Positions 1 to 64,000 of a stretch of 64,000 bases of DNA are shown here, piece by piece. The position numbers and the translations under genes are program-made. The stretch is from Micromonospora sp. HM5-17 (lineage in GTDB: Bacteria; Actinomycetota; Actinomycetes; Mycobacteriales; Micromonosporaceae). Numbering within the stretch: the stretch's first letter is position 1; each line of letters begins with the position of its first letter. The notes beneath the pieces are model-generated. The model was not told the origin of the DNA. It did no database searches and saw only the letters and a program-made list of their open reading frames with translations. The stretch lies in contig NZ_RJWA01000001.1 of the NCBI RefSeq assembly GCF_003762835.1, forward strand, positions 992,001-1,056,000. Reading direction: 5' to 3'.

Positions 1-24
1 GAGCTCTCCGGAGCGGACCGGTGA
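1..24 (+). CDS. possible 3' end of an upstream CDS (partial)
   Basis: The first frame reads seven codons (E L S G A D R) and then TGA at 22-24. An ABC-2 permease follows, so the missing gene could be its ATP-binding partner; that is inference from operon convention only. Too little is present to identify it. Confidence 0.25.
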   Translation, partial: ELSGADR

Positions 25-36
25 GCGCGAGGAGCG
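21..36 (+). repeat. copy of a short junction repeat (GTGAGCGCGAGGAGCG)
   Basis: These 16 bases recur exactly at 62403-62418. Shorter relatives occur at 59955-59970 and 34040-34050. This copy overlaps the stop codon at 22-24. The other copies also sit at gene junctions. Confidence 0.5.
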
Positions 37-140
37 AGTCGGCACCCGGGGGTCGCGTACCGGGCGCGGCCGGGGCGGCTGGGGAGAGGAACCAGGGAGC
101 CGGCCCGCGGGTGGCACGGCCGGGAGCGAAAGGTGGAACG

Positions 141-992
141 GTGAACCCGATGCTGGCGGCGGCGCGTGCCGGGCTGGTACGTGGCGGGATCGAGGTACGG
201 CACACCCTGACCAACGCGCAGGACCTGTGGAACTACCTCTTCCCCAACCTGATCTTCCTGGTCGTCATGTTCTTCATGCGGAACGCGACCGTGCCCGGCA
301 CCACCTTCTCGCTCGGGGCCCGCACCCTGCCGAGCCTGCTCGGTGGGGGCGTGGCGTTCGGCGCCATGGTGACGATGATGATGACGCTCGCCCTCGAGCG
401 CGAGGACGGTACGCTACTCCGGGCCAAGGCGGTCCCGCACGGCATGCTTGGCTACCTCATCGGCAAGGTCGTGCAGGTGGCCGGGATGACCGTGGTCAGC
501 TCCGTCGTCCTGGTGGTCCCGGGGATGCTGCTGGTGGACGGGCTGGCGCCCGGCGGCCCGGTTGCCGGGCTGACCCTGCTCGGAGTGGTGCTGCTCGGCC
601 TGGTCGCCTGCCTGCCGCTCGGCGCCATCTTCGGCTCGCTCTTCGAGAACCCGCGCAACCTCGGAGTGATCACGCTGCCTATCATGGGCCTCGTCGCCAT
701 CTCCGGGATCTTCTATCCGATCAACGGCTTCCCGACCTGGTTGCAGTGGATCGGACAGGCGTTTCCGATCTACTGGCTTGGCCTCGGTATGCGTTCGGCG
801 CTGTTGCCGGACGAACTGGCGGCGGCCGAGATCGGCGGATCCTGGCGGCACCTGGAGACGTTCGGCATGCTCGGCGCCTGGGCCGTGCTCGGGCTGCTGA
901 TCGCGCCGGTCGTGCTGCGCCGGATGGCCCGGCGGGAGTCCGGGTCGGCCGTGGCGGCCCGCAGGGAGAAGGCGATGCAGAGGACCACCTGA
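141..992 (+). CDS. ABC-2 type transporter permease
   Basis: Membrane component of an ABC-2 family exporter, predicted in the cytoplasmic membrane with a separate ATPase (probably the gene cut off at the left edge). The product is about 283 residues with six hydrophobic stretches, and its cytoplasmic N-terminus ends before LFPNLIFLVVMFF. The loop ALEREDGTLLRAKAVP and the pattern GIFYPINGFPTWLQWI match the daunorubicin-exporter-like permease family. I chose GTG at 141 because AAAGGTGG lies just upstream; an in-frame GTG at 21 would add a Gly/Ala-rich tail unlike the family. The substrate cannot be inferred. Its TGA overlaps the ATG of the next gene, so the two are translationally coupled. Confidence 0.85.
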   Translation: MNPMLAAARAGLVRGGIEVRHTLTNAQDLWNYLFPNLIFLVVMFFMRNATVPGTTFSLGARTLPSLLGGGVAFGAMVTMMMTLALEREDGTLLRAKAVPHGMLGYLIGKVVQVAGMTVVSSVVLVVPGMLLVDGLAPGGPVAGLTLLGVVLLGLVACLPLGAIFGSLFENPRNLGVITLPIMGLVAISGIFYPINGFPTWLQWIGQAFPIYWLGLGMRSALLPDELAAAEIGGSWRHLETFGMLGAWAVLGLLIAPVVLRRMARRESGSAVAARREKAMQRTT

Positions 993-1234
993 TGAGTGAG
1001 GCGATCTACAACCGCATCGCCGTCCTGCGGGCCGAGCGGGGCATCTCGCGCCGGGAGCTGGCCGAGGCGCTCGGGGTGCACTACCAGACGATCGGTTACC
1101 TGGAGCGTGGCGAGTACAACCCGAGCCTGTATCTGGCGCTGCGGATCGCCCGGTTCTTCGAGGTGCCGGTGGAGGCCGTCTTCTCCACCGAGCCGTTTCC
1201 CCGGATCGGCGCGACCCATCAGGTGGTGGCCTGA
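992..1234 (+). CDS. small HTH XRE-family transcriptional regulator
   Basis: An 80-residue protein made almost entirely of one Cro/C1-type helix-turn-helix (about residues 5-60; key segment RRELAEALGVHYQTIGYLER, then EYNPSLYLALRIARFF). Proteins this short occur beside ABC-2 exporters and probably act as dimeric DNA-binding repressors of their own operon. The start ATG overlaps the permease stop (TGATG), which places it in the exporter operon. No effector domain is present. The DNA-binding assignment is firm; the target is inferred from position. Confidence 0.85.
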   Translation: MSEAIYNRIAVLRAERGISRRELAEALGVHYQTIGYLERGEYNPSLYLALRIARFFEVPVEAVFSTEPFPRIGATHQVVA

Positions 1235-1267
1235 CCGGAGGCAGTGGGGCGTCGTCGGGCCGGAGAC

Positions 1268-1334
1268 GGTTCTGGGGTGGGGCCGGGTGACCCGTTCGGG
1301 GCGGTCAGGCGTGATCCCGTCGCGGGTCACCCGG
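1268..1334 (+). repeat. dispersed hairpin-like repeat, copy 1
   Basis: The spacer between the HTH gene and proA contains GGGCGGTCAGGCGTGATCCC (1299-1318), present identically at 43692-43711 between rpoB and rpoC. The flanks also align: a TCTGGGG-GG block before and CGGGTCAC after. GGTGACCCG and CGGGTCACC form inverted arms within this copy. A partial echo, GTTCGGGCGGTCAG, follows at 1341-1354 and runs into the proA stop codon. Confidence 0.55.
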
Positions 1335-1350
1335 ATGGCCGTTCGGGCGG

Positions 1351-2619
1351 TCAGCCCCGCAGGTGGCCGTCGCCGGTGACGACGTACTTGGTGGAGGTCA
1401 GCTCCGGCAGGCCCATCGGCCCCCGGGCGTGCAGCTTCTGGGTCGAGATGCCGATCTCGGCACCGAACCCGAACTCCCCGCCGTCGGTGAACCGGGTGCT
1501 GGCGTTGACCATCACCGCCGCCGCGTCGACCCGCGCGACGAAGGCTCGGGCCGCCGCCATCGACTCCGTGACGATCGCCTCGGTGTGCTGCGAGCCGTAC
1601 CGGTTGATGTGCGCGACCGCCGCGTCGAGCGAGTCGACGACGGCGGCGGAGATGTCCGCGGAGAGGTACTCGGTGCCGTAGTCCTCCTCGGTGGCCGGGA
1701 CCACGTCGGGGGAGTACGCCGCCACCTCCGGCGAGCCGTGCACCGTCACCCCGGCCTCGTGCAGGGCGGCCAGCACCCTGGGCAGGAACGCGTCGGCGAT
1801 GTCGGCGTGCACCAGCAGCGACTCGGCGGTGTTGCAGGTCGACAGGCGCTGGGTCTTGGAGTTGAGCACGATCGCCAGCGCCTTGTCGAGGTCGGCGGCG
1901 GCGTCGACGTAGACGTGGCAGTTGCCGACCCCGGTCTCGATCACCGGCACCGTGGACTCCTCGACCACGGTGCGGATCAGCGATGCCCCGCCGCGCGGGA
2001 TCAGGACGTCGACCAGGCCCCGGGCCCGCATCAGCTCCTTGACCGAGTCCCGGGACGACGCGTCCAGCAACTGGACGGCGTCGGCCGGCAGCCCGGCCCC
2101 GGCGATCGCGTCCCGGAGCACCGCCACCAGCGCCGTGTTGGAGTGAACGGCCGAGGACGAGCCGCGCAGCAGGGCGGCGTTGCCGGACTTGAGACAGATG
2201 CCGGCGGCGTCCACGGTGACGTTCGGTCGCCCCTCGTAGATGATCCCGACCACCCCGAACGGAACCCGGATCTGCCGCAGCTCCAGCCCGTTCGGCAGCG
2301 TGCTGCCCCGGACCACCTCGCCGACCGGGTCGGCGAGCGCGGCCATCTGGCGCAGCGCGTCGGCGATCGCCGTGACCCGGGCCTCGGTGAGGGCGAGCCG
2401 GTCCAGGATCGCCGCGGACAGGCCGGCCTCGCGGCCGGCGGCCAGGTCCGCCTCGTTGGCGGTCAGGATCTCCGGGGTACGGGCGACCAGCGCGTCCGCC
2501 ATCGCGTGCAGCGCCGCGTCCTTGGCCGCCCGCGTCGCGGTGGCCAGCTCCGACGCCGCCACCCGGGCGCGCCTCGCCGCCTCCACCGTCCCGATGCTGG
2601 GGGATGTCTGCGTGGACAT
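1351..2619 (-). CDS. proA: gamma-glutamyl phosphate reductase
   Basis: Second step of proline biosynthesis: NADPH-dependent reduction of gamma-glutamyl phosphate to glutamate-5-semialdehyde in the cytoplasm. The aldehyde-dehydrogenase-like fold is full length (about 422 residues). Visible signatures are [23 protein letters not shown] and the catalytic cysteine in [12 protein letters not shown] (about residue 262). The start is ATG at 2619, since TACAGT (reverse strand, 2631-2626) lies six bases upstream, as expected for a leaderless transcript; an in-frame ATG two codons earlier (2625) would abut the -10 box. proB lies upstream on the same strand with a 216-base spacer, so the pair need not be one transcript. 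Confidence 0.95.
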
Positions 2620-2625
2620 CCCCAT

Positions 2626-2631
2626 ACTGTA
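2626..2631 (-). promoter_or_regulatory. -10 box of a leaderless proA promoter
   Basis: Read on the minus strand, TACAGT is followed by six bases and then the proA ATG at 2619. This is the actinobacterial layout in which transcription starts at or near the start codon. No convincing -35 box is visible. Confidence 0.45.
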
Positions 2632-2835
2632 GCGATCCGCTGGTGCTGGCAGCGCGGCCGAACCGTTTGCCCGTCGGCCCGATCACCGTGGTGTGCAGCC
2701 GGACGCCGGGGCCCGACGACGACGCCGGCCGGTGGCGCGGTGGTGCCGGAACCCTGACGGCCGGGTGAACCCCTCCGCGCGGTGCGAAGCCCACCCGCCA
2801 GACCCCGTGCGCTCACGGGGCGGCCGGGCGTGGCC

Positions 2836-4005
2836 TCAGACGAGCAGCACCAGGTCGTCGCGGTGCACGACCTCGCGCTCGTACTCCGGGCCGAGGGAGG
2901 CGGCGAGTTCGGCGGTGGAGCGGCCGAGCAGGCTGGGCAGTTCGACCGCGTCGTAGTTGACCAGCCCGCGGGCGACCGCCGCACCGGCGTCGTCGACCAG
3001 GTCGACCGGGTCGCCGGCGGTGAAGGCGCCGTCCACCGCCGTGATCCCGGCCGGCAGCAGGGACTTCCGGTCGGCCACCACGGCCCGCACCGCGCCCGGG
3101 TCCAGGTGCAGCCGGCCACGGGGCGAGGTCGCGTGGGCCAGCCAGAAGAGCCGGGCCGCGGGGCGTTGGCGTACCCGGTGGAAGAACGTCCCGACCGGCT
3201 CGCCGGCGAGCGCCTCGGTGGCCAGCGGTGCGGCGGTCAGCACCACCGGGATGCCGAAACCGGTCGCGATCCGGGCCGCCTCGACCTTGGTGACCATGCC
3301 GCCGGTGCCGACACCGGAACGACCGGCCCGGCCGATCGCCACGCCGGCCAGGTCCTGCTCGTCCCGAACCTCGGCGATCCGGACCGCACCGGGACGGGCC
3401 GGGTCGCCGGTGTAGAGCGCGTCGACGTCGGAGAGCAGGACCAGCAGGTCGGCGTGGACCAGCGCGGCCACCAGCGCGGCCAGCCGGTCGTTGTCGCCGA
3501 ACCGGATCTCGTCGGTGGCGACGGTGTCGTTCTCGTTCACGATCGGCACGGCGCCGAGGTCGAGCAGTTTCCGCAGCGTCCGGTAGGCGTTGCGGTAGTG
3601 GGCCCGGCGCGTGACGTCGTCGACGGTGAGCAGCACCTGGCCGACGGTGCGGCCGTGTCGGGCGAAGGCGGCGGTGTAGTGGGCGATCAGCAGCCCCTGC
3701 CCGACGCTCGCCGCGGCCTGCTGGGTGGCCAGGTCGCGGGGCCGGCGGGAGAGCCCGAGCGGCGCCAGACCCGCCGCGATCGCGCCGGAGGAGACCAGGA
3801 CGAGTTCCCGGCGGTCGGCGCCGGACCGCTTGCGCCCGGCCGTGCCGGTCGCCGGCGGTCGCCCGCCCAGCCACCCGGCGAGAACGTCGGTCAGCGCGTC
3901 GACCCGTTCGGCGTCCAGCCCGCCGGCGGCGGTGGTCAGCGAGGACGACCCGACCTTGACCACGATCCGGCGCGCTGAGGTTACTGCTTCCCGCACTCGC
4001 ACCAT
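2836..4005 (-). CDS. proB: glutamate 5-kinase
   Basis: First and normally proline-inhibited step of proline synthesis: ATP-dependent phosphorylation of glutamate. The 389-residue product begins RRIVVKVGSSSLTT (phosphate-binding loop of the amino-acid kinase fold) and carries VPIVNENDTVATDEIRFGDN (glutamate and nucleotide site) and GTGGMVTKVEAA. A C-terminal PUA domain covers roughly residues 285-370 (SLLPAGITAVDGAF onward). I chose ATG at 4005; longer in-frame starts would overlap the divergent gene at 4070. proA follows on the same strand. Confidence 0.95.
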   Translation of the reverse strand: MVRVREAVTSARRIVVKVGSSSLTTAAGGLDAERVDALTDVLAGWLGGRPPATGTAGRKRSGADRRELVLVSSGAIAAGLAPLGLSRRPRDLATQQAAASVGQGLLIAHYTAAFARHGRTVGQVLLTVDDVTRRAHYRNAYRTLRKLLDLGAVPIVNENDTVATDEIRFGDNDRLAALVAALVHADLLVLLSDVDALYTGDPARPGAVRIAEVRDEQDLAGVAIGRAGRSGVGTGGMVTKVEAARIATGFGIPVVLTAAPLATEALAGEPVGTFFHRVRQRPAARLFWLAHATSPRGRLHLDPGAVRAVVADRKSLLPAGITAVDGAFTAGDPVDLVDDAGAAVARGLVNYDAVELPSLLGRSTAELAASLGPEYEREVVHRDDLVLLV

Positions 4006-4069
4006 TGTGCTCCGGCATCTTCCCAGGCGATCTTCCGGGTGCCCCGGCGCTCCCATATCGTGGCAGTTC

Positions 4070-4393
4070 ATGACGCCAGAGGAGTACGTCGAGGAGGTGC
4101 TGGCGCTCGTCGAACGCATCCCGCCGGGCCGGGTCATGTCGTACGGCGCGATCGCCGACTACCTGGCCGACCGCTCTGGCCGCTCGTCGTCCCGGCTGGT
4201 CGGCTCGATCATGGCGCGGTACGGCGCGGGCGTGCCCTGGCACCGGGTGGTCACCGCCGCCGGCCGGCTGCCGCCGGGCCACGAGACCGAGGCCCGGGCC
4301 CGGCTCGCCGCCGAGGGCGCCCCGCTGCGCGGTGCCGGGGTGGACATGGCGGCGGCGTGGTGGCCGGAGGACCCCGCGGCCCCGCCCCGTTGA
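4070..4393 (+). CDS. alkyltransferase-like protein (MGMT-family, no catalytic Cys)
   Basis: A 107-residue protein with the DNA-binding part of O6-alkylguanine-DNA alkyltransferases: PPGRVMSYGAIADYL (minor-groove helix region) and the active-site motif as PWHRV (residues 56-60). Alkyltransferases have PCHRV there, so Trp replaces the acceptor cysteine, the hallmark of ATL proteins. ATLs bind O6-alkylguanine lesions without repairing them and hand them to nucleotide excision repair (known for the family). Start ATG 4070; TATCGT eight bases upstream could be a -10 box for a leaderless message. It is divergent from proB and convergent with the next gene. Confidence 0.88.
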   Translation: MTPEEYVEEVLALVERIPPGRVMSYGAIADYLADRSGRSSSRLVGSIMARYGAGVPWHRVVTAAGRLPPGHETEARARLAAEGAPLRGAGVDMAAAWWPEDPAAPPR

Positions 4394-4457
4394 CCGGGGG
4401 TGTCGTCTCCGAGCGCCGGTCCTCGCCGCGTGGGGGCGGGTGAGGTGGGGGCGCGCG

Positions 4458-5102
4458 TCAGCTCGCCAGCGAGGCCGGACGGACGCCGTGCCGGAGAATC
4501 CGCTCCCGGTCGGCGCCACCGGGCACGGTCACCAGCAGGCAGCCCGAGCGGCGGGCCACGGTTGCCGTCGAGCCGAGCAGATGGGCACCGCGGACCAGCA
4601 CCGCCGCGAGTTCCGTGTCGGTGATCCGTACCCCGAGGATGGTGGTGCGGACGTAGCGCCCGGCCGCCAGCAGGGCGGCCCGCCACGCGGCGGCGGCGAG
4701 GTCGTGACGCAGCGCGTGCCGGGGCGCGGTGGCACCGGCGACGGAGGGGTCCAGCAGCACGGACCGGCCCTGGCGCCAGCCGCCGACCAGCAGGGCCGAC
4801 TGGCCGGAGTCGACGGCGTGCAGCCGGTGCAGCTCGTAGCGGCGCCGGACTCCGGCGACGACCCGTTCCGGTCGGGGTGGCGGGCCGAACCGGGACAGCA
4901 GTTCCGCGAGGCGAGCGGCGGCGGCGGCCGAGCTGAACTCGGCCAGGAGACTGGCCGGCTGCCGTACGCTCACCGTCCGGGTGCACCGAATCAGACACCC
5001 CGCCTCGAAGGCGTCGGTGAGGGAGGTTCGGTCCAGGGGGCCGACGCCGACGGGCCGTACCGACGGCCGCCCGGAGGGGTGGGTTCCGGTGCTCCAGATC
5101 AT
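4458..5102 (-). CDS. hypothetical protein, unrecognised
   Basis: A 214-residue product that I do not recognise. It is rich in Ala, Arg and Leu, with no clear signal peptide, membrane segment or catalytic motif. The N-terminal third has two cysteines (GCLIRCTRTVSVRQ). The second half has YRVT-like alternation (AGRYVRTTILGVRITDTELA) suggestive of mixed alpha/beta folding. Codon use is typical of the neighbours. GGGGGGCGGC precedes the ATG at 5102. It is convergent with the ATL gene and divergent from the TAXI lipoprotein gene. Confidence 0.65.
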   Translation of the reverse strand: MIWSTGTHPSGRPSVRPVGVGPLDRTSLTDAFEAGCLIRCTRTVSVRQPASLLAEFSSAAAAARLAELLSRFGPPPRPERVVAGVRRRYELHRLHAVDSGQSALLVGGWRQGRSVLLDPSVAGATAPRHALRHDLAAAAWRAALLAAGRYVRTTILGVRITDTELAAVLVRGAHLLGSTATVARRSGCLLVTVPGGADRERILRHGVRPASLAS

Positions 5103-5233
5103 TCTGCCGCCCCCCGTGCTCGCGACGGATAGCTACCTTAACGGTGGCCTTTGACGCCGCTGGGTGGTAGATATCGCCACAAGGCTTGAGCAAAATTTGC
5201 GTTGAGCACGAGCGTCGCCGGGGTGGTGGTGGG

Positions 5234-6208
5234 GTGGCCGGGAGATGGGCGGGCCAGCGCCCGGACCGGAGACCGACCCCTCGGCGGATCGCCACCCTCG
5301 CCTCCGTGGCGTTGCTGGCCACCACGTTCCTGTCCGCCGCCTGCACGCAGCCTCGGACCGAGGCACGCCAGCTCCGGATCGCCACCGGCAGCCCGACCGC
5401 CGTCTACCACGCGGTCGGGCAGTCCCTCGCCACCATCCTCAACCGCGAGCTTCCCGACGTGTCCGCGAGCGTGCTGGTGACGGCGGCGTCGGCGGAGAAC
5501 GTCGAGCTGGTCTCCAGCGGCCAGGCCGAGCTCGGGTTCACCCAGGCGGACATCCTGCCGGCCGACGCCTCCCCCGGTCCCGGGCTGAGCGCGATCGCGC
5601 GGATCTACGACGACCTGTTGCACCTGGTCACCCGGGCCCAGGGGCCGATACACCGGCTGGAGGACCTGCGGGGGCGCCGGGTGTCGATCGGCGCGCCGGG
5701 TTCGGGTACGGCGGTCACCGCGACCCGGCTGCTCGAGGTCGCTGGCGTGGCGGACGAGCTGGCCGACACCCTCCGGCTCGGTATCGACGACTCGGTGGCG
5801 GCGCTGCGGGCCGGACAGGTCGACGCCTTCTTCTTCTCGGGTGGGCTGCCGGTCAAGGCGGTCGCCGACTTCGCCGCCGAGGTCCCGGCCCGCTTCGTCG
5901 ACCTCGGTGCGTGGGTCGAGCCGCTACGCCGGTCCTACCGGGAGGTGTACGTCGGCCGCGACATCCCCACCTCGGCCTACGGCACCGAGCCGGTGACCAC
6001 GGTGGCCGTGCCGAACTACCTGGTGGTCGCCGCGGACCTGCCCGAACAGCTCGTCTACGACGTCACCCGGCTGCTGATGCAGCGGCGGGACGAGCTCGCC
6101 GACGCCCATCCGGAGGCGGCGCGGCTGAACCCGCAGTCGGCGATCACCACCACTCCGCTCGCCCTGCATCCCGGCGCGGCCCGCTACTACCAGAGCCACA
6201 AGCCCTGA
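5234..6208 (+). CDS. TAXI-family TRAP transporter solute-binding lipoprotein
   Basis: Predicted lipid-anchored substrate-binding protein of the TAXI (TRAP-associated extracytoplasmic immunogenic) family. The signal peptide has a basic n-region, a hydrophobic core and the lipobox LSAAC. After it come RIATGSPTAVYHAVGQSLA, GQAELGFTQADI and GRRVSIGAPGSGTAVTATR, all family hallmarks. I used GTG 5234 because GGGGTGG precedes it and the signal peptide then has normal length; TTG 5186 is a longer alternative. No TRAP membrane subunits are nearby. The gene converges on a kinase gene whose stop lies eight bases away, so the protein may serve sensing rather than uptake (inference). Confidence 0.85.
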   Translation: MAGRWAGQRPDRRPTPRRIATLASVALLATTFLSAACTQPRTEARQLRIATGSPTAVYHAVGQSLATILNRELPDVSASVLVTAASAENVELVSSGQAELGFTQADILPADASPGPGLSAIARIYDDLLHLVTRAQGPIHRLEDLRGRRVSIGAPGSGTAVTATRLLEVAGVADELADTLRLGIDDSVAALRAGQVDAFFFSGGLPVKAVADFAAEVPARFVDLGAWVEPLRRSYREVYVGRDIPTSAYGTEPVTTVAVPNYLVVAADLPEQLVYDVTRLLMQRRDELADAHPEAARLNPQSAITTTPLALHPGAARYYQSHKP

Positions 6209-6216
6209 TCGGGAGG

Positions 6217-7602
6217 TCAGGACCGGGGCGGCGGCTCGACGCCCCGGAACCACGCCTCGGCGACCAGGCCGGTCGGTACGGCCGGCCGCATGGTGAGCCG
6301 GCCGCCCGAGGCGTCGACCAGCACGGCGACGATGGTGAGTCCGAGCCCGGCCCCCTCGATGTTCTGGGTGTCCGGGGCCCGCCAGAACCGTTCGGTCGAC
6401 GAGGCGAGCTGTGCCTCGGTCATGCCCGGACCGTCGTCGCTGACCCGGACGACCACGCCGTCGTCGCGCCGGTCGACCGAGACCTCGACCCGGCCGCCGC
6501 TCCGGCCGAACTTCACCGCGTTGTCGATCAGCGCGTCGAGCACCTGGTCGATCCCGGTGTGGACCGCCCGGGCCAGGTGCGGACCGTCGGTCGGGCGTAG
6601 CGTGAGCGTGATGTCCCGGTGGGTGGCCAGCGGTTGCCAGGCGGCGACCCGGGCGGCGGCGACCGCGGCGGCGTCGACCACGACCATCGTGTGCTGGGCC
6701 CGCTCGGCGCGGGCCAGGGTGAGCAGCCCGTCGAGGACGTGGGCGAGCCGGTCGGTCTCCTCCAGCGCCAGTTTGTGCTCGGCGCGGCCGTAGTCGTCCG
6801 CCAGGCTCGGACCGAGTTCCTCGACGCGCAGCCGCAGCGCGGTCAGCGGGTTGCGGAGCTGATGGCTGGCGTGGGCGACGAACGCCCGTTGCCGCTCCAG
6901 CGCGTCGGCGACCGCGTCCGCCATCTCGTTGAAGCTGGCGGCGAGCCGGCGCAGCTCGGGTGGGCCCTGCTGGGTCGGCACCCGGGCGGTGCCGTCACCG
7001 GCGGCGATGTCGTGGGTCACCACGTCGAGGATGGTCACCGGGCGTAGCACCCAGCCGGCCAGCCGGAACGCGATCATCACCCCCGCGGTGACGGCGAGCA
7101 GCCCGATCGTGGCGAGGAGCGTCCACCAGACGGTGACGGTCCGCCGTACCCGGTGGGTGGCGGAGACGGTGACCACGGTGCCGATCACCTCGCCGCCGTC
7201 GTTCACCGGTACGGCCACGACCAGCGGCGCCGACCGCCAGGGCCAGACCACGTCCGGCACGGTCATCTGTCGTCCGGCCAGGGCACCGAAGATCGCCGGG
7301 TCGGTGAGGTCCGTGCCGACGGGGGCACCGGTCACGACCACCGGCCGGCGTTCCCGGTCGACGAGCGCGGCGGTGATCCCGTACAGCTCACGGTAGCGCT
7401 GCAGCTCGTCCCGGATGGCGCTGATCGTCCCGTTGCGGAGTGCGGGACCGGAGAGCGAGGCGAACCGGTTGGCGTCGGCGAGCCGGTCCGCCCGGATTCG
7501 TTCGGTCTCGCGGTTGGCCAGGGTGATCGCCAGCGGTGTCTCCAGGGCGAGCAGGACCAGGATTATCAGCAGGGAGTAGCTGAAGACCAGGCGGCGGCGC
7601 AC
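6217..7602 (-). CDS. two-component sensor histidine kinase
   Basis: Membrane sensor kinase of 461 residues. TM1 is at about residues 5-28, an extracytoplasmic domain at 29-155 and TM2 at about 157-180; then HAMP (to about 240), HisKA with phosphoacceptor His247 in HASHQLRNPLTALRLR, and HATPase_c with N box DALIDNAVKF, G1 DDGPGM, F box ERFWRAP and G2 GAGLGL. All catalytic boxes are intact. It follows the response regulator by 12 bases on the same strand. The external ligand is unknown; the adjacent TAXI lipoprotein is a candidate partner by position only. Confidence 0.93.
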   Translation of the reverse strand: MRRRLVFSYSLLIILVLLALETPLAITLANRETERIRADRLADANRFASLSGPALRNGTISAIRDELQRYRELYGITAALVDRERRPVVVTGAPVGTDLTDPAIFGALAGRQMTVPDVVWPWRSAPLVVAVPVNDGGEVIGTVVTVSATHRVRRTVTVWWTLLATIGLLAVTAGVMIAFRLAGWVLRPVTILDVVTHDIAAGDGTARVPTQQGPPELRRLAASFNEMADAVADALERQRAFVAHASHQLRNPLTALRLRVEELGPSLADDYGRAEHKLALEETDRLAHVLDGLLTLARAERAQHTMVVVDAAAVAAARVAAWQPLATHRDITLTLRPTDGPHLARAVHTGIDQVLDALIDNAVKFGRSGGRVEVSVDRRDDGVVVRVSDDGPGMTEAQLASSTERFWRAPDTQNIEGAGLGLTIVAVLVDASGGRLTMRPAVPTGLVAEAWFRGVEPPPRS

Positions 7603-7614
7603 GTCGACTCCGGT

Positions 7615-8271
7615 CTACTCGGTGCGGAGCCGGTAGCCCACACCGCGGACGGTCTGGACCAGATCCGGGTCGCCGATCTTGGTCCGCAGCGATCCGACGT
7701 GCACCTCGACGGTGTGCCGGGCCGCCCCGGTGGTGGGCCAGACGTCCAGCACGATGCGTTCGTGCGGCACCACCGCACCGGCCTGCCGAGCCAGCGACAG
7801 CAGGATGTCGAACTCCTTGCGGGTCAGGGCGACGGCCCGGCCGTGCACCGTGACCAGCCGCGCAGCGGCGTCGATCCAGACCGGGCCGACCTCGATGGTC
7901 TCCGGGCGGGGCAGACCGGAGTTGGTCCGCCGGAGCACGGCGACGATCCGGGCCTCCAACTCGGCCATGGAGAAGGGCTTGACCACGTAGTCGTCGGCTC
8001 CCATTCGTAGCCCGACGATCCGGTCCCGCTCCTCGCCTCGGGCGGTCACCGCGATGATCCCGAGCTGTGCGTTGCGCTGGCGCAGGGTGCGGCAGACCTC
8101 CACCCCGTCACCGTCCGGGAGGGTGAGGTCGAGCAGCACCAGGTCACAGGGGGCGGCGGCGAGCGCGGCCGCGGCGGTGGCCGCGCGTTCGACGTCGTAC
8201 CCGCGCCGGGACAGCGCGGAGGCCATCGCGCCGGCCACCCGGGCATCGTCCTCGACCAACAGGATCCGCAT
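7615..8271 (-). CDS. OmpR-family response regulator
   Basis: A 218-residue regulator. The receiver domain occupies residues 1-115, with acidic pocket EDD (7-9), phosphoacceptor Asp48 in LVLLDLTLPDG, the conserved Thr in VTARG and Lys in VVKPFS. A winged-helix trans_reg_C domain follows (about 125-217; LTRKEFDILLSLA and TVRGVGYRLR). It is the first gene of the regulator-kinase operon, with AAGGAGCG upstream of the ATG at 8271. It is likely phosphorylated by the downstream kinase. The regulon is unknown; the TAXI gene is a reasonable candidate. Confidence 0.93.
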   Translation of the reverse strand: MRILLVEDDARVAGAMASALSRRGYDVERAATAAAALAAAPCDLVLLDLTLPDGDGVEVCRTLRQRNAQLGIIAVTARGEERDRIVGLRMGADDYVVKPFSMAELEARIVAVLRRTNSGLPRPETIEVGPVWIDAAARLVTVHGRAVALTRKEFDILLSLARQAGAVVPHERIVLDVWPTTGAARHTVEVHVGSLRTKIGDPDLVQTVRGVGYRLRTE

Positions 8272-8654
8272 CCGGCTCGCTCCTTGTCTGCGTACCGCGC
8301 ACTCGGATCATCGCGTATCCCGGTCCCCGCCGCATCGGGGTCGGCGGTCAGCCCGTCTGGCCGACCTCGTCGACGACGGCGACGGCCGGCGCACCAGGTA
8401 CCCGCACGGGATCGTGGACGGAGCGCGCGATGATCGCCGCTGCTGTCAGCCCGCCGGCGTCGATGGCCTCGACTCGTCCTGGTGATTCCCGCACGACCTT
8501 TCGCGGAGCCGGGAATCGTCACCTGTTATCCGCAGCTCGCGCGGCAGGGGTTCACGGCCGGAGGTGGTGCTGATGTTCGGGGTGATCACGGGGACGAGGC
8601 CGCCGACCGGGTCGGTGGCCGTCGGTCGGTATCGATAAACGGCGCACAGGCGTA
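8272..8654. other. intergenic region, no gene supported
   Basis: Divergent spacer between the response regulator and the LPMO gene. Reading frames here lack a start with ribosome-binding site or any recognisable product. GATTCCCG (8484-8491) and CGGGAATC (8510-8517) form a modest inverted repeat of unknown meaning. Confidence 0.4.
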
Positions 8655-8683
8655 TTTACTGTTAACAATCCTTTTCTTATGGT
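8655..8683 (+). promoter_or_regulatory. probable promoter of the LPMO gene
   Basis: An unusually AT-rich island (about 8650-8690) holds TTTACT, a 17-nt spacer and TATGGT, about 33 bases before the start codon. GTTAAC and GGTTAGGAGACC nearby could be regulator contacts. Confidence 0.5.
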
Positions 8684-8716
8684 TAGGAGACCTTCCCATG
8701 ACGTGAGGAGCCCGTG

Positions 8717-9463
8717 ATGCGAAGACCCGTGGTTCTGACGACGGCGACGGCCGCCGCCGTCCTCGCCAGCGTGCTCGTGGCCGTCCCGGCCGCCCAGGCA
8801 CACGGCTACGTCTCGTCACCGCCCAGTCGGCAGGCACTCTGCGCGCAGCGGGTGGTCCCCGACTGCGGCCAGATCCAGTACGAGCCGCAGAGCGTCGAGG
8901 GGCCGAAGGGCCTGCGGAACTGCCACGCCAACAACGCGCGCTTCGCCGTGCTGAACGACGACAGCCGCAACTGGCCCGCCACCTCGGTGGGCAGCACGGT
9001 GAACTTCACCTGGGTGCTCACCGCCCGGCACGCCACCAGCACCTGGGAGTACTACATCGGCAACACCCGGCTCGCCGTCTTCGACGACGGCGGGCGGCAG
9101 CCCCCGGCCACCGTGTCGCACACCGTCTATCTGGGTGGCTTCACCGGCCGACAGAAGCTGCTCGCGATCTGGAACATCGCCGACACGGCGAACGCCTTCT
9201 ACGCCTGCGTCGACCTTCAGATCGGCGGCGGAGGCAACCCGAACCCGACCCCCACCCCGACCCGGACACCCACCCCCCCACCGGCCACCACGGCGCCCCC
9301 CACCACCCCGCCCCCGGCCGGCGGGACCTGGCGGGCCGGTACGACGTACCAGGTCGGCAGCCAGGTGACCTACGGCGGGCTGACGTACCGCTGCCGACAG
9401 GCCCACACCGCCCTCCCCGGCTGGGAGCCGCCGAACGTCCCGGCGCTCTGGGAACGGATCTGA
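8717..9463 (+). CDS. secreted AA10 lytic polysaccharide monooxygenase with CBM5/12-like module
   Basis: Copper enzyme that oxidatively cleaves crystalline chitin (or cellulose) outside the cell. The signal peptide ends at AAQA, exposing the histidine-brace residue in mature [11 protein letters not shown]. The AA10 core runs to about residue 175; a second His is in [13 protein letters not shown], and cysteines are spaced as for disulfides. A Pro/Thr linker (about 180-203) follows, then a roughly 45-residue carbohydrate-binding module with Trp/Tyr contacts ([20 protein letters not shown]). ATG 8717 is preferred over the adjacent GTG 8714 because GAGGAG is then six bases away. It is monocistronic, with a terminator directly after. 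Confidence 0.93.
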
Positions 9464-9470
9464 ACCGCCT

Positions 9471-9510
9471 CCGGCGGTGCGGTCGGCAACGGCGCCGACC
9501 GTACCGCCGG
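9471..9510 (+). terminator. terminator after the LPMO gene
   Basis: A 17-bp stem with one G-U pair (9471-9487 with 9494-9510) and a six-base loop lies seven bases after the LPMO stop. There is no long T-run, as is usual in high-GC actinobacteria. Confidence 0.75.
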
Positions 9511-9600
9511 TTGCCCTACCGCCGGTCCCGTCGCCGGCCGGCACTCCGGCCGGCCGGGCGGTTGTGGTTGACTGGCAGAGGGACCGGGAGAGGAGGGTAC

Positions 9601-10203
9601 GTGGTGCGGCTACCGGCGGTACTCGGCGAGCCGATCCGGTTCGTGCTGAACTGGGGCCGCCGCTACTCGCTCTGGGTCTTCAACTTCGGGCTCGCCTGCT
9701 GCGCCATCGAGTTCATCGCCACCAGCATGGGCCGGCACGACTTCATCCGACTCGGGGTGATCCCGTTCGCGCACGGACCGCGCCAGGCCGACCTGATGGT
9801 GGTCTCCGGCACGGTCACCGACAAGATGGCCCCGGCGATCAAGCGGCTCTACGACCAGATGCCGGAGCCGAAGTACGTCATCTCGTTCGGCGCCTGCTCG
9901 AACTGCGGCGGACCCTACTGGGACTCGTACTCGGTGACCAAGGGGGTCGACCAGATCATCCCGGTCGATGTCTACGTCCCCGGCTGTCCGCCCCGGCCGG
10001 AGGCGCTGCTGCACGGCATCCTGCGACTCCAGGAGAAGATCGCCGGCGAGCAGTCCGGGATCGGCGGCGTCGCCCGACCCGACCCGCTGGCCTCGCCGGC
10101 CGAGACTCCCGCGCCGGCACCGGGCGACGTACCGGGGACGGCCAACCCCGGTCGCAGCGTCGCGTCACTGACCGCCCCACCGGTCGTCCGGCCCGCGCGG
10201 TAG
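9601..10203 (+). CDS. nuoB: NADH-quinone oxidoreductase subunit B (second-copy type)
   Basis: Peripheral-arm subunit that holds cluster N2 next to the quinone site in complex I. All four N2 ligands are visible: tandem Cys33-Cys34 ([10 protein letters not shown]), Cys99 ([10 protein letters not shown]) and Cys129 (VPGCPPRPE). The core ends near residue 150, followed by a 50-residue Pro/Ala-rich tail. The start is GTG 9601 or 9604; AGGAGGG at 9591-9597 fits both. It is separated from the rest of the nuo cluster by an oppositely oriented dehydrogenase gene, and no nuoA precedes it. Confidence 0.93.
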
Positions 10204-10263
10204 CCGAGGCCGTTCGGCCGCCGCCCACTCCGGCCGGCCCGACGGGACGCCGGTGGTCCGGGC

Positions 10264-11310
10264 TCATGCCTGGAAGTCGATGACCACCTTGATGTCGTCG
10301 GGCTGCCGCTGGTACGCCTCCGCGTACGCCGACACCGGCACCCGGCGCGTGATCATCCTCCGGAGCCAGCCCTTGTCGGCGGCGGCCAGTGCCTCGGCGG
10401 CGAGTTCCCAGTGCCGCCGGTTGGCGTTGACGGTGCCGAAGACGACGTTGTTCTCCAGCACCAGCGAGCGGTTGAGCGCCCCCGCGTCGAAATCGATGGT
10501 CCGGCCGCCCGTGGAGACGCCGGTCAGGCAGACGATGCCGTTCGGCGCCGCCTTGCACATCGCGTCGAGGATCACCGGCGGGGCGCCGGTGCACTCCAGG
10601 ACGATGTCGAACTCACCCGGGAGTTCGGCGACGCTGCCGGTGTGGAAGCGGGCGCCGAGCGCCCGGACCAGGCCTGGCTTGGCGCCGCTCTCCGTGCGGT
10701 TCAACACGTGCACCTCGAACCCGCGCTGGCAGGCCAGCAGGGCGGCGAGCAGGCCGATCGGCCCGGCGCCGGTGACCAGCACCGTCTGCGGTTCCCAGGC
10801 GGCCCGGACACCGATCCGCTCGATGTGCTCCCACGCCTTGGCGAGAATGCTGGTCGGCTCCAGCAGCACCCCCAGCTCGGCGAGGCTCGGGTCGAGCCGT
10901 ACGGCGAACTTCGGCGGAACCCGCCAGCGGTCGCGGGCGAAGCCCGGCAGGCCCTTGATGCCGTGCTCGGTGTACCGGCCGTTTCGGCACATGTCCCACT
11001 CGCCGGCCGCACAGTTGCTACAGGGCACCGGGTCGGGGTGCCGGACGATGCCGGCGACCAGGTCACCCGGGGCCAGGGCACCGGTGGGGTCCTCGATCAC
11101 CCGACCGAGTGACTCGTGCCCGAGCACCAGGGCGGCCGAGCCGGGCGAGGGCTCGCCGTGGCCCCCCTCGATGACCTCGTGGTCGGTGCCGCAGACGCCG
11201 ACCGCGATCGCCTCCACCAGCACCGCGCCCTCGTCGGTACCCGGCTCGGGCAGGTCGTCGACCAGCCGTAGCGAATCGGGCTGGCCCGGGATCACGGTAA
11301 TCGCACGCAC
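10264..11310 (-). CDS. zinc-dependent dehydrogenase, glucose 1-dehydrogenase-like
   Basis: Medium-chain dehydrogenase/reductase of 348 residues. The catalytic-zinc motif is GVCGTDHEV with GHES following; the structural-zinc lobe has PCSNCAAGEWDMC (three cysteines; a fourth is not obvious). The Rossmann fold begins at VLVTGAGPIGLLAALLA. The pattern VLLEPTSILAKAWEHIE is typical of the glucose dehydrogenase branch, so a sugar substrate is likely but unproven. Start GTG 11310; TTG 11328 is an alternative. It sits between nuoB and nuoC on the opposite strand and interrupts the cluster. Confidence 0.85.
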   Translation of the reverse strand: MRAITVIPGQPDSLRLVDDLPEPGTDEGAVLVEAIAVGVCGTDHEVIEGGHGEPSPGSAALVLGHESLGRVIEDPTGALAPGDLVAGIVRHPDPVPCSNCAAGEWDMCRNGRYTEHGIKGLPGFARDRWRVPPKFAVRLDPSLAELGVLLEPTSILAKAWEHIERIGVRAAWEPQTVLVTGAGPIGLLAALLACQRGFEVHVLNRTESGAKPGLVRALGARFHTGSVAELPGEFDIVLECTGAPPVILDAMCKAAPNGIVCLTGVSTGGRTIDFDAGALNRSLVLENNVVFGTVNANRRHWELAAEALAAADKGWLRRMITRRVPVSAYAEAYQRQPDDIKVVIDFQA

Positions 11311-11426
11311 CTGGCCAATTCTTCCCAATGGACGCGTCCGGTATGCCCAAACCGGCCACGAACCCGGGCCCGGGGAGCGGCGTCTGCCAGGCGACGACGG
11401 CGCCGGATGGCCATAGGATCGCGGGC

Positions 11427-12203
11427 ATGACGCCGGAAGAGGTCGGGAACCGGTTGGGCGCGCTGCTCGCGGACGCCGAGATCACCGTCGGCCGCTCCGG
11501 CGGCGAGGCGTACGCCCGGGCGACCGTCGACGTGCCGCCGGCCCGGTGGCGGGCAGCACTCCAGGCCGCCCGGGACGACACCGAGTTGGCCTGCGACTTC
11601 TTCGACTGGCTCTCCGCCGTCGACGAGTTGGACGCCGGGTTCGACGTGGTGGCGCACCTCTGGTCGACCCGGCACCGGCACGGCGTCCTGCTCCGGACCC
11701 GGGTGCCGCGGGAGGCGCCCAGGGTGGCGTCGGTGGTGGACCTCTTCCCCGGGGCCGCCTGGCACGAGCGGGAGACCCACGAGATGTTCGGCATCGACTT
11801 CGCCGGTCACCCCAACCTCGCCCCGCTGCTGCTGCCGCCGGAGTTCGAGGGGCACCCGCTGCGCAAGGAATTCGTGCTCGCCGCCCGGGTCGCCAAGGCC
11901 TGGCCGGGGGCGAAGGAGCCCGGCGAGTCCGAGGCCGGGACCTCCCGCCGACAGGCGGCCCGGCCACCGGGCGTACCGGCTCCGGGGGAGTGGGGACCGG
12001 CGGCGGCCGTACCGGGGACGGAGAGTCCACCGGGGCGACCGGCCCGGCGCCGGCCCACGACCGGGACCCCGGGCTCGCCGTCCCGGCCGCCGGTGGCCGG
12101 TCGTCCCGGCTCCGGATCGGAGGCACCGACGCCCCCGGGCGGGGTGGCTCCGGGGCGGGCGACCTCCGACGGGACGTCGGGGGACGGTGGGGAGGAGGCG
12201 TGA
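11427..12203 (+). CDS. nuoC: NADH-quinone oxidoreductase subunit C-like
   Basis: A 258-residue product. The first 160 residues are the 30-kDa complex I subunit: WHERETHEMFGIDFAGHPNL and EGHPLRKEF are diagnostic. The remaining roughly 90 residues are a low-complexity Pro/Gly/Arg/Ser tail. NuoC docks NuoD in the Q-module, yet no nuoD follows here and no fused D domain exists. Start ATG 11427; TAGGAT at 11414-11419 is seven bases upstream and could drive a leaderless message from the spacer shared with the dehydrogenase gene. The stop overlaps the nuoH start (TGATG). Confidence 0.9.
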   Translation: MTPEEVGNRLGALLADAEITVGRSGGEAYARATVDVPPARWRAALQAARDDTELACDFFDWLSAVDELDAGFDVVAHLWSTRHRHGVLLRTRVPREAPRVASVVDLFPGAAWHERETHEMFGIDFAGHPNLAPLLLPPEFEGHPLRKEFVLAARVAKAWPGAKEPGESEAGTSRRQAARPPGVPAPGEWGPAAAVPGTESPPGRPARRRPTTGTPGSPSRPPVAGRPGSGSEAPTPPGGVAPGRATSDGTSGDGGEEA

Positions 12204-13168
12204 TGCCGGTCTGGCTGGAGCTGGTGGTCCGGGTCGTCGGGGTGGTCGCCGCGTTCCTGGTCCTGCCGCTGGTCGTCGGGCAGGCCGAGCACAAGGTGAT
12301 GGCGCACATGCAGGGCCGGCTCGGCCCGATGTACGCGGGCGGCTTCCACGGCTGGGCCCAGCTCATCGCCGACGGGGTCAAGTTCGTGCAGAAGGAGGAC
12401 GTCACCCCGCGCGAGGCGGACCGGGCGGTGTTCCGGCTCGCTCCGGTGGTGGCGCTGGTGCCGTACCTGCTGGCCCTGCTGGTCATCCCGCTCGGCCCGA
12501 ACGACCTGGTCGGGCAGCCCCTGGACATCGGGCTGTTCTTCGTACTCGCGGTGGTCGGGGTCGGGGTGGTCGCGGTGCTGATGTCAGCCTGGGCCTCGGC
12601 GAACAAGTACAGCCTGCTCGGCGGGCTCCGGGGCGCGGCCCAGCTGCTCGGCTACGAACTGCCGCTGGTCCTGGCCGCGGCGAGCGTGGCGATGGCCGCC
12701 GGCACGCTCAGCCTCCCCGGCATCGTCGAGGCGTGGCGGCCGTGGTGGCTGCTCTGGCAGGCGCCGGCGATGCTGGTCTTCTTCGTCGCCGGGCTGGCCG
12801 AGATCCGGCGACCACCGTTCGACATGCCGGTCGCCGACTCCGAACTAGTCTTCGGGTACATGACCGAGTACACCGGCCTGCGGTTCGCCTTCTTCCTCCT
12901 CGCCGAGTACGTCGGCATCGTGGTGATCGCCGCCCTCACCACCGTGCTCTTCCTCGGCGGCTGGCAGGGCCCGTTCGGCGACGCCTACCTCGGCTGGCTC
13001 TGGACCCTGATCAAGGTGTTCCTGGTCTCCTTCGTGATCATCTGGCTGCGGGTGAGCTATCCCCGGCTCCGTGAGGACCAGCTGCAGCGGCTCTGCTGGC
13101 TGGTGCTGGTGCCGGTGGCGCTCGGCCAGCTCGTCCTCACCGCCGGGGTCCGGCTCGCCATCGCGTGA
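12203..13168 (+). CDS. nuoH: NADH-quinone oxidoreductase subunit H
   Basis: Membrane subunit (321 residues, about eight helices) that forms the quinone-entry chamber and joins the peripheral and membrane arms. Signatures: [50 protein letters not shown] and [27 protein letters not shown] precedes the ATG, which overlaps the nuoC stop. Confidence 0.95.
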
Positions 13169-13398
13169 GCTCCGACCCCGGGCTCCGTCGCCCCGGCGCC
13201 GCCGGCGGAGGCGGACCACACCCGCCCAAGGCGCGGTTTCCGCCGGCGGACGTGACCCACGCCGGCGCGGAGGACCCGCGGGCGGACGCCCGGGGCGGCG
13301 CCCCCCGGCGGGGTCGCACCACGGTCTCACGCGTCTCCGGGTCCGTCCGGACGGTCGGGTGGTCGCGCGGGACGCGCCGACACGGCAGGATATGGCGC

Positions 13399-14040
13399 AT
13401 GAGTGAGCGCACGGGCCTCCCCGGCGAAGGGCTGGCGAAGGGGCTGGCCGTCACCCTCAGGACGATGACCCGGCGCGCACACACCCAGCAGTACCCGGAT
13501 GTCGCCCCCGAGCTGCCGCCCCGCTCCCGGGGTGTGATCGCGCTGCTGGAGGAGAACTGCACGGTCTGCATGCTCTGCGCCCGGGAGTGCCCCGACTGGT
13601 GCATCTACATCGACTCCCACAAGGAGGAGGTGGCGATGCCCGGCGCGGCCCGGCCCCGCCAGCGCAACGTCCTGGACCGCTTCGACATCGACTTCTCGCT
13701 CTGCATGTACTGCGGCATCTGCGTCGAGGTCTGTCCCTTCGACGCGCTCTACTGGTCGCCCGAGTTCGAGTACGCCGAGTACGACATCAGGGACCTGCTC
13801 CACGACAAGACCCGCCTCGGCCAGTGGGTGGCCACGGTGCCACCCCCGCCCGCGCACGACCCCAACGGTGAACCGTCGAAGGAGGAGGCGACCGCCGCGA
13901 GGAAGGCCGCCGCCCCGGCCACGGCCGGGCAGCGCGGAGCCGGTCCGGAGGTACGGATACGCCGCCCCGCCCGCCGCCCACCGGCCGGCCCGGGGTCGGC
14001 CGGGAATCCGGAGGCGTCCGGCGGGAGGGAGTCGACGTGA
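13399..14040 (+). CDS. nuoI: NADH-quinone oxidoreductase subunit I (2x[4Fe-4S] ferredoxin type)
   Basis: Electron-transfer subunit with two 4Fe-4S motifs: [12 protein letters not shown] (Cys54/57/60/64) and [12 protein letters not shown] (Cys102/105/108/112), which correspond to clusters N6a and N6b feeding N2 in NuoB. A charged Ala/Arg/Pro tail of about 65 residues follows the core. ATG 13399 is chosen because CAGGAT lies upstream. The frame is also open from a GTG at 13165 that overlaps the nuoH stop, but the extra 78 residues are Gly/Arg/Pro-rich and not family-like. The stop overlaps nuoJ (GTGA). Confidence 0.92.
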
Positions 14041-14540
14041 CCACCGCCGACGTGCTGATGCTCGCCCTGGGCGCGGTCGCGGTCGGGGCGGGTGCGCTGG
14101 TGGTGACCACCCGGCACCTGGTCCGGGCCGGCCTCTACCTGGTGGTCAGCCTCGGCGCGGTCGCCGGGATCTTCCTGGTCCTCACCGCCGAGCTCGTCGC
14201 CTGGGTACAGCTGCTGATCTACGTCGGCGCGGTGGTGGTCCTGCTGCTCTTCGCGGTGATGCTGACCCGGGCACCGATCGGGGCCGCCGACGACCTCGAC
14301 CGGCCGGGCTGGCCGGCCACACTGGTCGGCGGCGGTACCGGGCTGGGCCTGGCCGTACTGCTCGTCGACGCGTACCGGTGGTCCACTGTGGAACTGCCGG
14401 AGCCGGGGACGGCGGAACGGCTCGGCACCGAGATCTTCGGCTCCTGGGTGCTGCCGTTCGAGGTCCTCTCCGTCCTGCTCCTCTCCGCCCTGGTCGGGGC
14501 GATCGCGGTCAGCGTACGGATCCCCGGGCGGCGCCGGTGA
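14037..14540 (+). CDS. nuoJ: NADH-quinone oxidoreductase subunit J
   Basis: Membrane-arm subunit of 167 residues with five predicted helices. The pi-bulge-containing third helix region reads [20 protein letters not shown]. It starts at GTG 14037, four bases inside the end of nuoI, with GGGAGGGA upstream, and overlaps nuoK by four bases. Confidence 0.93.
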
Positions 14541-14998
14541 GACCCGTCATCCCGTACGTCGTCGCCGCGCTCCTCTTCGGGCTCGGCGTCTACGGCGTCC
14601 TGCGCCGGCGCAACGCCGTCCTGGTGCTGATGTCGGTGGAGCTGATGCTCAACGCGGTGAACCTGCTGCTGGTCACCGCCAACGCCGCCCCGCTGGCCAC
14701 GGCCCTCGGTCGACCCGCCCCGGCCCCGGTCGCCCCGGAACCGTCTTCGGCCGCCGAGACCGCCGCCGCCCTGCCGTACACCGGGCAGGCGTTCACCCTC
14801 TTCGTCATCGTGATCGCCGCCGCCGAGGTGGGGGTGGGGCTGGCCATCGTGCTCCAGCTCTACCGGCTACGCGGCACGATCGCGGTCGACGACGTACGCC
14901 TCGACACGCACACGCCGGACCGCGGACCGCAGGCGACCGTGGCGTCACCGGCCTCGCCCGCCGCTCCGGGACCGGCGACGCGGGGAGCCGAGACATGA
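14537..14998 (+). CDS. nuoK: NADH-quinone oxidoreductase subunit K, enlarged
   Basis: Small three-helix proton-channel subunit. Helix 2 contains the conserved glutamate in [15 protein letters not shown], and helix 3 has another in [20 protein letters not shown]. Most NuoK proteins are about 100 residues; this one is 153, because roughly 35 Pro/Ala-rich residues separate helices 2 and 3 and about 40 residues are added at the C-terminus. GTG 14537 overlaps the nuoJ stop, and the TGA overlaps the nuoL ATG. Confidence 0.92.
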
Positions 14999-16980
14999 CC
15001 GGGCCGGTGACGCTGGGCGTGCTGCTGCCGGCCGTACCGTTCGGGCTGGCCCTGCTCGGGCTGCTGCTGCCGCAGCGGTCCCGGACCGGCGCGGCGGCCC
15101 TCGGCATCGCCGGCGCGGCGGTCTCGCTCGCGGTCGCGGTCGCGCTGGTGATCGCCCTGGACGGCCGGGCCGCCGAGGCCGCCGCCGAGTGGGTCGACGT
15201 CGGCGGCCTCGCGGTCGCCCTCGCCGTCCGGCTGGACCCGGCCGCCGCCCTGGTCGCGGTCGCCGTCGCCGCCGTGGCACTGGCCGTGCAGGTCTACTCG
15301 GTCGGCTATCTGCGCGACGATGACCGGTACGCCCCGTACGCCGCGCAGGTCAGTCTCTTCACCGCGGCGATGCTGCTGGTGGTGGTCTCCGGCGACCTGA
15401 TCCTGTTGCTGGTCGGCTGGGAGGTGATGGGCATCTGCTCGTACCTCCTGATCGGTCACGACCGGCGGTTGCCGGAGGCACCGGCCGCGGCGGTGAAGGC
15501 GTTCCTGGTGACCCGGGTCGGCGACGTCGGCTTCCTGCTCGGCATCGTGGTGCTCGGGGTGGCCGCCGGCAGCTTCCGGATCGCCGACGTGCTCGCCCAC
15601 GACTTCTCCGCCGGGCAGCTCACCGCCGCCTGCCTGCTGCTGCTCGCCGGGGTGGCCGGCAAGAGTGCCCAGTTCCCGCTGCACACCTGGCTGCCCGACG
15701 CGATGGCCGGCCCGACCCCGATCTCCGCGCTGATCCACGCGGCGACGATGGTCGCGGCCGGGATCTACGCCGTGACCCGGCTCTTCCCGCTCTTCACACG
15801 GGCACCGGCCGCACTGGCGGTGCTCGGCGTGATGGGCGCGGTCACCCTGCTGCTCGGCGCGCTCGCCGCGACCGCCCAGGACGACATCAAGCGGGTGCTC
15901 GCCTGGTCGACGGTCTCGCAACTCGGCTACATGGCCGGCGCCCTCGCCGTCGGCTCGCCCCCGGCCGCGCTGTTCCACCTGCTCAGCCACGCCGCCTTCA
16001 AGGCGCTGCTCTTCCTCTCCGCCGGAGCGGTGATCCACGCCGTCGGCAGCAACCTGATCTCCGCGATGGGCGGACTGCGCCGTCCGATGCCGGTCACCTT
16101 CTGGTGTACGGCGCTCGGCCTCGCCGCGCTCTCCGGGGCGCCGCCGCTGTCCGGGTTCTGGAGCAAGGACGGCATCCTCGTCGCCGCCGAGCGGGTCGCC
16201 CGGCACCACGCCGGCCCGACCGCCGCCTGGGTCGGCTGGCTGGTCTGGATCGCCGGCCTGGTCGGGGTGGCGTTGACCGCCTGGTACGCCACCCGGCTGC
16301 TGCTGCGGACGTTCCTCGGCCCGTCCCGGGCGACCCCCCACCCGATCGACGGCGCGCCGACCGACACGCCCGAGGCCGCGGCGCTGGACGCCCCGACCCC
16401 CGGGGCGGACCGGACCCTCGGCACCGCGCCGATCGACGCGCCGGCCAGCGCGCCCGCACCGACTACCGCCGGGTCCCCGCACGATCCGCCCCCGACGATG
16501 CGCTGGCCGATGCTTCTGCTCGCCGTACCGACCGTGGCGCTCGGCCTGCTCGTCCTCGTCGCACCGTTCCGGTCCGCGCTCGACCTGGCCGAGGTGCACC
16601 CGGACGGCTTCGTGATCATCCCGGTGGCCCTGCTGCTCCTCGGCGCCGGTCTCGCCTGGTGGCGGTGGCGGGCCGATCCCGCCACCGATCCGGCGACCGC
16701 GCTGGGTCCGCTCCGCCCGGCCCTCGCCCGCGCCCTCTGGCTCGACGAGGTGCAGCACACCCTCGTGGTACGGCCGGTTCGGGCGCTCGGCCGGTTCGCC
16801 CGGCGTGCCGACGAGACGGTGGTGGACGGGGCGGTCGAGGGGACCGGCCGGGGTGCCAGTGGGCTCGGCCGCGGACTGGAGCTGCTGCATCGGGCCGGGG
16901 TACCCCGAGCCGCGGCCGCGGTGCTGGCCGGCGCGCTGCTGCTCGGCGCCGCCGCGCTCGCCTGGGGCGGTGCGACGTGA
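14995..16980 (+). CDS. nuoL: NADH-quinone oxidoreductase subunit L
   Basis: Distal antiporter-like proton-pumping subunit (661 residues). Signatures: [49 protein letters not shown] and [18 protein letters not shown] loop of about 55 Ala/Pro/Thr-rich residues (roughly 440-500) precedes the last helices, and the lateral-helix region is followed by an amphipathic C-terminus. It is coupled by ATGA overlaps on both sides. Confidence 0.95.
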
Positions 16981-18518
16981 CCGGCGGCGGAGACCTCACC
17001 CTCGGCGGGGTCGGGCTGGCCGCCACCGTCGGACTGCCCGCGCTCGGTGCGCTGGTGCTCGCCCTGTTCCCGGCCCGGCTCGACCGGGCGGCCCGGGTCA
17101 CCGGTACGGCGTTCGCCGCCGCCACCCTGGTGGTCGGCGCGCTGCTCGCCGTCGGCGGCTCCGGCGACTGGTTCTCCTACCTGCCATCCTCGGCCGGGGC
17201 CCCCGGGGTGCGCCCCTGGCACGATCTCGACCTGCCCTGGGTGCCCGGTCTCGACCTGCGGTTCCACCTCGGCGTCGACGGGGTCTCGTACCCGCTCGTC
17301 GTGCTGACCGCGCTGCTGACCCTGCTCTGCTGCGGCTCCCTGCTCTGGCGGGTGCCGGCCCCCGGACGGGGCCGCACCCTCGTGGCGCTGCTGCTGGTCG
17401 TCGAGGTCGGCATCCTCGGCACCTTCCTCGCCCTCGACCTCGTCCTCTTCTTCCTCTTCTTCGAGGTCGTCCTGCTCCCGATGTACGCGGTCATCGCGGT
17501 CTGGGGGGACGCGGACCGGCGGCGGGCGGCCCGGAAGTTCGTTCTCTACACCCTCTTCGGCTCGGTGCTGCTGCTGGTCGGCGTCCTCACCGTCACCACC
17601 GCCGCCGGCACGGCCGACCTGGTGACACTGACCGGCGGCACCGGGCTGTCCCGGGGCACCCAGCTCGCCGCGTTCACCCTGCTGGCGATCGCGTTCGCGG
17701 TGAAGAGTCCACTCTGGCCGTTGCACACCTGGCTGCCGGACGCGCACACCCAGGCGCCGACGGTGGGCAGCGTCATCCTCGCCGGGGTGCTGCTGAAGAT
17801 GGGGACGTACGGGCTGATCCGGGTGGCGGTCGGCGTCGCTCCGGAGGGCGCCCGGTGGGCCGCCCCGGTGCTCGGGATCCTCGCCGTCGCGGCGATCGTC
17901 GTCGGCTCGCTGGTCTGCCTGGCGCAGAGCGAGCTGAAACGGCTGATCGCGTACTCCAGCGTCGGACACCTGGGGTTCGTGCTGCTCGGCATCGCCACGC
18001 TGACCGCCACCGGCTTCCAGGCGGCGCTGATCGGCAACATCGCGCACGGGGTGATCACGGGGCTGCTCTTCTTCCTGGTGGGGGCGATCAAGGACCGTAC
18101 GCACACCGGGGCGCTGGCCGAACTCGGTGGGCTGCGCGAGTCCACCCCCCGGCTGGCCGGCCTGCTCGGCTTCGCGGCGATCGCCTCGCTCGGCCTGCCC
18201 GGCCTCGCCGGCTTCTGGGGCGAGGCGTTCGCCGTCGCCGCGGCCTGGCAGCGGGGAGGGGCGCTCTGGACCACCCTGGCCGTGCTGGCGGCGCTCGGCG
18301 GGGCGCTCACCGCGGCGTACCTGCTCCGGCTGCTGCGCCGGGTCACCCACGGCCCGGCCGCCCCGGCGGTGCTGGCCCTCGCCCCGAACCTGGCCGGGGC
18401 GGAGGTGGCCGTCTGGGGACCACTGGTGCTGCTCGCCCTCGTGATCGGGCTCGCCCCGGCCCTGGTGCTCGGGGTCGCCGAGGCGCCGGTCGCGGCCCTG
18501 CTGGAGGCGATCCGATGA
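16977..18518 (+). CDS. nuoM: NADH-quinone oxidoreductase subunit M
   Basis: Antiporter-like membrane subunit of 513 residues. Signatures: [66 protein letters not shown] and HGVITGLLFFLVGAIKDRT. It begins at GTG 16977, four bases inside nuoL. Its TGA overlaps the ATG of a 33-codon ORF rather than nuoN itself. Confidence 0.95.
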   Translation: MTGGGDLTLGGVGLAATVGLPALGALVLALFPARLDRAARVTGTAFAAATLVVGALLAVGGSGDWFSYLPSSAGAPGVRPWHDLDLPWVPGLDLRFHLGVDGVSYPLVVLTALLTLLCCGSLLWRVPAPGRGRTLVALLLVVEVGILGTFLALDLVLFFLFFEVVLLPMYAVIAVWGDADRRRAARKFVLYTLFGSVLLLVGVLTVTTAAGTADLVTLTGGTGLSRGTQLAAFTLLAIAFAVKSPLWPLHTWLPDAHTQAPTVGSVILAGVLLKMGTYGLIRVAVGVAPEGARWAAPVLGILAVAAIVVGSLVCLAQSELKRLIAYSSVGHLGFVLLGIATLTATGFQAALIGNIAHGVITGLLFFLVGAIKDRTHTGALAELGGLRESTPRLAGLLGFAAIASLGLPGLAGFWGEAFAVAAAWQRGGALWTTLAVLAALGGALTAAYLLRLLRRVTHGPAAPAVLALAPNLAGAEVAVWGPLVLLALVIGLAPALVLGVAEAPVAALLEAIR

Positions 18519-18616
18519 TTCCCACCCGTCTCGATTCCGCGGATGTCGCCACGGTGGAGCCGGAGCACCGGGGCACGCGGGTGACCGGCGAGAGCGCGGG
18601 CGGGTGGTGGGCGTGA
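18515..18616 (+). CDS. 33-residue ORF coupling nuoM and nuoN
   Basis: ATG 18515 overlaps the nuoM stop (ATGA) and TGA 18614-18616 overlaps the GTG of nuoN (GTGA), repeating the 4-base overlap pattern of the operon. The peptide begins MIPTRLDSAD and ends GGWWA; it is hydrophilic with no membrane helix. It may be a real accessory peptide or only a translated linker that carries ribosomes into nuoN. No family is recognised. Confidence 0.45.
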   Translation: MIPTRLDSADVATVEPEHRGTRVTGESAGGWWA

Positions 18617-20232
18617 CCCAGGCCGTCGACAACGTGGCGCTGGTGCCGGCGTACCTGGCCGCCGGTACGGCCGTACTGGTGCTCCTGGCCGACCTGCTCG
18701 TGGCCCGGCGGGGCGTGACGATGGCCGTCGTCGCGACCGGAGCCGCCGCGACCGGGCTCGGCGCCGTCCTGGTCGGTCTCGACGGCCCGCGGCGGACGTT
18801 CTGCGTCGGCACCGCCTGCTCCTACCAGGCGACCGGGCGGACTGCCCTGGTCGGCTGCCTCTTCGCCCTGCTCACCCTCGCGGTGCTGGCGCTGTCGGCG
18901 CCGCTGCTGCGCGCCGGGGAGGCGCCGTCCGGGGAGTACTGCTTCCTCCTCGCCTGCTCGATGACCGGCGGCGTGGTGCTCGGTGCGGCCGGCGACCTGA
19001 TCACCCTGGTCGTGGCCCTGGAGACGCTGACCCTGCCGCTGTACGTCCTGGTCGGGCTCCGGCGGCGCAGCGTTGCCGGAACGGAGGCGGCGCTGACCTT
19101 CTTCGTGGTCAGCGTGGTCGCGACCGCGGTGACCCTGCTGGGTGCGGCGCTGCTCTATGCGGTCACCGGGGTGGTGCACCTGAGCGCGCTCGGCGCCGCC
19201 CTCGCGGCCGGGCCGACACCGCCGGAGCCGCCGCTGGCGGTGGTGGCGGTGGCGCTGGTGGTGCTCGGACTGGTCTTCAAGGTGGCGGCGGTGCCGTTCC
19301 ACGCCTGGGCCCCGGCGACGTACGACGGGGCACCGGTGCCGATCGCCGCATACCTCTCCACCGCCTCCAAGCTCGGCGGGGTGGTCGCGCTGCTCGCCGT
19401 CGTCGGCGCCGGTCCCGGACCGGCGGCGGTCCCGTCGGCGCCGACCGCCCCGCCGGCGGCGCCCGTCGTACCGACCCCGCTGCCGACCGAGGTCACCGGC
19501 CCGGTGTTGGCGGTCGTGGCGGTGCTGACCATGGCGGTCGGCAACCTGGTGGCGCTGCGGCAGCGTCGGATGGTCCGGCTGCTGGCCTGGTCGTCGGTGG
19601 CGCAGGCCGGCTACGTGCTCGCTCCGCTCGGCGCGCTTGCCGGCTCGGCCGGCCGGACCCCGGAGGCGCTGGATGCCGCGGTGGCCGCGGCGGTCGCGTA
19701 CACCGTCTTCTTCGTCCTGCTGGAACTCGCCGCGTTCGCCGCGGTGGTGACGCTGCGCCCGGTGGTCGCCGACGGTGGCGAGATCGCCGACTACCGCGGC
19801 GCGGCCCGGCGCCGGCCGTGGGTCGGCGCGGCGTTCGTGCTCGCCCTGGTCGGGCTGGCCGGACTGCCACCCGGGTTCGCCGGGCTCTTCGCCAAGGTCG
19901 TCGTCGTCCGGTCGCTGCTGGCCGGGGACGCCGGCTGGCTCGCCGTGGTGGTCGCGCTGAACGCGGTGGTCGGGCTCGCGTACTACGTACGCGTCGCCGC
20001 GACGCTCTACGCCCCGGAGCCGGCGGTGACCCGGGCCGGCGACGAGGCCGCGGCGCCCCCCACCCCGACGGACCCGGCGGCGCCGGCCGCCCCGGCGGGC
20101 GGAGCGCCGGTGTCCGGGCCGGCGGCCCTTCGCCCGGGCTGGGCGGTTGTCGCCGCGCTCGCCGCCGCCACCGTCGTCGCGATCGTCGTCGGCTTCGCCC
20201 CGCAACTCGTCCTGGACGTCGCCGCCCAGTGA
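18613..20232 (+). CDS. nuoN: NADH-quinone oxidoreductase subunit N
   Basis: Third antiporter-like subunit (about 539 residues). Signatures: ALETLTLPLYVLVGLRRR, LVFKVAAVPFHAWAPATYDG, AYLSTASKLGG and MVRLLAWSSVAQAGYVL. GTG 18613 is preferred to 18604 because it continues the GTGA-overlap pattern. Pro/Ala-rich insertions lie near residues 255-285 and 475-505. This is the last gene of the cluster; no terminator is evident in the 109 bases before htpX. Confidence 0.93.
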   Translation: MTQAVDNVALVPAYLAAGTAVLVLLADLLVARRGVTMAVVATGAAATGLGAVLVGLDGPRRTFCVGTACSYQATGRTALVGCLFALLTLAVLALSAPLLRAGEAPSGEYCFLLACSMTGGVVLGAAGDLITLVVALETLTLPLYVLVGLRRRSVAGTEAALTFFVVSVVATAVTLLGAALLYAVTGVVHLSALGAALAAGPTPPEPPLAVVAVALVVLGLVFKVAAVPFHAWAPATYDGAPVPIAAYLSTASKLGGVVALLAVVGAGPGPAAVPSAPTAPPAAPVVPTPLPTEVTGPVLAVVAVLTMAVGNLVALRQRRMVRLLAWSSVAQAGYVLAPLGALAGSAGRTPEALDAAVAAAVAYTVFFVLLELAAFAAVVTLRPVVADGGEIADYRGAARRRPWVGAAFVLALVGLAGLPPGFAGLFAKVVVVRSLLAGDAGWLAVVVALNAVVGLAYYVRVAATLYAPEPAVTRAGDEAAAPPTPTDPAAPAAPAGGAPVSGPAALRPGWAVVAALAAATVVAIVVGFAPQLVLDVAAQ

Positions 20233-20341
20233 CCGTGCGGCGTTTTCCCAGGTAATTCACAGTCATATCCGGATTGTTGGTGGGGACTCGATTGTTGCAC
20301 CGGTTGGCGGGCCCACCGGCCCGCGCACCGAAGGAGTGATC

Positions 20342-21211
20342 GTGCGTAGCCACCACAACGGTCTCAAAACAGCCGCGCTACTTGGCCTGCTCACCGCTCT
20401 GATCCTCGGCGTCGGTTACTGGTTCGGCGGCAGCAGCGGTCTGGTGATCGCTGTGATCGTCTCGCTGGCTATGAACGCCGCCAGCTACTTCTGGTCCGAC
20501 AAGCTCGCCCTGAGCGCGATGCGGGCACGGCCGGTCAGCGAGGCCGAGTTCCCGGCGCTCTACCAGATGGTCCGCGAACTGGCCGCCGAGGCCGGTCAGC
20601 CCATGCCCCGGCTGTACGTCAGCCCGACGATGCAGCCCAACGCGTTCGCCACGGGACGTAACCCGCGGCACGCGGCTGTCGCGGTCACCCAGGGCATCAC
20701 GCAGATCCTGGACTACCGGGAGCTGCGGGCCGTGATCGGCCACGAGCTGTCGCACGTCTACAACCGGGACATCCTGATCTCCAGCGTGGCCGCCGGCCTG
20801 GCCGGCATCATCACCATGCTGGCGAACATCGCCTGGTTCATCCCGCTCGGCGGCGGGGACGACGAGGACGCGCCGAACCCCGCCGTCCTGCTGCTGACGA
20901 TCATTCTCGGCCCGATCGCGGCCACCCTGATCCAGCTCGCGATCAGCCGGAACCGGGAGTTCCAGGCGGACGCCTCCGGTGCCGCCCTGACCCGCGACCC
21001 GCTGGCCCTGGCCAGCGCCCTGCGGAAGATCCACGCCGGCACCCAGCGGCTGCCGCTGCCGGCCGACAACCGGCTGACCAGCACCGCCCACCTCATGATC
21101 GACAACCCGTTCCGGGGCGGCGGGCTGGCGACCCTCTTCTCCACCCACCCGAGCATGGAGGAGCGGGTACGCCGCCTGGAGCAGATGGCGTACACCGGCT
21201 TCGCCCGGTAA
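20342..21211 (+). CDS. htpX: membrane zinc metalloprotease HtpX
   Basis: M48-family membrane protease involved in quality control of membrane proteins. The 289-residue product has two N-terminal helices, the zinc motif HELSH (His134, Glu135, His138), a third ligand in NREFQADASGA, and two more helices between. Start GTG 20342, with AAGGAG at 20331-20336. A strong hairpin follows the stop. The adjacent nuo operon is probably not functionally related. Confidence 0.94.
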   Translation: MRSHHNGLKTAALLGLLTALILGVGYWFGGSSGLVIAVIVSLAMNAASYFWSDKLALSAMRARPVSEAEFPALYQMVRELAAEAGQPMPRLYVSPTMQPNAFATGRNPRHAAVAVTQGITQILDYRELRAVIGHELSHVYNRDILISSVAAGLAGIITMLANIAWFIPLGGGDDEDAPNPAVLLLTIILGPIAATLIQLAISRNREFQADASGAALTRDPLALASALRKIHAGTQRLPLPADNRLTSTAHLMIDNPFRGGGLATLFSTHPSMEERVRRLEQMAYTGFAR

Positions 21212-21238
21212 CCGGTGTAGAGCGCGCATCACGGGCCT

Positions 21239-21271
21239 CGGCCCCGGCTCCTGTCCACGGAGCCGGGGCCG
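21239..21271 (+). terminator. terminator after htpX
   Basis: A 13-bp perfect GC-rich stem (21239-21251 with 21259-21271) with a seven-base loop, 28 bases past the htpX stop. No T-run follows. Confidence 0.8.
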
Positions 21272-21529
21272 GCCCGCGTCTGGTGTCCGGACGTGGTCGG
21301 GGCCGGGGATCGGCGCCGTCCGGCGACGGCCGAACCGGGCCGGGTGGGTCGGGTCGGGTGTGGCGCGTGAGCCTCATCCCATGGCTTTCCGCCGATGCCG
21401 AGCCGCGGGGTGTGCTGGCGGAGTGGGGCCTCGGCGGGCGTGGTAACCCGGTTCAGCCCGAGGCGGGCTTTGGTTATGGTCGGAACCGAATCCACGCGTT
21501 ACACCTTCACGACCGAGGAGTGCCTGCCG
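21272..21529. other. spacer upstream of the MFS gene
   Basis: No gene is supported here. TATGGT near 21475 could be a -10 box for the transporter gene, giving a leader of about 45 bases. Otherwise nothing recognisable. Confidence 0.35.
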
Positions 21530-22798
21530 GTGACCGCGCTGCGTCAGTACCTGGAGGTGTGGCGGATCCCCGGCGCGCCGATGCTGCTGATCGCCGGCAT
21601 CGTCGGTCGGCTCGGCATCGGCATGACGCCGCTGGCCCTGCTGCTGGTCGTCGAGCAGGTCACCGGCCGGTACTCGCTGGCCGCCGTCGCCGGCGGGGTG
21701 TACGCGCTCGCCGGCGCCGCGGTCAGCCCGATCGCCGGCCGGATCGCGGACCGGGTCGGCCCCAGCCCGGTACTCCTGGTCACCGCCGTGGCGCACCCGG
21801 CGGCGCTGGTCGGGCTGCTGCTCGTCAGCCGCGCCGGAGCCGACGCACTCATGATGATCGTCGTTGCGTCGGCGTTCGCCGGAGCGACGTACCCACCGAT
21901 GACCGCCGCGATCCGGGGTGCGTGGCACGACCTGACCGACCCCGCCTCCGGCCGCTATGCCCTGCGCAACACGGCGCTCGCCGCGGAGACCTCCCTCTTC
22001 GAGCTCGTCTTCGTGGTCGGTCCGTCCCTCGTCGCGCTCTTCGTGCTGGTCGCCGATGCCCGGGCCGCGTTGCTCGGCGTGGCGGTGGTGACGCTGGTCG
22101 GCACCGTCGTCGTCGCGCTCGGCCGGGTGATGCGGAGCTGGCGCCCGCATCCGCGAGAGGCCCACGCCAGGGGACTCGGCCCGCTGCGGGTCAGTGGGTT
22201 CCCGGCGCTGCTCTTCTGCGTCGCCGGGCTCGGTGTCGCGTTCGGTGCCGCCGGAGTGGCGGTCCCGGCGTACGCCAGCGCGCACGACGCGCCCAACGCG
22301 GAGAGCGTGGCCGGGATCCTGCTCGCGATGTGGGGCACCGGAAGCGCGATCGGTGGATTCTGGTTCGGCACCCGGCCGCCGGCCCGGAACGCCACCCGGC
22401 AGTTCGCCCGGCTCCTCGCCCTGCTCGCGGTGACGTTCGGGGTCTTCGCCGTGATGCCCGGCCCGGTCGCGCTCGGGGTGGCGCTGGTGGTTGGCGGCGC
22501 CACGATCGCGCCGGCCCTGACCGTGGAGAACACCATGATCGGGCGGATCTCGCCGGCGAGCATGCTCAACGAGTCGTACACCTGGATGGTCACCGTGGCG
22601 GTGGCGGCGAACGCGGCCGGTGGTGCGGGGGCCGGGGTCCTGGTCGACCTGGTCGGCGTACCGTGGGCCTTCGTCTTCGCCGGGCTGGCGGTCGCGGCCG
22701 CCGCGGTGGTCGCGGCGCTGCCGACCGGTTCGATCGCCCGGGCCGAGGCGATGGCCGTGGTACGCCTCGAACGCGCCCTCGCCACCGACCCGAGCTAG
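21530..22798 (+). CDS. MFS transporter
   Basis: Major facilitator superfamily permease of 422 residues with about 12 hydrophobic helices. The loop 2/3 motif reads [14 protein letters not shown] (family motif GxxxDRxGRR-like). The central loop after helix 6 is short and basic ([14 protein letters not shown]). It resembles the drug- or sugar-efflux MFS proteins common in actinobacteria, but the substrate cannot be inferred. Start GTG 21530, with GAGGAG nine bases upstream; further upstream in-frame starts would add a Cys/Arg-rich segment atypical for the family. Confidence 0.88.
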
Positions 22799-22914
22799 CC
22801 TGCGCCGGCCGCCGGCCCGCCGGCGGTCCCGAAGGCGGGTCTCCCCGCCGTGCCGGCGGTCCCGGGCCACCCACCCCATGGTCGGAATCGGCGCCGGGAT
22901 CGTAGCCTCCTGGC

Positions 22915-23259
22915 ATGGAGGAGACCTGCGAGGTGATCATCACCGCGGCGGACGCGGACTGGCTGGCGGAGTTCACCCGCCGCCTCGTCACGGACCGGCT
23001 CGCCGCCTGCGGGCACAACATCGCCGTGATCCGCTCGATCTACCGGTGGGAGGGGAACGTCCAGGACGAGGACGAGGCCCGGGTCGCGCTGCACACCCGC
23101 CGGGCGCTGGTGCCGGAGATCGTGGCGCGGAGCCACCAGGAGCACCCGTACGAGGTGCCGTGTGTGATCGCCCTGCCGATTCTCGACGGCAACCCGGACT
23201 ACCTGCGCTGGATCATCGAGGAGACCCGGGAGCCGGCGGCTACGGCGGCCCAGGACTAG
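22915..23259 (+). CDS. cutA: CutA1-like divalent-cation tolerance protein
   Basis: A 114-residue trimeric signal-transducer-like fold. Signatures: LAACGHNIAVIRSIYRWEG (family: LAACVNI--vSiYxWxG), EDEARVALHTR, and EHPYEVPCVIALPI followed by NPDYLRWI. The biological role in bacteria is poorly defined; a link to metal tolerance is known for E. coli. TAGCCT at 22903-22908 is six bases from the ATG, which suggests a leaderless message. Confidence 0.93.
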   Translation: MEETCEVIITAADADWLAEFTRRLVTDRLAACGHNIAVIRSIYRWEGNVQDEDEARVALHTRRALVPEIVARSHQEHPYEVPCVIALPILDGNPDYLRWIIEETREPAATAAQD

Positions 23260-23260
23260 A

Positions 23261-23290
23261 CCGGGGCGGCCTCCACGGAGGCCGCCCCGG
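23261..23290. terminator. bidirectional terminator between cutA and yajQ
   Basis: A perfect 13-bp stem (23261-23273 with 23278-23290) and a four-base loop between two convergent genes; it can serve both. Confidence 0.88.
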
Positions 23291-23311
23291 TGCACCTGGA
23301 TATCGCGCAGC

Positions 23312-23806
23312 TCAGCGGTAGTTGGTGAACTGGAGCGCGATCCCGAAGTCCTCGGCCTTGAGCATCGCGATCACGGCCTGCAGGTCGTCCTTCTTCTTAC
23401 CGGTGACCCGCAGCTGGTCGCCCTGGATCTGCGCCTGGACCCCCTTCGGACCATCCTCGCGGATCTTCTTGCTGATCGCCTTGGCCTTGTCCGGCGCGAT
23501 GCCCTGGATGATCCGGCAGTCGATCTTGTATACCTTGCCCGACTGGCGTGGTTCGCCGGCGTCGAGCGACTTGAGCGAGATGTTCCGCTTGACCAGCTTC
23601 TCCTTGAACACGTCCAGGGCGGCCTTGACCCGCTCCTCCGTCTCCGCCTCCAGCGTGACCGCCTGGTCGCCCGCCCAGGAGATGGTGGCGCCGGTGCCCC
23701 GGAAGTCGAATCGGCTGCCAAGCTCCTTCTCGGTTTGCCGGAGGGCGTTGTCGATCTCCTGCCGGTCGACCTTGCTGACGATGTCGAACGACGGGTTGGC
23801 TGCCAT
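23312..23806 (-). CDS. yajQ: YajQ/UPF0234 family nucleotide-binding protein
   Basis: A 164-residue protein of the YajQ family. It opens with [20 protein letters not shown] and contains [21 protein letters not shown] and [20 protein letters not shown], with two ferredoxin-like repeats. Some members bind c-di-GMP or nucleic acid (known in the family); here the role is inferred only. Start ATG 23806. It is convergent with cutA and divergent from tRNA-Tyr. Confidence 0.95.
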
Positions 23807-23954
23807 GGTCTCCGCTCCTGCTGTATGCATCGTGACGGTGTGCCGGGGCCGCCCGGGCGGCGGCACGACAAGCCGACCGTACCCGGTTGCACGGCCCCCC
23901 GATGTAACCGCTATCCTTGCTCCCGTCGCCGCGCACGACGGGGCGGCACGCCCA

Positions 23955-24038
23955 GGCGGGTTGCCCGAGCGGCCAATGGGAGCGGACTGTAAATCCGTCG
24001 CGAAAGCTACCGAGGTTCGAATCCTCGACCCGCCACCA
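23955..24038 (+). tRNA. tRNA-Tyr(GTA)
   Basis: Class II tRNA with acceptor stem GGCGGGT/ACCCGCC, anticodon GTA at 23989-23991 in loop CTGTAAA, a long variable arm (about 24000-24010), T-loop TTCGAAT, discriminator A and an encoded CCA (24036-24038). Confidence 0.97.
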
Positions 24039-24047
24039 GGTGCCTGA

Positions 24048-24087
24048 GAAGGCCCCTGACCAGCCATAACCCTGGTCAGGGGCCTTC
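24048..24087 (+). terminator. terminator of the tRNA-Tyr gene
   Basis: A perfect 16-bp stem (24048-24063 with 24072-24087) and an eight-base loop, nine bases after the CCA end, followed by a T-containing stretch. Confidence 0.9.
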
Positions 24088-24226
24088 TTCGCCTTCTGAT
24101 GCTTGGTGACCTTGATCGCCCCTGGTTGTCCGGTCCATCGGGCACACCACCGGGCACGCGGGATCGGCCCGCGCTGTGGGCCTGGTGAGGCCCGGGACGA
24201 CCGTCCGAGGCGGTAGCGTCGGCGGC

Positions 24227-25039
24227 GTGAGTTCCCGTGACGGGCGTCCGCGCTACCTGCGACTGGCGGAGGAGCTGCGCGAACGCATCGTGAACGGAGA
24301 ACTGCCTCCGGGAGCGGCCATGCCCGGCGACACGGAGCTGGCCGCGTCGTCCGGGCTGTCGCGGAGCAGTGTCCGAAACGCCATCCGTCAGCTGCGGGAA
24401 TGGGGCCTGGTCCGGGCCGAACCGGGCCGGGGCACGTACGTGCGGGAGCCTCGACAGCGGATCCGTCGGCGCACCACCGAGCGGTACCAGTGGGAGAAGG
24501 ATCGGGTCCTGCGGGACGAGGCCGAGCGGCGTCGCACCGGCGGGACGGAGCACGACACCGGCCTGACCGTCGACGATCTCACGTTCCACGCCGAGTATTC
24601 GCAGGTCGAGGCGGACCAGGACATGGCGGCGGCGTTCGGTCTGCCGGTCGGCACCCTGCTGCTGCGCCGGACGTACTGGACCAGTTCCCGGCACGAGACC
24701 GCCCCGCTGTCGCTGTCGTACTCGTACCTGCCGTACGACTACGTGAAGGCCAACACGCAACTCCTGTCGGCTGACCACGAACCCTGGCCCGGGGGCACGC
24801 AACACCAACTGTTCACGGTGGGGATCGAGCTGGACCGGATCGAGGAGGTCGTCCGGGCCCGGCCTCCACTGCCAGACGAGGCGGAACTCCTCGACATCGA
24901 ACCCGGCGTCGCCGTCCTCGACGTGCGCAAGACGTCGTACGACACCACCGACCGGGTGGTCGAGGTCGCGGACATCGTCTTCCCCGGCGACCGGACGGAG
25001 CTCTGTTTCACCACCACGCTGAGGCGGTGGCACCGGTGA
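24227..25039 (+). CDS. GntR-family (HutC-type) transcriptional regulator
   Basis: A 270-residue regulator. The N-terminal winged helix covers about residues 5-75 ([45 protein letters not shown]), followed by a UTRA-type effector domain (about 110-265). Start GTG 24227; TAGCGT at 24214-24219 is seven bases upstream, suggesting a leaderless message. The stop overlaps the glycosyltransferase start (GTGA), so the regulator probably controls that gene and itself. The effector is unknown. Confidence 0.92.
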
Positions 25040-25815
25040 GGCGTCTCGTCTCGGTCGTCACCCCGGTTCACTGGCCGAGCGTCGGCTACCTCGCCGACGC
25101 CTACGCCTCCCTGGCCGGACAGACGATGCCGGACGGGTGGGACTGGCAGTGGCTCGTCCAGGAGGACGGCCAGGACGGGCTCCTGGTCGACCACCTTCCC
25201 GACGATCCCCGGATCGTGCCCGGCAGCGGTCGGCCCGGCGGCCCCGGCGTCGCTCGTACGCTCGCCCTCGCCCGCGCCGAGGGCGAGATCGTCAAGGTCC
25301 TCGACGCCGACGACCAGCTCACCCCGGGCGCGCTCGCCCGGGACATCGCGGTCCTCACCGAGAACCCGCACATCGGCTGGACCACCTCCCGGGTCCTGGA
25401 CCTGCTTCCCGACGGCACCGCCCAGGAATGGGACCAGGACCCGCCCGAGGGCCCCATCAGCCGCGGTTCCGTCCTCGCCTTCTGGAAGGCCCACGACTAC
25501 CGGGTGCCCGTCCACCCCGCCACCCTGTGCATGCGCCGAGACCTGCTGGTCGCCCTGGGCGGCTGGATGGCCCTCCCCGCCAGCGAGGACACGGGCCTGA
25601 TCATCGCCGCCAACGTCCTCACCGACGGCTACTTCATCGCCGAACCCGGCCTGCTCTACCGGAAGTGGCCCGGCCAGATGACCGGCCAACTCGCCCACCG
25701 CGAACCCGGCGAACACGCCGCCCGGATCCGCGTCATCGAGGCCCGCGCGTACGCGTTGCAGTCCCTTCTGGCAACCACGCTGCCGTCCGTCACCCCGGAC
25801 CCGCCGTCCACCTGA
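25036..25815 (+). CDS. family 2-like glycosyltransferase
   Basis: A 259-residue GT-A fold protein: [20 protein letters not shown] (nucleotide-sugar loop), [20 protein letters not shown] (DxD-type metal site) and a C-terminal acceptor region. There is no membrane segment, so it is probably cytoplasmic. The acceptor is unknown. It is translationally coupled to the upstream GntR gene. GTG 25036 is chosen over 25027 because of the 4-base overlap. Confidence 0.88.
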
Positions 25816-25957
25816 ACGGCTCCGGCCCGGTGGTGCGAGGACGGCATGGCCGGCTCAGGTCGCCTCGCGACGGGCCGAGCGGCGGTACGACCGTCGCCCC
25901 GCGGCGGCGGTGGTGCGGTGGCTCATCGTCGGGTTCCCACGTACCGTCTGCTCCGGA

Positions 25958-27751
25958 CTACGCCACGACCTCGGCTCCGGCGTGGAGTCGGCCGGCGGCC
26001 ATGGTGCGGCGCGCGCCGCGCCAGCGTCGCCGGAGCTGGCGGTCGTGGCTGACCACGACGAGCGCACCGGGAAAGTCGGCCAGGGCCGCCTCCAGTTCCT
26101 CCACCAGCCCGGGCGAGAGGTGGTTGGTGGGTTCGTCCAGCAGCAGGACGTCGGCGGGCGCGCTGAGTAGCCGGGCCAGCGCGAGCCGCTGTCGCTGGCC
26201 GGTGGAGAGCGCACCCACGGGGACGGTGACCTGGTCCCCGTGGAACAGCCCCAGGCCGAGGAGGCGGTCACGGTGCTCCTCCGGCGGGCCGGGCAGCCCG
26301 TGGGCGTACGCGGCGAGCAGGCTCTGCCGTGGGTCGGCGACGACGGGGTCCTGCGGCAGGTAACCGCACCGTCCCCGCCGTCGTACGTGCCCACCGTCGG
26401 GGGACAGGTGACCGGCGAGCACGGCGAGCAGGGTGCTCTTGCCCGCGCCGTTCGCACCGTCGATCAGCAGCCGGTCGCCGGCCCGTACGGTCAGGGAGAC
26501 CTCGTGGAGCCGATCAGCGACCGTGACCGCCACGGCTTCCAGCAGCGGACCGGCGACCGGGTGCCCGGTCGGCGTCTCCGTCGTCGGCCCGGTCGGTACC
26601 GACTTCGCCGGGCCGACCGACGCCGACTCCGCCCGCGCGCTCGACGTCGTCGCCGAGGGCCGGGCCGCGGCCGTCGTCATCTGCGGCGCCGTCGGCGACG
26701 GTGCCGACGCCACGGGTGACGCCGCCGACAGGCTCGACGGGAGCGCGAACCGGAGCGGCTGCGGTGGCGGCGGCACGGGCCGGTCGAGGAGTCGGCGGAG
26801 CCGCTGCTCGGCGTTGCGGACCCGGCTCGCCACCGACTGCTGCACCCGACCGCCGTGCCGGTCGTACGCCACCTTGTTGCGGTCCTTCATCATCCGGCCC
26901 GGCGCGACGGCGCGGGCGCTGGTCGAGGCGACCTCGCGCAGCCGCTCGACCTCGGTCCGCCAGCGCTCGTACGCCTCGACCCACCGTCGCCGGGCGGCGG
27001 CCTTCTCGGCGAGGTAGCCGGGGTAGCCGCCGCCGTAGCGGTGCAGGGTACGGCGGTCGGCGTCCACCTCGACCAGGGTGGTGGCGACCTGCTCGAGAAA
27101 GATCCGGTCGTGCGAGACGACGACGCTGGTCCCGCCCCGGGTCCGCAGGTGCTCCGCCAGCCAGGTGAGGGCGGCGTCGTCGAGGTGATTGGTCGGTTCG
27201 TCGAGGAGCAGGATCTCCGAACCGGCGGAGAGCACCGCCGCGAGGTGTAGCCGGGCCTGCTCGCCGCCGGAGAGGTGGTCGAGCCGGCGGTCCTGGTCGA
27301 TCCCGGCCAGGCCGAGGCCGTGTAGCGTCCGGGCCACGCGGGCGTCGGCGTCGTACCCGCCCCGGAGTTCGAAGCGTGCCGTCAGGTCGGCGTACTCGGC
27401 CAGGTCGCCCGCGTCCCCGGCCGCCAGCCGCGGCTCCAGCGCCCGTAGCCGTGCCTCGATCTCGCGTAGCTCGGCCAGGGCGTTGTCGATCACCTGCCGT
27501 ACGGTCAGGTGTCCGGGCAGCGGTGAGTCCTGACCGAGATAGCCGAGGCCGCCCTCGGCGACCACGACCACCCGCCCCTCGTCCGGGTGCTCCCGGCCGG
27601 CGAGAAGCCGTAGCAGCGTGGACTTGCCGGAGCCGTTCTCGCCGATGATCCCGGTCCGTTCGCCCGGGGCGATGGCGTGGCTGACCTCGTCGAAGATGAT
27701 CCGTTCGCCGTACGACTTGGTGACGGCATGCAGGCTGAGCTGGGAAGGCAT
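25958..27751 (-). CDS. ABC-F ATPase (ribosome-associated; possible antibiotic resistance)
   Basis: Soluble duplicated ATPase of 597 residues with no membrane domain. First cassette: Walker A GENGSGKS (37-44), signature LSGGE (160-164), Walker B LLLDEP (181-186). Second cassette: GANGAGKS (432-439), LSTGQ (515-519), LLLDEP (536-541). The interdomain linker has an Arg-rich helix and then an unusual Ala/Pro/Thr insert (about 335-400). ABC-F proteins bind the ribosomal E site, and several protect against macrolides, lincosamides or pleuromutilins; which applies here cannot be read. Start ATG 27751, directly facing a TetR remnant. Confidence 0.92.
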   Translation of the reverse strand: MPSQLSLHAVTKSYGERIIFDEVSHAIAPGERTGIIGENGSGKSTLLRLLAGREHPDEGRVVVVAEGGLGYLGQDSPLPGHLTVRQVIDNALAELREIEARLRALEPRLAAGDAGDLAEYADLTARFELRGGYDADARVARTLHGLGLAGIDQDRRLDHLSGGEQARLHLAAVLSAGSEILLLDEPTNHLDDAALTWLAEHLRTRGGTSVVVSHDRIFLEQVATTLVEVDADRRTLHRYGGGYPGYLAEKAAARRRWVEAYERWRTEVERLREVASTSARAVAPGRMMKDRNKVAYDRHGGRVQQSVASRVRNAEQRLRRLLDRPVPPPPQPLRFALPSSLSAASPVASAPSPTAPQMTTAAARPSATTSSARAESASVGPAKSVPTGPTTETPTGHPVAGPLLEAVAVTVADRLHEVSLTVRAGDRLLIDGANGAGKSTLLAVLAGHLSPDGGHVRRRGRCGYLPQDPVVADPRQSLLAAYAHGLPGPPEEHRDRLLGLGLFHGDQVTVPVGALSTGQRQRLALARLLSAPADVLLLDEPTNHLSPGLVEELEAALADFPGALVVVSHDRQLRRRWRGARRTMAAGRLHAGAEVVA

Positions 27752-28140
27752 TGGGTACTCCCGGAGCGTCGAAGGACGATCTCCGGGCGCTCAACCACGA
27801 GGTGTACGCCGCGTTGACCGCCGATCCCCCGATCACGTCGGCACTGATCACCGCCGCGCTCCGGTCGCCGCCGGCGGCCGAGGCCCTTCGCGCGTTCTGG
27901 GCCGATCGGTACGCCCGCAGCGCGGCCGTGGTCCGGCGGGCCGTGGCACGGGGTGAGATCCGTGCCGACGTCGACGCGTATCGCCTGCTCGTCGCGGCGA
28001 CCGCGCCGCTCTACCACGAGCTGGTGCTGCTCGGGACGACGCCGACCCCGCGGCTCGCCGACCAGGCGGCCCGGGACGCCGCGGCGGCCGCGCGGGCCGG
28101 GGCGTTCACCGTCGACACGTCCGTGGCGATGGGCTCCTGA
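27751..28140 (+). pseudogene. TetR-family regulator remnant lacking the DNA-binding domain
   Basis: About 125 residues match the C-terminal ligand/dimer domain of TetR regulators: NHEVYAALTADPPITSALIT, a PAAEALRAFWADRY stretch, then VVRRAVARGEIRADVDAYRL and a final amphipathic helix. No N-terminal helix-turn-helix precedes it; in-frame sequence upstream is the antisense of the ABC-F gene. The likely reading is a 5' deletion at the ABC-F junction. Codon use is still coding-like, so the loss may be recent, or a TTG at 27751 may give a short product. Confidence 0.6.
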
Positions 28141-28612
28141 CCGGTCTGCACGGAGTGGAGGCGCGGCCTCGACCCCGACCTGCGGCGCGGCGACGACACC
28201 GAGCCGCCCGCGTCGCCAGTCCGGACGGCGACCGCTCCGGCCGACGGTCTGATATGGAGGTTCGGATCGGACATGTCCGACTCATATTGCTCGGTTCCGT
28301 CGCGCGGCTGCGGCACTTCGTCCGCATTACCCGGACTGAAGTGGATGAAGTTATTTAGGTACGTTGCCTCATCAGTGGGCTTTGTTAACGGCAGTGGGGT
28401 ACGGGTGATGAGTCGCATTGAGCGGGGAGTGAATCACGTCGGCGATTTGCCGGCGAGCTGCTTGCGGCCGGCCGGCGGAGCAGTCCCTACCAACCGGTTG
28501 GAAACGGCGGACGCCCGGCCCGTTGGATGGTGGACGCCTTTGCGGCGACCGCGGACTGTGGCACCATCATGGAACGTCTACTTCCTCCACCTCATCTCGA
28601 CGGGAGCAACCA
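28141..28612. other. intergenic region with AT-richer core, no gene supported
   Basis: A 472-base spacer. Its middle (about 28330-28400) is AT-richer than the surroundings and may hold the promoter of the peptide/GGDEF-EAL pair. CTCATCA (28368-28374) and TGATGAG (28406-28412) form a distant inverted repeat. An open frame beginning at 28273 overlaps the peptide gene in another phase and lacks coding character. Confidence 0.4.
28267..28280. promoter_or_regulatory. 14-bp perfect palindrome, possible operator
   Basis: TCGGACATGTCCGA is perfectly self-complementary and is followed at once by a CATATT box (28283-28288). It lies in the spacer between the TetR remnant and the exported peptide gene. 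A binding protein is not known. Confidence 0.3.
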
Positions 28613-28813
28613 ATGCCTGCACGGAGGCTGGGCCGGCACGTAGGCTCTCTCCTGTTGCTCGCGGTGCTCGCCATTGGCAGCTACGCCGCCAGCACGGGCG
28701 GGTCCACGCAGTCCGGTCAGCTCGCGATCGCAGACTCCGCAAATTCGGAGACGGTGGCCGGCACGTCCGCGAGCGAGCCGGCGTATTTCACGAGCGACTT
28801 CAGCTGGCACTAG
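28613..28813 (+). CDS. small exported peptide precursor, unknown
   Basis: A 66-residue ORF with a clear N-terminal signal sequence (MPARRLGRHVGSLLLLAVLA) and a Ser/Thr/Ala-rich remainder ending in DFSWH. GGGAGC lies eight bases before the ATG. About 85% of codons end in G or C. The TAG stop (28811-28813) is in the same frame as the following GGDEF-EAL gene, with 13 open codons between. It is not recognised as a family. It could be a secreted signal or structural peptide, or the detached N-terminus of the next protein. Confidence 0.6.
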   Translation: MPARRLGRHVGSLLLLAVLAIGSYAASTGGSTQSGQLAIADSANSETVAGTSASEPAYFTSDFSWH

Positions 28814-28852
28814 TTCACGCTGCCGAAGGCGCCCTCGAACATCGGGAGCGAC

Positions 28853-31390
28853 ATGCCCGATCGCCCGGCATCACCACGTCGGTCTGCTGACCGTGCCTGG
28901 CTGGTCACCGGCCCGCTCGCGATGGTCTCGGTGGTCCTCGCGCTCGTGCTCGGTGTCCTGGAGGACGATCCGCTTCGCAACTGGCACCTGGCGATCGGCC
29001 TGCTCGGGCTGGTGCTCCTGGCCGAACGCCAGGTGCTGCAGATCGTCATCCGCCGGCAGGCGATGAGCATCTCGTTCAACGAGGTCTCCCTGCTCTTCGC
29101 GTTCTACCTGCTACCACCGTTGACCGTGTCGGCGGTCTTCACACTGAGCGCCTTCATCACCAGCCTGCGCCGTCGGCACGTACCCGCGCAGCTCTGGTTC
29201 AACGTCGCCCGGGCGGCGGTGGCGGTCACCGTCGCCGGCCTCGTACTGCGCGCCCTCCCGCCGATGCGCGGGTTCGGGCCCGGCACCTGGGCGATCCTCG
29301 CCGCCACCGTCGGGATCCACTCGCTGGTCACCCTCGCCGCGGTGGCCGCGGTCTTCGCGGCGATGAACGGCGCACAGGCCGGCTGGGAGACGGTGCGGAC
29401 CGCGGGGCCGGGCCTGGTCGGCGTCGTCCTCAACGTGGCGGCCGGGCTCGTCGTCGCCATCTGTATCCGCGCCACCTGGTGGTCGGTGCTGCCCCTGCTC
29501 GCCATCGGCATCGCGGTGTTTCTGATCTACCGGTCCTACGGCGAGTTCTTCCGGCAGCACCGCGCACTGGCCGACGTGTACGAGCTGACCAAGGCGGTGA
29601 GTGCGAGCAGCCAGGACGGCACCCTGGCCGACGCGCTGCTGGGTCGGGTCCGGGCGCTGATGCGGGCCGAGTACGCCACCCTGTGGCTACCCGCGCAGGG
29701 ACGGCACCCGGAGGTGCTGCTGACCGCCCGGGTCGACGATCCGGGACTGCTCGACCTCTCCCGTACCCCGGCGGCGCTCCGGCAGCGCGCCCACGAGCAG
29801 GGCCGGACGATCGCGGTCGGCACCGGGCTCGGCGGCGAGCCGGCGCTGCTGGACGAGCTGCGTGACGCACATCTCAAGGACGTCATCGTCGTACCGCTGC
29901 GGTCCGGCCAGGCCGTGGTCGGGTCGCTGGAGGTGGTCAACCGCATCGGCGGGCGGCCAATCGGCCACTTCACCCCGGCCGACGTACCGATCCTCGAGAC
30001 GATCGCCGCGCACGCCGCCGTGGCCCTGGAGAACTCCCGCCTGGTCGACCGCCTGCGACACGACGCGTACCACGACGGGCTGACCAACCTGCCGAACCGT
30101 CGTCGGGTGACCAGCGCGCTCGAGGAGGCGGTGCGGGTCCGTGCGCCGGACGAGGTCGTGGCGCTGCTGCTCTTCGACGTGACCGGGCTCCGGCAGGTCA
30201 ACGAGTCGGTCGGACACGCCGCCGGGGACAAGGTGCTGGTCGAGGTGGCGGCCCGGCTGCGCGCCTCGGCCCCGCCGGGCGCCCTGGTGGGGCGGGTCGG
30301 CAGCGACGAGTTCGTGGTGACCCTCCGGATGGAGAGCGTTGACGCCGCCCTCGTCCTCGCCGCCGAGCTGCGCGAGCAGATCCGGGACCGGATGGTCTTC
30401 GACGTGCTGGTCCTGGACGTGGACACGGTGGTCGGGGTGGCGGTGCACCCCGACCACGGCGACGACCCCGCCACCCTGCTACAACGCGCCGACCTCGCGG
30501 TGACCAAGGCCAAGGCGGCCCCGGAGGGGATCCAGCTGTTCAGCCCGGGACTCGAGTCGCGCTCGTCGCGCCGGCTCGGCCTCGCCAGCGACCTACGCCG
30601 CGCCCTGGAGAACGCCGAGGTCGAGGTCTACTACCAGCCGAAGGTCTCGCTGACGGACCGGCGGCTGCTCGGGGTGGAGTACCTGGCCCGATGGGAGCAT
30701 CCCGCCCACGGCGTGGTCGCGCCGGAGGACTTCGTGGCGGTGGCGGAGCACACCGGGCAGCTCGGACACCTGACCGAGCTGGTGCTCGGCGAGGCGCTGC
30801 GACGCAGCCGGGAATGGGCCGACGGTGACCGGCCGTTGGCGGTCGCGGTGAACCTGGCACCGCGTACCCTCGCCGACCCGCAGTTCCCGGCTCGGGTGCG
30901 GGAACTGCTGACCGAGTACGACGTCGCTCCCGAACTGCTCACCTTCGAGATCACCGAGGCCGGCGTGCTGGACGGCACCGAGCGCGCCGTGCCGGCCCTG
31001 CGCCGGCTGCGCGACCTCGGGGTGCGGCTCTCCGTCGACGATTTCGGCAGCCGGCACTCCTCGCTGTCGTCCCTGCGCCGGCTGCCGATCAACGAGGTCA
31101 AGGTCGACCGATCGTTCGTGCAGGGCATGGCGACCGACCCGGTGGACCTGGCGATCGTCAACGCGATCGTGACGCTTTCCCAACAGTTCGGCCTGGCGGT
31201 GGTCGCCGAGGGGGTCGAGAGCGAACTCACCCTGGAGCTGCTTCAGGACATCGGGTGCCAGATCGGACAGGGCTTCCTGTTCAGCCGCCCACTGCCGTAC
31301 GAGCGGCTGGAGGCCTGGTTCGCCGCGCGGTCGGAGCCCGAGCCGCACCCTGCCGTCGGCGACGCGCGACGGTTGCGCGTCGTTCCCTGA
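28853..31390 (+). CDS. membrane GGDEF-EAL c-di-GMP protein with GAF domain
   Basis: An 845-residue protein. About six membrane helices (residues 17-228) precede a GAF-like domain (240-398), a GGDEF domain (400-565) and an EAL domain (575-825). The GGDEF motif is degenerate (GSDEF, 483-487), so cyclase activity is doubtful. The EAL residues look complete: E609 in VEYLARW, N667, E699, D729-D730, K750 and E785 in AEGVE. The likely net role is c-di-GMP hydrolysis controlled by the membrane and GAF sensors (inference). GGGAG precedes the ATG at 28853. It follows the exported peptide by 39 bases. Confidence 0.93.
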   Translation: MPDRPASPRRSADRAWLVTGPLAMVSVVLALVLGVLEDDPLRNWHLAIGLLGLVLLAERQVLQIVIRRQAMSISFNEVSLLFAFYLLPPLTVSAVFTLSAFITSLRRRHVPAQLWFNVARAAVAVTVAGLVLRALPPMRGFGPGTWAILAATVGIHSLVTLAAVAAVFAAMNGAQAGWETVRTAGPGLVGVVLNVAAGLVVAICIRATWWSVLPLLAIGIAVFLIYRSYGEFFRQHRALADVYELTKAVSASSQDGTLADALLGRVRALMRAEYATLWLPAQGRHPEVLLTARVDDPGLLDLSRTPAALRQRAHEQGRTIAVGTGLGGEPALLDELRDAHLKDVIVVPLRSGQAVVGSLEVVNRIGGRPIGHFTPADVPILETIAAHAAVALENSRLVDRLRHDAYHDGLTNLPNRRRVTSALEEAVRVRAPDEVVALLLFDVTGLRQVNESVGHAAGDKVLVEVAARLRASAPPGALVGRVGSDEFVVTLRMESVDAALVLAAELREQIRDRMVFDVLVLDVDTVVGVAVHPDHGDDPATLLQRADLAVTKAKAAPEGIQLFSPGLESRSSRRLGLASDLRRALENAEVEVYYQPKVSLTDRRLLGVEYLARWEHPAHGVVAPEDFVAVAEHTGQLGHLTELVLGEALRRSREWADGDRPLAVAVNLAPRTLADPQFPARVRELLTEYDVAPELLTFEITEAGVLDGTERAVPALRRLRDLGVRLSVDDFGSRHSSLSSLRRLPINEVKVDRSFVQGMATDPVDLAIVNAIVTLSQQFGLAVVAEGVESELTLELLQDIGCQIGQGFLFSRPLPYERLEAWFAARSEPEPHPAVGDARRLRVVP

Positions 31391-31444
31391 GTGGCTCCGC
31401 GGCCCGCGGAATCGGTCGCTCGGACCGGTACCGGGGGATCTGAT

Positions 31445-31473
31445 TTCACCTCCCGCCGGATGCCGTGTACTCT
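31445..31473 (+). promoter_or_regulatory. promoter of tRNA-Thr/tRNA-Met
   Basis: TTCACC, a 17-nt spacer and TACTCT lie about 33 bases before tRNA-Thr. Confidence 0.55.
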
Positions 31474-31506
31474 TACCCCTGCGCGCCTACGGGAAAGATC
31501 GCGTGC

Positions 31507-31579
31507 GCCCCCTTAGCTCAGTCGGCAGAGCGTCTCCATGGTAAGGAGAAGGTCTACGGTTCGATTCCGTAAGGGGGCT
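31507..31579 (+). tRNA. tRNA-Thr(GGT)
   Basis: Acceptor stem GCCCCCT/AGGGGGC, D-arm GCTC...GAGC, anticodon stem TCTCC/GGAGA with GGT at 31540-31542, T-stem TACGG/CCGTA with loop TTCGATT. CCA is not encoded. Confidence 0.97.
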
Positions 31580-31605
31580 CAGAGGGTTCAGCTGGACCCG
31601 TTTAC

Positions 31606-31678
31606 GGCGGTGTAGCTCAGTTGGCAGAGCAAGCGGCTCATAATCGCTGTGTCGCCGGTTCAAGTCCGGCCACCGCTA
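31606..31678 (+). tRNA. tRNA-Met(CAT), elongator type
   Basis: Acceptor GGCGGTG pairs with CACCGCT (the first pair is G-U). The anticodon is CAT at 31639-31641 in loop CTCATAA, and the T-stem is GCCGG/CCGGC. The paired end, and no initiator-type C1-A72 mismatch, fits elongator Met. It is 26 bases after tRNA-Thr, so they are co-transcribed. Confidence 0.95.
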
Positions 31679-31717
31679 CGCTTCGGCTGCCGGGCAAACC
31701 CGGGGAGCCGGGACAAG

Positions 31718-31733
31718 GGGCGCTCCGGCGCCC
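31718..31733 (+). terminator. possible terminator after tRNA-Met
   Basis: A six-bp stem GGGCGC/GCGCCC with a four-base loop, followed by ACTTTG. It is short, so confidence is moderate. Confidence 0.4.
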
Positions 31734-31736
31734 ACT

Positions 31737-31766
31737 TTGCGTGTCCGCGTGGCAGGCGTCTACGCT
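31737..31766 (+). promoter_or_regulatory. promoter of rpmG
   Basis: TTGCGT, an 18-nt spacer and TACGCT lie about 45 bases before the rpmG start codon. Confidence 0.5.
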
Positions 31767-31810
31767 GGTACGTTCGTCATTGAGTCCGTTATCGAGGAAG
31801 GCGCCCCGCC

Positions 31811-31978
31811 GTGGCCAAGGCGACCGATATTCGTCCCAAGATCACTTTGGCGTGCGTGGAGTGCAAGGAGCGCAACTACATCACGCGCAAGAACCGCCGC
31901 AATGACCCGGACCGCCTCGAGCTGAAGAAGTTCTGCCCCCGGGACGGCCGGCACACGCTGCACCGCGAGACCCGCTGA
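31811..31978 (+). CDS. rpmG: 50S ribosomal protein L33
   Basis: A 55-residue large-subunit protein with the family core [20 protein letters not shown]. The first zinc-type pair is present (Cys15, Cys18). The second half reads FCPRDGRHT, so only Cys42 remains of the usual CxxC; a nearby His may substitute. Start GTG 31811, with GAGGAAGG nine bases upstream. It lies between tRNA-Met and hadA, the usual actinobacterial position. Confidence 0.95.
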
Positions 31979-31983
31979 CCTCC

Positions 31984-32003
31984 GGGCCGACCCGCGTCGG
32001 CCC
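31984..32003 (+). terminator. terminator after rpmG
   Basis: GGGCCGAC/GTCGGCCC, an 8-bp stem with a four-base loop, five bases past the stop codon. Confidence 0.6.
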
Positions 32004-32324
32004 CGCAGCTTCGTAGGATCGCCGTTCCGACCCGGCCGAGCGTGCCGCGAGCCCGCTCGAGTCCGCGTCCGGGACGGCGATGCTTGTTGTCTGACGTCGT
32101 CCGCGTCCCGTCTGGCGCCATTCGCGTCCGGTGTCGGGCGGGTGTGGCGGCAGGGGTTGGTTCGACCCGCGCCGGCCGCCGGGGCACCACGGCGTCCGCC
32201 GGTCGGCGGTGGCGCCAGTGGGATCGCGCTCGCGCGGGCCGGGGCGGTGGCCCCCGGCTGGCGGACCCGGCCCACCCGAACCGGGGGAGCAGCACCTCGC
32301 TCGCGGCCGTGTAGGTTCGGCGGC
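32004..32324. other. spacer before hadA
   Basis: No gene is supported. TAGGTT at 32312-32317, seven bases before the hadA ATG, is a probable -10 box for a leaderless hadA message. The rest holds nothing recognisable. Confidence 0.4.
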
Positions 32325-32771
32325 ATGTCCCTGGACCCGTCCTTCGTCGGCCGGACGTATCCGCCGACCGCCCCGTACCAGGTGGGGCGCGAGAAGATCC
32401 GAGAGTTCGCCACGGCGATCGGCGCCACGGACGCCGCGTACCACGATCCGGACGCCGCCCGGGCCCTCGGCCACCCCGACGTCGTGGCGCCGCCCACCTT
32501 CCCGATCATGATCACGATGACGGCGAGCCGGCAGATCATCGAGGATCCGGCGCTCGGCCTCGACTACAGCCGCGTCGTCCACGGCGACCAGCGGTTCCGG
32601 TACCACCGTCCGGTGGTGGCCGGGGACGAGTTGGTCTGCGTCAACACCGTCGAGGAGATCACGAATCGGGGCGGGCACGGCTTCCTGACCACCCGCACCG
32701 ACGTCAGTACGGTCGCCGGGGAGCCGGTGGTCACCGTCTGGTCGAAGCTCGTCGTACGCGGGGAGGGCTGA
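32325..32771 (+). CDS. hadA: (3R)-hydroxyacyl-ACP dehydratase subunit HadA-like (MaoC N-terminal domain family)
   Basis: A 148-residue hot-dog-fold protein. It begins SFVGRTYPPTAPYQVGREKI, continues FATAIGATDAAYHDPDAARA, and carries VVHGDQRFRYHRPVVAGDEL. In actinobacteria HadA pairs with HadB as the dehydratase of FAS-II-type fatty acid elongation; HadA stabilises the acyl chain while HadB carries the catalytic residues. It ends two bases before hadB, which implies an operon. TAGGTT seven bases upstream suggests leaderless transcription. Confidence 0.88.
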   Translation: MSLDPSFVGRTYPPTAPYQVGREKIREFATAIGATDAAYHDPDAARALGHPDVVAPPTFPIMITMTASRQIIEDPALGLDYSRVVHGDQRFRYHRPVVAGDELVCVNTVEEITNRGGHGFLTTRTDVSTVAGEPVVTVWSKLVVRGEG

Positions 32772-32773
32772 TC

Positions 32774-33166
32774 ATGGATCTCGCGCCGCAGACCTTCCGG
32801 ATCACCCGTGCGGACCTGATCCGCTACGCCGGGGCCTCGGGTGACTTCAACCCGATCCACTGGAGCGACCGGATCGCCACCAAGGTCGGCCTGCCCGGGG
32901 TGATCGCTCACGGCATGTTCACCATGGCGCTGGTCGGTCGCGCGGTGACCGGCTGGGCCGGCTCCCCGGACGCCGTCGTGGAGTACGGTGTCCGGTTCAC
33001 CCGGCCCGTGGTCGTGCCCGACGACGACCACGGGACCGAGATCGAGGTGAGGGCGACGGTCCGGGAGGTCACCGAGGACGGGCTGACCCGGCTCGACCTC
33101 ACCGCCACCTGCCAGGGCGAGAAGGTGCTCGCCCAGGCCCGGGCGCTGGTCCGGATGTCGCGCTGA
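32774..33166 (+). CDS. hadB: (3R)-hydroxyacyl-ACP dehydratase subunit HadB-like (MaoC family)
   Basis: A 130-residue MaoC-like hydratase with the catalytic motif ASGDFNPIHWSD (Asp and His), then GVIAHGMFTMALVGRAV and VRFTRPVVVPDD. It is the catalytic partner of the preceding subunit in dehydration of (3R)-hydroxyacyl-ACP. Start ATG 32774. It is followed by tRNA-Trp and secE, a conserved actinobacterial order. Confidence 0.9.
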   Translation: MDLAPQTFRITRADLIRYAGASGDFNPIHWSDRIATKVGLPGVIAHGMFTMALVGRAVTGWAGSPDAVVEYGVRFTRPVVVPDDDHGTEIEVRATVREVTEDGLTRLDLTATCQGEKVLAQARALVRMSR

Positions 33167-33197
33167 GGCCGGCCGCGGGCGTGCGTGGGCAGACCGG

Positions 33198-33227
33198 TTG
33201 GGAAAGTCGTGCCTCTACCCGTACACT
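33198..33227 (+). promoter_or_regulatory. promoter of tRNA-Trp (and perhaps secE)
   Basis: TTGGGA, an 18-nt spacer and TACACT lie about 67 bases before tRNA-Trp. Confidence 0.55.
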
Positions 33228-33256
33228 GGTCCGCCGTGGGGCAAGTGACCCCTGCT

Positions 33257-33272
33257 CAGGCATGCATGCCTG
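33257..33272. repeat. 16-bp perfect palindrome upstream of tRNA-Trp
   Basis: CAGGCATGCATGCCTG lies between the probable promoter and the mature tRNA, so it would be in the 5' leader of the precursor. Function unknown. Confidence 0.5.
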
Positions 33273-33294
33273 GTCAGGTTTCGGCTGCCCCCAC

Positions 33295-33367
<73 letters not shown>

Positions 33368-33632
33368 CGCCTACGGCCTGACCGATCCCGGGATCGGCGT
33401 CGTCACCACTGGCGACCGGTCCGTGTTGGTGGTGTCGGCGGGGCCGATCCGAGCGGAGCGTCCGCTCCGGTCCGGTCCACCGAGTTCCGCCGGCCGCGGG
33501 CCGTCCCGGGGCGGTCGTCGGGGGTTCGGTCGGGGGCGGTCGGCGCCCGCGGCGGAGACTCCGGGGCCGGCGTGACCAGCGCAGCGCGCGTTCACCGACG
33601 CGCGTACCCACCACCCGGCGACGGAGGGCGAA

Positions 33633-34010
33633 GTGGCCGAGAAGGATCGGCGCGACGAGGACGACAACGGCCGTCTCGAGAGCGAGAGGCTCGACGACGC
33701 CGTCGACGATGACGCGGACGAGCTGGTTTCCCGGGGTGGTACCGCCACCCGGGAACGGACGAAGACCGACTCGGCGGACAGCCGGAAGACCAAGACGGAG
33801 CCGGGCCGGGTCGGAATATTCGGCCGGCTTGGCCGGTTCTTCCGCGAGGTAGTGGCAGAACTGCGTAAGGTCATCTGGCCGACCCGTAAGGAGCTGCTGA
33901 CCTACACCGCCGTCGTGGTCGTGTTCGTCGCCGTGGTGCTGACGATCGTGGCCGGGCTGGACTACGCCTTCGCCAAGGGCGTGTTGTGGGTCTTCGGCGG
34001 CTCCAGCTGA
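33633..34010 (+). CDS. secE: preprotein translocase subunit SecE
   Basis: Membrane partner of SecY in the Sec translocon. The 125-residue product has a long charged N-terminal half and the SecE core: FFREVVAELRKVIWPTRKEL followed by a single transmembrane helix (about residues 88-112). Start GTG 33633, with GGAGGG upstream. nusG follows after 39 bases, the universal secE-nusG pairing. Confidence 0.96.
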   Translation: MAEKDRRDEDDNGRLESERLDDAVDDDADELVSRGGTATRERTKTDSADSRKTKTEPGRVGIFGRLGRFFREVVAELRKVIWPTRKELLTYTAVVVVFVAVVLTIVAGLDYAFAKGVLWVFGGSS

Positions 34011-34049
34011 CCACCGAGCCCCACCTGATAGTGACGGAAGTGAGCGAGC

Positions 34050-34766
34050 GTGCCTGAGTACGACGAGACCGCCGAGACCCCGGACGAGCAGTCTGCGGTG
34101 GCGACGGCGAGCGGTGCCGAGTCGGTCGAGGCCGCCAACGAACCGGAGCTCGGCGCGACCGAGTCGGACGAGGAGTTCGACCCCGTTGCCGAGCTGCGGC
34201 AGAAGCTGCGGTACGCGCCGGGCGACTGGTACGTGGTCCACTCGTACGCCGGGTACGAGAACAAGGTCAAGGCGAACCTGGAGACCCGGATCACCAGCCT
34301 CGACATGGAGGAGTACATCTACCAGGTCGAGGTGCCGACCCGGGAAGAGGTCGAGGTCAAGAACGGCAAGCGGTCGCAGGTCCAGGCGAAGGTCTTTCCG
34401 GGCTACATCCTGGTCCGGATGGAGCTGACCCCGGAGTCGTACTCCTGCGTGCGGAACACCCCCGGGGTGACCGGGTTCGTCGGCGCGACCGACCGGGCGG
34501 ACCGCCCGGCGCCACTCTCGCTCGACGAGGTGGTGAAGTGGCTCGCGCCCGCGGTGGAGTCCGAGACCAAGAAGGCCAAGCCCGAGGTCAAGGTCCTCGA
34601 CTTCGAGGTCGGCGACTCGGTCACGGTCACCGACGGTGCCTTCGCCTCGCTGCCGGCCACGATCAGCGAGATCAACGCCGACCAGCAGAAGCTCAAGGTC
34701 CTGGTGTCGATCTTCGGCCGGGAGACCCCGGTCGAACTCAACTTCAACCAGGTCGCCAAGATCTGA
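34050..34766 (+). CDS. nusG: transcription termination/antitermination factor NusG
   Basis: A 238-residue protein. An acidic Glu/Ala-rich extension (about 1-55) precedes the NGN domain ([41 protein letters not shown]) and the C-terminal KOW domain ([20 protein letters not shown]). NusG links RNA polymerase with Rho or ribosomes. GTG 34050 lies at the end of GTGAGCGAGCG, a truncated form of the junction repeat seen elsewhere in the window. Confidence 0.96.
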
Positions 34767-35053
34767 CGGCCGGGCACCCGCCGGGGTGAACCTTCCGCGG
34801 TCCGCTGCCGCTGGCTGCGGACCGTCGGCCCTGGGCCGCACCGGGGGCGACCCCGCCCCCGGATCGGGCCGGCCCCGGGACCGGTGTGGATTCCCACCCG
34901 TCACGCCCGGCCCGATGGTCCGGACCGACCTCGACGGATCGCCCGACATCCCGCTGCGCTAGGCTTGACCGTCGCCTGTCCGCAGGCGCGCTCGGCCGTG
35001 CGCGCCGACGGCGCCGGCAGGTGCACCTTTCCAGTTCACGCCCAGGAAGAGAC

Positions 35054-35485
35054 ATGCCTCCGAAGAAGAAGCTCGTCAAGACGTTCACGCTTCAGCTCCC
35101 GGCGGGCCAGGCCACCCCGGCGCCGCCGGTCGGTCCGGCGCTGGGTCAGCACGGCGTCAACATCATGGAGTTCTGCAAGTCGTACAACGCGCAGACCGAG
35201 TCGCAGCGCGGCGACATCGTGCCTGCCGAGATCAGCGTGTACGAGGACCGGACCTTCACCTTCGTGCTGAAGACCCCGCCCGCCGCCCGGCTGCTGCTCA
35301 AGGCCGCCGGCGTGCAGAAGGGCTCCGGCGTCCCGCAGAGCCAGAAGGTCGGCACCATCACCCGTGCCCAGCTCCGCGAGATCGCCGAGCGGAAGATGGC
35401 CGACCTCAACGCCTACGACGTCGACCAGGCCGAGAAGATCATTGCCGGCACCGCCCGGTCGATGGGCATCACGGTCAAGGACTGA
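35054..35485 (+). CDS. rplK: 50S ribosomal protein L11
   Basis: A 143-residue protein of the GTPase-associated centre that binds 23S rRNA helices 43/44. It contains [32 protein letters not shown] and the C-terminal RNA-binding domain ending [13 protein letters not shown] 35054 with GGAAGAGA upstream. A 287-base spacer separates it from nusG, so it may have its own promoter (TAGGCT at 34960-34965 is a candidate -10 box). Confidence 0.97.
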
Positions 35486-35560
35486 TTCCCCCACCCCATC
35501 CCCGCTGATCGTGGGAGGGCCGCGCTCGCGGCCCGACAGAGACCACAGGAGTGTTCGCCG

Positions 35561-36274
35561 ATGCAACGCAGCAAGAACTACCGCAAGGCCGCCGAGGCCA
35601 TCGACCGGAGCCGGCTCTACACCCCGCTCGAGGCCGTACGGCTGGCCAAGCAGACCACCACGGTCAAGTTCGACGCCACGGTCGAGGTCGCGATGCGGCT
35701 CGGCGTCGACCCCCGTAAGGCCGACCAGATGGTCCGCGGCACGGTCAACCTGCCGCACGGTACGGGCAAGACCGCTCGGGTGATCGTCTTCGCGGCCGGC
35801 GCGAAGGCGGAGGAGGCGACCGCCGCCGGTGCGGACGAGGTCGGCACCGACGATCTGGTGGCCCGGATCCAGGAGGGGTGGTTGGAGTTCGACGCGGCGA
35901 TCGCCACGCCGGACCAGATGGCCAAGATCGGCCGGATCGCGCGGATCCTGGGCCCGCGCGGTCTGATGCCGAACCCGAAGACCGGCACGGTGACCATGGA
36001 CGTCGCCAAGGCCGTCTCGGACATCAAGGGCGGTAAGATCACCTTCCGGGTGGACAAGCACGCCAACCTGCACCTGATCATCGGCAAGGCCTCGTTCTCC
36101 GAGGCGCAGCTGATCGACAACTACGCGGCGGTGCTCGAGGAGGTGCTGCGCTCCAAGCCGTCCGCGGCGAAGGGGAAGTACCTCAAGAAGATCACCCTGA
36201 CCACCACGATGGGGCCCGGCGTTCCGGTCGACCCGAACGTGGTGAAGAACCTCCGGGAGGCGGTCGAGGCCTGA
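35561..36274 (+). CDS. rplA: 50S ribosomal protein L1
   Basis: A 237-residue L1-stalk protein that also represses its own operon in many bacteria by binding mRNA. Signatures: [51 protein letters not shown] and [12 protein letters not shown]. Start ATG 35561 with CCACAGGAG upstream. It follows rplK by 75 bases and is followed by a very strong terminator. Confidence 0.97.
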
Positions 36275-36302
36275 GCCTCGGCACCGGAGCAGTCGTCCCG
36301 AC

Positions 36303-36350
36303 GACGCGGGGCGCCCGGCGTACGGACGCGGGCGCCCCGCGTCGCCTTTT
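36303..36350 (+). terminator. terminator of the rplK-rplA unit
   Basis: A 15-bp perfect stem (36303-36317 with 36329-36343), an 11-base loop, then GCC and TTTT (36347-36350): a complete intrinsic terminator. Confidence 0.93.
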
Positions 36351-36355
36351 GACCC

Positions 36356-37570
36356 GTGGTGTGGCAGTCTCCACTGGTGCGTCTCGATCGGGTCTGGCTG
36401 CGGTACGGCCGTCGCGCGCCATGGGTACTGCGTGACGTCGACCTGGAACTCGGCCCCGGCCGCAGCGCGGTGGTGCTGGGGCGTAACGGTGTGGGGAAGT
36501 CGACGCTGTTGCAGCTGGCTGCCGGGGTGCTGACCCCGACCCGGGGGGCGGTCCGGGACCGACCCGCCACGGTCGGCTGGGTTCCCGAGCGGTTTCCCGG
36601 GGACCAGCCGCATACCGTCCGTCAGTACCTCACCGCGATGGGCAGCATCCGGGGGATCTCCGGTTCGGCCCTGACGCAGACGGTCGCGGACTGGACGGAA
36701 CGGCTGGGGCTGGCGGCGTACCTCGACGTACGGCTCTCCGCCCTCTCCAAGGGGACGGCGCAGAAGGTCGGACTCGCCCAGGCGCTGCTCCGGCCGCCGG
36801 ATCTGCTCATCCTCGACGAACCCTGGGAGGGACTGGACGGCCCGACCCGGGAGTTGGTGCCCGAACTGATCCGGGAGGTCCGCGAGGCCGGCGGCGCCGT
36901 CCTGGTCAGCGACCACCGGGGCGAGACGGTCCGGTTGCCCGACGCGGAGCAGTGGACGGTCGCCGACGGGTCCGTCTCGGTGGTGTTTCCGACGATCGCC
37001 GGGAGCGTCGCCCCCGGGGGGATCTCGGTGGTCGAGCTGGCGGTGCCGGCCTTCCGGGTGGCGGGCGTCGTCGCGGACCTGCGCGCCGCCGGTCACCAGG
37101 TGCTGCGGGTACGACCTCCCGAGCCGACGGATGGGGCGGCCGAGACGACGCCCGGCCCGGACGTGGGATCAGGGGAGGGACCGGCCGCGGTGGCCGAGTC
37201 CGGGGCACCCGCCGCCGGCGCGCCACCCGGGGCTGCCCCAACATCCGGTGCCCCCGTAGCCGTCGAGACCCCGGCCACCCCTGCTCCGCGCGCCGAGCCG
37301 GTATCTGCCGCTCCGGTCGCGCGCCCGGAGTCGGCGGGTGACCGGGCGCCGGGAACCGGCGGGACGCGCCCGGCGGGTACGCCGGAGGCGCCGGCTGCCT
37401 CGGCCGACACCGCGGGGCCCGCTCCGGGCGGGGCGACCCCGGCGGCCGGAGTGGTGTCGGCTGGCGGGGCGACGCCGGCCGCGCCGGTCGGCGTGGCGGG
37501 CGGGAGCCCGGCCGGGTCCGCCCCGCTGGTCGGGTCCGGCGACCGGAACGGCACTGGGGAGGCACAGTGA
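36356..37570 (+). CDS. ABC transporter ATP-binding protein with long disordered tail
   Basis: The ATPase domain covers residues 1-215: Walker A LGRNGVGKSTLL, a signature with altered sequence (LSKGTAQKVGLAQALL), Walker B LLILDEPWEGLDG and switch His in LVSDHRGE. About 150 Ala/Pro/Gly-rich residues follow, unusual for an ABC ATPase. Start GTG 36356 lies six bases after the T-run of the preceding terminator with no ribosome-binding site; GTG 36377 is an alternative. The stop overlaps the membrane-protein gene that follows. Substrate unknown. Confidence 0.85.
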   Translation: MVWQSPLVRLDRVWLRYGRRAPWVLRDVDLELGPGRSAVVLGRNGVGKSTLLQLAAGVLTPTRGAVRDRPATVGWVPERFPGDQPHTVRQYLTAMGSIRGISGSALTQTVADWTERLGLAAYLDVRLSALSKGTAQKVGLAQALLRPPDLLILDEPWEGLDGPTRELVPELIREVREAGGAVLVSDHRGETVRLPDAEQWTVADGSVSVVFPTIAGSVAPGGISVVELAVPAFRVAGVVADLRAAGHQVLRVRPPEPTDGAAETTPGPDVGSGEGPAAVAESGAPAAGAPPGAAPTSGAPVAVETPATPAPRAEPVSAAPVARPESAGDRAPGTGGTRPAGTPEAPAASADTAGPAPGGATPAAGVVSAGGATPAAPVGVAGGSPAGSAPLVGSGDRNGTGEAQ

Positions 37571-38250
37571 TCGCGATGGTCCGGATGCGGCTGGGCGGCT
37601 TCGTGCGGACCGCCCGGGCGGTCCCGCCCCTGGTCGCGGGACTCGTGGCCCTCGTCGTCCTGCACGGCGGCGCCGGGGCGGAGGCGGCCGAGGCGTACGG
37701 CGTCTCGGCGGTGGTCCTCTTCCCGATCCTGGCCTGGCAGACCAAGCTCCTGTTGGACACCGAGCCCGACACGCAGCGTCGCCTCGTGGCGGTCGCGGCC
37801 GGGCGCCGGTCGGAGTTCGTCGGCGGGCTGCTCGCCGCCGGCGTGGTCGGGGTGGCGTTGATCCCGCTCGCCCTCGCCGTGCCCTGGCTGGTCGGCGGGG
37901 TGACCGCTCCGGTGCGTGCGGGTGAGCTGGGAGTCGGGCTGGCGATCGGACTGTGGGCACACCTGCTCGCCCTGCCCGCGGCCGTGGGGCTTGGCGCGCT
38001 GGCCAGCCGGGCGGCGGTGACCAGCCCGCTGTACGGGGTGGTGATCCTGGTCTGCGGCGTCGTCGGTGTCTTCGTCTTCGGTCTGCGGGACTCCGTGGTT
38101 CCCTGGCTGGTGCCGCCGGTGCTGGCGGTCGCCCGGGCGAGCGCCGCCGGGCCGACCGGGGCGGAGATCGCGCTGCTGACCGGGCACGCGCTGCTCTGGA
38201 GCGCGGTGGCGATCGCGGGTTACGCCGGGTTGCGGCGGCGGCGGGCGTGA
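37567..38250 (+). CDS. ABC transporter membrane protein, unknown substrate
   Basis: A 227-residue integral membrane protein with about six hydrophobic helices, beginning at GTG 37567, which overlaps the ATPase stop (GTGA). It is probably the permease partner of that ATPase. The pattern is ABC-2-like but no diagnostic motif is clear. The pair is inserted between rplA and the L10 leader. Confidence 0.75.
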   Translation: MIAMVRMRLGGFVRTARAVPPLVAGLVALVVLHGGAGAEAAEAYGVSAVVLFPILAWQTKLLLDTEPDTQRRLVAVAAGRRSEFVGGLLAAGVVGVALIPLALAVPWLVGGVTAPVRAGELGVGLAIGLWAHLLALPAAVGLGALASRAAVTSPLYGVVILVCGVVGVFVFGLRDSVVPWLVPPVLAVARASAAGPTGAEIALLTGHALLWSAVAIAGYAGLRRRRA

Positions 38251-38307
38251 CGTGGGGCACCCGGGGTGATTTGGTCGTCACCCGGGCCGTGCCGTAGGCT
38301 TTAACCT

Positions 38308-38405
38308 CGGCCAAGCCTGCTTGGCCGAAGTCATCACCCAGAGACCGCTGGTCACCGTGCCTCGGCACGGTCGAAGGTCCCGTTTCACGGGCGGCCCGCG
38401 CAGGG
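38308..38405 (+). ncRNA. ribosomal protein L10 leader RNA
   Basis: The leader upstream of rplJ holds hairpin CGGCCAAG/CTTGGCCG (38308-38327), then AGACCGCTGGTCACCGTG and CACGGTCGAAGGTCCC, and ends GCCCGCGCAGG. This order matches the L10 leader, which L10(L12)4 binds to repress rplJ-rplL. The boundaries are approximate. Confidence 0.75.
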
Positions 38406-38446
38406 AGAGACGGTAGCGTGCCGGATCATGCTCGCGTGATCCCTCT

Positions 38447-38480
38447 CGCCCCGTGCGCCCTGCGCCGGGGCGTTTCTCGT
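38447..38480 (+). promoter_or_regulatory. possible attenuator in the rplJ leader
   Basis: CGCCCCG (38447-38453) pairs with CGGGGCG (38466-38472), followed by TTTCTCGTT. Placed between the L10 leader and rplJ, it could terminate transcription in part and so set the ratio of leader to coding RNA. Confidence 0.5.
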
Positions 38481-38574
38481 TGTGGCGGAGCTGTCGACAC
38501 CCCGAAGCCCGATCACGCCGGACGGCCGATCGGCCTCGACGGTGATCAGCCTGGAGCAACGAGAGAGGAGGGAC

Positions 38575-39114
38575 ATGGCGGACAAGCCGGTTCGGGCCGA
38601 CAAGGCCACCGCCGTCGCCGAACTCACCGAGCACTTCCGCAAGGCGGAAGCGACGGTGCTGACCGAGTACCGCGGGTTGACGGTCGCCCAGCTGACCCAG
38701 TTGCGTCGCTCGCTCGGTCGGGAGACCACCTACGCGGTGGCGAAGAACACGCTGGCCAAGCGCGCCGCGGCGGAGGCGGGCATCACCGGCCTCGACGAGC
38801 TGTTCACCGGTCCTACCGCGCTGACCTTCGTCTCCGGTGACGTGGTCGAGGCGGCGAAGGGTCTGCGGGAGTTCGCGAAGGCCAACCCGAAGCTCGTCAT
38901 CAAGGGCGGGATCTTCGAGGGCCGGGCGATCACCGCGGACGACGTCAACAAACTCGCCGACCTCGAGTCCCGTGAGGTGCTGCTGGCCAAGCTGGCCGGC
39001 GCGATGAAGGGCAACCTGAGCAAGGCCGCCGCGCTGTTCCAGGCGCCGCTGGCGAAGACCGCCCGCCTGGCGGCTGCCCTGCAGGAGAAGCGTGAGAAGG
39101 AGGGGCAGGCCTGA
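38575..39114 (+). CDS. rplJ: 50S ribosomal protein L10
   Basis: A 179-residue stalk base protein that carries L7/L12 dimers and represses its own operon through the leader RNA. Signatures: [35 protein letters not shown] and [20 protein letters not shown]. Start ATG 38575 with GAGAGGAGGG upstream; in-frame sequence upstream to 38482 is leader, not protein. rplL follows after 60 bases. Confidence 0.97.
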
Positions 39115-39174
39115 GACGGCCGGCCTCGGCGTACCCCGATATTCGTGTGACAAGGTAAGGAAAGGACGCCAGAC

Positions 39175-39564
39175 ATGGCGAAGCTCAGCACCCAGGAGCT
39201 GCTCGACGCGTTCAAGGAGATGACGCTGATCGAGCTCTCGGAGTTTGTGAAGCAGTTCGAGGAGACCTTCGAGGTCACCGCCGCCGCGCCGGTGGCGATG
39301 GTCCAGGGCGGCGGCGGCCCGGCTGCCCCGGCCGCCGAGGCCGAGCCGGAGAAGGACGAGTTCGACGTCATCCTCGAGGCCGACGGTGGCAAGAAGATCC
39401 AGGTCATCAAGGTCGTGCGCGAGCTGACCGGCCTGGGTCTGAAGGAGGCCAAGGACCTGGTCGAGGGTGCTCCGAAGCCGGTCCTGGAGAAGGTCAACAA
39501 GGAGACCGCCGACAAGGCCAAGGCGAAGCTCGAGGGCGAGGGCGCGAAGGTCACCCTCAAGTAA
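39175..39564 (+). CDS. rplL: 50S ribosomal protein L7/L12
   Basis: A 129-residue stalk protein that recruits translation factors. N-terminal dimer domain ([20 protein letters not shown]), an Ala/Gly/Pro hinge (about 40-55), and the C-terminal factor-binding domain ([20 protein letters not shown]). ATG 39175 with AAGGAAAGGA upstream. Confidence 0.98.
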
Positions 39565-39698
39565 CTCGGACCGTCGAGTCCTCCCGGGCCCGCGCGGTGG
39601 TGGCGTCCCGGCGCCGCCGACCGGGGCCGTGGCCGCCGTCACGAGGCCGGGAGGGTGGTCGTGCCGGTTCGAGTGAGCTGACACACAGCACAGCGCCG

Positions 39699-39735
39699 AC
39701 GGGCGGCGATCTGGCAACAGGTCGCCGCCCGTTTT
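39699..39735 (+). terminator. terminator of the rplJ-rplL operon
   Basis: An 11-bp stem ACGGGCGGCGA/TCGCCGCCCGT (39699-39709 with 39722-39732), a 12-base loop, then TTT: an intrinsic terminator 135 bases after rplL. Confidence 0.85.
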
Positions 39736-39773
39736 CGTCCGTTGATGGCCGGCATCCACCGATGATCAGCGCT

Positions 39774-39803
39774 TTGACCAGACCGGCGGTCGGGGGCTAA
39801 GGT
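39774..39803 (+). promoter_or_regulatory. possible distal rpoB promoter
   Basis: TTGACC, an 18-nt spacer and TAAGGT, about 420 bases before rpoB. Confidence 0.45.
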
Positions 39804-40066
39804 CCCGGAGGCGCTGCGTCATGGGACCGGCGGGCCCAAAGAGGTTGCCCGACCCGGGTATCAACCCTTGACGCGGCACGAAGCGGCAGGCACGCTGACA
39901 ACAGCAAGACCTTCCGCGCTTGCGACGGCCGACACCTGGGTAGGAGCGGCGGCACCACCGGCCGCTGACTGTGGCCTAGCGGGATGCGTACGGGACGGGT
40001 AAGCGCCGTTGAGCGCAGCCGGCCGAGGGCTGGCGACACGTTGTCCGGCGCCCCGCCGTGGTGGCC

Positions 40067-40095
40067 TGGACAGCGGTTAGCCGCTCGGCTACACT
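40067..40095 (+). promoter_or_regulatory. main rpoB promoter
   Basis: TGGACA, a 17-nt spacer and TACACT match the housekeeping sigma consensus closely. The predicted start near 40102 gives a leader of about 120 bases before the TTG start. Confidence 0.7.
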
Positions 40096-40223
40096 GCTAG
40101 TTTGCGCTGCCTTCCGACTTGACCCCTGCTCGGAATGTCCCATTTTGGGCGTTTCTAGTGGGGTCATTGGAGTGCACGCATAACAGCCGCATCTAGCAGC
40201 ACCGGTCCTCGGAAGGACGCATC

Positions 40224-43200
40224 TTGGCAGCTTCCCGCCCTGCGAAGACCAGTCGTACGTCGAGCGCTTTCGCGCCCCGCCGAATCTCCTTCGGCAGGAT
40301 CACCGAACACCTCGAGGTCCCCAACCTCCTTGCCATCCAGAACGAGTCCTTCGACTGGCTGATCGGCAACGAGGCTTGGCAGGGCCGGTCGGCCGACGAC
40401 CCGCACGCTCGATCGGGTCTCGCTGAGATTCTCGACGAGATCAGTCCCATTGAGGACTTCTCCGGCACGATGTCGCTCTCGTTCTCCTCGCCGCGCTTCG
40501 ACGAGGTCAAGGCCTCGATCGAGGAGTGCAAGGAGAAGGACCTGACCTACTGCGCGCCGCTCTTCGTGACCGCGGAGTTCACCAACAACACCACCGGCGA
40601 GATCAAGAGCCAGACGGTGTTCATGGGTGACTTCCCGATGATGACGCCGAAGGGCACCTTCATCATCAACGGCACCGAGCGCGTCGTGGTCAGCCAGCTC
40701 GTCCGGTCCCCGGGCGTCTACTTCGACAAGCAGCCGGACAAGACCTCCGACCGCGACCTCTCCAGTGTGAAGGTCATCCCGAGCCGGGGTGCCTGGCTGG
40801 AGTTTGATATCGACAAGCGCGACACCGTCGGTGTCCGTATCGACCGCAAGCGCCGGCAGGCCGTCACCGTCCTGCTCAAGGCGATCGGCTGGACCAACGA
40901 GCAGATCCGCGAGCGGTTCGGCTGGTCCGAGCTGATGATGACGACCCTGGAGAAGGACCACATCGCCGGGGCGGACGAGGCGCTGCTCGACATCTACCGC
41001 AAGCTGCGGCCGGGCGAGCCACCGACGCGGGAGAACGCCCAGACGCTGCTCGACAACCTCTTCTTCAACCCGAAGCGGTACGACCTGGCCAAGGTCGGGC
41101 GCTACAAGTTCAACAAGAAGCTCGGGATCGACGTACCGATCACCACCGGCATCCTGACCGAGGACGACATCGTCGCCACGGTCGAGTACCTCTGCCGGCT
41201 GCACGCCGGTGAGGAGGGCTACGAGCCCGACGACATCGACCACTTCGGCAACCGCCGGCTGCGTACCGTGGGCGAGCTGATCCAGAACCAGATCCGGGTC
41301 GGCCTCTCCCGGATGGAGCGGGTCGTCCGCGAGCGGATGACCACCCAGGACGTCGAGGCGATCACGCCGCAGACCCTGATCAACATCCGCCCGGTGGTGG
41401 CGGCGATCAAGGAGTTCTTCGGTACGTCGCAGCTCTCGCAGTTCATGGACCAGACCAACCCGCTGGCGGGTCTCACCCACCGCCGCCGGCTGAGCGCGCT
41501 CGGCCCCGGCGGTCTGTCCCGGGAGCGGGCCGGCTTCGAGGTCCGGGACGTGCACCCGTCGCACTACGGCCGGATGTGCCCGATCGAGACGCCGGAAGGC
41601 CCCAACATCGGCCTGATCGGTGCGCTCTCCACCTTCGCCCGGGTCAATCCGTTCGGCTTCATCGAGACGCCGTACCGGAAGGTCGTGGACGGCCGGGTCA
41701 CCGACCAGATCGACTACCTGACCGCGGACGAGGAGGACCGGTACGTCCTGGCCCAGGCGAACGCGCCGCTGACCAGCGACGGCCGCTTCGCCGAGGACCG
41801 GGTGCTGGTCCGCCGGAAGGGCGGCGAGGTCGACTTCGTCGCGCCGTCCGCCGTCGACTACATGGACGTCTCGCCGCGGCAGATGGTCTCCGTCGCGACG
41901 GCCATGATTCCGTTCCTGGAGCACGACGACGCCAACCGGGCCCTGATGGGCGCCAACATGCAGCGCCAGGCGGTCCCGCTGATCAAGGCCGAGGCGCCGC
42001 TGGTCGGCACCGGCATGGAGTACCGGGCCGCGGTCGACGCCGGTGACGTGGTGGTGGCCGAGGTCGGTGGCGTGGTCGAGGACCTCTGCGCCGACTACAT
42101 CACCATCCACCAGGACGACGGCCACCGGCGGACGTACCTGCTGCACAAGTTCCGTCGTTCGAACGCCGGCTCCTGCGTCAACCAGAAGCCGATCGTCTTC
42201 GAGGGGGACCGGGTCGAGGCCGGCCAGGTCATCGCGGACGGGCCGTGCACCGACAAGGGCGAGATGGCGCTCGGGCGGAACCTGCTCGTCGCCTTCATGC
42301 CCTGGGAGGGCCACAACTACGAGGACGCGATCATCCTGTCGCAGCGCCTCGTCCAGCAGGACATCCTCACCTCGATCCACATCGAGGAGCACGAGGTCGA
42401 CGCGCGGGACACCAAGCTGGGGCCGGAGGAGATCACCCGCGACATCCCGAACGTCAGCGAGGAGATGCTCGCCGACCTCGACGAGCGCGGCATCATCCGG
42501 ATCGGCGCCGAGGTGGTGACCGGGGACATCCTGGTCGGCAAGGTCACCCCCAAGGGTGAGACCGAGCTGACCCCGGAGGAACGGCTGCTCCGTGCGATCT
42601 TCGGTGAGAAGGCCCGGGAGGTCCGGGACACCTCGCTGAAGGTGCCGCACGGCGAGACCGGCACGGTGATCGGTGTACGGACCTTCTCGCGGGAGGACGG
42701 CGACGAGCTGCCGCCGGGCGTCAACGAGCTGGTCCGGGTCTACGTGGCGCAGAAGCGGAAGATCCAGGACGGTGACAAGCTCGCCGGTCGGCACGGCAAC
42801 AAGGGGGTCATCTCCAAGATCCTGCCGGTCGAGGACATGCCGTTCCTGGAGGACGGCACGCCGGTCGACATCGTGCTCAACCCGCTCGGTGTGCCGAGCC
42901 GGATGAACATCGGCCAGGTCCTGGAAACCCACCTCGGTTGGGTAGCCAAGACCGGGTGGAAGGTCGTGGGCGACGACGCGGACTGGAAGCGAGCGCTGCG
43001 CGCGATCGACGCCCACGAGGCCGAACCGGACACCAACGTGGCGACGCCGGTCTTCGACGGCGCCCGCGAGGAGGAGATCGCCGGTCTGCTCGAGTCGACG
43101 CTGCCCAACCGCGACGGCAAGCAGTTGATCGGGCGTAGCGGCAAGGCGCGGCTCTTCGACGGCCGTTCCGGCGAGCCGCTGCCGGACCCGATCGCGGTCG

Positions 43201-43655
43201 GCTACATCTACATCCTCAAGCTGAACCACCTGGTCGACGACAAGATCCACGCTCGGTCGACCGGCCCGTACTCGATGATCACTCAGCAGCCGCTGGGTGG
43301 TAAGGCGCAGTTCGGTGGCCAGCGGTTCGGCGAGATGGAGTGCTGGGCGATGCAGGCGTACGGCGCCGCGTACGCCCTGCAGGAGCTGTTGACGATCAAG
43401 TCCGACGACGTGTTGGGCCGGGTCAAGGTCTACGAGGCGATCGTCAAGGGCGAGAACATCCCGGAACCGGGCATCCCGGAGTCCTTCAAGGTGCTGCTCA
43501 AGGAGCTGCAGTCGCTGTGCCTCAACGTTGAGGTGCTCTCCAGCGACGGTGTGGCTCTGGAGATGCGCGAGACCGACGACGAGGTCTTCCGGGCTGCGGA
43601 GGAACTCGGTATCGACCTGTCCCGGCGCGAGCCGAGCTCGGTCGAAGAGGTGTAA
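40224..43655 (+). CDS. rpoB: RNA polymerase subunit beta
   Basis: Catalytic beta subunit, 1143 residues. The rifampicin-binding region (about residues 400-430) reads [20 protein letters not shown] then LSALGPGGL, with the usual sensitive-type residues (Asp, His, Ser at the main resistance positions). Further blocks: [35 protein letters not shown], and [20 protein letters not shown]. The start is TTG 40224, with GGAAGGA seven bases upstream. rpoC follows after 137 bases that contain a hairpin repeat. Confidence 0.98.
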
Positions 43656-43666
43656 GGCGCGTGGCG

Positions 43667-43736
43667 GGTCTGGGGCGGTGCGACCCGCTCCGGGCGGTCA
43701 GGCGTGATCCCCGTACGGGTCACGCCGCCCCAGACC
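43667..43736 (+). repeat. dispersed hairpin repeat, copy 2 (rpoB-rpoC spacer)
   Basis: A perfect 12-bp outer stem GGTCTGGGGCGG/CCGCCCCAGACC (43667-43678 with 43725-43736) and an inner GACCCG/CGGGTC pairing enclose GGGCGGTCAGGCGTGATCCC (43692-43711), which is identical to 1299-1318. Being in the rpoB-rpoC transcript, it would fold as a long RNA hairpin and might affect stability or polarity. Confidence 0.7.
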
Positions 43737-43792
43737 TCCAGCCCCCGGTGAGCTAGCAGCGGCAGAACGACACGACACGAGGGACATATAAC

Positions 43793-46700
43793 GTGCTCGA
43801 CGTCAACTTCTTCGACGAGTTGCGGATTGGCCTCGCGACCGCCGACGACATCCGGCAGTGGTCGCACGGCGAGGTCAAGAAGCCTGAGACGATCAACTAC
43901 CGCACCCTCAAGCCGGAAAAGGACGGGCTCTTCTGCGAGAAGATCTTCGGTCCGCAGCGGGACTGGGAGTGCTACTGCGGTAAGTACAAGCGGGTCCGGT
44001 TCAAGGGCATCATCTGCGAGCGCTGCGGCGTCGAGGTGACCCGTTCCAAGGTCCGTCGTGAGCGGATGGGGCACATCGAGCTGGCGGCCCCGGTGACGCA
44101 CATCTGGTACTTCAAGGGCGTGCCGAGCCGGCTCGGCTACCTGCTCGACCTGGCGCCGAAGGATCTCGAAAAGATCATTTACTTCGCGTCGTACGTGGTG
44201 ACCAGCGTCGACACCGAGGCGCGGCAGCGCGACCTGCCCACCATCGAGAACGAGATCCTGGCCGAGAAGCGGCAGGCCGAGAACAGCCGCGACTCCGAGA
44301 TCGAGAAGCGGGCCGCCAAGCTCGAGGCCGACCTGGCCGAGCTGGAGGCCGAGGGTGCCAAGGCGGACGTCCGGCGCAAGGTCAAGGAGGCCGGCGAGCG
44401 CGAGATGCGCCAGATCCGCGACCGGGCGCAGCGCGAGATCGACCGTCTGGACGAGGTGCTGGAGACCTTCCGCAAGCTGGAGCCGAAGCAGCTGATCACC
44501 GACGAGCTGCTCTACCGGGAGCTGCGGGACCGGTTCGGCGAGTACTTCACCGGTGGGATGGGCGCCGAGGCGATCAAGGCGCTGGTCCAGAACCTGGACC
44601 TGGAGGCGGAGGCGGAGGGTCTCCGCGAGATCATCCGGACCGGCAAGGGGCAGCGGAAGATCCGGGCGCTCAAGCGGCTGAAGGTGGTCGCGGCGTTCCT
44701 CAACACCCGTAACTCGCCGCTCGGCATGGTGCTGGACTGCGTACCGGTGATCCCGCCGGACCTGCGCCCGATGGTGCAGCTCGACGGTGGCCGCTTCGCG
44801 ACCAGCGACCTGAACGACCTGTACCGCCGGGTGATCAACCGGAACAACCGGCTCAAGCGGCTGATCGACCTCGGCGCGCCCGAGATCATCGTCAACAACG
44901 AGAAGCGGATGCTCCAGGAGGCCGTCGACGCGCTGTTCGACAACGGCCGCCGCGGTCGTCCGGTCACCGGCCCGGGTAACCGGCCGCTGAAGTCGCTCTC
45001 GGACATGCTCAAGGGCAAGCAGGGCCGGTTCCGGCAGAACCTGCTGGGCAAGCGGGTCGACTACTCGGGCCGTTCCGTGATCGTGGTCGGTCCGCAGCTG
45101 AAGCTGCACCAGTGCGGTCTGCCCAAGCAGATGGCGCTGGAGCTGTTCAAGCCGTTCGTGATGAAGCGGCTGGTGGACCTCAACCACGCGCAGAACATCA
45201 AGTCCGCGAAGCGGATGGTCGAGCGGCAGCGGCCGGTCGTCTGGGACGTGCTGGAGGAGGTCATCGGCGAGCACCCGGTGCTGCTGAACCGGGCGCCGAC
45301 CCTGCACCGGCTCGGCATCCAGGCGTTCGAGCCGCAGCTGGTCGAGGGTAAGGCGATCCAGATCCACCCGCTCGTCTGCACCGCGTTCAACGCGGACTTC
45401 GACGGCGACCAGATGGCGGTGCACGTGCCGCTGTCGGCCGAGGCTCAGGCCGAGGCGCGGATCCTGATGCTCTCGTCGAACAACATCCTCAAGCCGGCCG
45501 ACGGCAAGCCGGTCACCATGCCCACCCAGGACATGGTCATCGGCCTCTACTACCTCACCCACCTGACCCCGGGTGAGGTGGGTGAGGGTCGGGTGTTCAG
45601 CTCGGACGCCGAGGCGCGGATGGCCTTCGACAACGGCGAACTCCACCTGCAGGCCCCGGTGAAGATCCGGCTGCGGGGGATCACCGAGGTCGACAACGGG
45701 CCCGGCGCGCCCCGGTGGACGCCGCCGGAGGGCTGGACCCCGGGCGATCCGATCACGGTGGAGACCACGCTGGGTCGGGTGCTGTTCAACGAGACCCTGC
45801 CGCAGGGCTACCGCTTCGTGAACTACGAGATCCGCAAGGGTCAGCTCTCCGCGATCGTCAACGACCTCGCCGAGCGGTACCCGAAGGTGGCCCTCGCCGC
45901 CACGCTCGACGGGCTCAAGGAGTCCGGTTTCCACTGGGCCACCTGGTCCGGCGTGACGATCGGCATGGAGGACGTCATCGCGCCGCCGCGCAAGCGGGAG
46001 ATCCTGGAGCGGTACGAGAAGGAAGCCGAGCGGATCGACAAGCAGTACCAGCGCGGTCTGATGACGCTCGAGGAGCGCCGCCTCGAGCTCATCGAGATCT
46101 GGACCAAGGCGAGCACCGAGGTCGCCAAGGACATGGAGAGCGCGCTGCCGCAGGAGAACCCGCTGTGGAAGATGATCAACTCGGGTGCCCGCGGTAACCT
46201 GCTCCAGCTCCGCCAGATCGCGGCGATCCGTGGCCTGGTGGCCAACCCCAAGGGTGAGATCATCCCGCGGCCGATCAAGGCCAGCTACCGGGAGGGCCTC
46301 TCCGTGCTGGAGTACTTCATCTCCACCCACGGTGCCCGGAAGGGTCTTGCCGACACCGCGCTGCGGACCGCCGACTCGGGTTACCTGACCCGCCGTCTGG
46401 TGGACGTGTCGCAGGACGTCATCATCCGCGAGGAGGACTGCGGCACCGACCGGGCGATCACGATGCCGATCGCCCAGAAGGTCGACGGCAAGCTGGTGGT
46501 GCACGAGCACGTGGAGACCGGCGTGCACGCCCGTACCCTGGCCGACGACATCAAGGGCCCCGACGGCAACCTGGTGGCGGAGCGGGGTGCGGACATCAAC
46601 TCGATCCTGGTCGACAAGATGATTGCCGCCGGCATCGACACGGTCCGGGTGCGCAGCGTTCTGACCTGCGAGTCGAAGCTGGGCGTCTGCGCCGCGTGCT

Positions 46701-47680
46701 ACGGCCGTTCGCTGCCGACCGGCAAGACCGTGGACGTCGGCGAGGCGGTTGGCATCATCGCCGCGCAGTCGATCGGTGAGCCGGGTACCCAGCTCACGAT
46801 GCGGACCTTCCACACCGGTGGTGTCGCGGGTGAGGACATCACCCAGGGTCTGCCCCGGGTCCAGGAGATCTTCGAGGCCCGGGTCCCGAAGGGCAAGGCG
46901 CCGATCGCCGAGAGCCCGGGCCGGATCCGGATCGAGGACGGCGAGCGGTCGCGGAAGATCATCATCGTGCCGGACGACGGCAGCGACGAGATCGTCCACG
47001 ACAAGATCTCCAAGCGGGTTCGGCTGCGGGTCCACGACGGGGATCACGTCGAGGTCGGCGAGAAGCTCACCGAGGGCACGATCGACCCGCACGAGCTGCT
47101 GCGGATCCTCGGCCCGCGGGCGGTCCAGGTCCACCTGACCCAGGAGGTGCAGGAGGTCTACCGGTCGCAGGGTGTGCTCATCCACGACAAGCACATCGAG
47201 ATCATCATCCGGCAGATGCTCAAGCGCGTGACGGTGATCGATTCGGGCTCCACCGAGTTCCTCCCCGGTGTGCTGGTTGACCGGGCGGTCTTCGAGGCGG
47301 AGAACCGCCGGCTCGTGGCCGAGGGCGGCGAGCCCGCTGCCGGGCGTCCGGTGCTGATGGGTATCACCAAGGCCTCGCTGGCCACCGACTCCTGGCTCTC
47401 GGCGGCCTCCTTCCAGGAGACCACCCGGGTGCTGACCGACGCGGCGATCAACGCGCGCAGCGACTCGCTCATCGGTCTCAAGGAGAACGTGATCATCGGT
47501 AAGCTCATCCCGGCCGGTACCGGCATCAGCAGGTACCGCAACATCCGGGTCGAGCCGACCGAGGAGGCGAAGGCCAAGGTCTACTCGATGACCGGCTACC
47601 CGGAGACCGACTACGGGTTCGGGCCGGCCAGCGGCCAGGCGGTGCCGCTGGACGACTTCGACTTCGGGTCGTACCGCTGA
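43793..47680 (+). CDS. rpoC: RNA polymerase subunit beta'
   Basis: Largest core subunit, 1295 residues. Zinc ribbon [20 protein letters not shown] near residue 60, an actinobacterial coiled insertion (about 150-240), active-site [12 protein letters not shown] around residue 535 (three Mg-binding Asp), trigger-loop region [20 protein letters not shown] and zinc cysteines in [20 protein letters not shown]. Start GTG 43793 with GAGGGA upstream. It is followed by a long terminator hairpin. Confidence 0.98.
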
Positions 47681-47692
47681 CGGAACGCCTCG

Positions 47693-47732
47693 GGCGCCCC
47701 GTACGTCGTCACCCGACGACGTACGGGGCGCC
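47693..47732 (+). terminator. terminator of rpoBC
   Basis: A perfect 18-bp stem (47693-47710 with 47715-47732) and a four-base loop, 13 bases after the rpoC stop. Confidence 0.92.
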
Positions 47733-47773
47733 GTGCGTCTGGCGCAGGCCTGGCCGGTTTGTAGGCTGGGATC

Positions 47774-48136
47774 GTGACGACGATGCCGGTGGGTGCCTCC
47801 GGTCCGGCGCTGCGCCATCCGCTCGACCCGGACCCGGTGCGCTCGACCAAGTCTCGCGCGGTCTTCGCCCTCGGCCTGGTGGCGCTGCTGACCGGCCCGT
47901 TCGTCGGTGGTGTCGTGCCGGCCACGGTCGCGATGCTGCTCGTCCGGCAGGCGCGCCGGGAGGCGTACGCCTCGGGCGGCTACCTCACCGGCGCCGCGTG
48001 GCTGCGGTGTGGTGAGCGGCTGGCCTGGGCCGGACTGGTGCTGGCACTCACCACGCTGGTGGTGGTGACCGTCATCGGTGTGCTGAACCTCGCCGAGGCC
48101 CCGACCGGCCAGGACTTCGCACCCGGCGTCGACTGA
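47774..48136 (+). CDS. small membrane protein, unknown (DUF4190-like layout)
   Basis: A 120-residue protein with two hydrophobic helices (about 30-57 and 83-105) and an Arg-rich loop (VRQARREAYASGGYLTGAAW). The pattern of two helices joined by a short basic loop resembles DUF4190 proteins, but I cannot confirm it. TAGGCT at 47762-47767 is six bases from the GTG, so the message is probably leaderless. Confidence 0.72.
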   Translation: MTTMPVGASGPALRHPLDPDPVRSTKSRAVFALGLVALLTGPFVGGVVPATVAMLLVRQARREAYASGGYLTGAAWLRCGERLAWAGLVLALTTLVVVTVIGVLNLAEAPTGQDFAPGVD

Positions 48137-48454
48137 GGGCAGCCGCCCGGGTCCCGCCCCGCCCGGAGGAAGCCGTCGCCGGACACCCGACCGGCTCGTG
48201 TCGTGTGTCGGTCGGGGAGCCGCCGCGCCGTCCCGGCCGGTGCGCGGTGCCCACCCGGTGCGTGAGTCGGCGTCCGTCGTCGTACGCGGTCCACGTGTCG
48301 GTTCGTACGCCGTGCGTCCGGCGGGCCGGCTCGCCGCGCGCCCCATTGGTGGCCGCTGACGGTAGCCTGTCGCTTGGCAGACGCGAGGGCGTCCGGCCGG
48401 TGACGGACCGGCCCCTGGGCGGTACGCTCCGAGCCGGTCCGGTGGTCAGGGGGG
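48137..48454. other. spacer between two membrane-protein genes
   Basis: No gene is supported. GTGACG, a 17-nt spacer and TACGCT (48423-48428) may be a weak promoter for the next gene. Confidence 0.35.
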
Positions 48455-49468
48455 ATGGGCGTGACGGACGAGGCACAACCGCCGGCTGCGGACCGTACGG
48501 CGGGAGCCGCGCCGTCCATCGGCCCCGAACCGCGACATCCCGGGTCGTCGTACACCCTGCCGAGCGAACAGTCGGGGTGGCCAGCCGCGCCGGTCAGCGA
48601 GTGGGCGCGTCCGGCGGGTCCGTCCGTCGCGGGTGGTCCGGCCTCCTCACCTGCGCCTTTCACGCCGGGCGCCGCACCGTCGCCGTCGTCCGCCCCGGTC
48701 GCCTCAAGCGCCCCGTCGTCGTTCGGGACGGGCGGGCCGTATCCGCCGGGACCCGGTGGGCCGTACCCGACGGCATCGTCGGCCGGCCCGGTGACGACGT
48801 ACTCCCCCGGATACCCGGTGCCGTCGGGCAGCGGGCTGCCGGCGTACCCGGGACCGGTCGGACCGCCGCCGGCCCCGCCGTGGGGGCAGGGCCGGCCGGC
48901 GGTGCCGGCGCCGCCCAGGGAGTCCTGGCGTCCTCCCCGCCGGGTGGATCCGGTTCCCGGTACGCCCTTCGGTGTGGTCCAGCTGGACGTGCCCGCGATC
49001 ACCTCGGGGCCGGCCGTCGCGGCGTTGAGCACCGGCATCGGTTCGGTCCTCGTCGCCTTCGTCGTCGGCTGCTTCGGGCTGGCCGGGGCCGAACCGGGGT
49101 GGGGTGGCTGGGTGGCGGGTGCCTTCGCGGTGCTGGCCGGGCTGCTCGGTCTCGCCGCGGTGGCGCTCGGCGAGGTCGGGCGGCGGCAGACCCGGCGTCC
49201 CGGTCCACCGTCGCCGCCCGGACCCGTCCCCGTCACGACCGGACCGGCCGGGTCCCCGGTGACCGGCGCGCCGTTCTCGACGGCGGGCGCGGGGCCGAGC
49301 CCGGAGCCGGCGGCTCGGCCGGCGTCGGGCCCGGCGGACCCCGCCCGTGGGTCGTCCGCCGCCCGGTTCACCGGGCGGGGCCTGGCCATCGCCGGCATGA
49401 GCTGCGGCGGGGTCGGCCTCGCGCTGACCCTGCTGGCCCTTGCGGTGGCGGTGCTGCTCCAGGCCTGA
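48455..49468 (+). CDS. proline-rich membrane protein, unknown
   Basis: A 337-residue protein. The first 170 residues are Pro/Ser/Gly/Ala-rich and probably disordered. Two hydrophobic helices follow (about 185-212 and 216-238), then a second Pro-rich stretch and a final helix (about 308-336). No catalytic motif is seen. The helix part resembles the preceding small protein, so they may be related. ATG 48455 with AGGGGGG upstream; GTG 48461 is an alternative. It sits between rpoC and the str operon. Confidence 0.7.
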   Translation: MGVTDEAQPPAADRTAGAAPSIGPEPRHPGSSYTLPSEQSGWPAAPVSEWARPAGPSVAGGPASSPAPFTPGAAPSPSSAPVASSAPSSFGTGGPYPPGPGGPYPTASSAGPVTTYSPGYPVPSGSGLPAYPGPVGPPPAPPWGQGRPAVPAPPRESWRPPRRVDPVPGTPFGVVQLDVPAITSGPAVAALSTGIGSVLVAFVVGCFGLAGAEPGWGGWVAGAFAVLAGLLGLAAVALGEVGRRQTRRPGPPSPPGPVPVTTGPAGSPVTGAPFSTAGAGPSPEPAARPASGPADPARGSSAARFTGRGLAIAGMSCGGVGLALTLLALAVAVLLQA

Positions 49469-49677
49469 TCCGGGCCCCTGTCCGAGTGCCGCCGGGATCA
49501 CGGCGAACGGGCGACCGCCGGTGGCGTGCGGGTCAGGTCGTACGGCCGGCCCGGTTGCCGGGCCGACGAGCCGGGACGCCGACCCAGCCGGTACACTGAC
49601 GGTGGTAGTGCCTGCGCGGGAGCGACACGACGGACGGATCCCCACCGGAGGTGGTTGACAACCATCGGGGACCTGTT

Positions 49678-49706
49678 TTGACGTGCCCACCCAGGGTAGG
49701 TACTCT
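49678..49706 (+). promoter_or_regulatory. str operon (rpsL) promoter
   Basis: TTGACG, a 17-nt spacer and TACTCT: a near-consensus housekeeping promoter about 290 bases before rpsL. Confidence 0.7.
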
Positions 49707-49866
49707 TTCCTCTCGTGCCCGGGCATGCCCGGGCAACTCGTGCGTGCGCTCGGGCTGGCATCCGCCACCGAGTAGCGACACGGCAACGTCGAACAGGTCG
49801 GGACGCGGCAGCGTGCCGACGAGCTGGAATCCGGCGCCGAATCGAGGTGCCGGAGCCCGCGAGGGG

Positions 49867-49886
49867 GCGACACGCCCGACCGCGGG
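49867..49886 (+). promoter_or_regulatory. leader block shared by str and S10 operons, copy 1
   Basis: GCGACACGCCCGACCGCGGG is identical to 54661-54680 in the rpsJ leader. This copy ends 111 bases before the rpsL start. It may be part of a structured regulatory leader. Confidence 0.45.
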
Positions 49887-49997
49887 TGCCGGGACCGTCG
49901 CAAGACGGCCCTGGTTGGAATGTAGGAGAGCCACTCGCGAGGGCGGCTATGACACGGCGCGGTCGCCACAGGTGACCGAAGGGAGCGGAGAAACCCG

Positions 49998-50372
49998 GTG
50001 CCCACGATCCAGCAGCTGGTCCGCAAGGGCCGCCAGGCGAAGACGAGCAAGACCAAGACGCCGGCGCTGAAGGGGAGTCCCCAGCGACGCGGCGTGTGCA
50101 CGCGCGTGTACACCACCACCCCGAAGAAGCCGAACTCTGCGCTGCGCAAGGTCGCTCGTGTGAAGCTCAGCAGCCAGATCGAGGTGACCGCGTACATCCC
50201 CGGTGTGGGGCACAACCTGCAGGAGCACTCCCTCGTGCTGGTCCGGGGCGGCCGGGTGAAGGACCTCCCGGGCGTGCGATACAAGATCATTCGCGGCTCG
50301 CTCGACACCCAGGGCGTCCGCAACCGCAAGCAGGCGCGTAGCCGTTACGGCGCGAAGAAGGAGAAGAGCTGA
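49998..50372 (+). CDS. rpsL: 30S ribosomal protein S12
   Basis: A 124-residue decoding-centre protein. [20 protein letters not shown] and [16 protein letters not shown] show wild-type lysines at the two positions where streptomycin-resistance changes usually occur. Start GTG 49998 with AAGGGAGCGGAG upstream. rpsG begins one base after its stop. Confidence 0.98.
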
Positions 50373-50373
50373 C

Positions 50374-50844
50374 ATGCCGCGTAAGGGCCCCGCTCCGCGC
50401 CGGCCGATCGCCCCGGACCCGGTGTACAACTCCCCGCTGGTCACCCAGCTGGTGAACAAGATCCTGCTGCGCGGGAAGCGTCAGCTCGCCGAGCGCATCG
50501 TGTACCAGGCGCTCGAGGGCTGCCGGGAGAAGTCCGGTACCGACCCGGTCGTCATCCTGAAGCGCGCGATGGACAACGTGAAGCCGACCCTGGAGGTCCG
50601 CAGCCGCCGCGTCGGTGGCGCGACGTACCAGGTGCCGGTCGAGGTGCGTCCCCCCCGGGCCACCACGCTCGGGCTGCGTTGGCTGGTCACCTACGCCCGT
50701 GCCCGTCGGGAGAAGACCATGGTCGAGCGGCTGATGAACGAGCTGCTCGACGCAAGCAACGGTCTTGGCGCCGCCGTCAAGCGGCGTGAGGACACCCACA
50801 AGATGGCTGAGTCCAACAAGGCCTTCGCGCACTACCGCTGGTAA
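50374..50844 (+). CDS. rpsG: 30S ribosomal protein S7
   Basis: A 156-residue small-subunit head assembly protein, and the translational repressor of the str operon in E. coli. Signatures: [50 protein letters not shown] and [20 protein letters not shown]. It is coupled to rpsL (stop and start one base apart). Confidence 0.98.
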
Positions 50845-50931
50845 CGACCGAGCGGGTCCCGCGCGGTTCGCCGCGCCGGGGCCGCGAAGGTCGCGATTAC
50901 GCCGACGAGACGACGACAAGTAGGGATTGAA

Positions 50932-53028
50932 GTGGCCGCCGCAGACGCGCTCGCCAAGGTACGCAACATCGGCATCATGGCGCACATCGATGCCGGTAAG
51001 ACCACGACCACCGAGCGGATCCTGTTCTACACCGGTATCACGTACAAGATCGGTGAGGTCCACGAGGGCGCCGCCGTCATGGACTGGATGGAGCAGGAGC
51101 AGGAGCGGGGGATCACCATCACCTCCGCCGCCACCAAGTGTGAGTGGAAGGGCCACACGATCCAGATCATCGACACCCCCGGGCACGTCGACTTCACCGT
51201 CGAGGTGGAGCGGTCGCTGCGGGTGCTCGACGGTGCGGTGGCCGTCTACGACGGGGTCGCCGGCGTGGAGCCGCAGACGGAGAACGTCTGGCGCCAGGCC
51301 GACAAGTACCACGTCCCCCGGATGTGCTTCGTCAACAAGCTGGACCGCACCGGCGCGGACTTCTTCCGCTGCGTGCAGATGATGATCGACCGGCTCAACG
51401 CCACCCCGCTGGTCCTCCAGATCCCGATCGGCACGGAGGCCGACTTCATCGGTGTCGTCGACCTGATCGGGATGCGTGCGCTGACCTGGCGCGGCGAGAC
51501 CCAGAAGGGCGAGGACTACACGGTCGAGGAGATTCCGGCCGATCTTGCCGACCAGGCCGCCGAGTGGCGCGACAAGCTGCTGGAGACGCTGGCCGATGTC
51601 GACGACGAGGTGATGGAGAAGTACCTCGAGGGCGAGGAGCTCTCCATCGAGGCGATCAAGGCCGGTATCCGTCGCGCCACCATCGCCGGCAAGGTCAACC
51701 CGGTCCTCTGCGGCTCGGCCTTCAAGAACAAGGGCATCCAGCCCATGCTGGACGCGGTCGTGGACTACCTGCCGTCGCCGATGGACATCCCGGCGATCGA
51801 GGGCACCGCGACCGACGGCGAGACCCCGATGCAGCGCAAGCCGGACGCCAGCGAGCCGTTCGCCGCCCTGGCCTTCAAGATCCAGACTGACAAGCACCTG
51901 GGCAAGCTGACCTACGTGCGGGTCTACTCGGGCAAGGTCGAGTCTGGTGCGCAGGTCATCAACTCGACCAAGGACCGCAAGGAGCGGATCGGCAAGATCT
52001 ACCAGATGCACGCCAACAAGCGGGAGGAGCGCAGCTCCGCCCAGGCTGGCGACATCATCGCGGTGCAGGGTCTCAAGCAGACCACCACCGGTGACACCCT
52101 CTGCGACCCGGCCAACCCCGTCATCCTGGAGTCGATGACCTTCCCCGAGCCGGTCATCGAGGTGGCGATCGAGCCGAAGACCAAGGCGGACCAGGAGAAG
52201 CTGAGCAACGCCATCCAGCGGCTCGCCGAGGAGGACCCGACGTTCCGGGTCAAGCTCGACAACGAGACCGGGCAGACGGTCATCTCCGGTATGGGCGAGC
52301 TGCACCTGGACATCCTGGTCGACCGGATGCGCCGCGAGTTCAACGTCGAGGCGAACATCGGCAAGCCGCAGGTGGCGTACCGGGAGACGATCCGCCGCAA
52401 GGTGGAGAGGGTCGAGTACACCCACAAGAAGCAGACCGGTGGTTCCGGCCAGTACGCCCGGGTCATCGTCGATCTCGAGCCGCTGCCCCTCTCCAACGAC
52501 TCGCCGACCTACGAGTTCGCCAACGTGGTGACCGGTGGCCGGGTGCCGAAGGAGTTCATCCCCTCGGTCGACGCCGGCGCCCAGGACGCGATGCAGTACG
52601 GCGTGCTCGCCGGCTTCCCGCTGGTCGGCCTGAAGCTGACGCTGGTGGACGGGCAGGCCCACGAGGTCGACTCGTCCGAGATGGCGTTCAAGATCGCTGG
52701 TTCGATGGTGCTCAAGGAGGCGGCCCGCCGGGCCGACCCGACGCTCCTCGAACCGATGATGTCCGTCGAGGTCACCACTCCTGAAGAGAACATGGGTGAC
52801 GTGATCGGCGACCTCAACTCCCGCCGGGGCATCATCCAGGCGATGGAGGAGCGCGGGGGAGCCCGCGTCGTCCGCGCCCTGGTGCCGCTGTCGGAGATGT
52901 TCGGCTATGTCGGCGACCTGCGGTCGAAGACCCAGGGCCGGGCTAGCTACAGCATGCAGTTCGACTCCTACGCCGAGGTTCCCGCGAACGTGGCGAAGGA
53001 GATCATCGCGAAGGCGACGGGTGAGTGA
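50932..53028 (+). CDS. fusA: elongation factor G
   Basis: Translocation GTPase of 698 residues with G motifs [18 protein letters not shown] and NKLDRTGAD, followed by the five canonical domains ([20 protein letters not shown] in domain IV region). Start GTG 50932, preceded by TAGGGATTGAA. It lies 87 bases after rpsG and 239 before tuf. Confidence 0.98.
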
Positions 53029-53267
53029 TCGCGGAAGCGAGATCTGCCTGACGCCGGGCCGGTGATACCGCGGAGGCCGCGGACGAGTAATCTCGCCCGC
53101 GGCGTTCACGGGCCGGGCTGCGAGACCGGGCCTGAAGGTTTCACCGCCGCAAGACCCATCAACAACTTCCCGACCGGAAATGGCCGGCCGGAAAGGCTGT
53201 CGACAGAGTCCTAAGCGCCGGATGGCGCGCCGGGCGTACGAACCAAGAAGTCCACAGGAGGACACCA

Positions 53268-54461
53268 GTGGCGAAGGCGAAGTTCGAGCGGACTAAGCCG
53301 CACGTCAACATCGGCACCATTGGTCACATCGACCACGGTAAGACGACGCTGACGGCGGCCATTACCAAGGTCCTGCACGACAAGATGCCGGACCTGAACC
53401 CGTACACGCCGTTCGACGAGATCGACAAGGCGCCGGAGGAGAAGGCCCGGGGTATCACGATTTCGATCGCGCACGTCGAGTACCAGACCGAGGCGCGGCA
53501 CTACGCGCACGTCGACTGCCCCGGTCACGCCGACTACATCAAGAACATGATCACCGGTGCCGCCCAGATGGACGGCGCGATCCTGGTGGTCGCGGCGACC
53601 GACGGCCCGATGCCGCAGACCCGCGAGCACGTGCTGCTGGCCCGCCAGGTCGGCGTGCCGTACATCGTCGTCGCCCTGAACAAGAGCGACATGGTGGACG
53701 ACGAGGAGCTTCTCGAGCTGGTCGAGCTCGAGGTCCGCGAGCTGCTCTCGTCGCAGGACTACCCGGGCGACGAGCTCCCGGTCGTACGGGTGTCGGCGCT
53801 GAAGGCGCTCGAGGGCGACCCGGTGTGGACCGAGAAGCTCATGGAGCTGATGAACGCGGTCGACACCGCGATTCCGCAGCCGGAGCGGGACACCGACAAG
53901 CCGTTCCTCATGCCGATCGAGGACGTCTTCACGATCACCGGCCGTGGCACCGTGGTTACCGGCCGTGTCGAGCGTGGCGTGCTCAAGCCGAACGAGGAGG
54001 TGGAGATCGTCGGTATCCGCGACAAGTCGCAGAAGACGGTCGTCACCGGTATCGAGATGTTCCGCAAGCTGCTCGACGAGGCCCGCGCGGGCGAGAACGT
54101 CGGTCTGCTGCTGCGGGGTGTCAAGCGCGAGGAGGTCGAGCGCGGCATGGTCGTGGTCAAGCCGGGCACGACCACCCCGCACACGGAGTTCGAGGCCCAG
54201 GTCTACATCCTCTCCAAGGAGGAGGGTGGCCGGCACACGCCGTTCTTCCAGAACTACCGGCCGCAGTTCTACTTCCGGACCACCGACGTCACCGGTGTCG
54301 TCACGCTGCCTGAGGGCACCGAGATGGTCATGCCGGGCGACAACACCTCGATGACCGTGAAGCTGATCCAGCCCATCGCGATGGAGCAGGGTCTGAAGTT
54401 CGCGATCCGCGAGGGTGGCCGGACGGTTGGTGCCGGTCAGGTCACCAAGATCATCAAGTGA
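53268..54461 (+). CDS. tuf: elongation factor Tu
   Basis: Carries aminoacyl-tRNA to the ribosome; 397 residues. G motifs [22 protein letters not shown] and NKSDMVDD (the usual NKCD is NKSD here), effector loop EKARGITI. Domains II and III are complete through [14 protein letters not shown]. Start GTG 53268 with CAGGAGGAC upstream. The 239-base spacer to fusA has no evident terminator, so it may be co-transcribed with the str operon and also have its own start. Confidence 0.98.
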
Positions 54462-54526
54462 CCTGGTGACCCCGATTGGCGTTGCCGTGCGGTAGTACGG
54501 CATACTGGTCAGGTTGCGTACCGGCG

Positions 54527-54557
54527 GGGTGGCTGACTGCCCGGCAGTCAGCCACCC
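54527..54557 (+). terminator. terminator after tuf
   Basis: A perfect 14-bp stem GGGTGGCTGACTGC/GCAGTCAGCCACCC (54527-54540 with 54544-54557) and a three-base loop, 65 bases after the tuf stop. Confidence 0.85.
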
Positions 54558-54660
54558 TCGCTGGGTGTCCGGGGTGTGGCGATCCACTCCCGGCGCCCTC
54601 GAACTTCCCGCACGGGGCGGGACCGCCTCGGTCGTCCGGGGTGGAGTCTGGCTCCAGGGC

Positions 54661-54680
54661 GCGACACGCCCGACCGCGGG
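54661..54680 (+). promoter_or_regulatory. leader block shared by str and S10 operons, copy 2
   Basis: GCGACACGCCCGACCGCGGG is identical to 49867-49886. It ends 124 bases before the rpsJ start. Confidence 0.45.
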
Positions 54681-54804
54681 GGTCGGATAGCACGGGAGTA
54701 GGGCAGCGCCCGAGCCCGGCATGGAACATCCCGCTTCCCGGGGGCGGGCTCCGTGGCAGCAACCGGGCGGGACGGACAAGGCGAGAGAAGGAACAGAGGC
54801 CACC

Positions 54805-55113
54805 ATGGCGGGACAGAAGATCCGCATCCGGCTCAAGGCGTACGACCACGAGGTGGTCGACTCCTCGGCGCGCAAGATCGTTGAGACGGTGACGCGTACC
54901 GGGGCTCAGGTCGCGGGCCCGGTGCCGCTGCCCACGGAGATCAACCGTTTCTGCGTGATCCGTTCGCCGCACAAGTACAAGGACTCGCGCGAGCACTTCG
55001 AGATGCGCACGCACAAGCGTCTGATCGACATCATCGACCCGACCCCCAAGACGGTCGACTCGCTCATGCGCCTCGACCTGCCGGCTGGCGTCGACATCGA
55101 GATCAAGCTGTAG
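54805..55113 (+). CDS. rpsJ: 30S ribosomal protein S10
   Basis: A 102-residue protein that also pairs with NusB in antitermination complexes. Signatures: [40 protein letters not shown] and [17 protein letters not shown]. Start ATG 54805 with GAAGGAACAGAGG upstream. It is the first gene of the S10 operon; rplC follows after 11 bases. Confidence 0.98.
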
Positions 55114-55124
55114 GGACCGGACGA

Positions 55125-55787
55125 ATGGACAGGCAAGTGAAGGGCATCCTGGGCGCCAAGCTCGGCATGACCCAGGTCTGGGACAACAACCGCGTTGTCC
55201 CGGTGACGGTGGTGCAGGCGGGGCCGTGCGTCGTGACCCAGGTCCGCACCCCCGAGAAGGACGGCTATTCCGCGGTCCAGCTGGCGTACGGCGCGATCGA
55301 CCCGCGCAAGGTCAAGAAGCCGCTCGGCGGCCACTTCGCCAAGGCGAACGTCGCGCCCCGCCGGCACATCGTCGAGCTGCGTACCACCGATGCCGCCGAC
55401 TACGAGCTGGGCCAGGAGGTGACCGTCGAGACGTTCACCCCGGGCACCCTGGTCGACGTCACTGGCCGGACCAAGGGCAAGGGCTTCGCCGGTGTCATGA
55501 AGCGCCACGGCTTCGGCGGTCTGCGTGCGAGCCACGGTGTCGAGCGCAAGCACCGCTCGCCCGGCTCGATCGGCGCCTGCGCCACCCCGGGCCGGGTCTT
55601 CAAGGGCGTCCGGATGGCCGGTCGGATGGGCGGCGTGCGGTACACCGTGCAGAACCTGACCATCCAGGCGGTGGACCCCGAGAACAACCTGCTGCTGGTG
55701 CGCGGCGCCATCCCCGGTCCCAAGAACGGACTCGTACTGGTCCGATCCGCGGCCAAGGCCGCCGCGAAGAAGGGCGGTGCCAAGTGA
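55125..55787 (+). CDS. rplC: 50S ribosomal protein L3
   Basis: A 220-residue early-assembly protein that reaches the peptidyl transferase centre. Signatures: [40 protein letters not shown] and [23 protein letters not shown] 55125. The stop overlaps rplD (GTGA). Confidence 0.98.
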
Positions 55788-56437
55788 GCACGGTTGACGT
55801 GCTGGCCGTCGACGGCACCAAGAGCGGCTCGGTCGAGCTGCCCTCGGAGGTCTTCGACGTCCAGGCCAACATCGCGTTGATGCACCAGGTCGTGGTCGCG
55901 CAGCTCGCCGCCGCGCGGCAGGGCACGCACAAGACCAAGACCCGGGGCGAGGTCTCCGGTGGCGGCAAGAAGCCGTACAAGCAGAAGGGCACCGGTCGGG
56001 CCCGGCAGGGTTCGATCCGCGCCCCACAGTTCGCCGGCGGTGGCGTCGTGCACGGACCGGTTCCCCGGGACTACCGCCAGCGGACCCCGAAGAAGATGAA
56101 GGCCGCCGCCCTCCGGGGCGCCCTCTCCGACCGGGCCCGCAACGGGCAGGTGCACGTGGTGGAGACCTTCGTCGCCGGCGAGAAGCCCTCGACGAAGGCC
56201 GCCATCGCGACCCTGCGCAAGGTCACCCAGGCCAAGCGGGTGCTGGTGGTGCTGAGCGGCACCGACGAGCTGAACTGGCTGTCGCTGCGCAACGAGCCGA
56301 GTGTGCATCTGCTGGAGGCCGGCCAGCTCAACACGTACGACGTGCTGGTCGCCGACGACGTGGTCTTCACCCGGGAGGCCCTGGACGAGTTCCTGGGCCG
56401 CCGCGGTGGGGCGCAGGGTGAGGAGAGCGAGAAGTGA
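55784..56437 (+). CDS. rplD: 50S ribosomal protein L4
   Basis: A 217-residue protein that lines the exit tunnel and represses the S10 operon in E. coli. Signatures: [40 protein letters not shown] (tunnel loop) and [19 protein letters not shown] 55784 is coupled to rplC, and its TGA overlaps rplW. Confidence 0.97.
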
Positions 56438-56736
56438 CCACGATCGCCGACCCGCGGGACATCATCATCGCCCCGGTCATCTCGGAGAAGAGCTACAGCG
56501 AGCTCAACAAGAACTGGTACACCTTCCTGGTGCACCCGGACGCCAACAAGACGGCGATCAAGATCGCGATCCAGCAGATCTTCAACGTCCGGGTCATCTC
56601 GGTCAACACCCTCAACCGCGAGGGCAAGCGCAAGCGGACCCGGACCGGGTGGGGCAAGCGCAAGAACACCAAGCGGGCGATGGTGAAGCTGGCCGACGGT
56701 GACCGCATCGAGGCCTTCGGCGGCCCGGTCAGCTGA
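56434..56736 (+). CDS. rplW: 50S ribosomal protein L23
   Basis: A 100-residue tunnel-exit protein that docks trigger factor and SRP. Signatures: [40 protein letters not shown] and [18 protein letters not shown] 56434 overlaps the rplD stop by four bases. Confidence 0.97.
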
Positions 56737-56748
56737 GGGGTATAGACA

Positions 56749-57588
<840 letters not shown>

Positions 57589-57603
57589 GGGAGTTGGGTA
57601 GAC

Positions 57604-57885
57604 ATGCCTCGCAGCCTGAAGAAGGGCCCGTTCGTCGACGACCACCTGCTCAAGAAGGTGGAAGCTCAGAACGCGAAGGGCACGAAGAACGTCATCAAGA
57701 CCTGGTCGCGCCGCTCGACGATCATCCCGGAGATGCTCGGGCACACGATCGCGGTGCACGACGGGCGCAAGCACGTCCCGGTGTTCATCACCGAGGCGAT
57801 GGTCGGGCACAAGCTCGGTGAGTTTGCGCTGACCCGCACGTTCAAGGGTCACGAGAAGGACGACCGGAAGAGCCGCCGGCGCTGA
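57604..57885 (+). CDS. rpsS: 30S ribosomal protein S19
   Basis: A 93-residue head protein that contacts S13 and the A-site finger. Signatures: [40 protein letters not shown] and [21 protein letters not shown] 57604 with GGGAGTTGG upstream. Confidence 0.98.
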
Positions 57886-57923
57886 GTCGCCGACCACGGA
57901 TAAAGGATCAAGGGGTTTCAGCG

Positions 57924-58415
57924 ATGCCAGTAAAGGGCGACGCTCCGGTGCTTCCGGGCGCGCGGGCGGTTGCGCGATACGTGCGCATCTCGCCGAACAA
58001 GGCGCGTCGGGTGGTCAACCTCGTCCGCGGTCTGCCCGCGAAAGAGGCGCTCACGGTGCTGCAGTTCGCGCCACAGGCGGCGAGTGAGCAGGTCTACAAG
58101 GTGCTCGCGAGCGCGATCGCCAATGCGGAGAACAACGAGCGGCTGGACCCCGACGCGCTGCTCGTCAGCGAGGCGTACGTCGACGAGGGCCCAACCATGA
58201 AGCGCTTCCGGCCCCGGGCGCAGGGCCGGGCGTACCGCATCCGCAAGCGCACCAGCCACATCACCATCGCGGTCGAGGCCGTGGCGCCGGTTGCGCCGGC
58301 CCGGCGGGCCGCGAAGAAGGCCGCGCCGACGAAGAAGGCCACGCCGGCTACCGCCGCGCCGGCGGCCGAGACCGGGGCCGCCGAATCGAAGAGCAAGACG
58401 GAGGGTGCCGAGTAA
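57924..58415 (+). CDS. rplV: 50S ribosomal protein L22 with C-terminal extension
   Basis: A 163-residue protein. Core (about 1-118): [40 protein letters not shown] and [20 protein letters not shown]. An Ala/Lys/Pro-rich tail of about 45 residues follows. The L22 hairpin lines the exit tunnel near the macrolide site. The stop shares one base with the rpsC start (TAATG). Confidence 0.97.
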
Positions 58416-59293
58416 TGGGGCAGAAGGTTCACCCGCACGGGTTCCGGCTCGGCATCTCGACCGACTGGAAGTCCCGTTGGTACGCGGACAAGCTCTACAA
58501 GGACTACATCGCCGAGGACGTCAAGATCCGTCGGATGATGTCGAAGGGCCTGGAGCGCGCGGGCATTTCCAAGGTCGACATCGAGCGAACCCGGGATCGG
58601 GTACGGGTCGACATCCACACCGCTCGCCCGGGCATCGTCATCGGCCGCAAGGGGGCCGAGGCGGACCGGATCCGCGCGGAGCTGGAGAAGCTGACCGGTA
58701 AGCAGGTTCAGCTCAACATCCTCGAGGTGAAGAGTCCGGAGTCGGACGCGCAGCTCGTCGCGCAGGGCGTGGCGGAGCAGCTCTCCAGCCGGGTCAGCTT
58801 CCGGCGGGCGATGCGCAAGGCCATGCAGTCGGCGATGAAGAACCCGATCGTGCGGGGTATCCGGGTGCAGGTCTCCGGCCGGCTCGGCGGTGCGGAGATG
58901 AGCCGCACCGAGTTCTACCGCGAGGGTCGGGTGCCGCTGCACACGCTGCGGGCCAACATCGAGTACGGCTTCTTCGAGGCCCGGACCACCTTCGGCCGGA
59001 TCGGCGTGAAGGTCTGGATCTACAAGGGCGACGCCGTGCCCGGCCGGGAGACCCCGGCCGAGGCGGGCGCGGCGCGTCCGCGTCGCGAGCGCGGCGACCG
59101 TCCCGAGCGGCCGCGTCGCGGACGCTCCGGCTCCGCCGGCACGACCCCGGGCGGGACCGAGGCCGGGCGGGCTGCGGCGGCGGAGATCTCCGGCGCGTCC
59201 ACCGAGGCGACGAACGACAGCGCCGCGGCGGCCGTCGCCACGGCGACTCCGGCGGGTTCCGCCGGAACGGACAGCTCAGCGCAGGAGGGCTGA
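58415..59293 (+). CDS. rpsC: 30S ribosomal protein S3 with long C-terminal extension
   Basis: A 292-residue protein; KH domain ([20 protein letters not shown]) and C-terminal domain ([30 protein letters not shown]). About 75 Arg/Gly- and then Ser/Ala-rich residues extend beyond the family core, a feature also known in other actinobacteria. S3 forms part of the mRNA entry helicase. It is coupled to rplV by a one-base overlap. Confidence 0.97.
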
Positions 59294-59296
59294 CAG

Positions 59297-59722
59297 ATGC
59301 TGATGCCGCGTAAGCCCCCGAAGGGCTTCCGCAAGCCGCACCACCCCGGCCGCAGTGGCGTGTCGAAGGGCGGCAACCGCGTCGTGTTCGGCGATTTCGG
59401 AATCCAGGCGCTCGAGCCCGCGTACGTGACCAACCGGCAGATCGAATCCGCCCGTATCGCGATGACCCGGCACATCAAGCGTGGCGGCAAGGTCTGGATC
59501 ACGGTCTTCCCGGACCAGGCCCTGACCAAGAAGCCGGCCGAGACCCGGATGGGTTCCGGTAAGGGCTCGCCCGAGTGGTGGGTGACCAATGTGAAGCCGG
59601 GGCGGGTGCTCTTCGAGATGTCCTTCCCCAACGAGCAGGTCGCGCGGGAGGCGATGCGTCGCGCGATCCACAAGCTCCCGATGAAGTGCCGCATTGTGAC
59701 GCGCGAAGTGGGTGAAAGCTGA
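59297..59722 (+). CDS. rplP: 50S ribosomal protein L16
   Basis: A 141-residue protein near the A-site tRNA elbow. Signatures: [40 protein letters not shown] and [20 protein letters not shown]. Start ATG 59297 (a second ATG lies two codons on). It overlaps rpmC by one base (TGATG). Confidence 0.98.
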
Positions 59723-59958
59723 TGGCCGCGGGCGTGAAGGCCAGCGAGCTGCGTGAGCTCTCCGATGAGGAGCTGGTCAGCAGGCTGCGGGAGGCCAAGG
59801 CGGAGCTGTTCAACCTGCGGGTCCAGGCAGCGACCGGGCAGCTGGACAACAACCGCCGGCTGCAGGTCATCCGTCGGGAGATCGCCCGGATCTACACGAT
59901 CATGCGCGAGCGCGAGCTGGGGCTGTCGGCCGCGCCGGACGAGGTGACTGCATCATGA
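59722..59958 (+). CDS. rpmC: 50S ribosomal protein L29
   Basis: A 78-residue, two-helix protein at the tunnel exit: [40 protein letters not shown]. Start ATG 59722 overlaps the rplP stop. Its stop codon lies inside a copy of the junction repeat. Confidence 0.97.
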
Positions 59959-59980
59959 GCGAGCGCAGCGAGGGGAAGGC
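59955..59980 (+). repeat. junction repeat copy between rpmC and rpsQ
   Basis: ATGAGCGAGCGCAGCGAGG overlaps the rpmC stop and is followed by GGAAGGC, which serves as the rpsQ ribosome-binding site. The related sequence is seen at 62403-62453. Confidence 0.5.
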
Positions 59981-60262
59981 ATGAGCGACGAGACCGCTAC
60001 CACCGCGAAGCCGCGCGGTCGGCGTAAGGTCCGCGAGGGCTACGTGGTCAGCGACAAGATGGACAAGACCGTGGTCGTCGAGGTCGAGGACCGGGTCAAG
60101 CACGCGCTGTACGGCAAGGTCATGCGCCGCACCAGCAAGCTGAAGGCGCACGACGAGCAGAACGCGTGCGGTGTGGGCGACCGGGTGCTGCTCATGGAGA
60201 CCCGTCCGCTGTCCGCCACCAAGCGGTGGCGGGTCGTGGAGATCCTCGAGAAGGCCAAGTAA
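59981..60262 (+). CDS. rpsQ: 30S ribosomal protein S17
   Basis: A 93-residue OB-fold protein: [63 protein letters not shown] 59981 uses GGGGAAGG from the repeat as its ribosome-binding site. A 111-base spacer precedes rplN, which may mark the start of the spc operon. Confidence 0.97.
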
Positions 60263-60373
60263 GAGCCGTACCGCAAGGCTCTCAGAGTTCCGCCAAGCTC
60301 GGTCGGCACGGACCGTGGCCGCGAGACGGCCGGGGCGCCAGAGGCCGAGAACTGGCAGACATAGGAGATTGAC

Positions 60374-60742
60374 GTGATTCAGCAGGAGTCGCGACTGCGG
60401 GTCGCCGACAACACGGGTGCGCGGGAGATCCTGTGCATCCGCGTGCTCGGCGGCTCCGGTCGGCGGTACGCGAGCATCGGCGACGTCATCGTGGCCACGG
60501 TCAAGGACGCGATCCCGGGCGGCGGCGTGAAGAAGGGCGACGTCGTCAAGGCTGTCGTCGTCCGTACCACGAAGGAGAAGCGGCGGCCGGACGGCTCGTA
60601 CATCCGGTTCGACGAGAACGCGGCCGTGATCATCAAGGACGGCGGCGACCCGCGCGGCACCCGTATCTTCGGCCCGGTCGGCCGTGAACTGCGGGACAAG
60701 CGGTTCATGAAGATCATCTCGCTCGCGCCGGAGGTGTTGTAG
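60374..60742 (+). CDS. rplN: 50S ribosomal protein L14
   Basis: A 122-residue interface protein: [37 protein letters not shown] and [20 protein letters not shown]. Start GTG 60374 with ATAGGAGA upstream. rplX follows after two bases. Confidence 0.98.
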
Positions 60743-60744
60743 CC

Positions 60745-61059
60745 GTGAAGGTGAAGAAGGGCGACACGGTCGTCGTCATCGCCGGCAAGGACAAGGGCGC
60801 CAAGGGCAAGGTCATCGCGGCCTACCCGCGGCAGAACAAGGTCCTGGTCGAGGGCGTGAACCGGATCAAGAAGCACACCCGCATCCGCACCACCCAGCGC
60901 GGTGCGAAGACCGGTGGCATCGTCACCCAGGAGGCTCCCATCCACGTCTCGAACGTGATGGTCCTGGACTCCGACGGTAACCCGACCCGGGTCGGGTACC
61001 GGATCGACGAGAACGGCCAGAAGGTCCGCATCGCGCGCAGCACCGGTAAGGACCTGTGA
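60745..61059 (+). CDS. rplX: 50S ribosomal protein L24
   Basis: A 104-residue KOW-domain assembly initiator: [57 protein letters not shown] 60745. The stop overlaps the rplE ATG (TGATG). Confidence 0.98.
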
Positions 61060-61625
61060 TGACGGCAACCGAGACCAAGACGATGCCGCGGCTCAAGGAG
61101 CGGTACCGCAACGAGATCGTGGCCCAGCTGCGCGAGCAGTTCGGCTACCGCAACCCGATGCAGGTGCCCGGCCTGGTGAAGGTCGTCATCAACATGGGCG
61201 TGGGCGAGGCCGCACGGGACGCGAAGCTGATCGAGGGCGCCGTCCGCGACCTGGCGACCATCTCCGGCCAGAAGCCGCAGATTCGGCGGGCCCGCAAGTC
61301 GATCGCGCAGTTCAAGCTCCGCGAGGGCATGCCGATCGGCGCGAAGGTCACCCTCCGGGGCGACCGGATGTGGGAGTTCCTCGACCGGTTGCTCTCGATC
61401 GCGCTGCCCCGGATCCGGGACTTCCGCGGCCTCGACGGGCGCAAGCTGGACGGGCACGGCAACTACACGTTCGGGCTGACCGAGCAGTCGGTGTTCCACG
61501 AGATCGACCAGGACAAGATCGATCGCGTGCGAGGCATGGACATCACGGTGGTCACCACTGCCAAGACCGACGACGAGGGCCGGGCCCTGCTCAAGCTGCT
61601 GGGCTTCCCGTTCAAGGAGAACTGA
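61059..61625 (+). CDS. rplE: 50S ribosomal protein L5
   Basis: A 188-residue 5S rRNA-binding protein: [63 protein letters not shown] 61059 overlaps the rplX stop; a GTG one codon earlier is possible. AAGGA lies eight bases upstream. Confidence 0.97.
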
Positions 61626-61660
61626 GGCCGCCGTGACGGATCTGAACAAGGAGAACTGAG

Positions 61661-61846
61661 ATGGCCAAGAAGGCGCTGATCCTCAAGGCCGCCGCGAAGC
61701 CGAAGTTCTCGGTACGCGCGTACACCCGCTGCCAGCGCTGCGGTCGGCCGAAGGCGGTCTACCGCAAGTTCGGTCTCTGCCGGGTGTGCATCCGGGAGAT
61801 GGCGCACCGGGGCGAGCTGCCCGGTGTGTCGAAGGCTTCCTGGTGA
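61661..61846 (+). CDS. rpsN: 30S ribosomal protein S14, zinc-binding type
   Basis: A 61-residue type Z S14 with zinc ligands Cys24, Cys27, Cys40 and Cys43 (TRCQRCGRP and [14 protein letters not shown]). ATG 61661 with AAGGAGAACTGAG upstream. The four-cysteine form is the zinc-replete version; a C-minus paralogue, if any, is elsewhere. Confidence 0.98.
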
Positions 61847-61982
61847 CGCTGCGCTCCGTCCGAACCCGGTGGAGCGCCCTGGTAGGGCCCAGCCGCGTCC
61901 CGAGTGAGCGGGACGAGGATCGCAACGCCGCAGGCCCGGGCCGACGCCCCGGGAACCCCGGCGAGAAAGGCTGACGAGATCC

Positions 61983-62390
61983 ATGACGATGACCGACCCG
62001 ATCGCAGACATGCTGACGCGTCTGCGCAACGCCAACCAGGCGTACCACGACCGGGTGACGATGCCCTACTCGAAGATCAAGGCGAACATCGCCGAGGTCC
62101 TCAAGTCCGAGGGGTACATCGCCTCCTGGTCGGTCGAGGAGCCCGAGGAGGGCAGCGTCGGCAAGCGGCTGGTCGTCGAGCTGAAGTACGGCCAGAACCG
62201 GGAGCGGAGCCTGGCCGGTATCAAGCGCGTGTCCAAGCCCGGCCTGCGGGTGTACGCCAAGGCGGACGCGCTCCCGCGGGTGCTCGGCGGGCTGGGCGTG
62301 GCGATCATTTCGACGTCCCAGGGGCTGCTGACCGACAAGCAGGCCCGCAAGCGGAGCGTGGGCGGGGAAGTCCTCGCCTTCGTGTGGTAA
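61983..62390 (+). CDS. rpsH: 30S ribosomal protein S8
   Basis: A 135-residue protein that binds the 16S central domain and represses the spc operon in E. coli. Signatures: [40 protein letters not shown] and [23 protein letters not shown] 61983, after a 136-base spacer with short GC-rich inverted repeats. Confidence 0.98.
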
Positions 62391-62402
62391 CGGAGGCATG
62401 CC

Positions 62403-62453
62403 GTGAGCGCGAGGAGCGCAGCGAAGCGGAGCCCCGCAGTCGCGAGCGAAGGA
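62403..62453 (+). repeat. junction repeat, longest copy, between rpsH and rplF
   Basis: This starts with the 16 bases also at 21-36, continues CAGCGAAGCGGAGCCCCGCA and ends GCGAGCGAAGG. It fills the rpsH-rplF spacer, and its end supplies the GAAGGAA ribosome-binding site of rplF. Confidence 0.6.
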
Positions 62454-62464
62454 AATGATCGATA

Positions 62465-63007
62465 ATGTCGCGTATTGGACGTAAGTCGATCCCGGTACCG
62501 GCCGGTGTCGAGGTGACGATCGACGGCCCGACCATCAAGGTCAAGGGGCCGAAGGGTGAGCTGTCACACACGCTGGCCGAGCCGATCTCGGTGGAGCGGG
62601 GCGAGGACGGTCAGCTGCACGTCACGCGGCCGAACGACGAGCGGCGGGCCAAGGAGCTGCACGGCCTCAGCCGTACCCTGGTGGCGAACATGATCGTCGG
62701 GGTGACCGAGGGTTACCGTAAGACCCTGGAGATCTCCGGTACGGGTTACCGGGTCACGGCCAAGGGCAGTGACCTGGAGTTCGCGCTCGGGTTCTCGCAC
62801 CCGGTGTACGTGAAGGCTCCGGACGGGATTACCTTCACTGTCGAGCGGCCCACGCTGTTCCACGTGAGCGGGATCGACAAGCAGCGGGTCGGCGAGGTCG
62901 CCGCGAACATCCGGAAGATCCGTCCGCCGGAGCCGTACAAGGGCAAGGGCATCAAGTACCAGGGCGAGGTCATCCGCCGCAAGGCCGGAAAGGCGGGCAA
63001 GAAGTGA
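62465..63007 (+). CDS. rplF: 50S ribosomal protein L6
   Basis: A 180-residue protein near the factor-binding site: [40 protein letters not shown] and the C-terminal [23 protein letters not shown] 62465. Its last 17 codons and stop are repeated just downstream. Confidence 0.98.
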
Positions 63008-63075
63008 CCGTGATGCCCAGGGCGAGGTCATCCGCCGGCCGCGAGGTTGGGAGAAAGGCAGGTAAGAAGTGACCG
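62959..63075 (+). repeat. tandem duplication of the rplF/rplR junction
   Basis: Bases 62959-62979 recur exactly at 63017-63037 (CCAGGGCGAGGTCATCCGCC and one more base). The segments ending AAGAAGTGACCG (63010 and 63075) also match, with a 7-base size difference in between. The first copy holds the rplF stop; the second holds the rplR start. Confidence 0.8.
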
Positions 63076-63458
63076 CCACGCTGCTCAAGCGCCGCCGCGG
63101 CGTCGCCGCTCAGCGCGCCGTCGGGCGGGCGCGTCGGCACTTCCGGGTCCGCAAGAAGGTCGTCGGCACGCCCGAGCGTCCGCGTCTGGTCGTCACCCGG
63201 TCGCTGCGTCACATGGTGGCGCAGATCGTCGACGACAGCCGGGGCCACACCCTGGTCTCCGCGTCGACGATGGACCCGTCGATCCGGGGCACGGAGGGCG
63301 ACAAGAGCGCCCAGGCGGCCAAGGTAGGCGCCCTGATCGCCGAGCGGGCCAAGGCCGCCGGCATCTCCAAGGTCGTCTTCGACCGCGGTGGCAACAAGTA
63401 CGCGGGGCGGATCGCCGCCCTGGCCGACGCCGCGCGCGAAGCCGGGCTCGAGTTCTAG
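63069..63458 (+). CDS. rplR: 50S ribosomal protein L18
   Basis: A 129-residue 5S rRNA-binding protein: [40 protein letters not shown] and [23 protein letters not shown] 63069 is the second copy of a GTGA present at the rplF stop. GGCAGGTAAGAA precedes it. Confidence 0.97.
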
Positions 63459-63488
63459 ACCCGTCACGAGAAGAGAGGAAGGCTGCTG

Positions 63489-64000
63489 ATGCCAGGTCAA
63501 CAGCGCCGTGGCGGCGGGTCCGGTGGCAACGAGGGTGGTCGCCGCGACAACCGCCGTGAGGGCGGTCGTGGAAGCGCGCCCGCCGAGAAGACGCCGCATC
63601 TGGAGCGGGTCGTCGCCATCAACCGTGTCGCCAAGGTCGTCAAGGGTGGTCGTCGCTTCAGCTTCACCGCTCTGGTGATCGTCGGCGACGGCGACGGCAC
63701 GGTCGGGGTCGGCTACGGGAAGGCCAAGGAGGTGCCCGCGGCGATCGCCAAGGGCGTCGAGGAGGCCAAGAAGCACTTCTTCAAGGTGCCGCGGATCGCC
63801 ACCACGATCCCGCACCCCGTACAGGGCGAGGACGCCGCCGGCATCGTCCTGCTCAAGCCGGCCAGCGCCGGTACGGGCGTCATCGCGGGTGGCCCGGTGC
63901 GCGCCGTCCTCGAGTGCGCGGGGATCCACGACGTGCTCTCCAAGAGCCTCGGCTCGTCCAACCCGATCAACATCGTGCACGCCACGGTCGCGGCTCTGAA
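63489..64000 (+). CDS. rpsE: 30S ribosomal protein S5 (partial, runs off the window)
   Basis: The first 170 residues are present. A Gly/Arg-rich leader (about 1-30) is followed by the double-stranded RNA-binding domain ([20 protein letters not shown]) and [20 protein letters not shown], then the C-terminal domain ([20 protein letters not shown]). ATG 63489 with GAGGAAGGC upstream. S5 is a translational-fidelity protein at the mRNA entry. The 3' end lies beyond 64000. Confidence 0.97.

Follow-up and report, generated by a model that had tools for sequence, protein, structure and literature searches.

The spacer between rpoB and rpoC in Micromonospora sp. HM5-17 contains a hairpin whose tip recurs beside proA within the same 64,000-nucleotide stretch of DNA (the window), which raises the question of what kind of element lies inside this essential operon and whether it is dispersed or mobile. 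A first-pass annotation had proposed a REP-like dispersed element or a transposable mini-element.

The two copies in the window

As the first-pass annotation claimed, the 20-nt core GGGCGGTCAGGCGTGATCCC was exact at both places (Table 1). No third core was found in the window even with up to three mismatches, and 100 shuffles gave none. Chance was ruled out as the origin of the repeat, since none is expected in the window, seven strong copies are present in the genome, and matches are found in relatives. The flanks could be aligned as well (46 of 66 columns match, and 26 of 46 outside the core), and each core is the tip of an inverted repeat, so the inverted arms had been correctly recognised. 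Both copies fold as long hairpins, that of the rpoB-rpoC spacer far better than shuffles (-60.4 kcal/mol, z -6.4) and that of proA somewhat better (-43.7 kcal/mol, z -2.7). The rpoB-rpoC hairpin, described earlier as having 12 bp or more, is real, but that size was too low, as it has 21 pairs with one mismatch.

The placement in the rpoB-rpoC spacer also held, the flanking genes being genuine rpoB and rpoC by Pfam; the element is separated by 10 nt from the rpoB stop and by 55 nt from the rpoC start. The second copy lies where an HTH gene and proA converge. Covariance model R1, described below, matched the rpoB-rpoC copy with 83 bits (contig positions 1035669-1035734) and the proA copy with 73 bits, each being one of the seven rows on which R1 was trained. 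At core position 13 the rpoB-rpoC copy has G and the family consensus has T. An Rfam scan of the window gave only four tRNAs above the gathering threshold.

Table 1. Positions in the window of the two hairpins, their parts and the adjoining genes
Feature	Coordinates	Strand	Details
Hairpin element, rpoB-rpoC spacer	43666..43737	+	arms 43666-43687 and 43716-43737
Head domain at apex (CTCC, core, CGTA)	43688..43715	+	141-copy head profile, 61-sequence consensus fold
20-nt core, rpoB-rpoC copy	43692..43711	+	exact repeat
Second copy, between HTH gene and proA	1283..1334	+	arms 1283-1295 and 1322-1334
20-nt core, second copy	1299..1318	+	exact repeat
rpoB	40224..43655	+	Pfam RNA_pol_Rpb2 domains
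rpoC	43793..47680	+	Pfam RNA_pol_Rpb1 domains
proA, convergent neighbour of second copy	1351..2625	-	NF001221 604.6 bits, TIGR00407 508.1 bits
Cro/C1-type HTH gene, upstream of second copy	992..1234	+	HTH_3 53.8 bits

Seven other intergenic hairpins with long stems and short loops were seen in the window, mostly behind genes and none with the head; one, at 47693-47732, follows rpoC by 12 nt. No such long-stem hairpins were present in two Markov-random sequences of window size.

A dispersed family with a constant head and a variable stem

The first copies were obtained by pattern search, and model R1 was then built from seven of them. The genome-wide count recommended by the first-pass annotation, performed with R1, gave seven strong copies in HM5-17 (these being the R1 training set), together with reverse-strand matches of four of the seven and three weak places. 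A repeat of only two copies with none in relatives, which had been named as the case against a dispersed element, is therefore not what the genomes contain. When R1 was run on 31 genomes, with the best 150 candidates per genome scored, matches were obtained in 14, own genome included, of which 13 belong to the same family (Micromonosporaceae) and one to the same order; per-genome counts are not copy numbers, because of this cap and because both-strand matches of one copy are counted twice. The core with up to one mismatch gave 171 matches in 47 of 81 family genomes, compared with 10 when the pattern was reversed as a control; chance therefore accounts for some of the single one-mismatch hits. 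A scan of named genomes yielded at least 120 stretches, and among those listed most were from Micromonospora, with others from Plantactinospora, Actinoplanes and further genera; some listed matches lay outside Micromonosporaceae, several of them without a stem. No copy was detected by R1 or the core pattern in one genome of the same genus, G001.

Beyond the family, a 24-nt pattern with up to three mismatches matched 12 of 396 genomes in a wide-phylum scan. A wide phylum distribution was rejected on folding these 12 loci (one per genome), as a long stem with head was present only in two Micromonosporaceae. In a class scan, 17 of 394 genomes matched; all 14 that were not of the family were folded, and head hairpins were found among them only in G713, G670 and G933. 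Viral contigs gave three matches, none with a stem, and plasmids gave only eight weak hits (best E 0.1). Numbers per genome range from 0 to about 19 copies, dispersed and mostly extragenic. The hairpins are thus a scattered family in soil actinobacteria and a few distant relatives, patchy outside Micromonosporaceae.

Comparison of 18 loci with Rfam returned only sub-threshold microRNA models for the copies and nothing above the gathering threshold. Membership in a known RNA family was rejected; five further loci gave only two TPP riboswitches (L107, L140), which are not at the heads. No description of the motif was found in the open-licence PMC literature searched, including by motif sequence strings. 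The family is real, widespread and, as far as open-licence literature searches reached, undescribed.

The element is about 75-80 nt long and consists of a head of about 28 nt on a stem of 20-25 bp. In a profile of 141 copies the head is nearly constant, CTCY-GGGCGGTCAGGCTTGATCCC-KNCG, and the pairs below the neck are almost free; the invariance of the head in this profile results partly from sampling, as an exact seed had supplied most of the copies. The head is the same, with variants, in copies recovered by the model. The head folds as a bulged GGG-C-GGUC/GAUC-CCC hairpin with an AGGCUU loop, set on a small internal loop. Among 170 head matches (up to one mismatch), 144 had at least 15 of 20 stem pairs; chance hits from outside the family, as well as copies whose arms are unequal, are among the 26 in which a good stem was missing.

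Covariation was assessed with 61 dereplicated copies (of 63 kept, the last two being left out), all preselected for at least 16 of 20 stem pairs, a choice that inflates the 97.3% of cells that are paired. All 20 outer pairs had changed on both sides, the covariation score was 0.714 (shuffles 0.156, slid versions no more than 0.157), and RNAalifold returned the same 26 pairs for this set. The inner six-pair helix showed no double change within the 61 copies, and changes on one side of it mostly retain a pair. Two compensations of the head helix were found elsewhere: GGG/CCC to GAG/CTC (GAGCGG...GATCTC) in 5 of 215 copies, and GGTC/GATC to GGTG/CATC at six places, three in Trueperella bonasi, two in an Actinomycetaceae MAG and one in G713. 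The three sites of the MAG and G713 were folded, and they pair. By eye, head columns 23 and 44 tend to vary together, CTCT going with CCC-G and CTCC with CCC-T, which may reflect either two founder subfamilies or a correlated pair, not Watson-Crick, spanning the internal loop.

On the sense strand, A-C mismatches in the stem outnumbered G-U pairs by 40 to 16 in 64 dereplicated copies (p 0.002). The excess held at every level of dereplication, from 102 A-C against 34 G-U in 188 copies to 15 against 8 in 24. It was significant in sets of 64 copies or more, borderline in the set of 34 (p 0.05) and no longer significant in the set of 24 (p 0.21). The excess is about 2-3 fold, and the headless rpoBC hairpins show the opposite (12 G-U, 7 A-C). 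Selection on sense RNA predicts the reverse of this excess, which is therefore evidence against sense-RNA pairing selection as the sole keeper of the stem. It could be accounted for by folding of the other DNA strand or by template switching, a process able to rewrite stems according to a section of PMC8794818.

Position behind genes and the rpoB-rpoC hairpin

Genes were called using a simple codon-bias script, and 144 copies were placed at 56 neighbour-defined loci. Convergent gaps accounted for 19 loci and divergent gaps for one (p 4e-5), which makes the hairpin a 3'-end element. At loci where orientation to the nearest stop codon could be judged, a moderate sense bias was present, with the head in sense at 31 and in antisense at 8 (p 0.0003); tandem gene pairs alone gave 17 sense against 5 antisense loci (p 0.017), or 16 against 5 with ties broken otherwise. 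The distance from the stop to the nominal stem foot had a median of 25 nt over 110 copies and was at most 60 nt in 76 of these. A U-tract followed the hairpin in 2 of 215 copies, and no tRNA genes were found at nine antisense or paired loci. Recurrent loci are at ordinary genes, named by eye except for rpoBC. Many copies are at orthologous loci in several species or genera, for example rpoB-rpoC, so much of the patchiness could be loss. At a separate locus (L107, L140, L145, L216; also L106, L110, L172), the head is antisense to thi genes, again named by eye; in this gap of 640-700 nt no gene was called in four species, and an ORF runs across the head in three.

Of the rpoB-rpoC spacers in 30 family genomes, the own genome among them, 29 had a stem of at least 11 Watson-Crick pairs and L082 had a weaker one; all of these stems begin within 25 nt of the rpoB stop, and the head was present in seven. 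A set of 92 spacers, almost all from Micromonospora, comprised 91 of the genus to which G009 belongs and one from a named Micromonospora; at least 11 Watson-Crick pairs were present in 89 and 9-10 in the other three, with the head in 18. Nearly every rpoB-rpoC spacer examined thus has a terminator-like hairpin, of which the head is an optional tip. Outside the family, where about six spacers were read by eye among L393, L394, L399, L400, L404, L409 and L410, the same-class spacers L393 and L400 also show a hairpin.

Spacers that resemble each other can be 121 or 77 nt long (L324/L276, L294/L296), a difference of about 44 nt located at the apex, and apparent decayed heads were found in L274, L280 and L302. 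A quick tree of 121 rows needed 17 changes of head state, at least three of them forced by well-supported branches, and does not polarise gain and loss. In L331, L333 and L334 (L332 is similar), an alternative apex around CCTGATCCGGA or CTTGATCCGGA takes the place of the head and could be a decayed head or another family. In spacer L299 (G532), the head encloses a second hairpin, about 45-50 nt long.

Dispersal, likeness to known elements and proposed origin

Stem identity is higher within genomes than between them out to about 25 bp, with an excess of about zero beyond. The excess for G015 versus G007 was 0.20 at pairs 1-12 and 0.125 at pairs 13-24, each value being reached in 0 of 200 permutations. 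Stems therefore fall into genome-specific subfamilies, and, as the likeness spans the stem and not the sequence beyond, it is apparently the hairpin itself that disperses. The outer stems of the G015 copies mostly differ by eye, and Plantactinospora loci have whole stems in common, including one mismatch. G670 has 16 matches, and most of the 13 that were read are in direct arrays 73-163 nt apart. In contigs C4, C6, C11 and C20 of this genome, direct arrays of two or three heads were seen, several at contig ends; single heads at contig ends were also seen in G012, G092 and G011, so the hairpins may break assemblies.

No clear insertion event was found. Between xylA and xylB a copy is present in four of seven same-genus genomes and missing in three, and in G001 the apparent 3' flank is retained without a copy. 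A minority of copies share flanking words: TTGCGG on the left in 27 of 197 against 4, CCTGAC on the right in 20 against 0, and CCGTCG on the right in 15 against 2. Direct repeats of 2, 3 and 4 nt at the foot occurred in 12, 6 and 1 of 215 copies, where 19.2, 4.7 and 2.3 were expected, and thus gave no target-site duplication. By eye, no transposase was recognised among the neighbour clusters listed or beside the G670 arrays, and nothing beyond ordinary neighbours between convergent copies. The REP-associated transposase (RAYT) suggested as a check was missing from most carriers: Pfam family PF01797 had no match in 12 of the 14 head-bearing genomes, HM5-17 being one of these 12; it occurred in 4 of the 31 genomes, two of them head carriers.

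The label REP-like is apt for dispersal and position; the anatomy is reversed, with a conserved apex and a variable stem, and the RAYT is missing. As regards a transposable mini-element, no target duplication or cognate enzyme was found; unlike a MITE, the hairpin lacks conserved terminal inverted repeats, its outer ends being the variable part. In Neisseria and Pasteurellaceae, a conserved word, the uptake sequence, sits in terminator hairpins and forms the stem. The head family likewise has a conserved word in a terminator-like hairpin, placed in the tip rather than the stem. It resembles an intrinsic terminator in lying shortly after the stop codon, mostly in sense. The U-tract is often absent from bacterial terminators, which in the portion of PMC8355165 concerned are hairpins within about 80 nt of the stop that do not need poly-U; a shared apical sequence is no part of that kind of terminator, whereas the head family has one.

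GTAG- and CGTC-tagged REPs are described in an excerpt of PMC3733652 as short extragenic palindromes that are dispersed, lie for the most part downstream of coding regions and are plausibly transcribed; the CGTC type, apparently without a dedicated transposase, has stems of 8-9 bp, loops mostly of 4-5 nt and a terminal tag. As compared with the CGTC REPs of this excerpt, the head family is also a dispersed extragenic palindrome behind genes with no dedicated transposase found, and differs in its free 20-25-bp stem and fixed apex of about 28 nt. The text of PMC3733652 does not contain the words actinobacter, streptomyces, salinispora, micromonospora or frankia. GTAG was at the foot in 3 of 215 copies, CGTC at the right foot in a minority (22 of 215, with CCGTCG enriched there), and 67 of the 215 had GTGG close to the left foot (26 of 144 against 8 in a control stretch). 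RAYT-associated REPs and BIMEs, as portrayed in part of PMC2817692, are similarly dispersed and sometimes arrayed hairpins; by comparison with that account, most head carriers have no PF01797, head arrays are direct and not alternating, and at most about 19 heads, not over 100, were counted per genome.

With only slightly more belief than doubt, we take the rpoB-rpoC hairpin to be one copy of a REP-like dispersed family of 3'-end hairpins of an undescribed type, with a conserved apex, a spread that does not involve RAYT and a factor that reads the head. That it is a classical REP mobilised by RAYT, an IS200/IS605-like Y1 transposase, is extremely improbable and disfavoured: a short dispersed intergenic palindrome with GTGG near the left foot and, in a minority, CGTC words at the right foot would suit such an origin, but the PF01797 result, the rarity of GTAG and the few copies per genome would not. 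A vertically kept, non-mobile cis-acting RNA motif, whose head is the site of a putative actinobacterial RNA-binding protein on 3'-UTR or terminator hairpins and whose stems drift under compensation, is possible, if rather unlikely. The genome-specific stems and direct arrays, the lack of a detected copy in the same-genus G001 and the A-C excess argue against it, although it would explain the place behind genes with its sense bias, the use of the same orthologous loci in several genera and the one-sided head-helix changes that leave a pair.

The apex might instead be a module of its own, a mini-hairpin of about 44 nt that inserts into the short loop of a pre-existing terminator hairpin, the outer stem being the host's. 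Most genomes have a headless rpoB-rpoC hairpin, the apex difference between similar spacers is clean, and in G015, G007 and G670 the genome signature is strongest at stem pairs 6-10, all of which are consistent with this; we nevertheless consider it unlikely, as the signature reaches significantly into the outer stem, Plantactinospora loci share entire stems with their mismatch, remnants such as L274 resemble apical deletion, and the tree cannot polarise gain and loss. It is quite improbable that the family is a class of mobile hairpins whose invariant apex is the recognition site of a putative copying or inserting enzyme, possibly acting through an ssDNA or RNA intermediate, with insertion into gene 3' ends mostly in the sense of the transcript.

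For the REP-like 3'-end family, the unit would spread as a whole hairpin by a route without RAYT, and copies would be retained at places where they form or reinforce the hairpin that ends a transcript at its 3' side, whether as terminator or as RNase barrier. In the rpoB-rpoC spacer the copy may serve in mRNA processing or attenuation. The head is the only part whose sequence stays constant, so something is expected to read it, presumably a protein or a dispersal enzyme. An apex of 20 nt that is exact across distant actinobacteria on nearly free stems implies a reader that is not described in the literature searched, and the same-genus G001, in which no copy was detected, offers a way to look for it. 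If the mobile-hairpin reading were true, actinobacteria would carry mobile terminator caps, even inside rpoBC. Since the head is either on or off in the rpoB-rpoC spacers of Micromonospora species, its effect on an essential operon can be tested directly.
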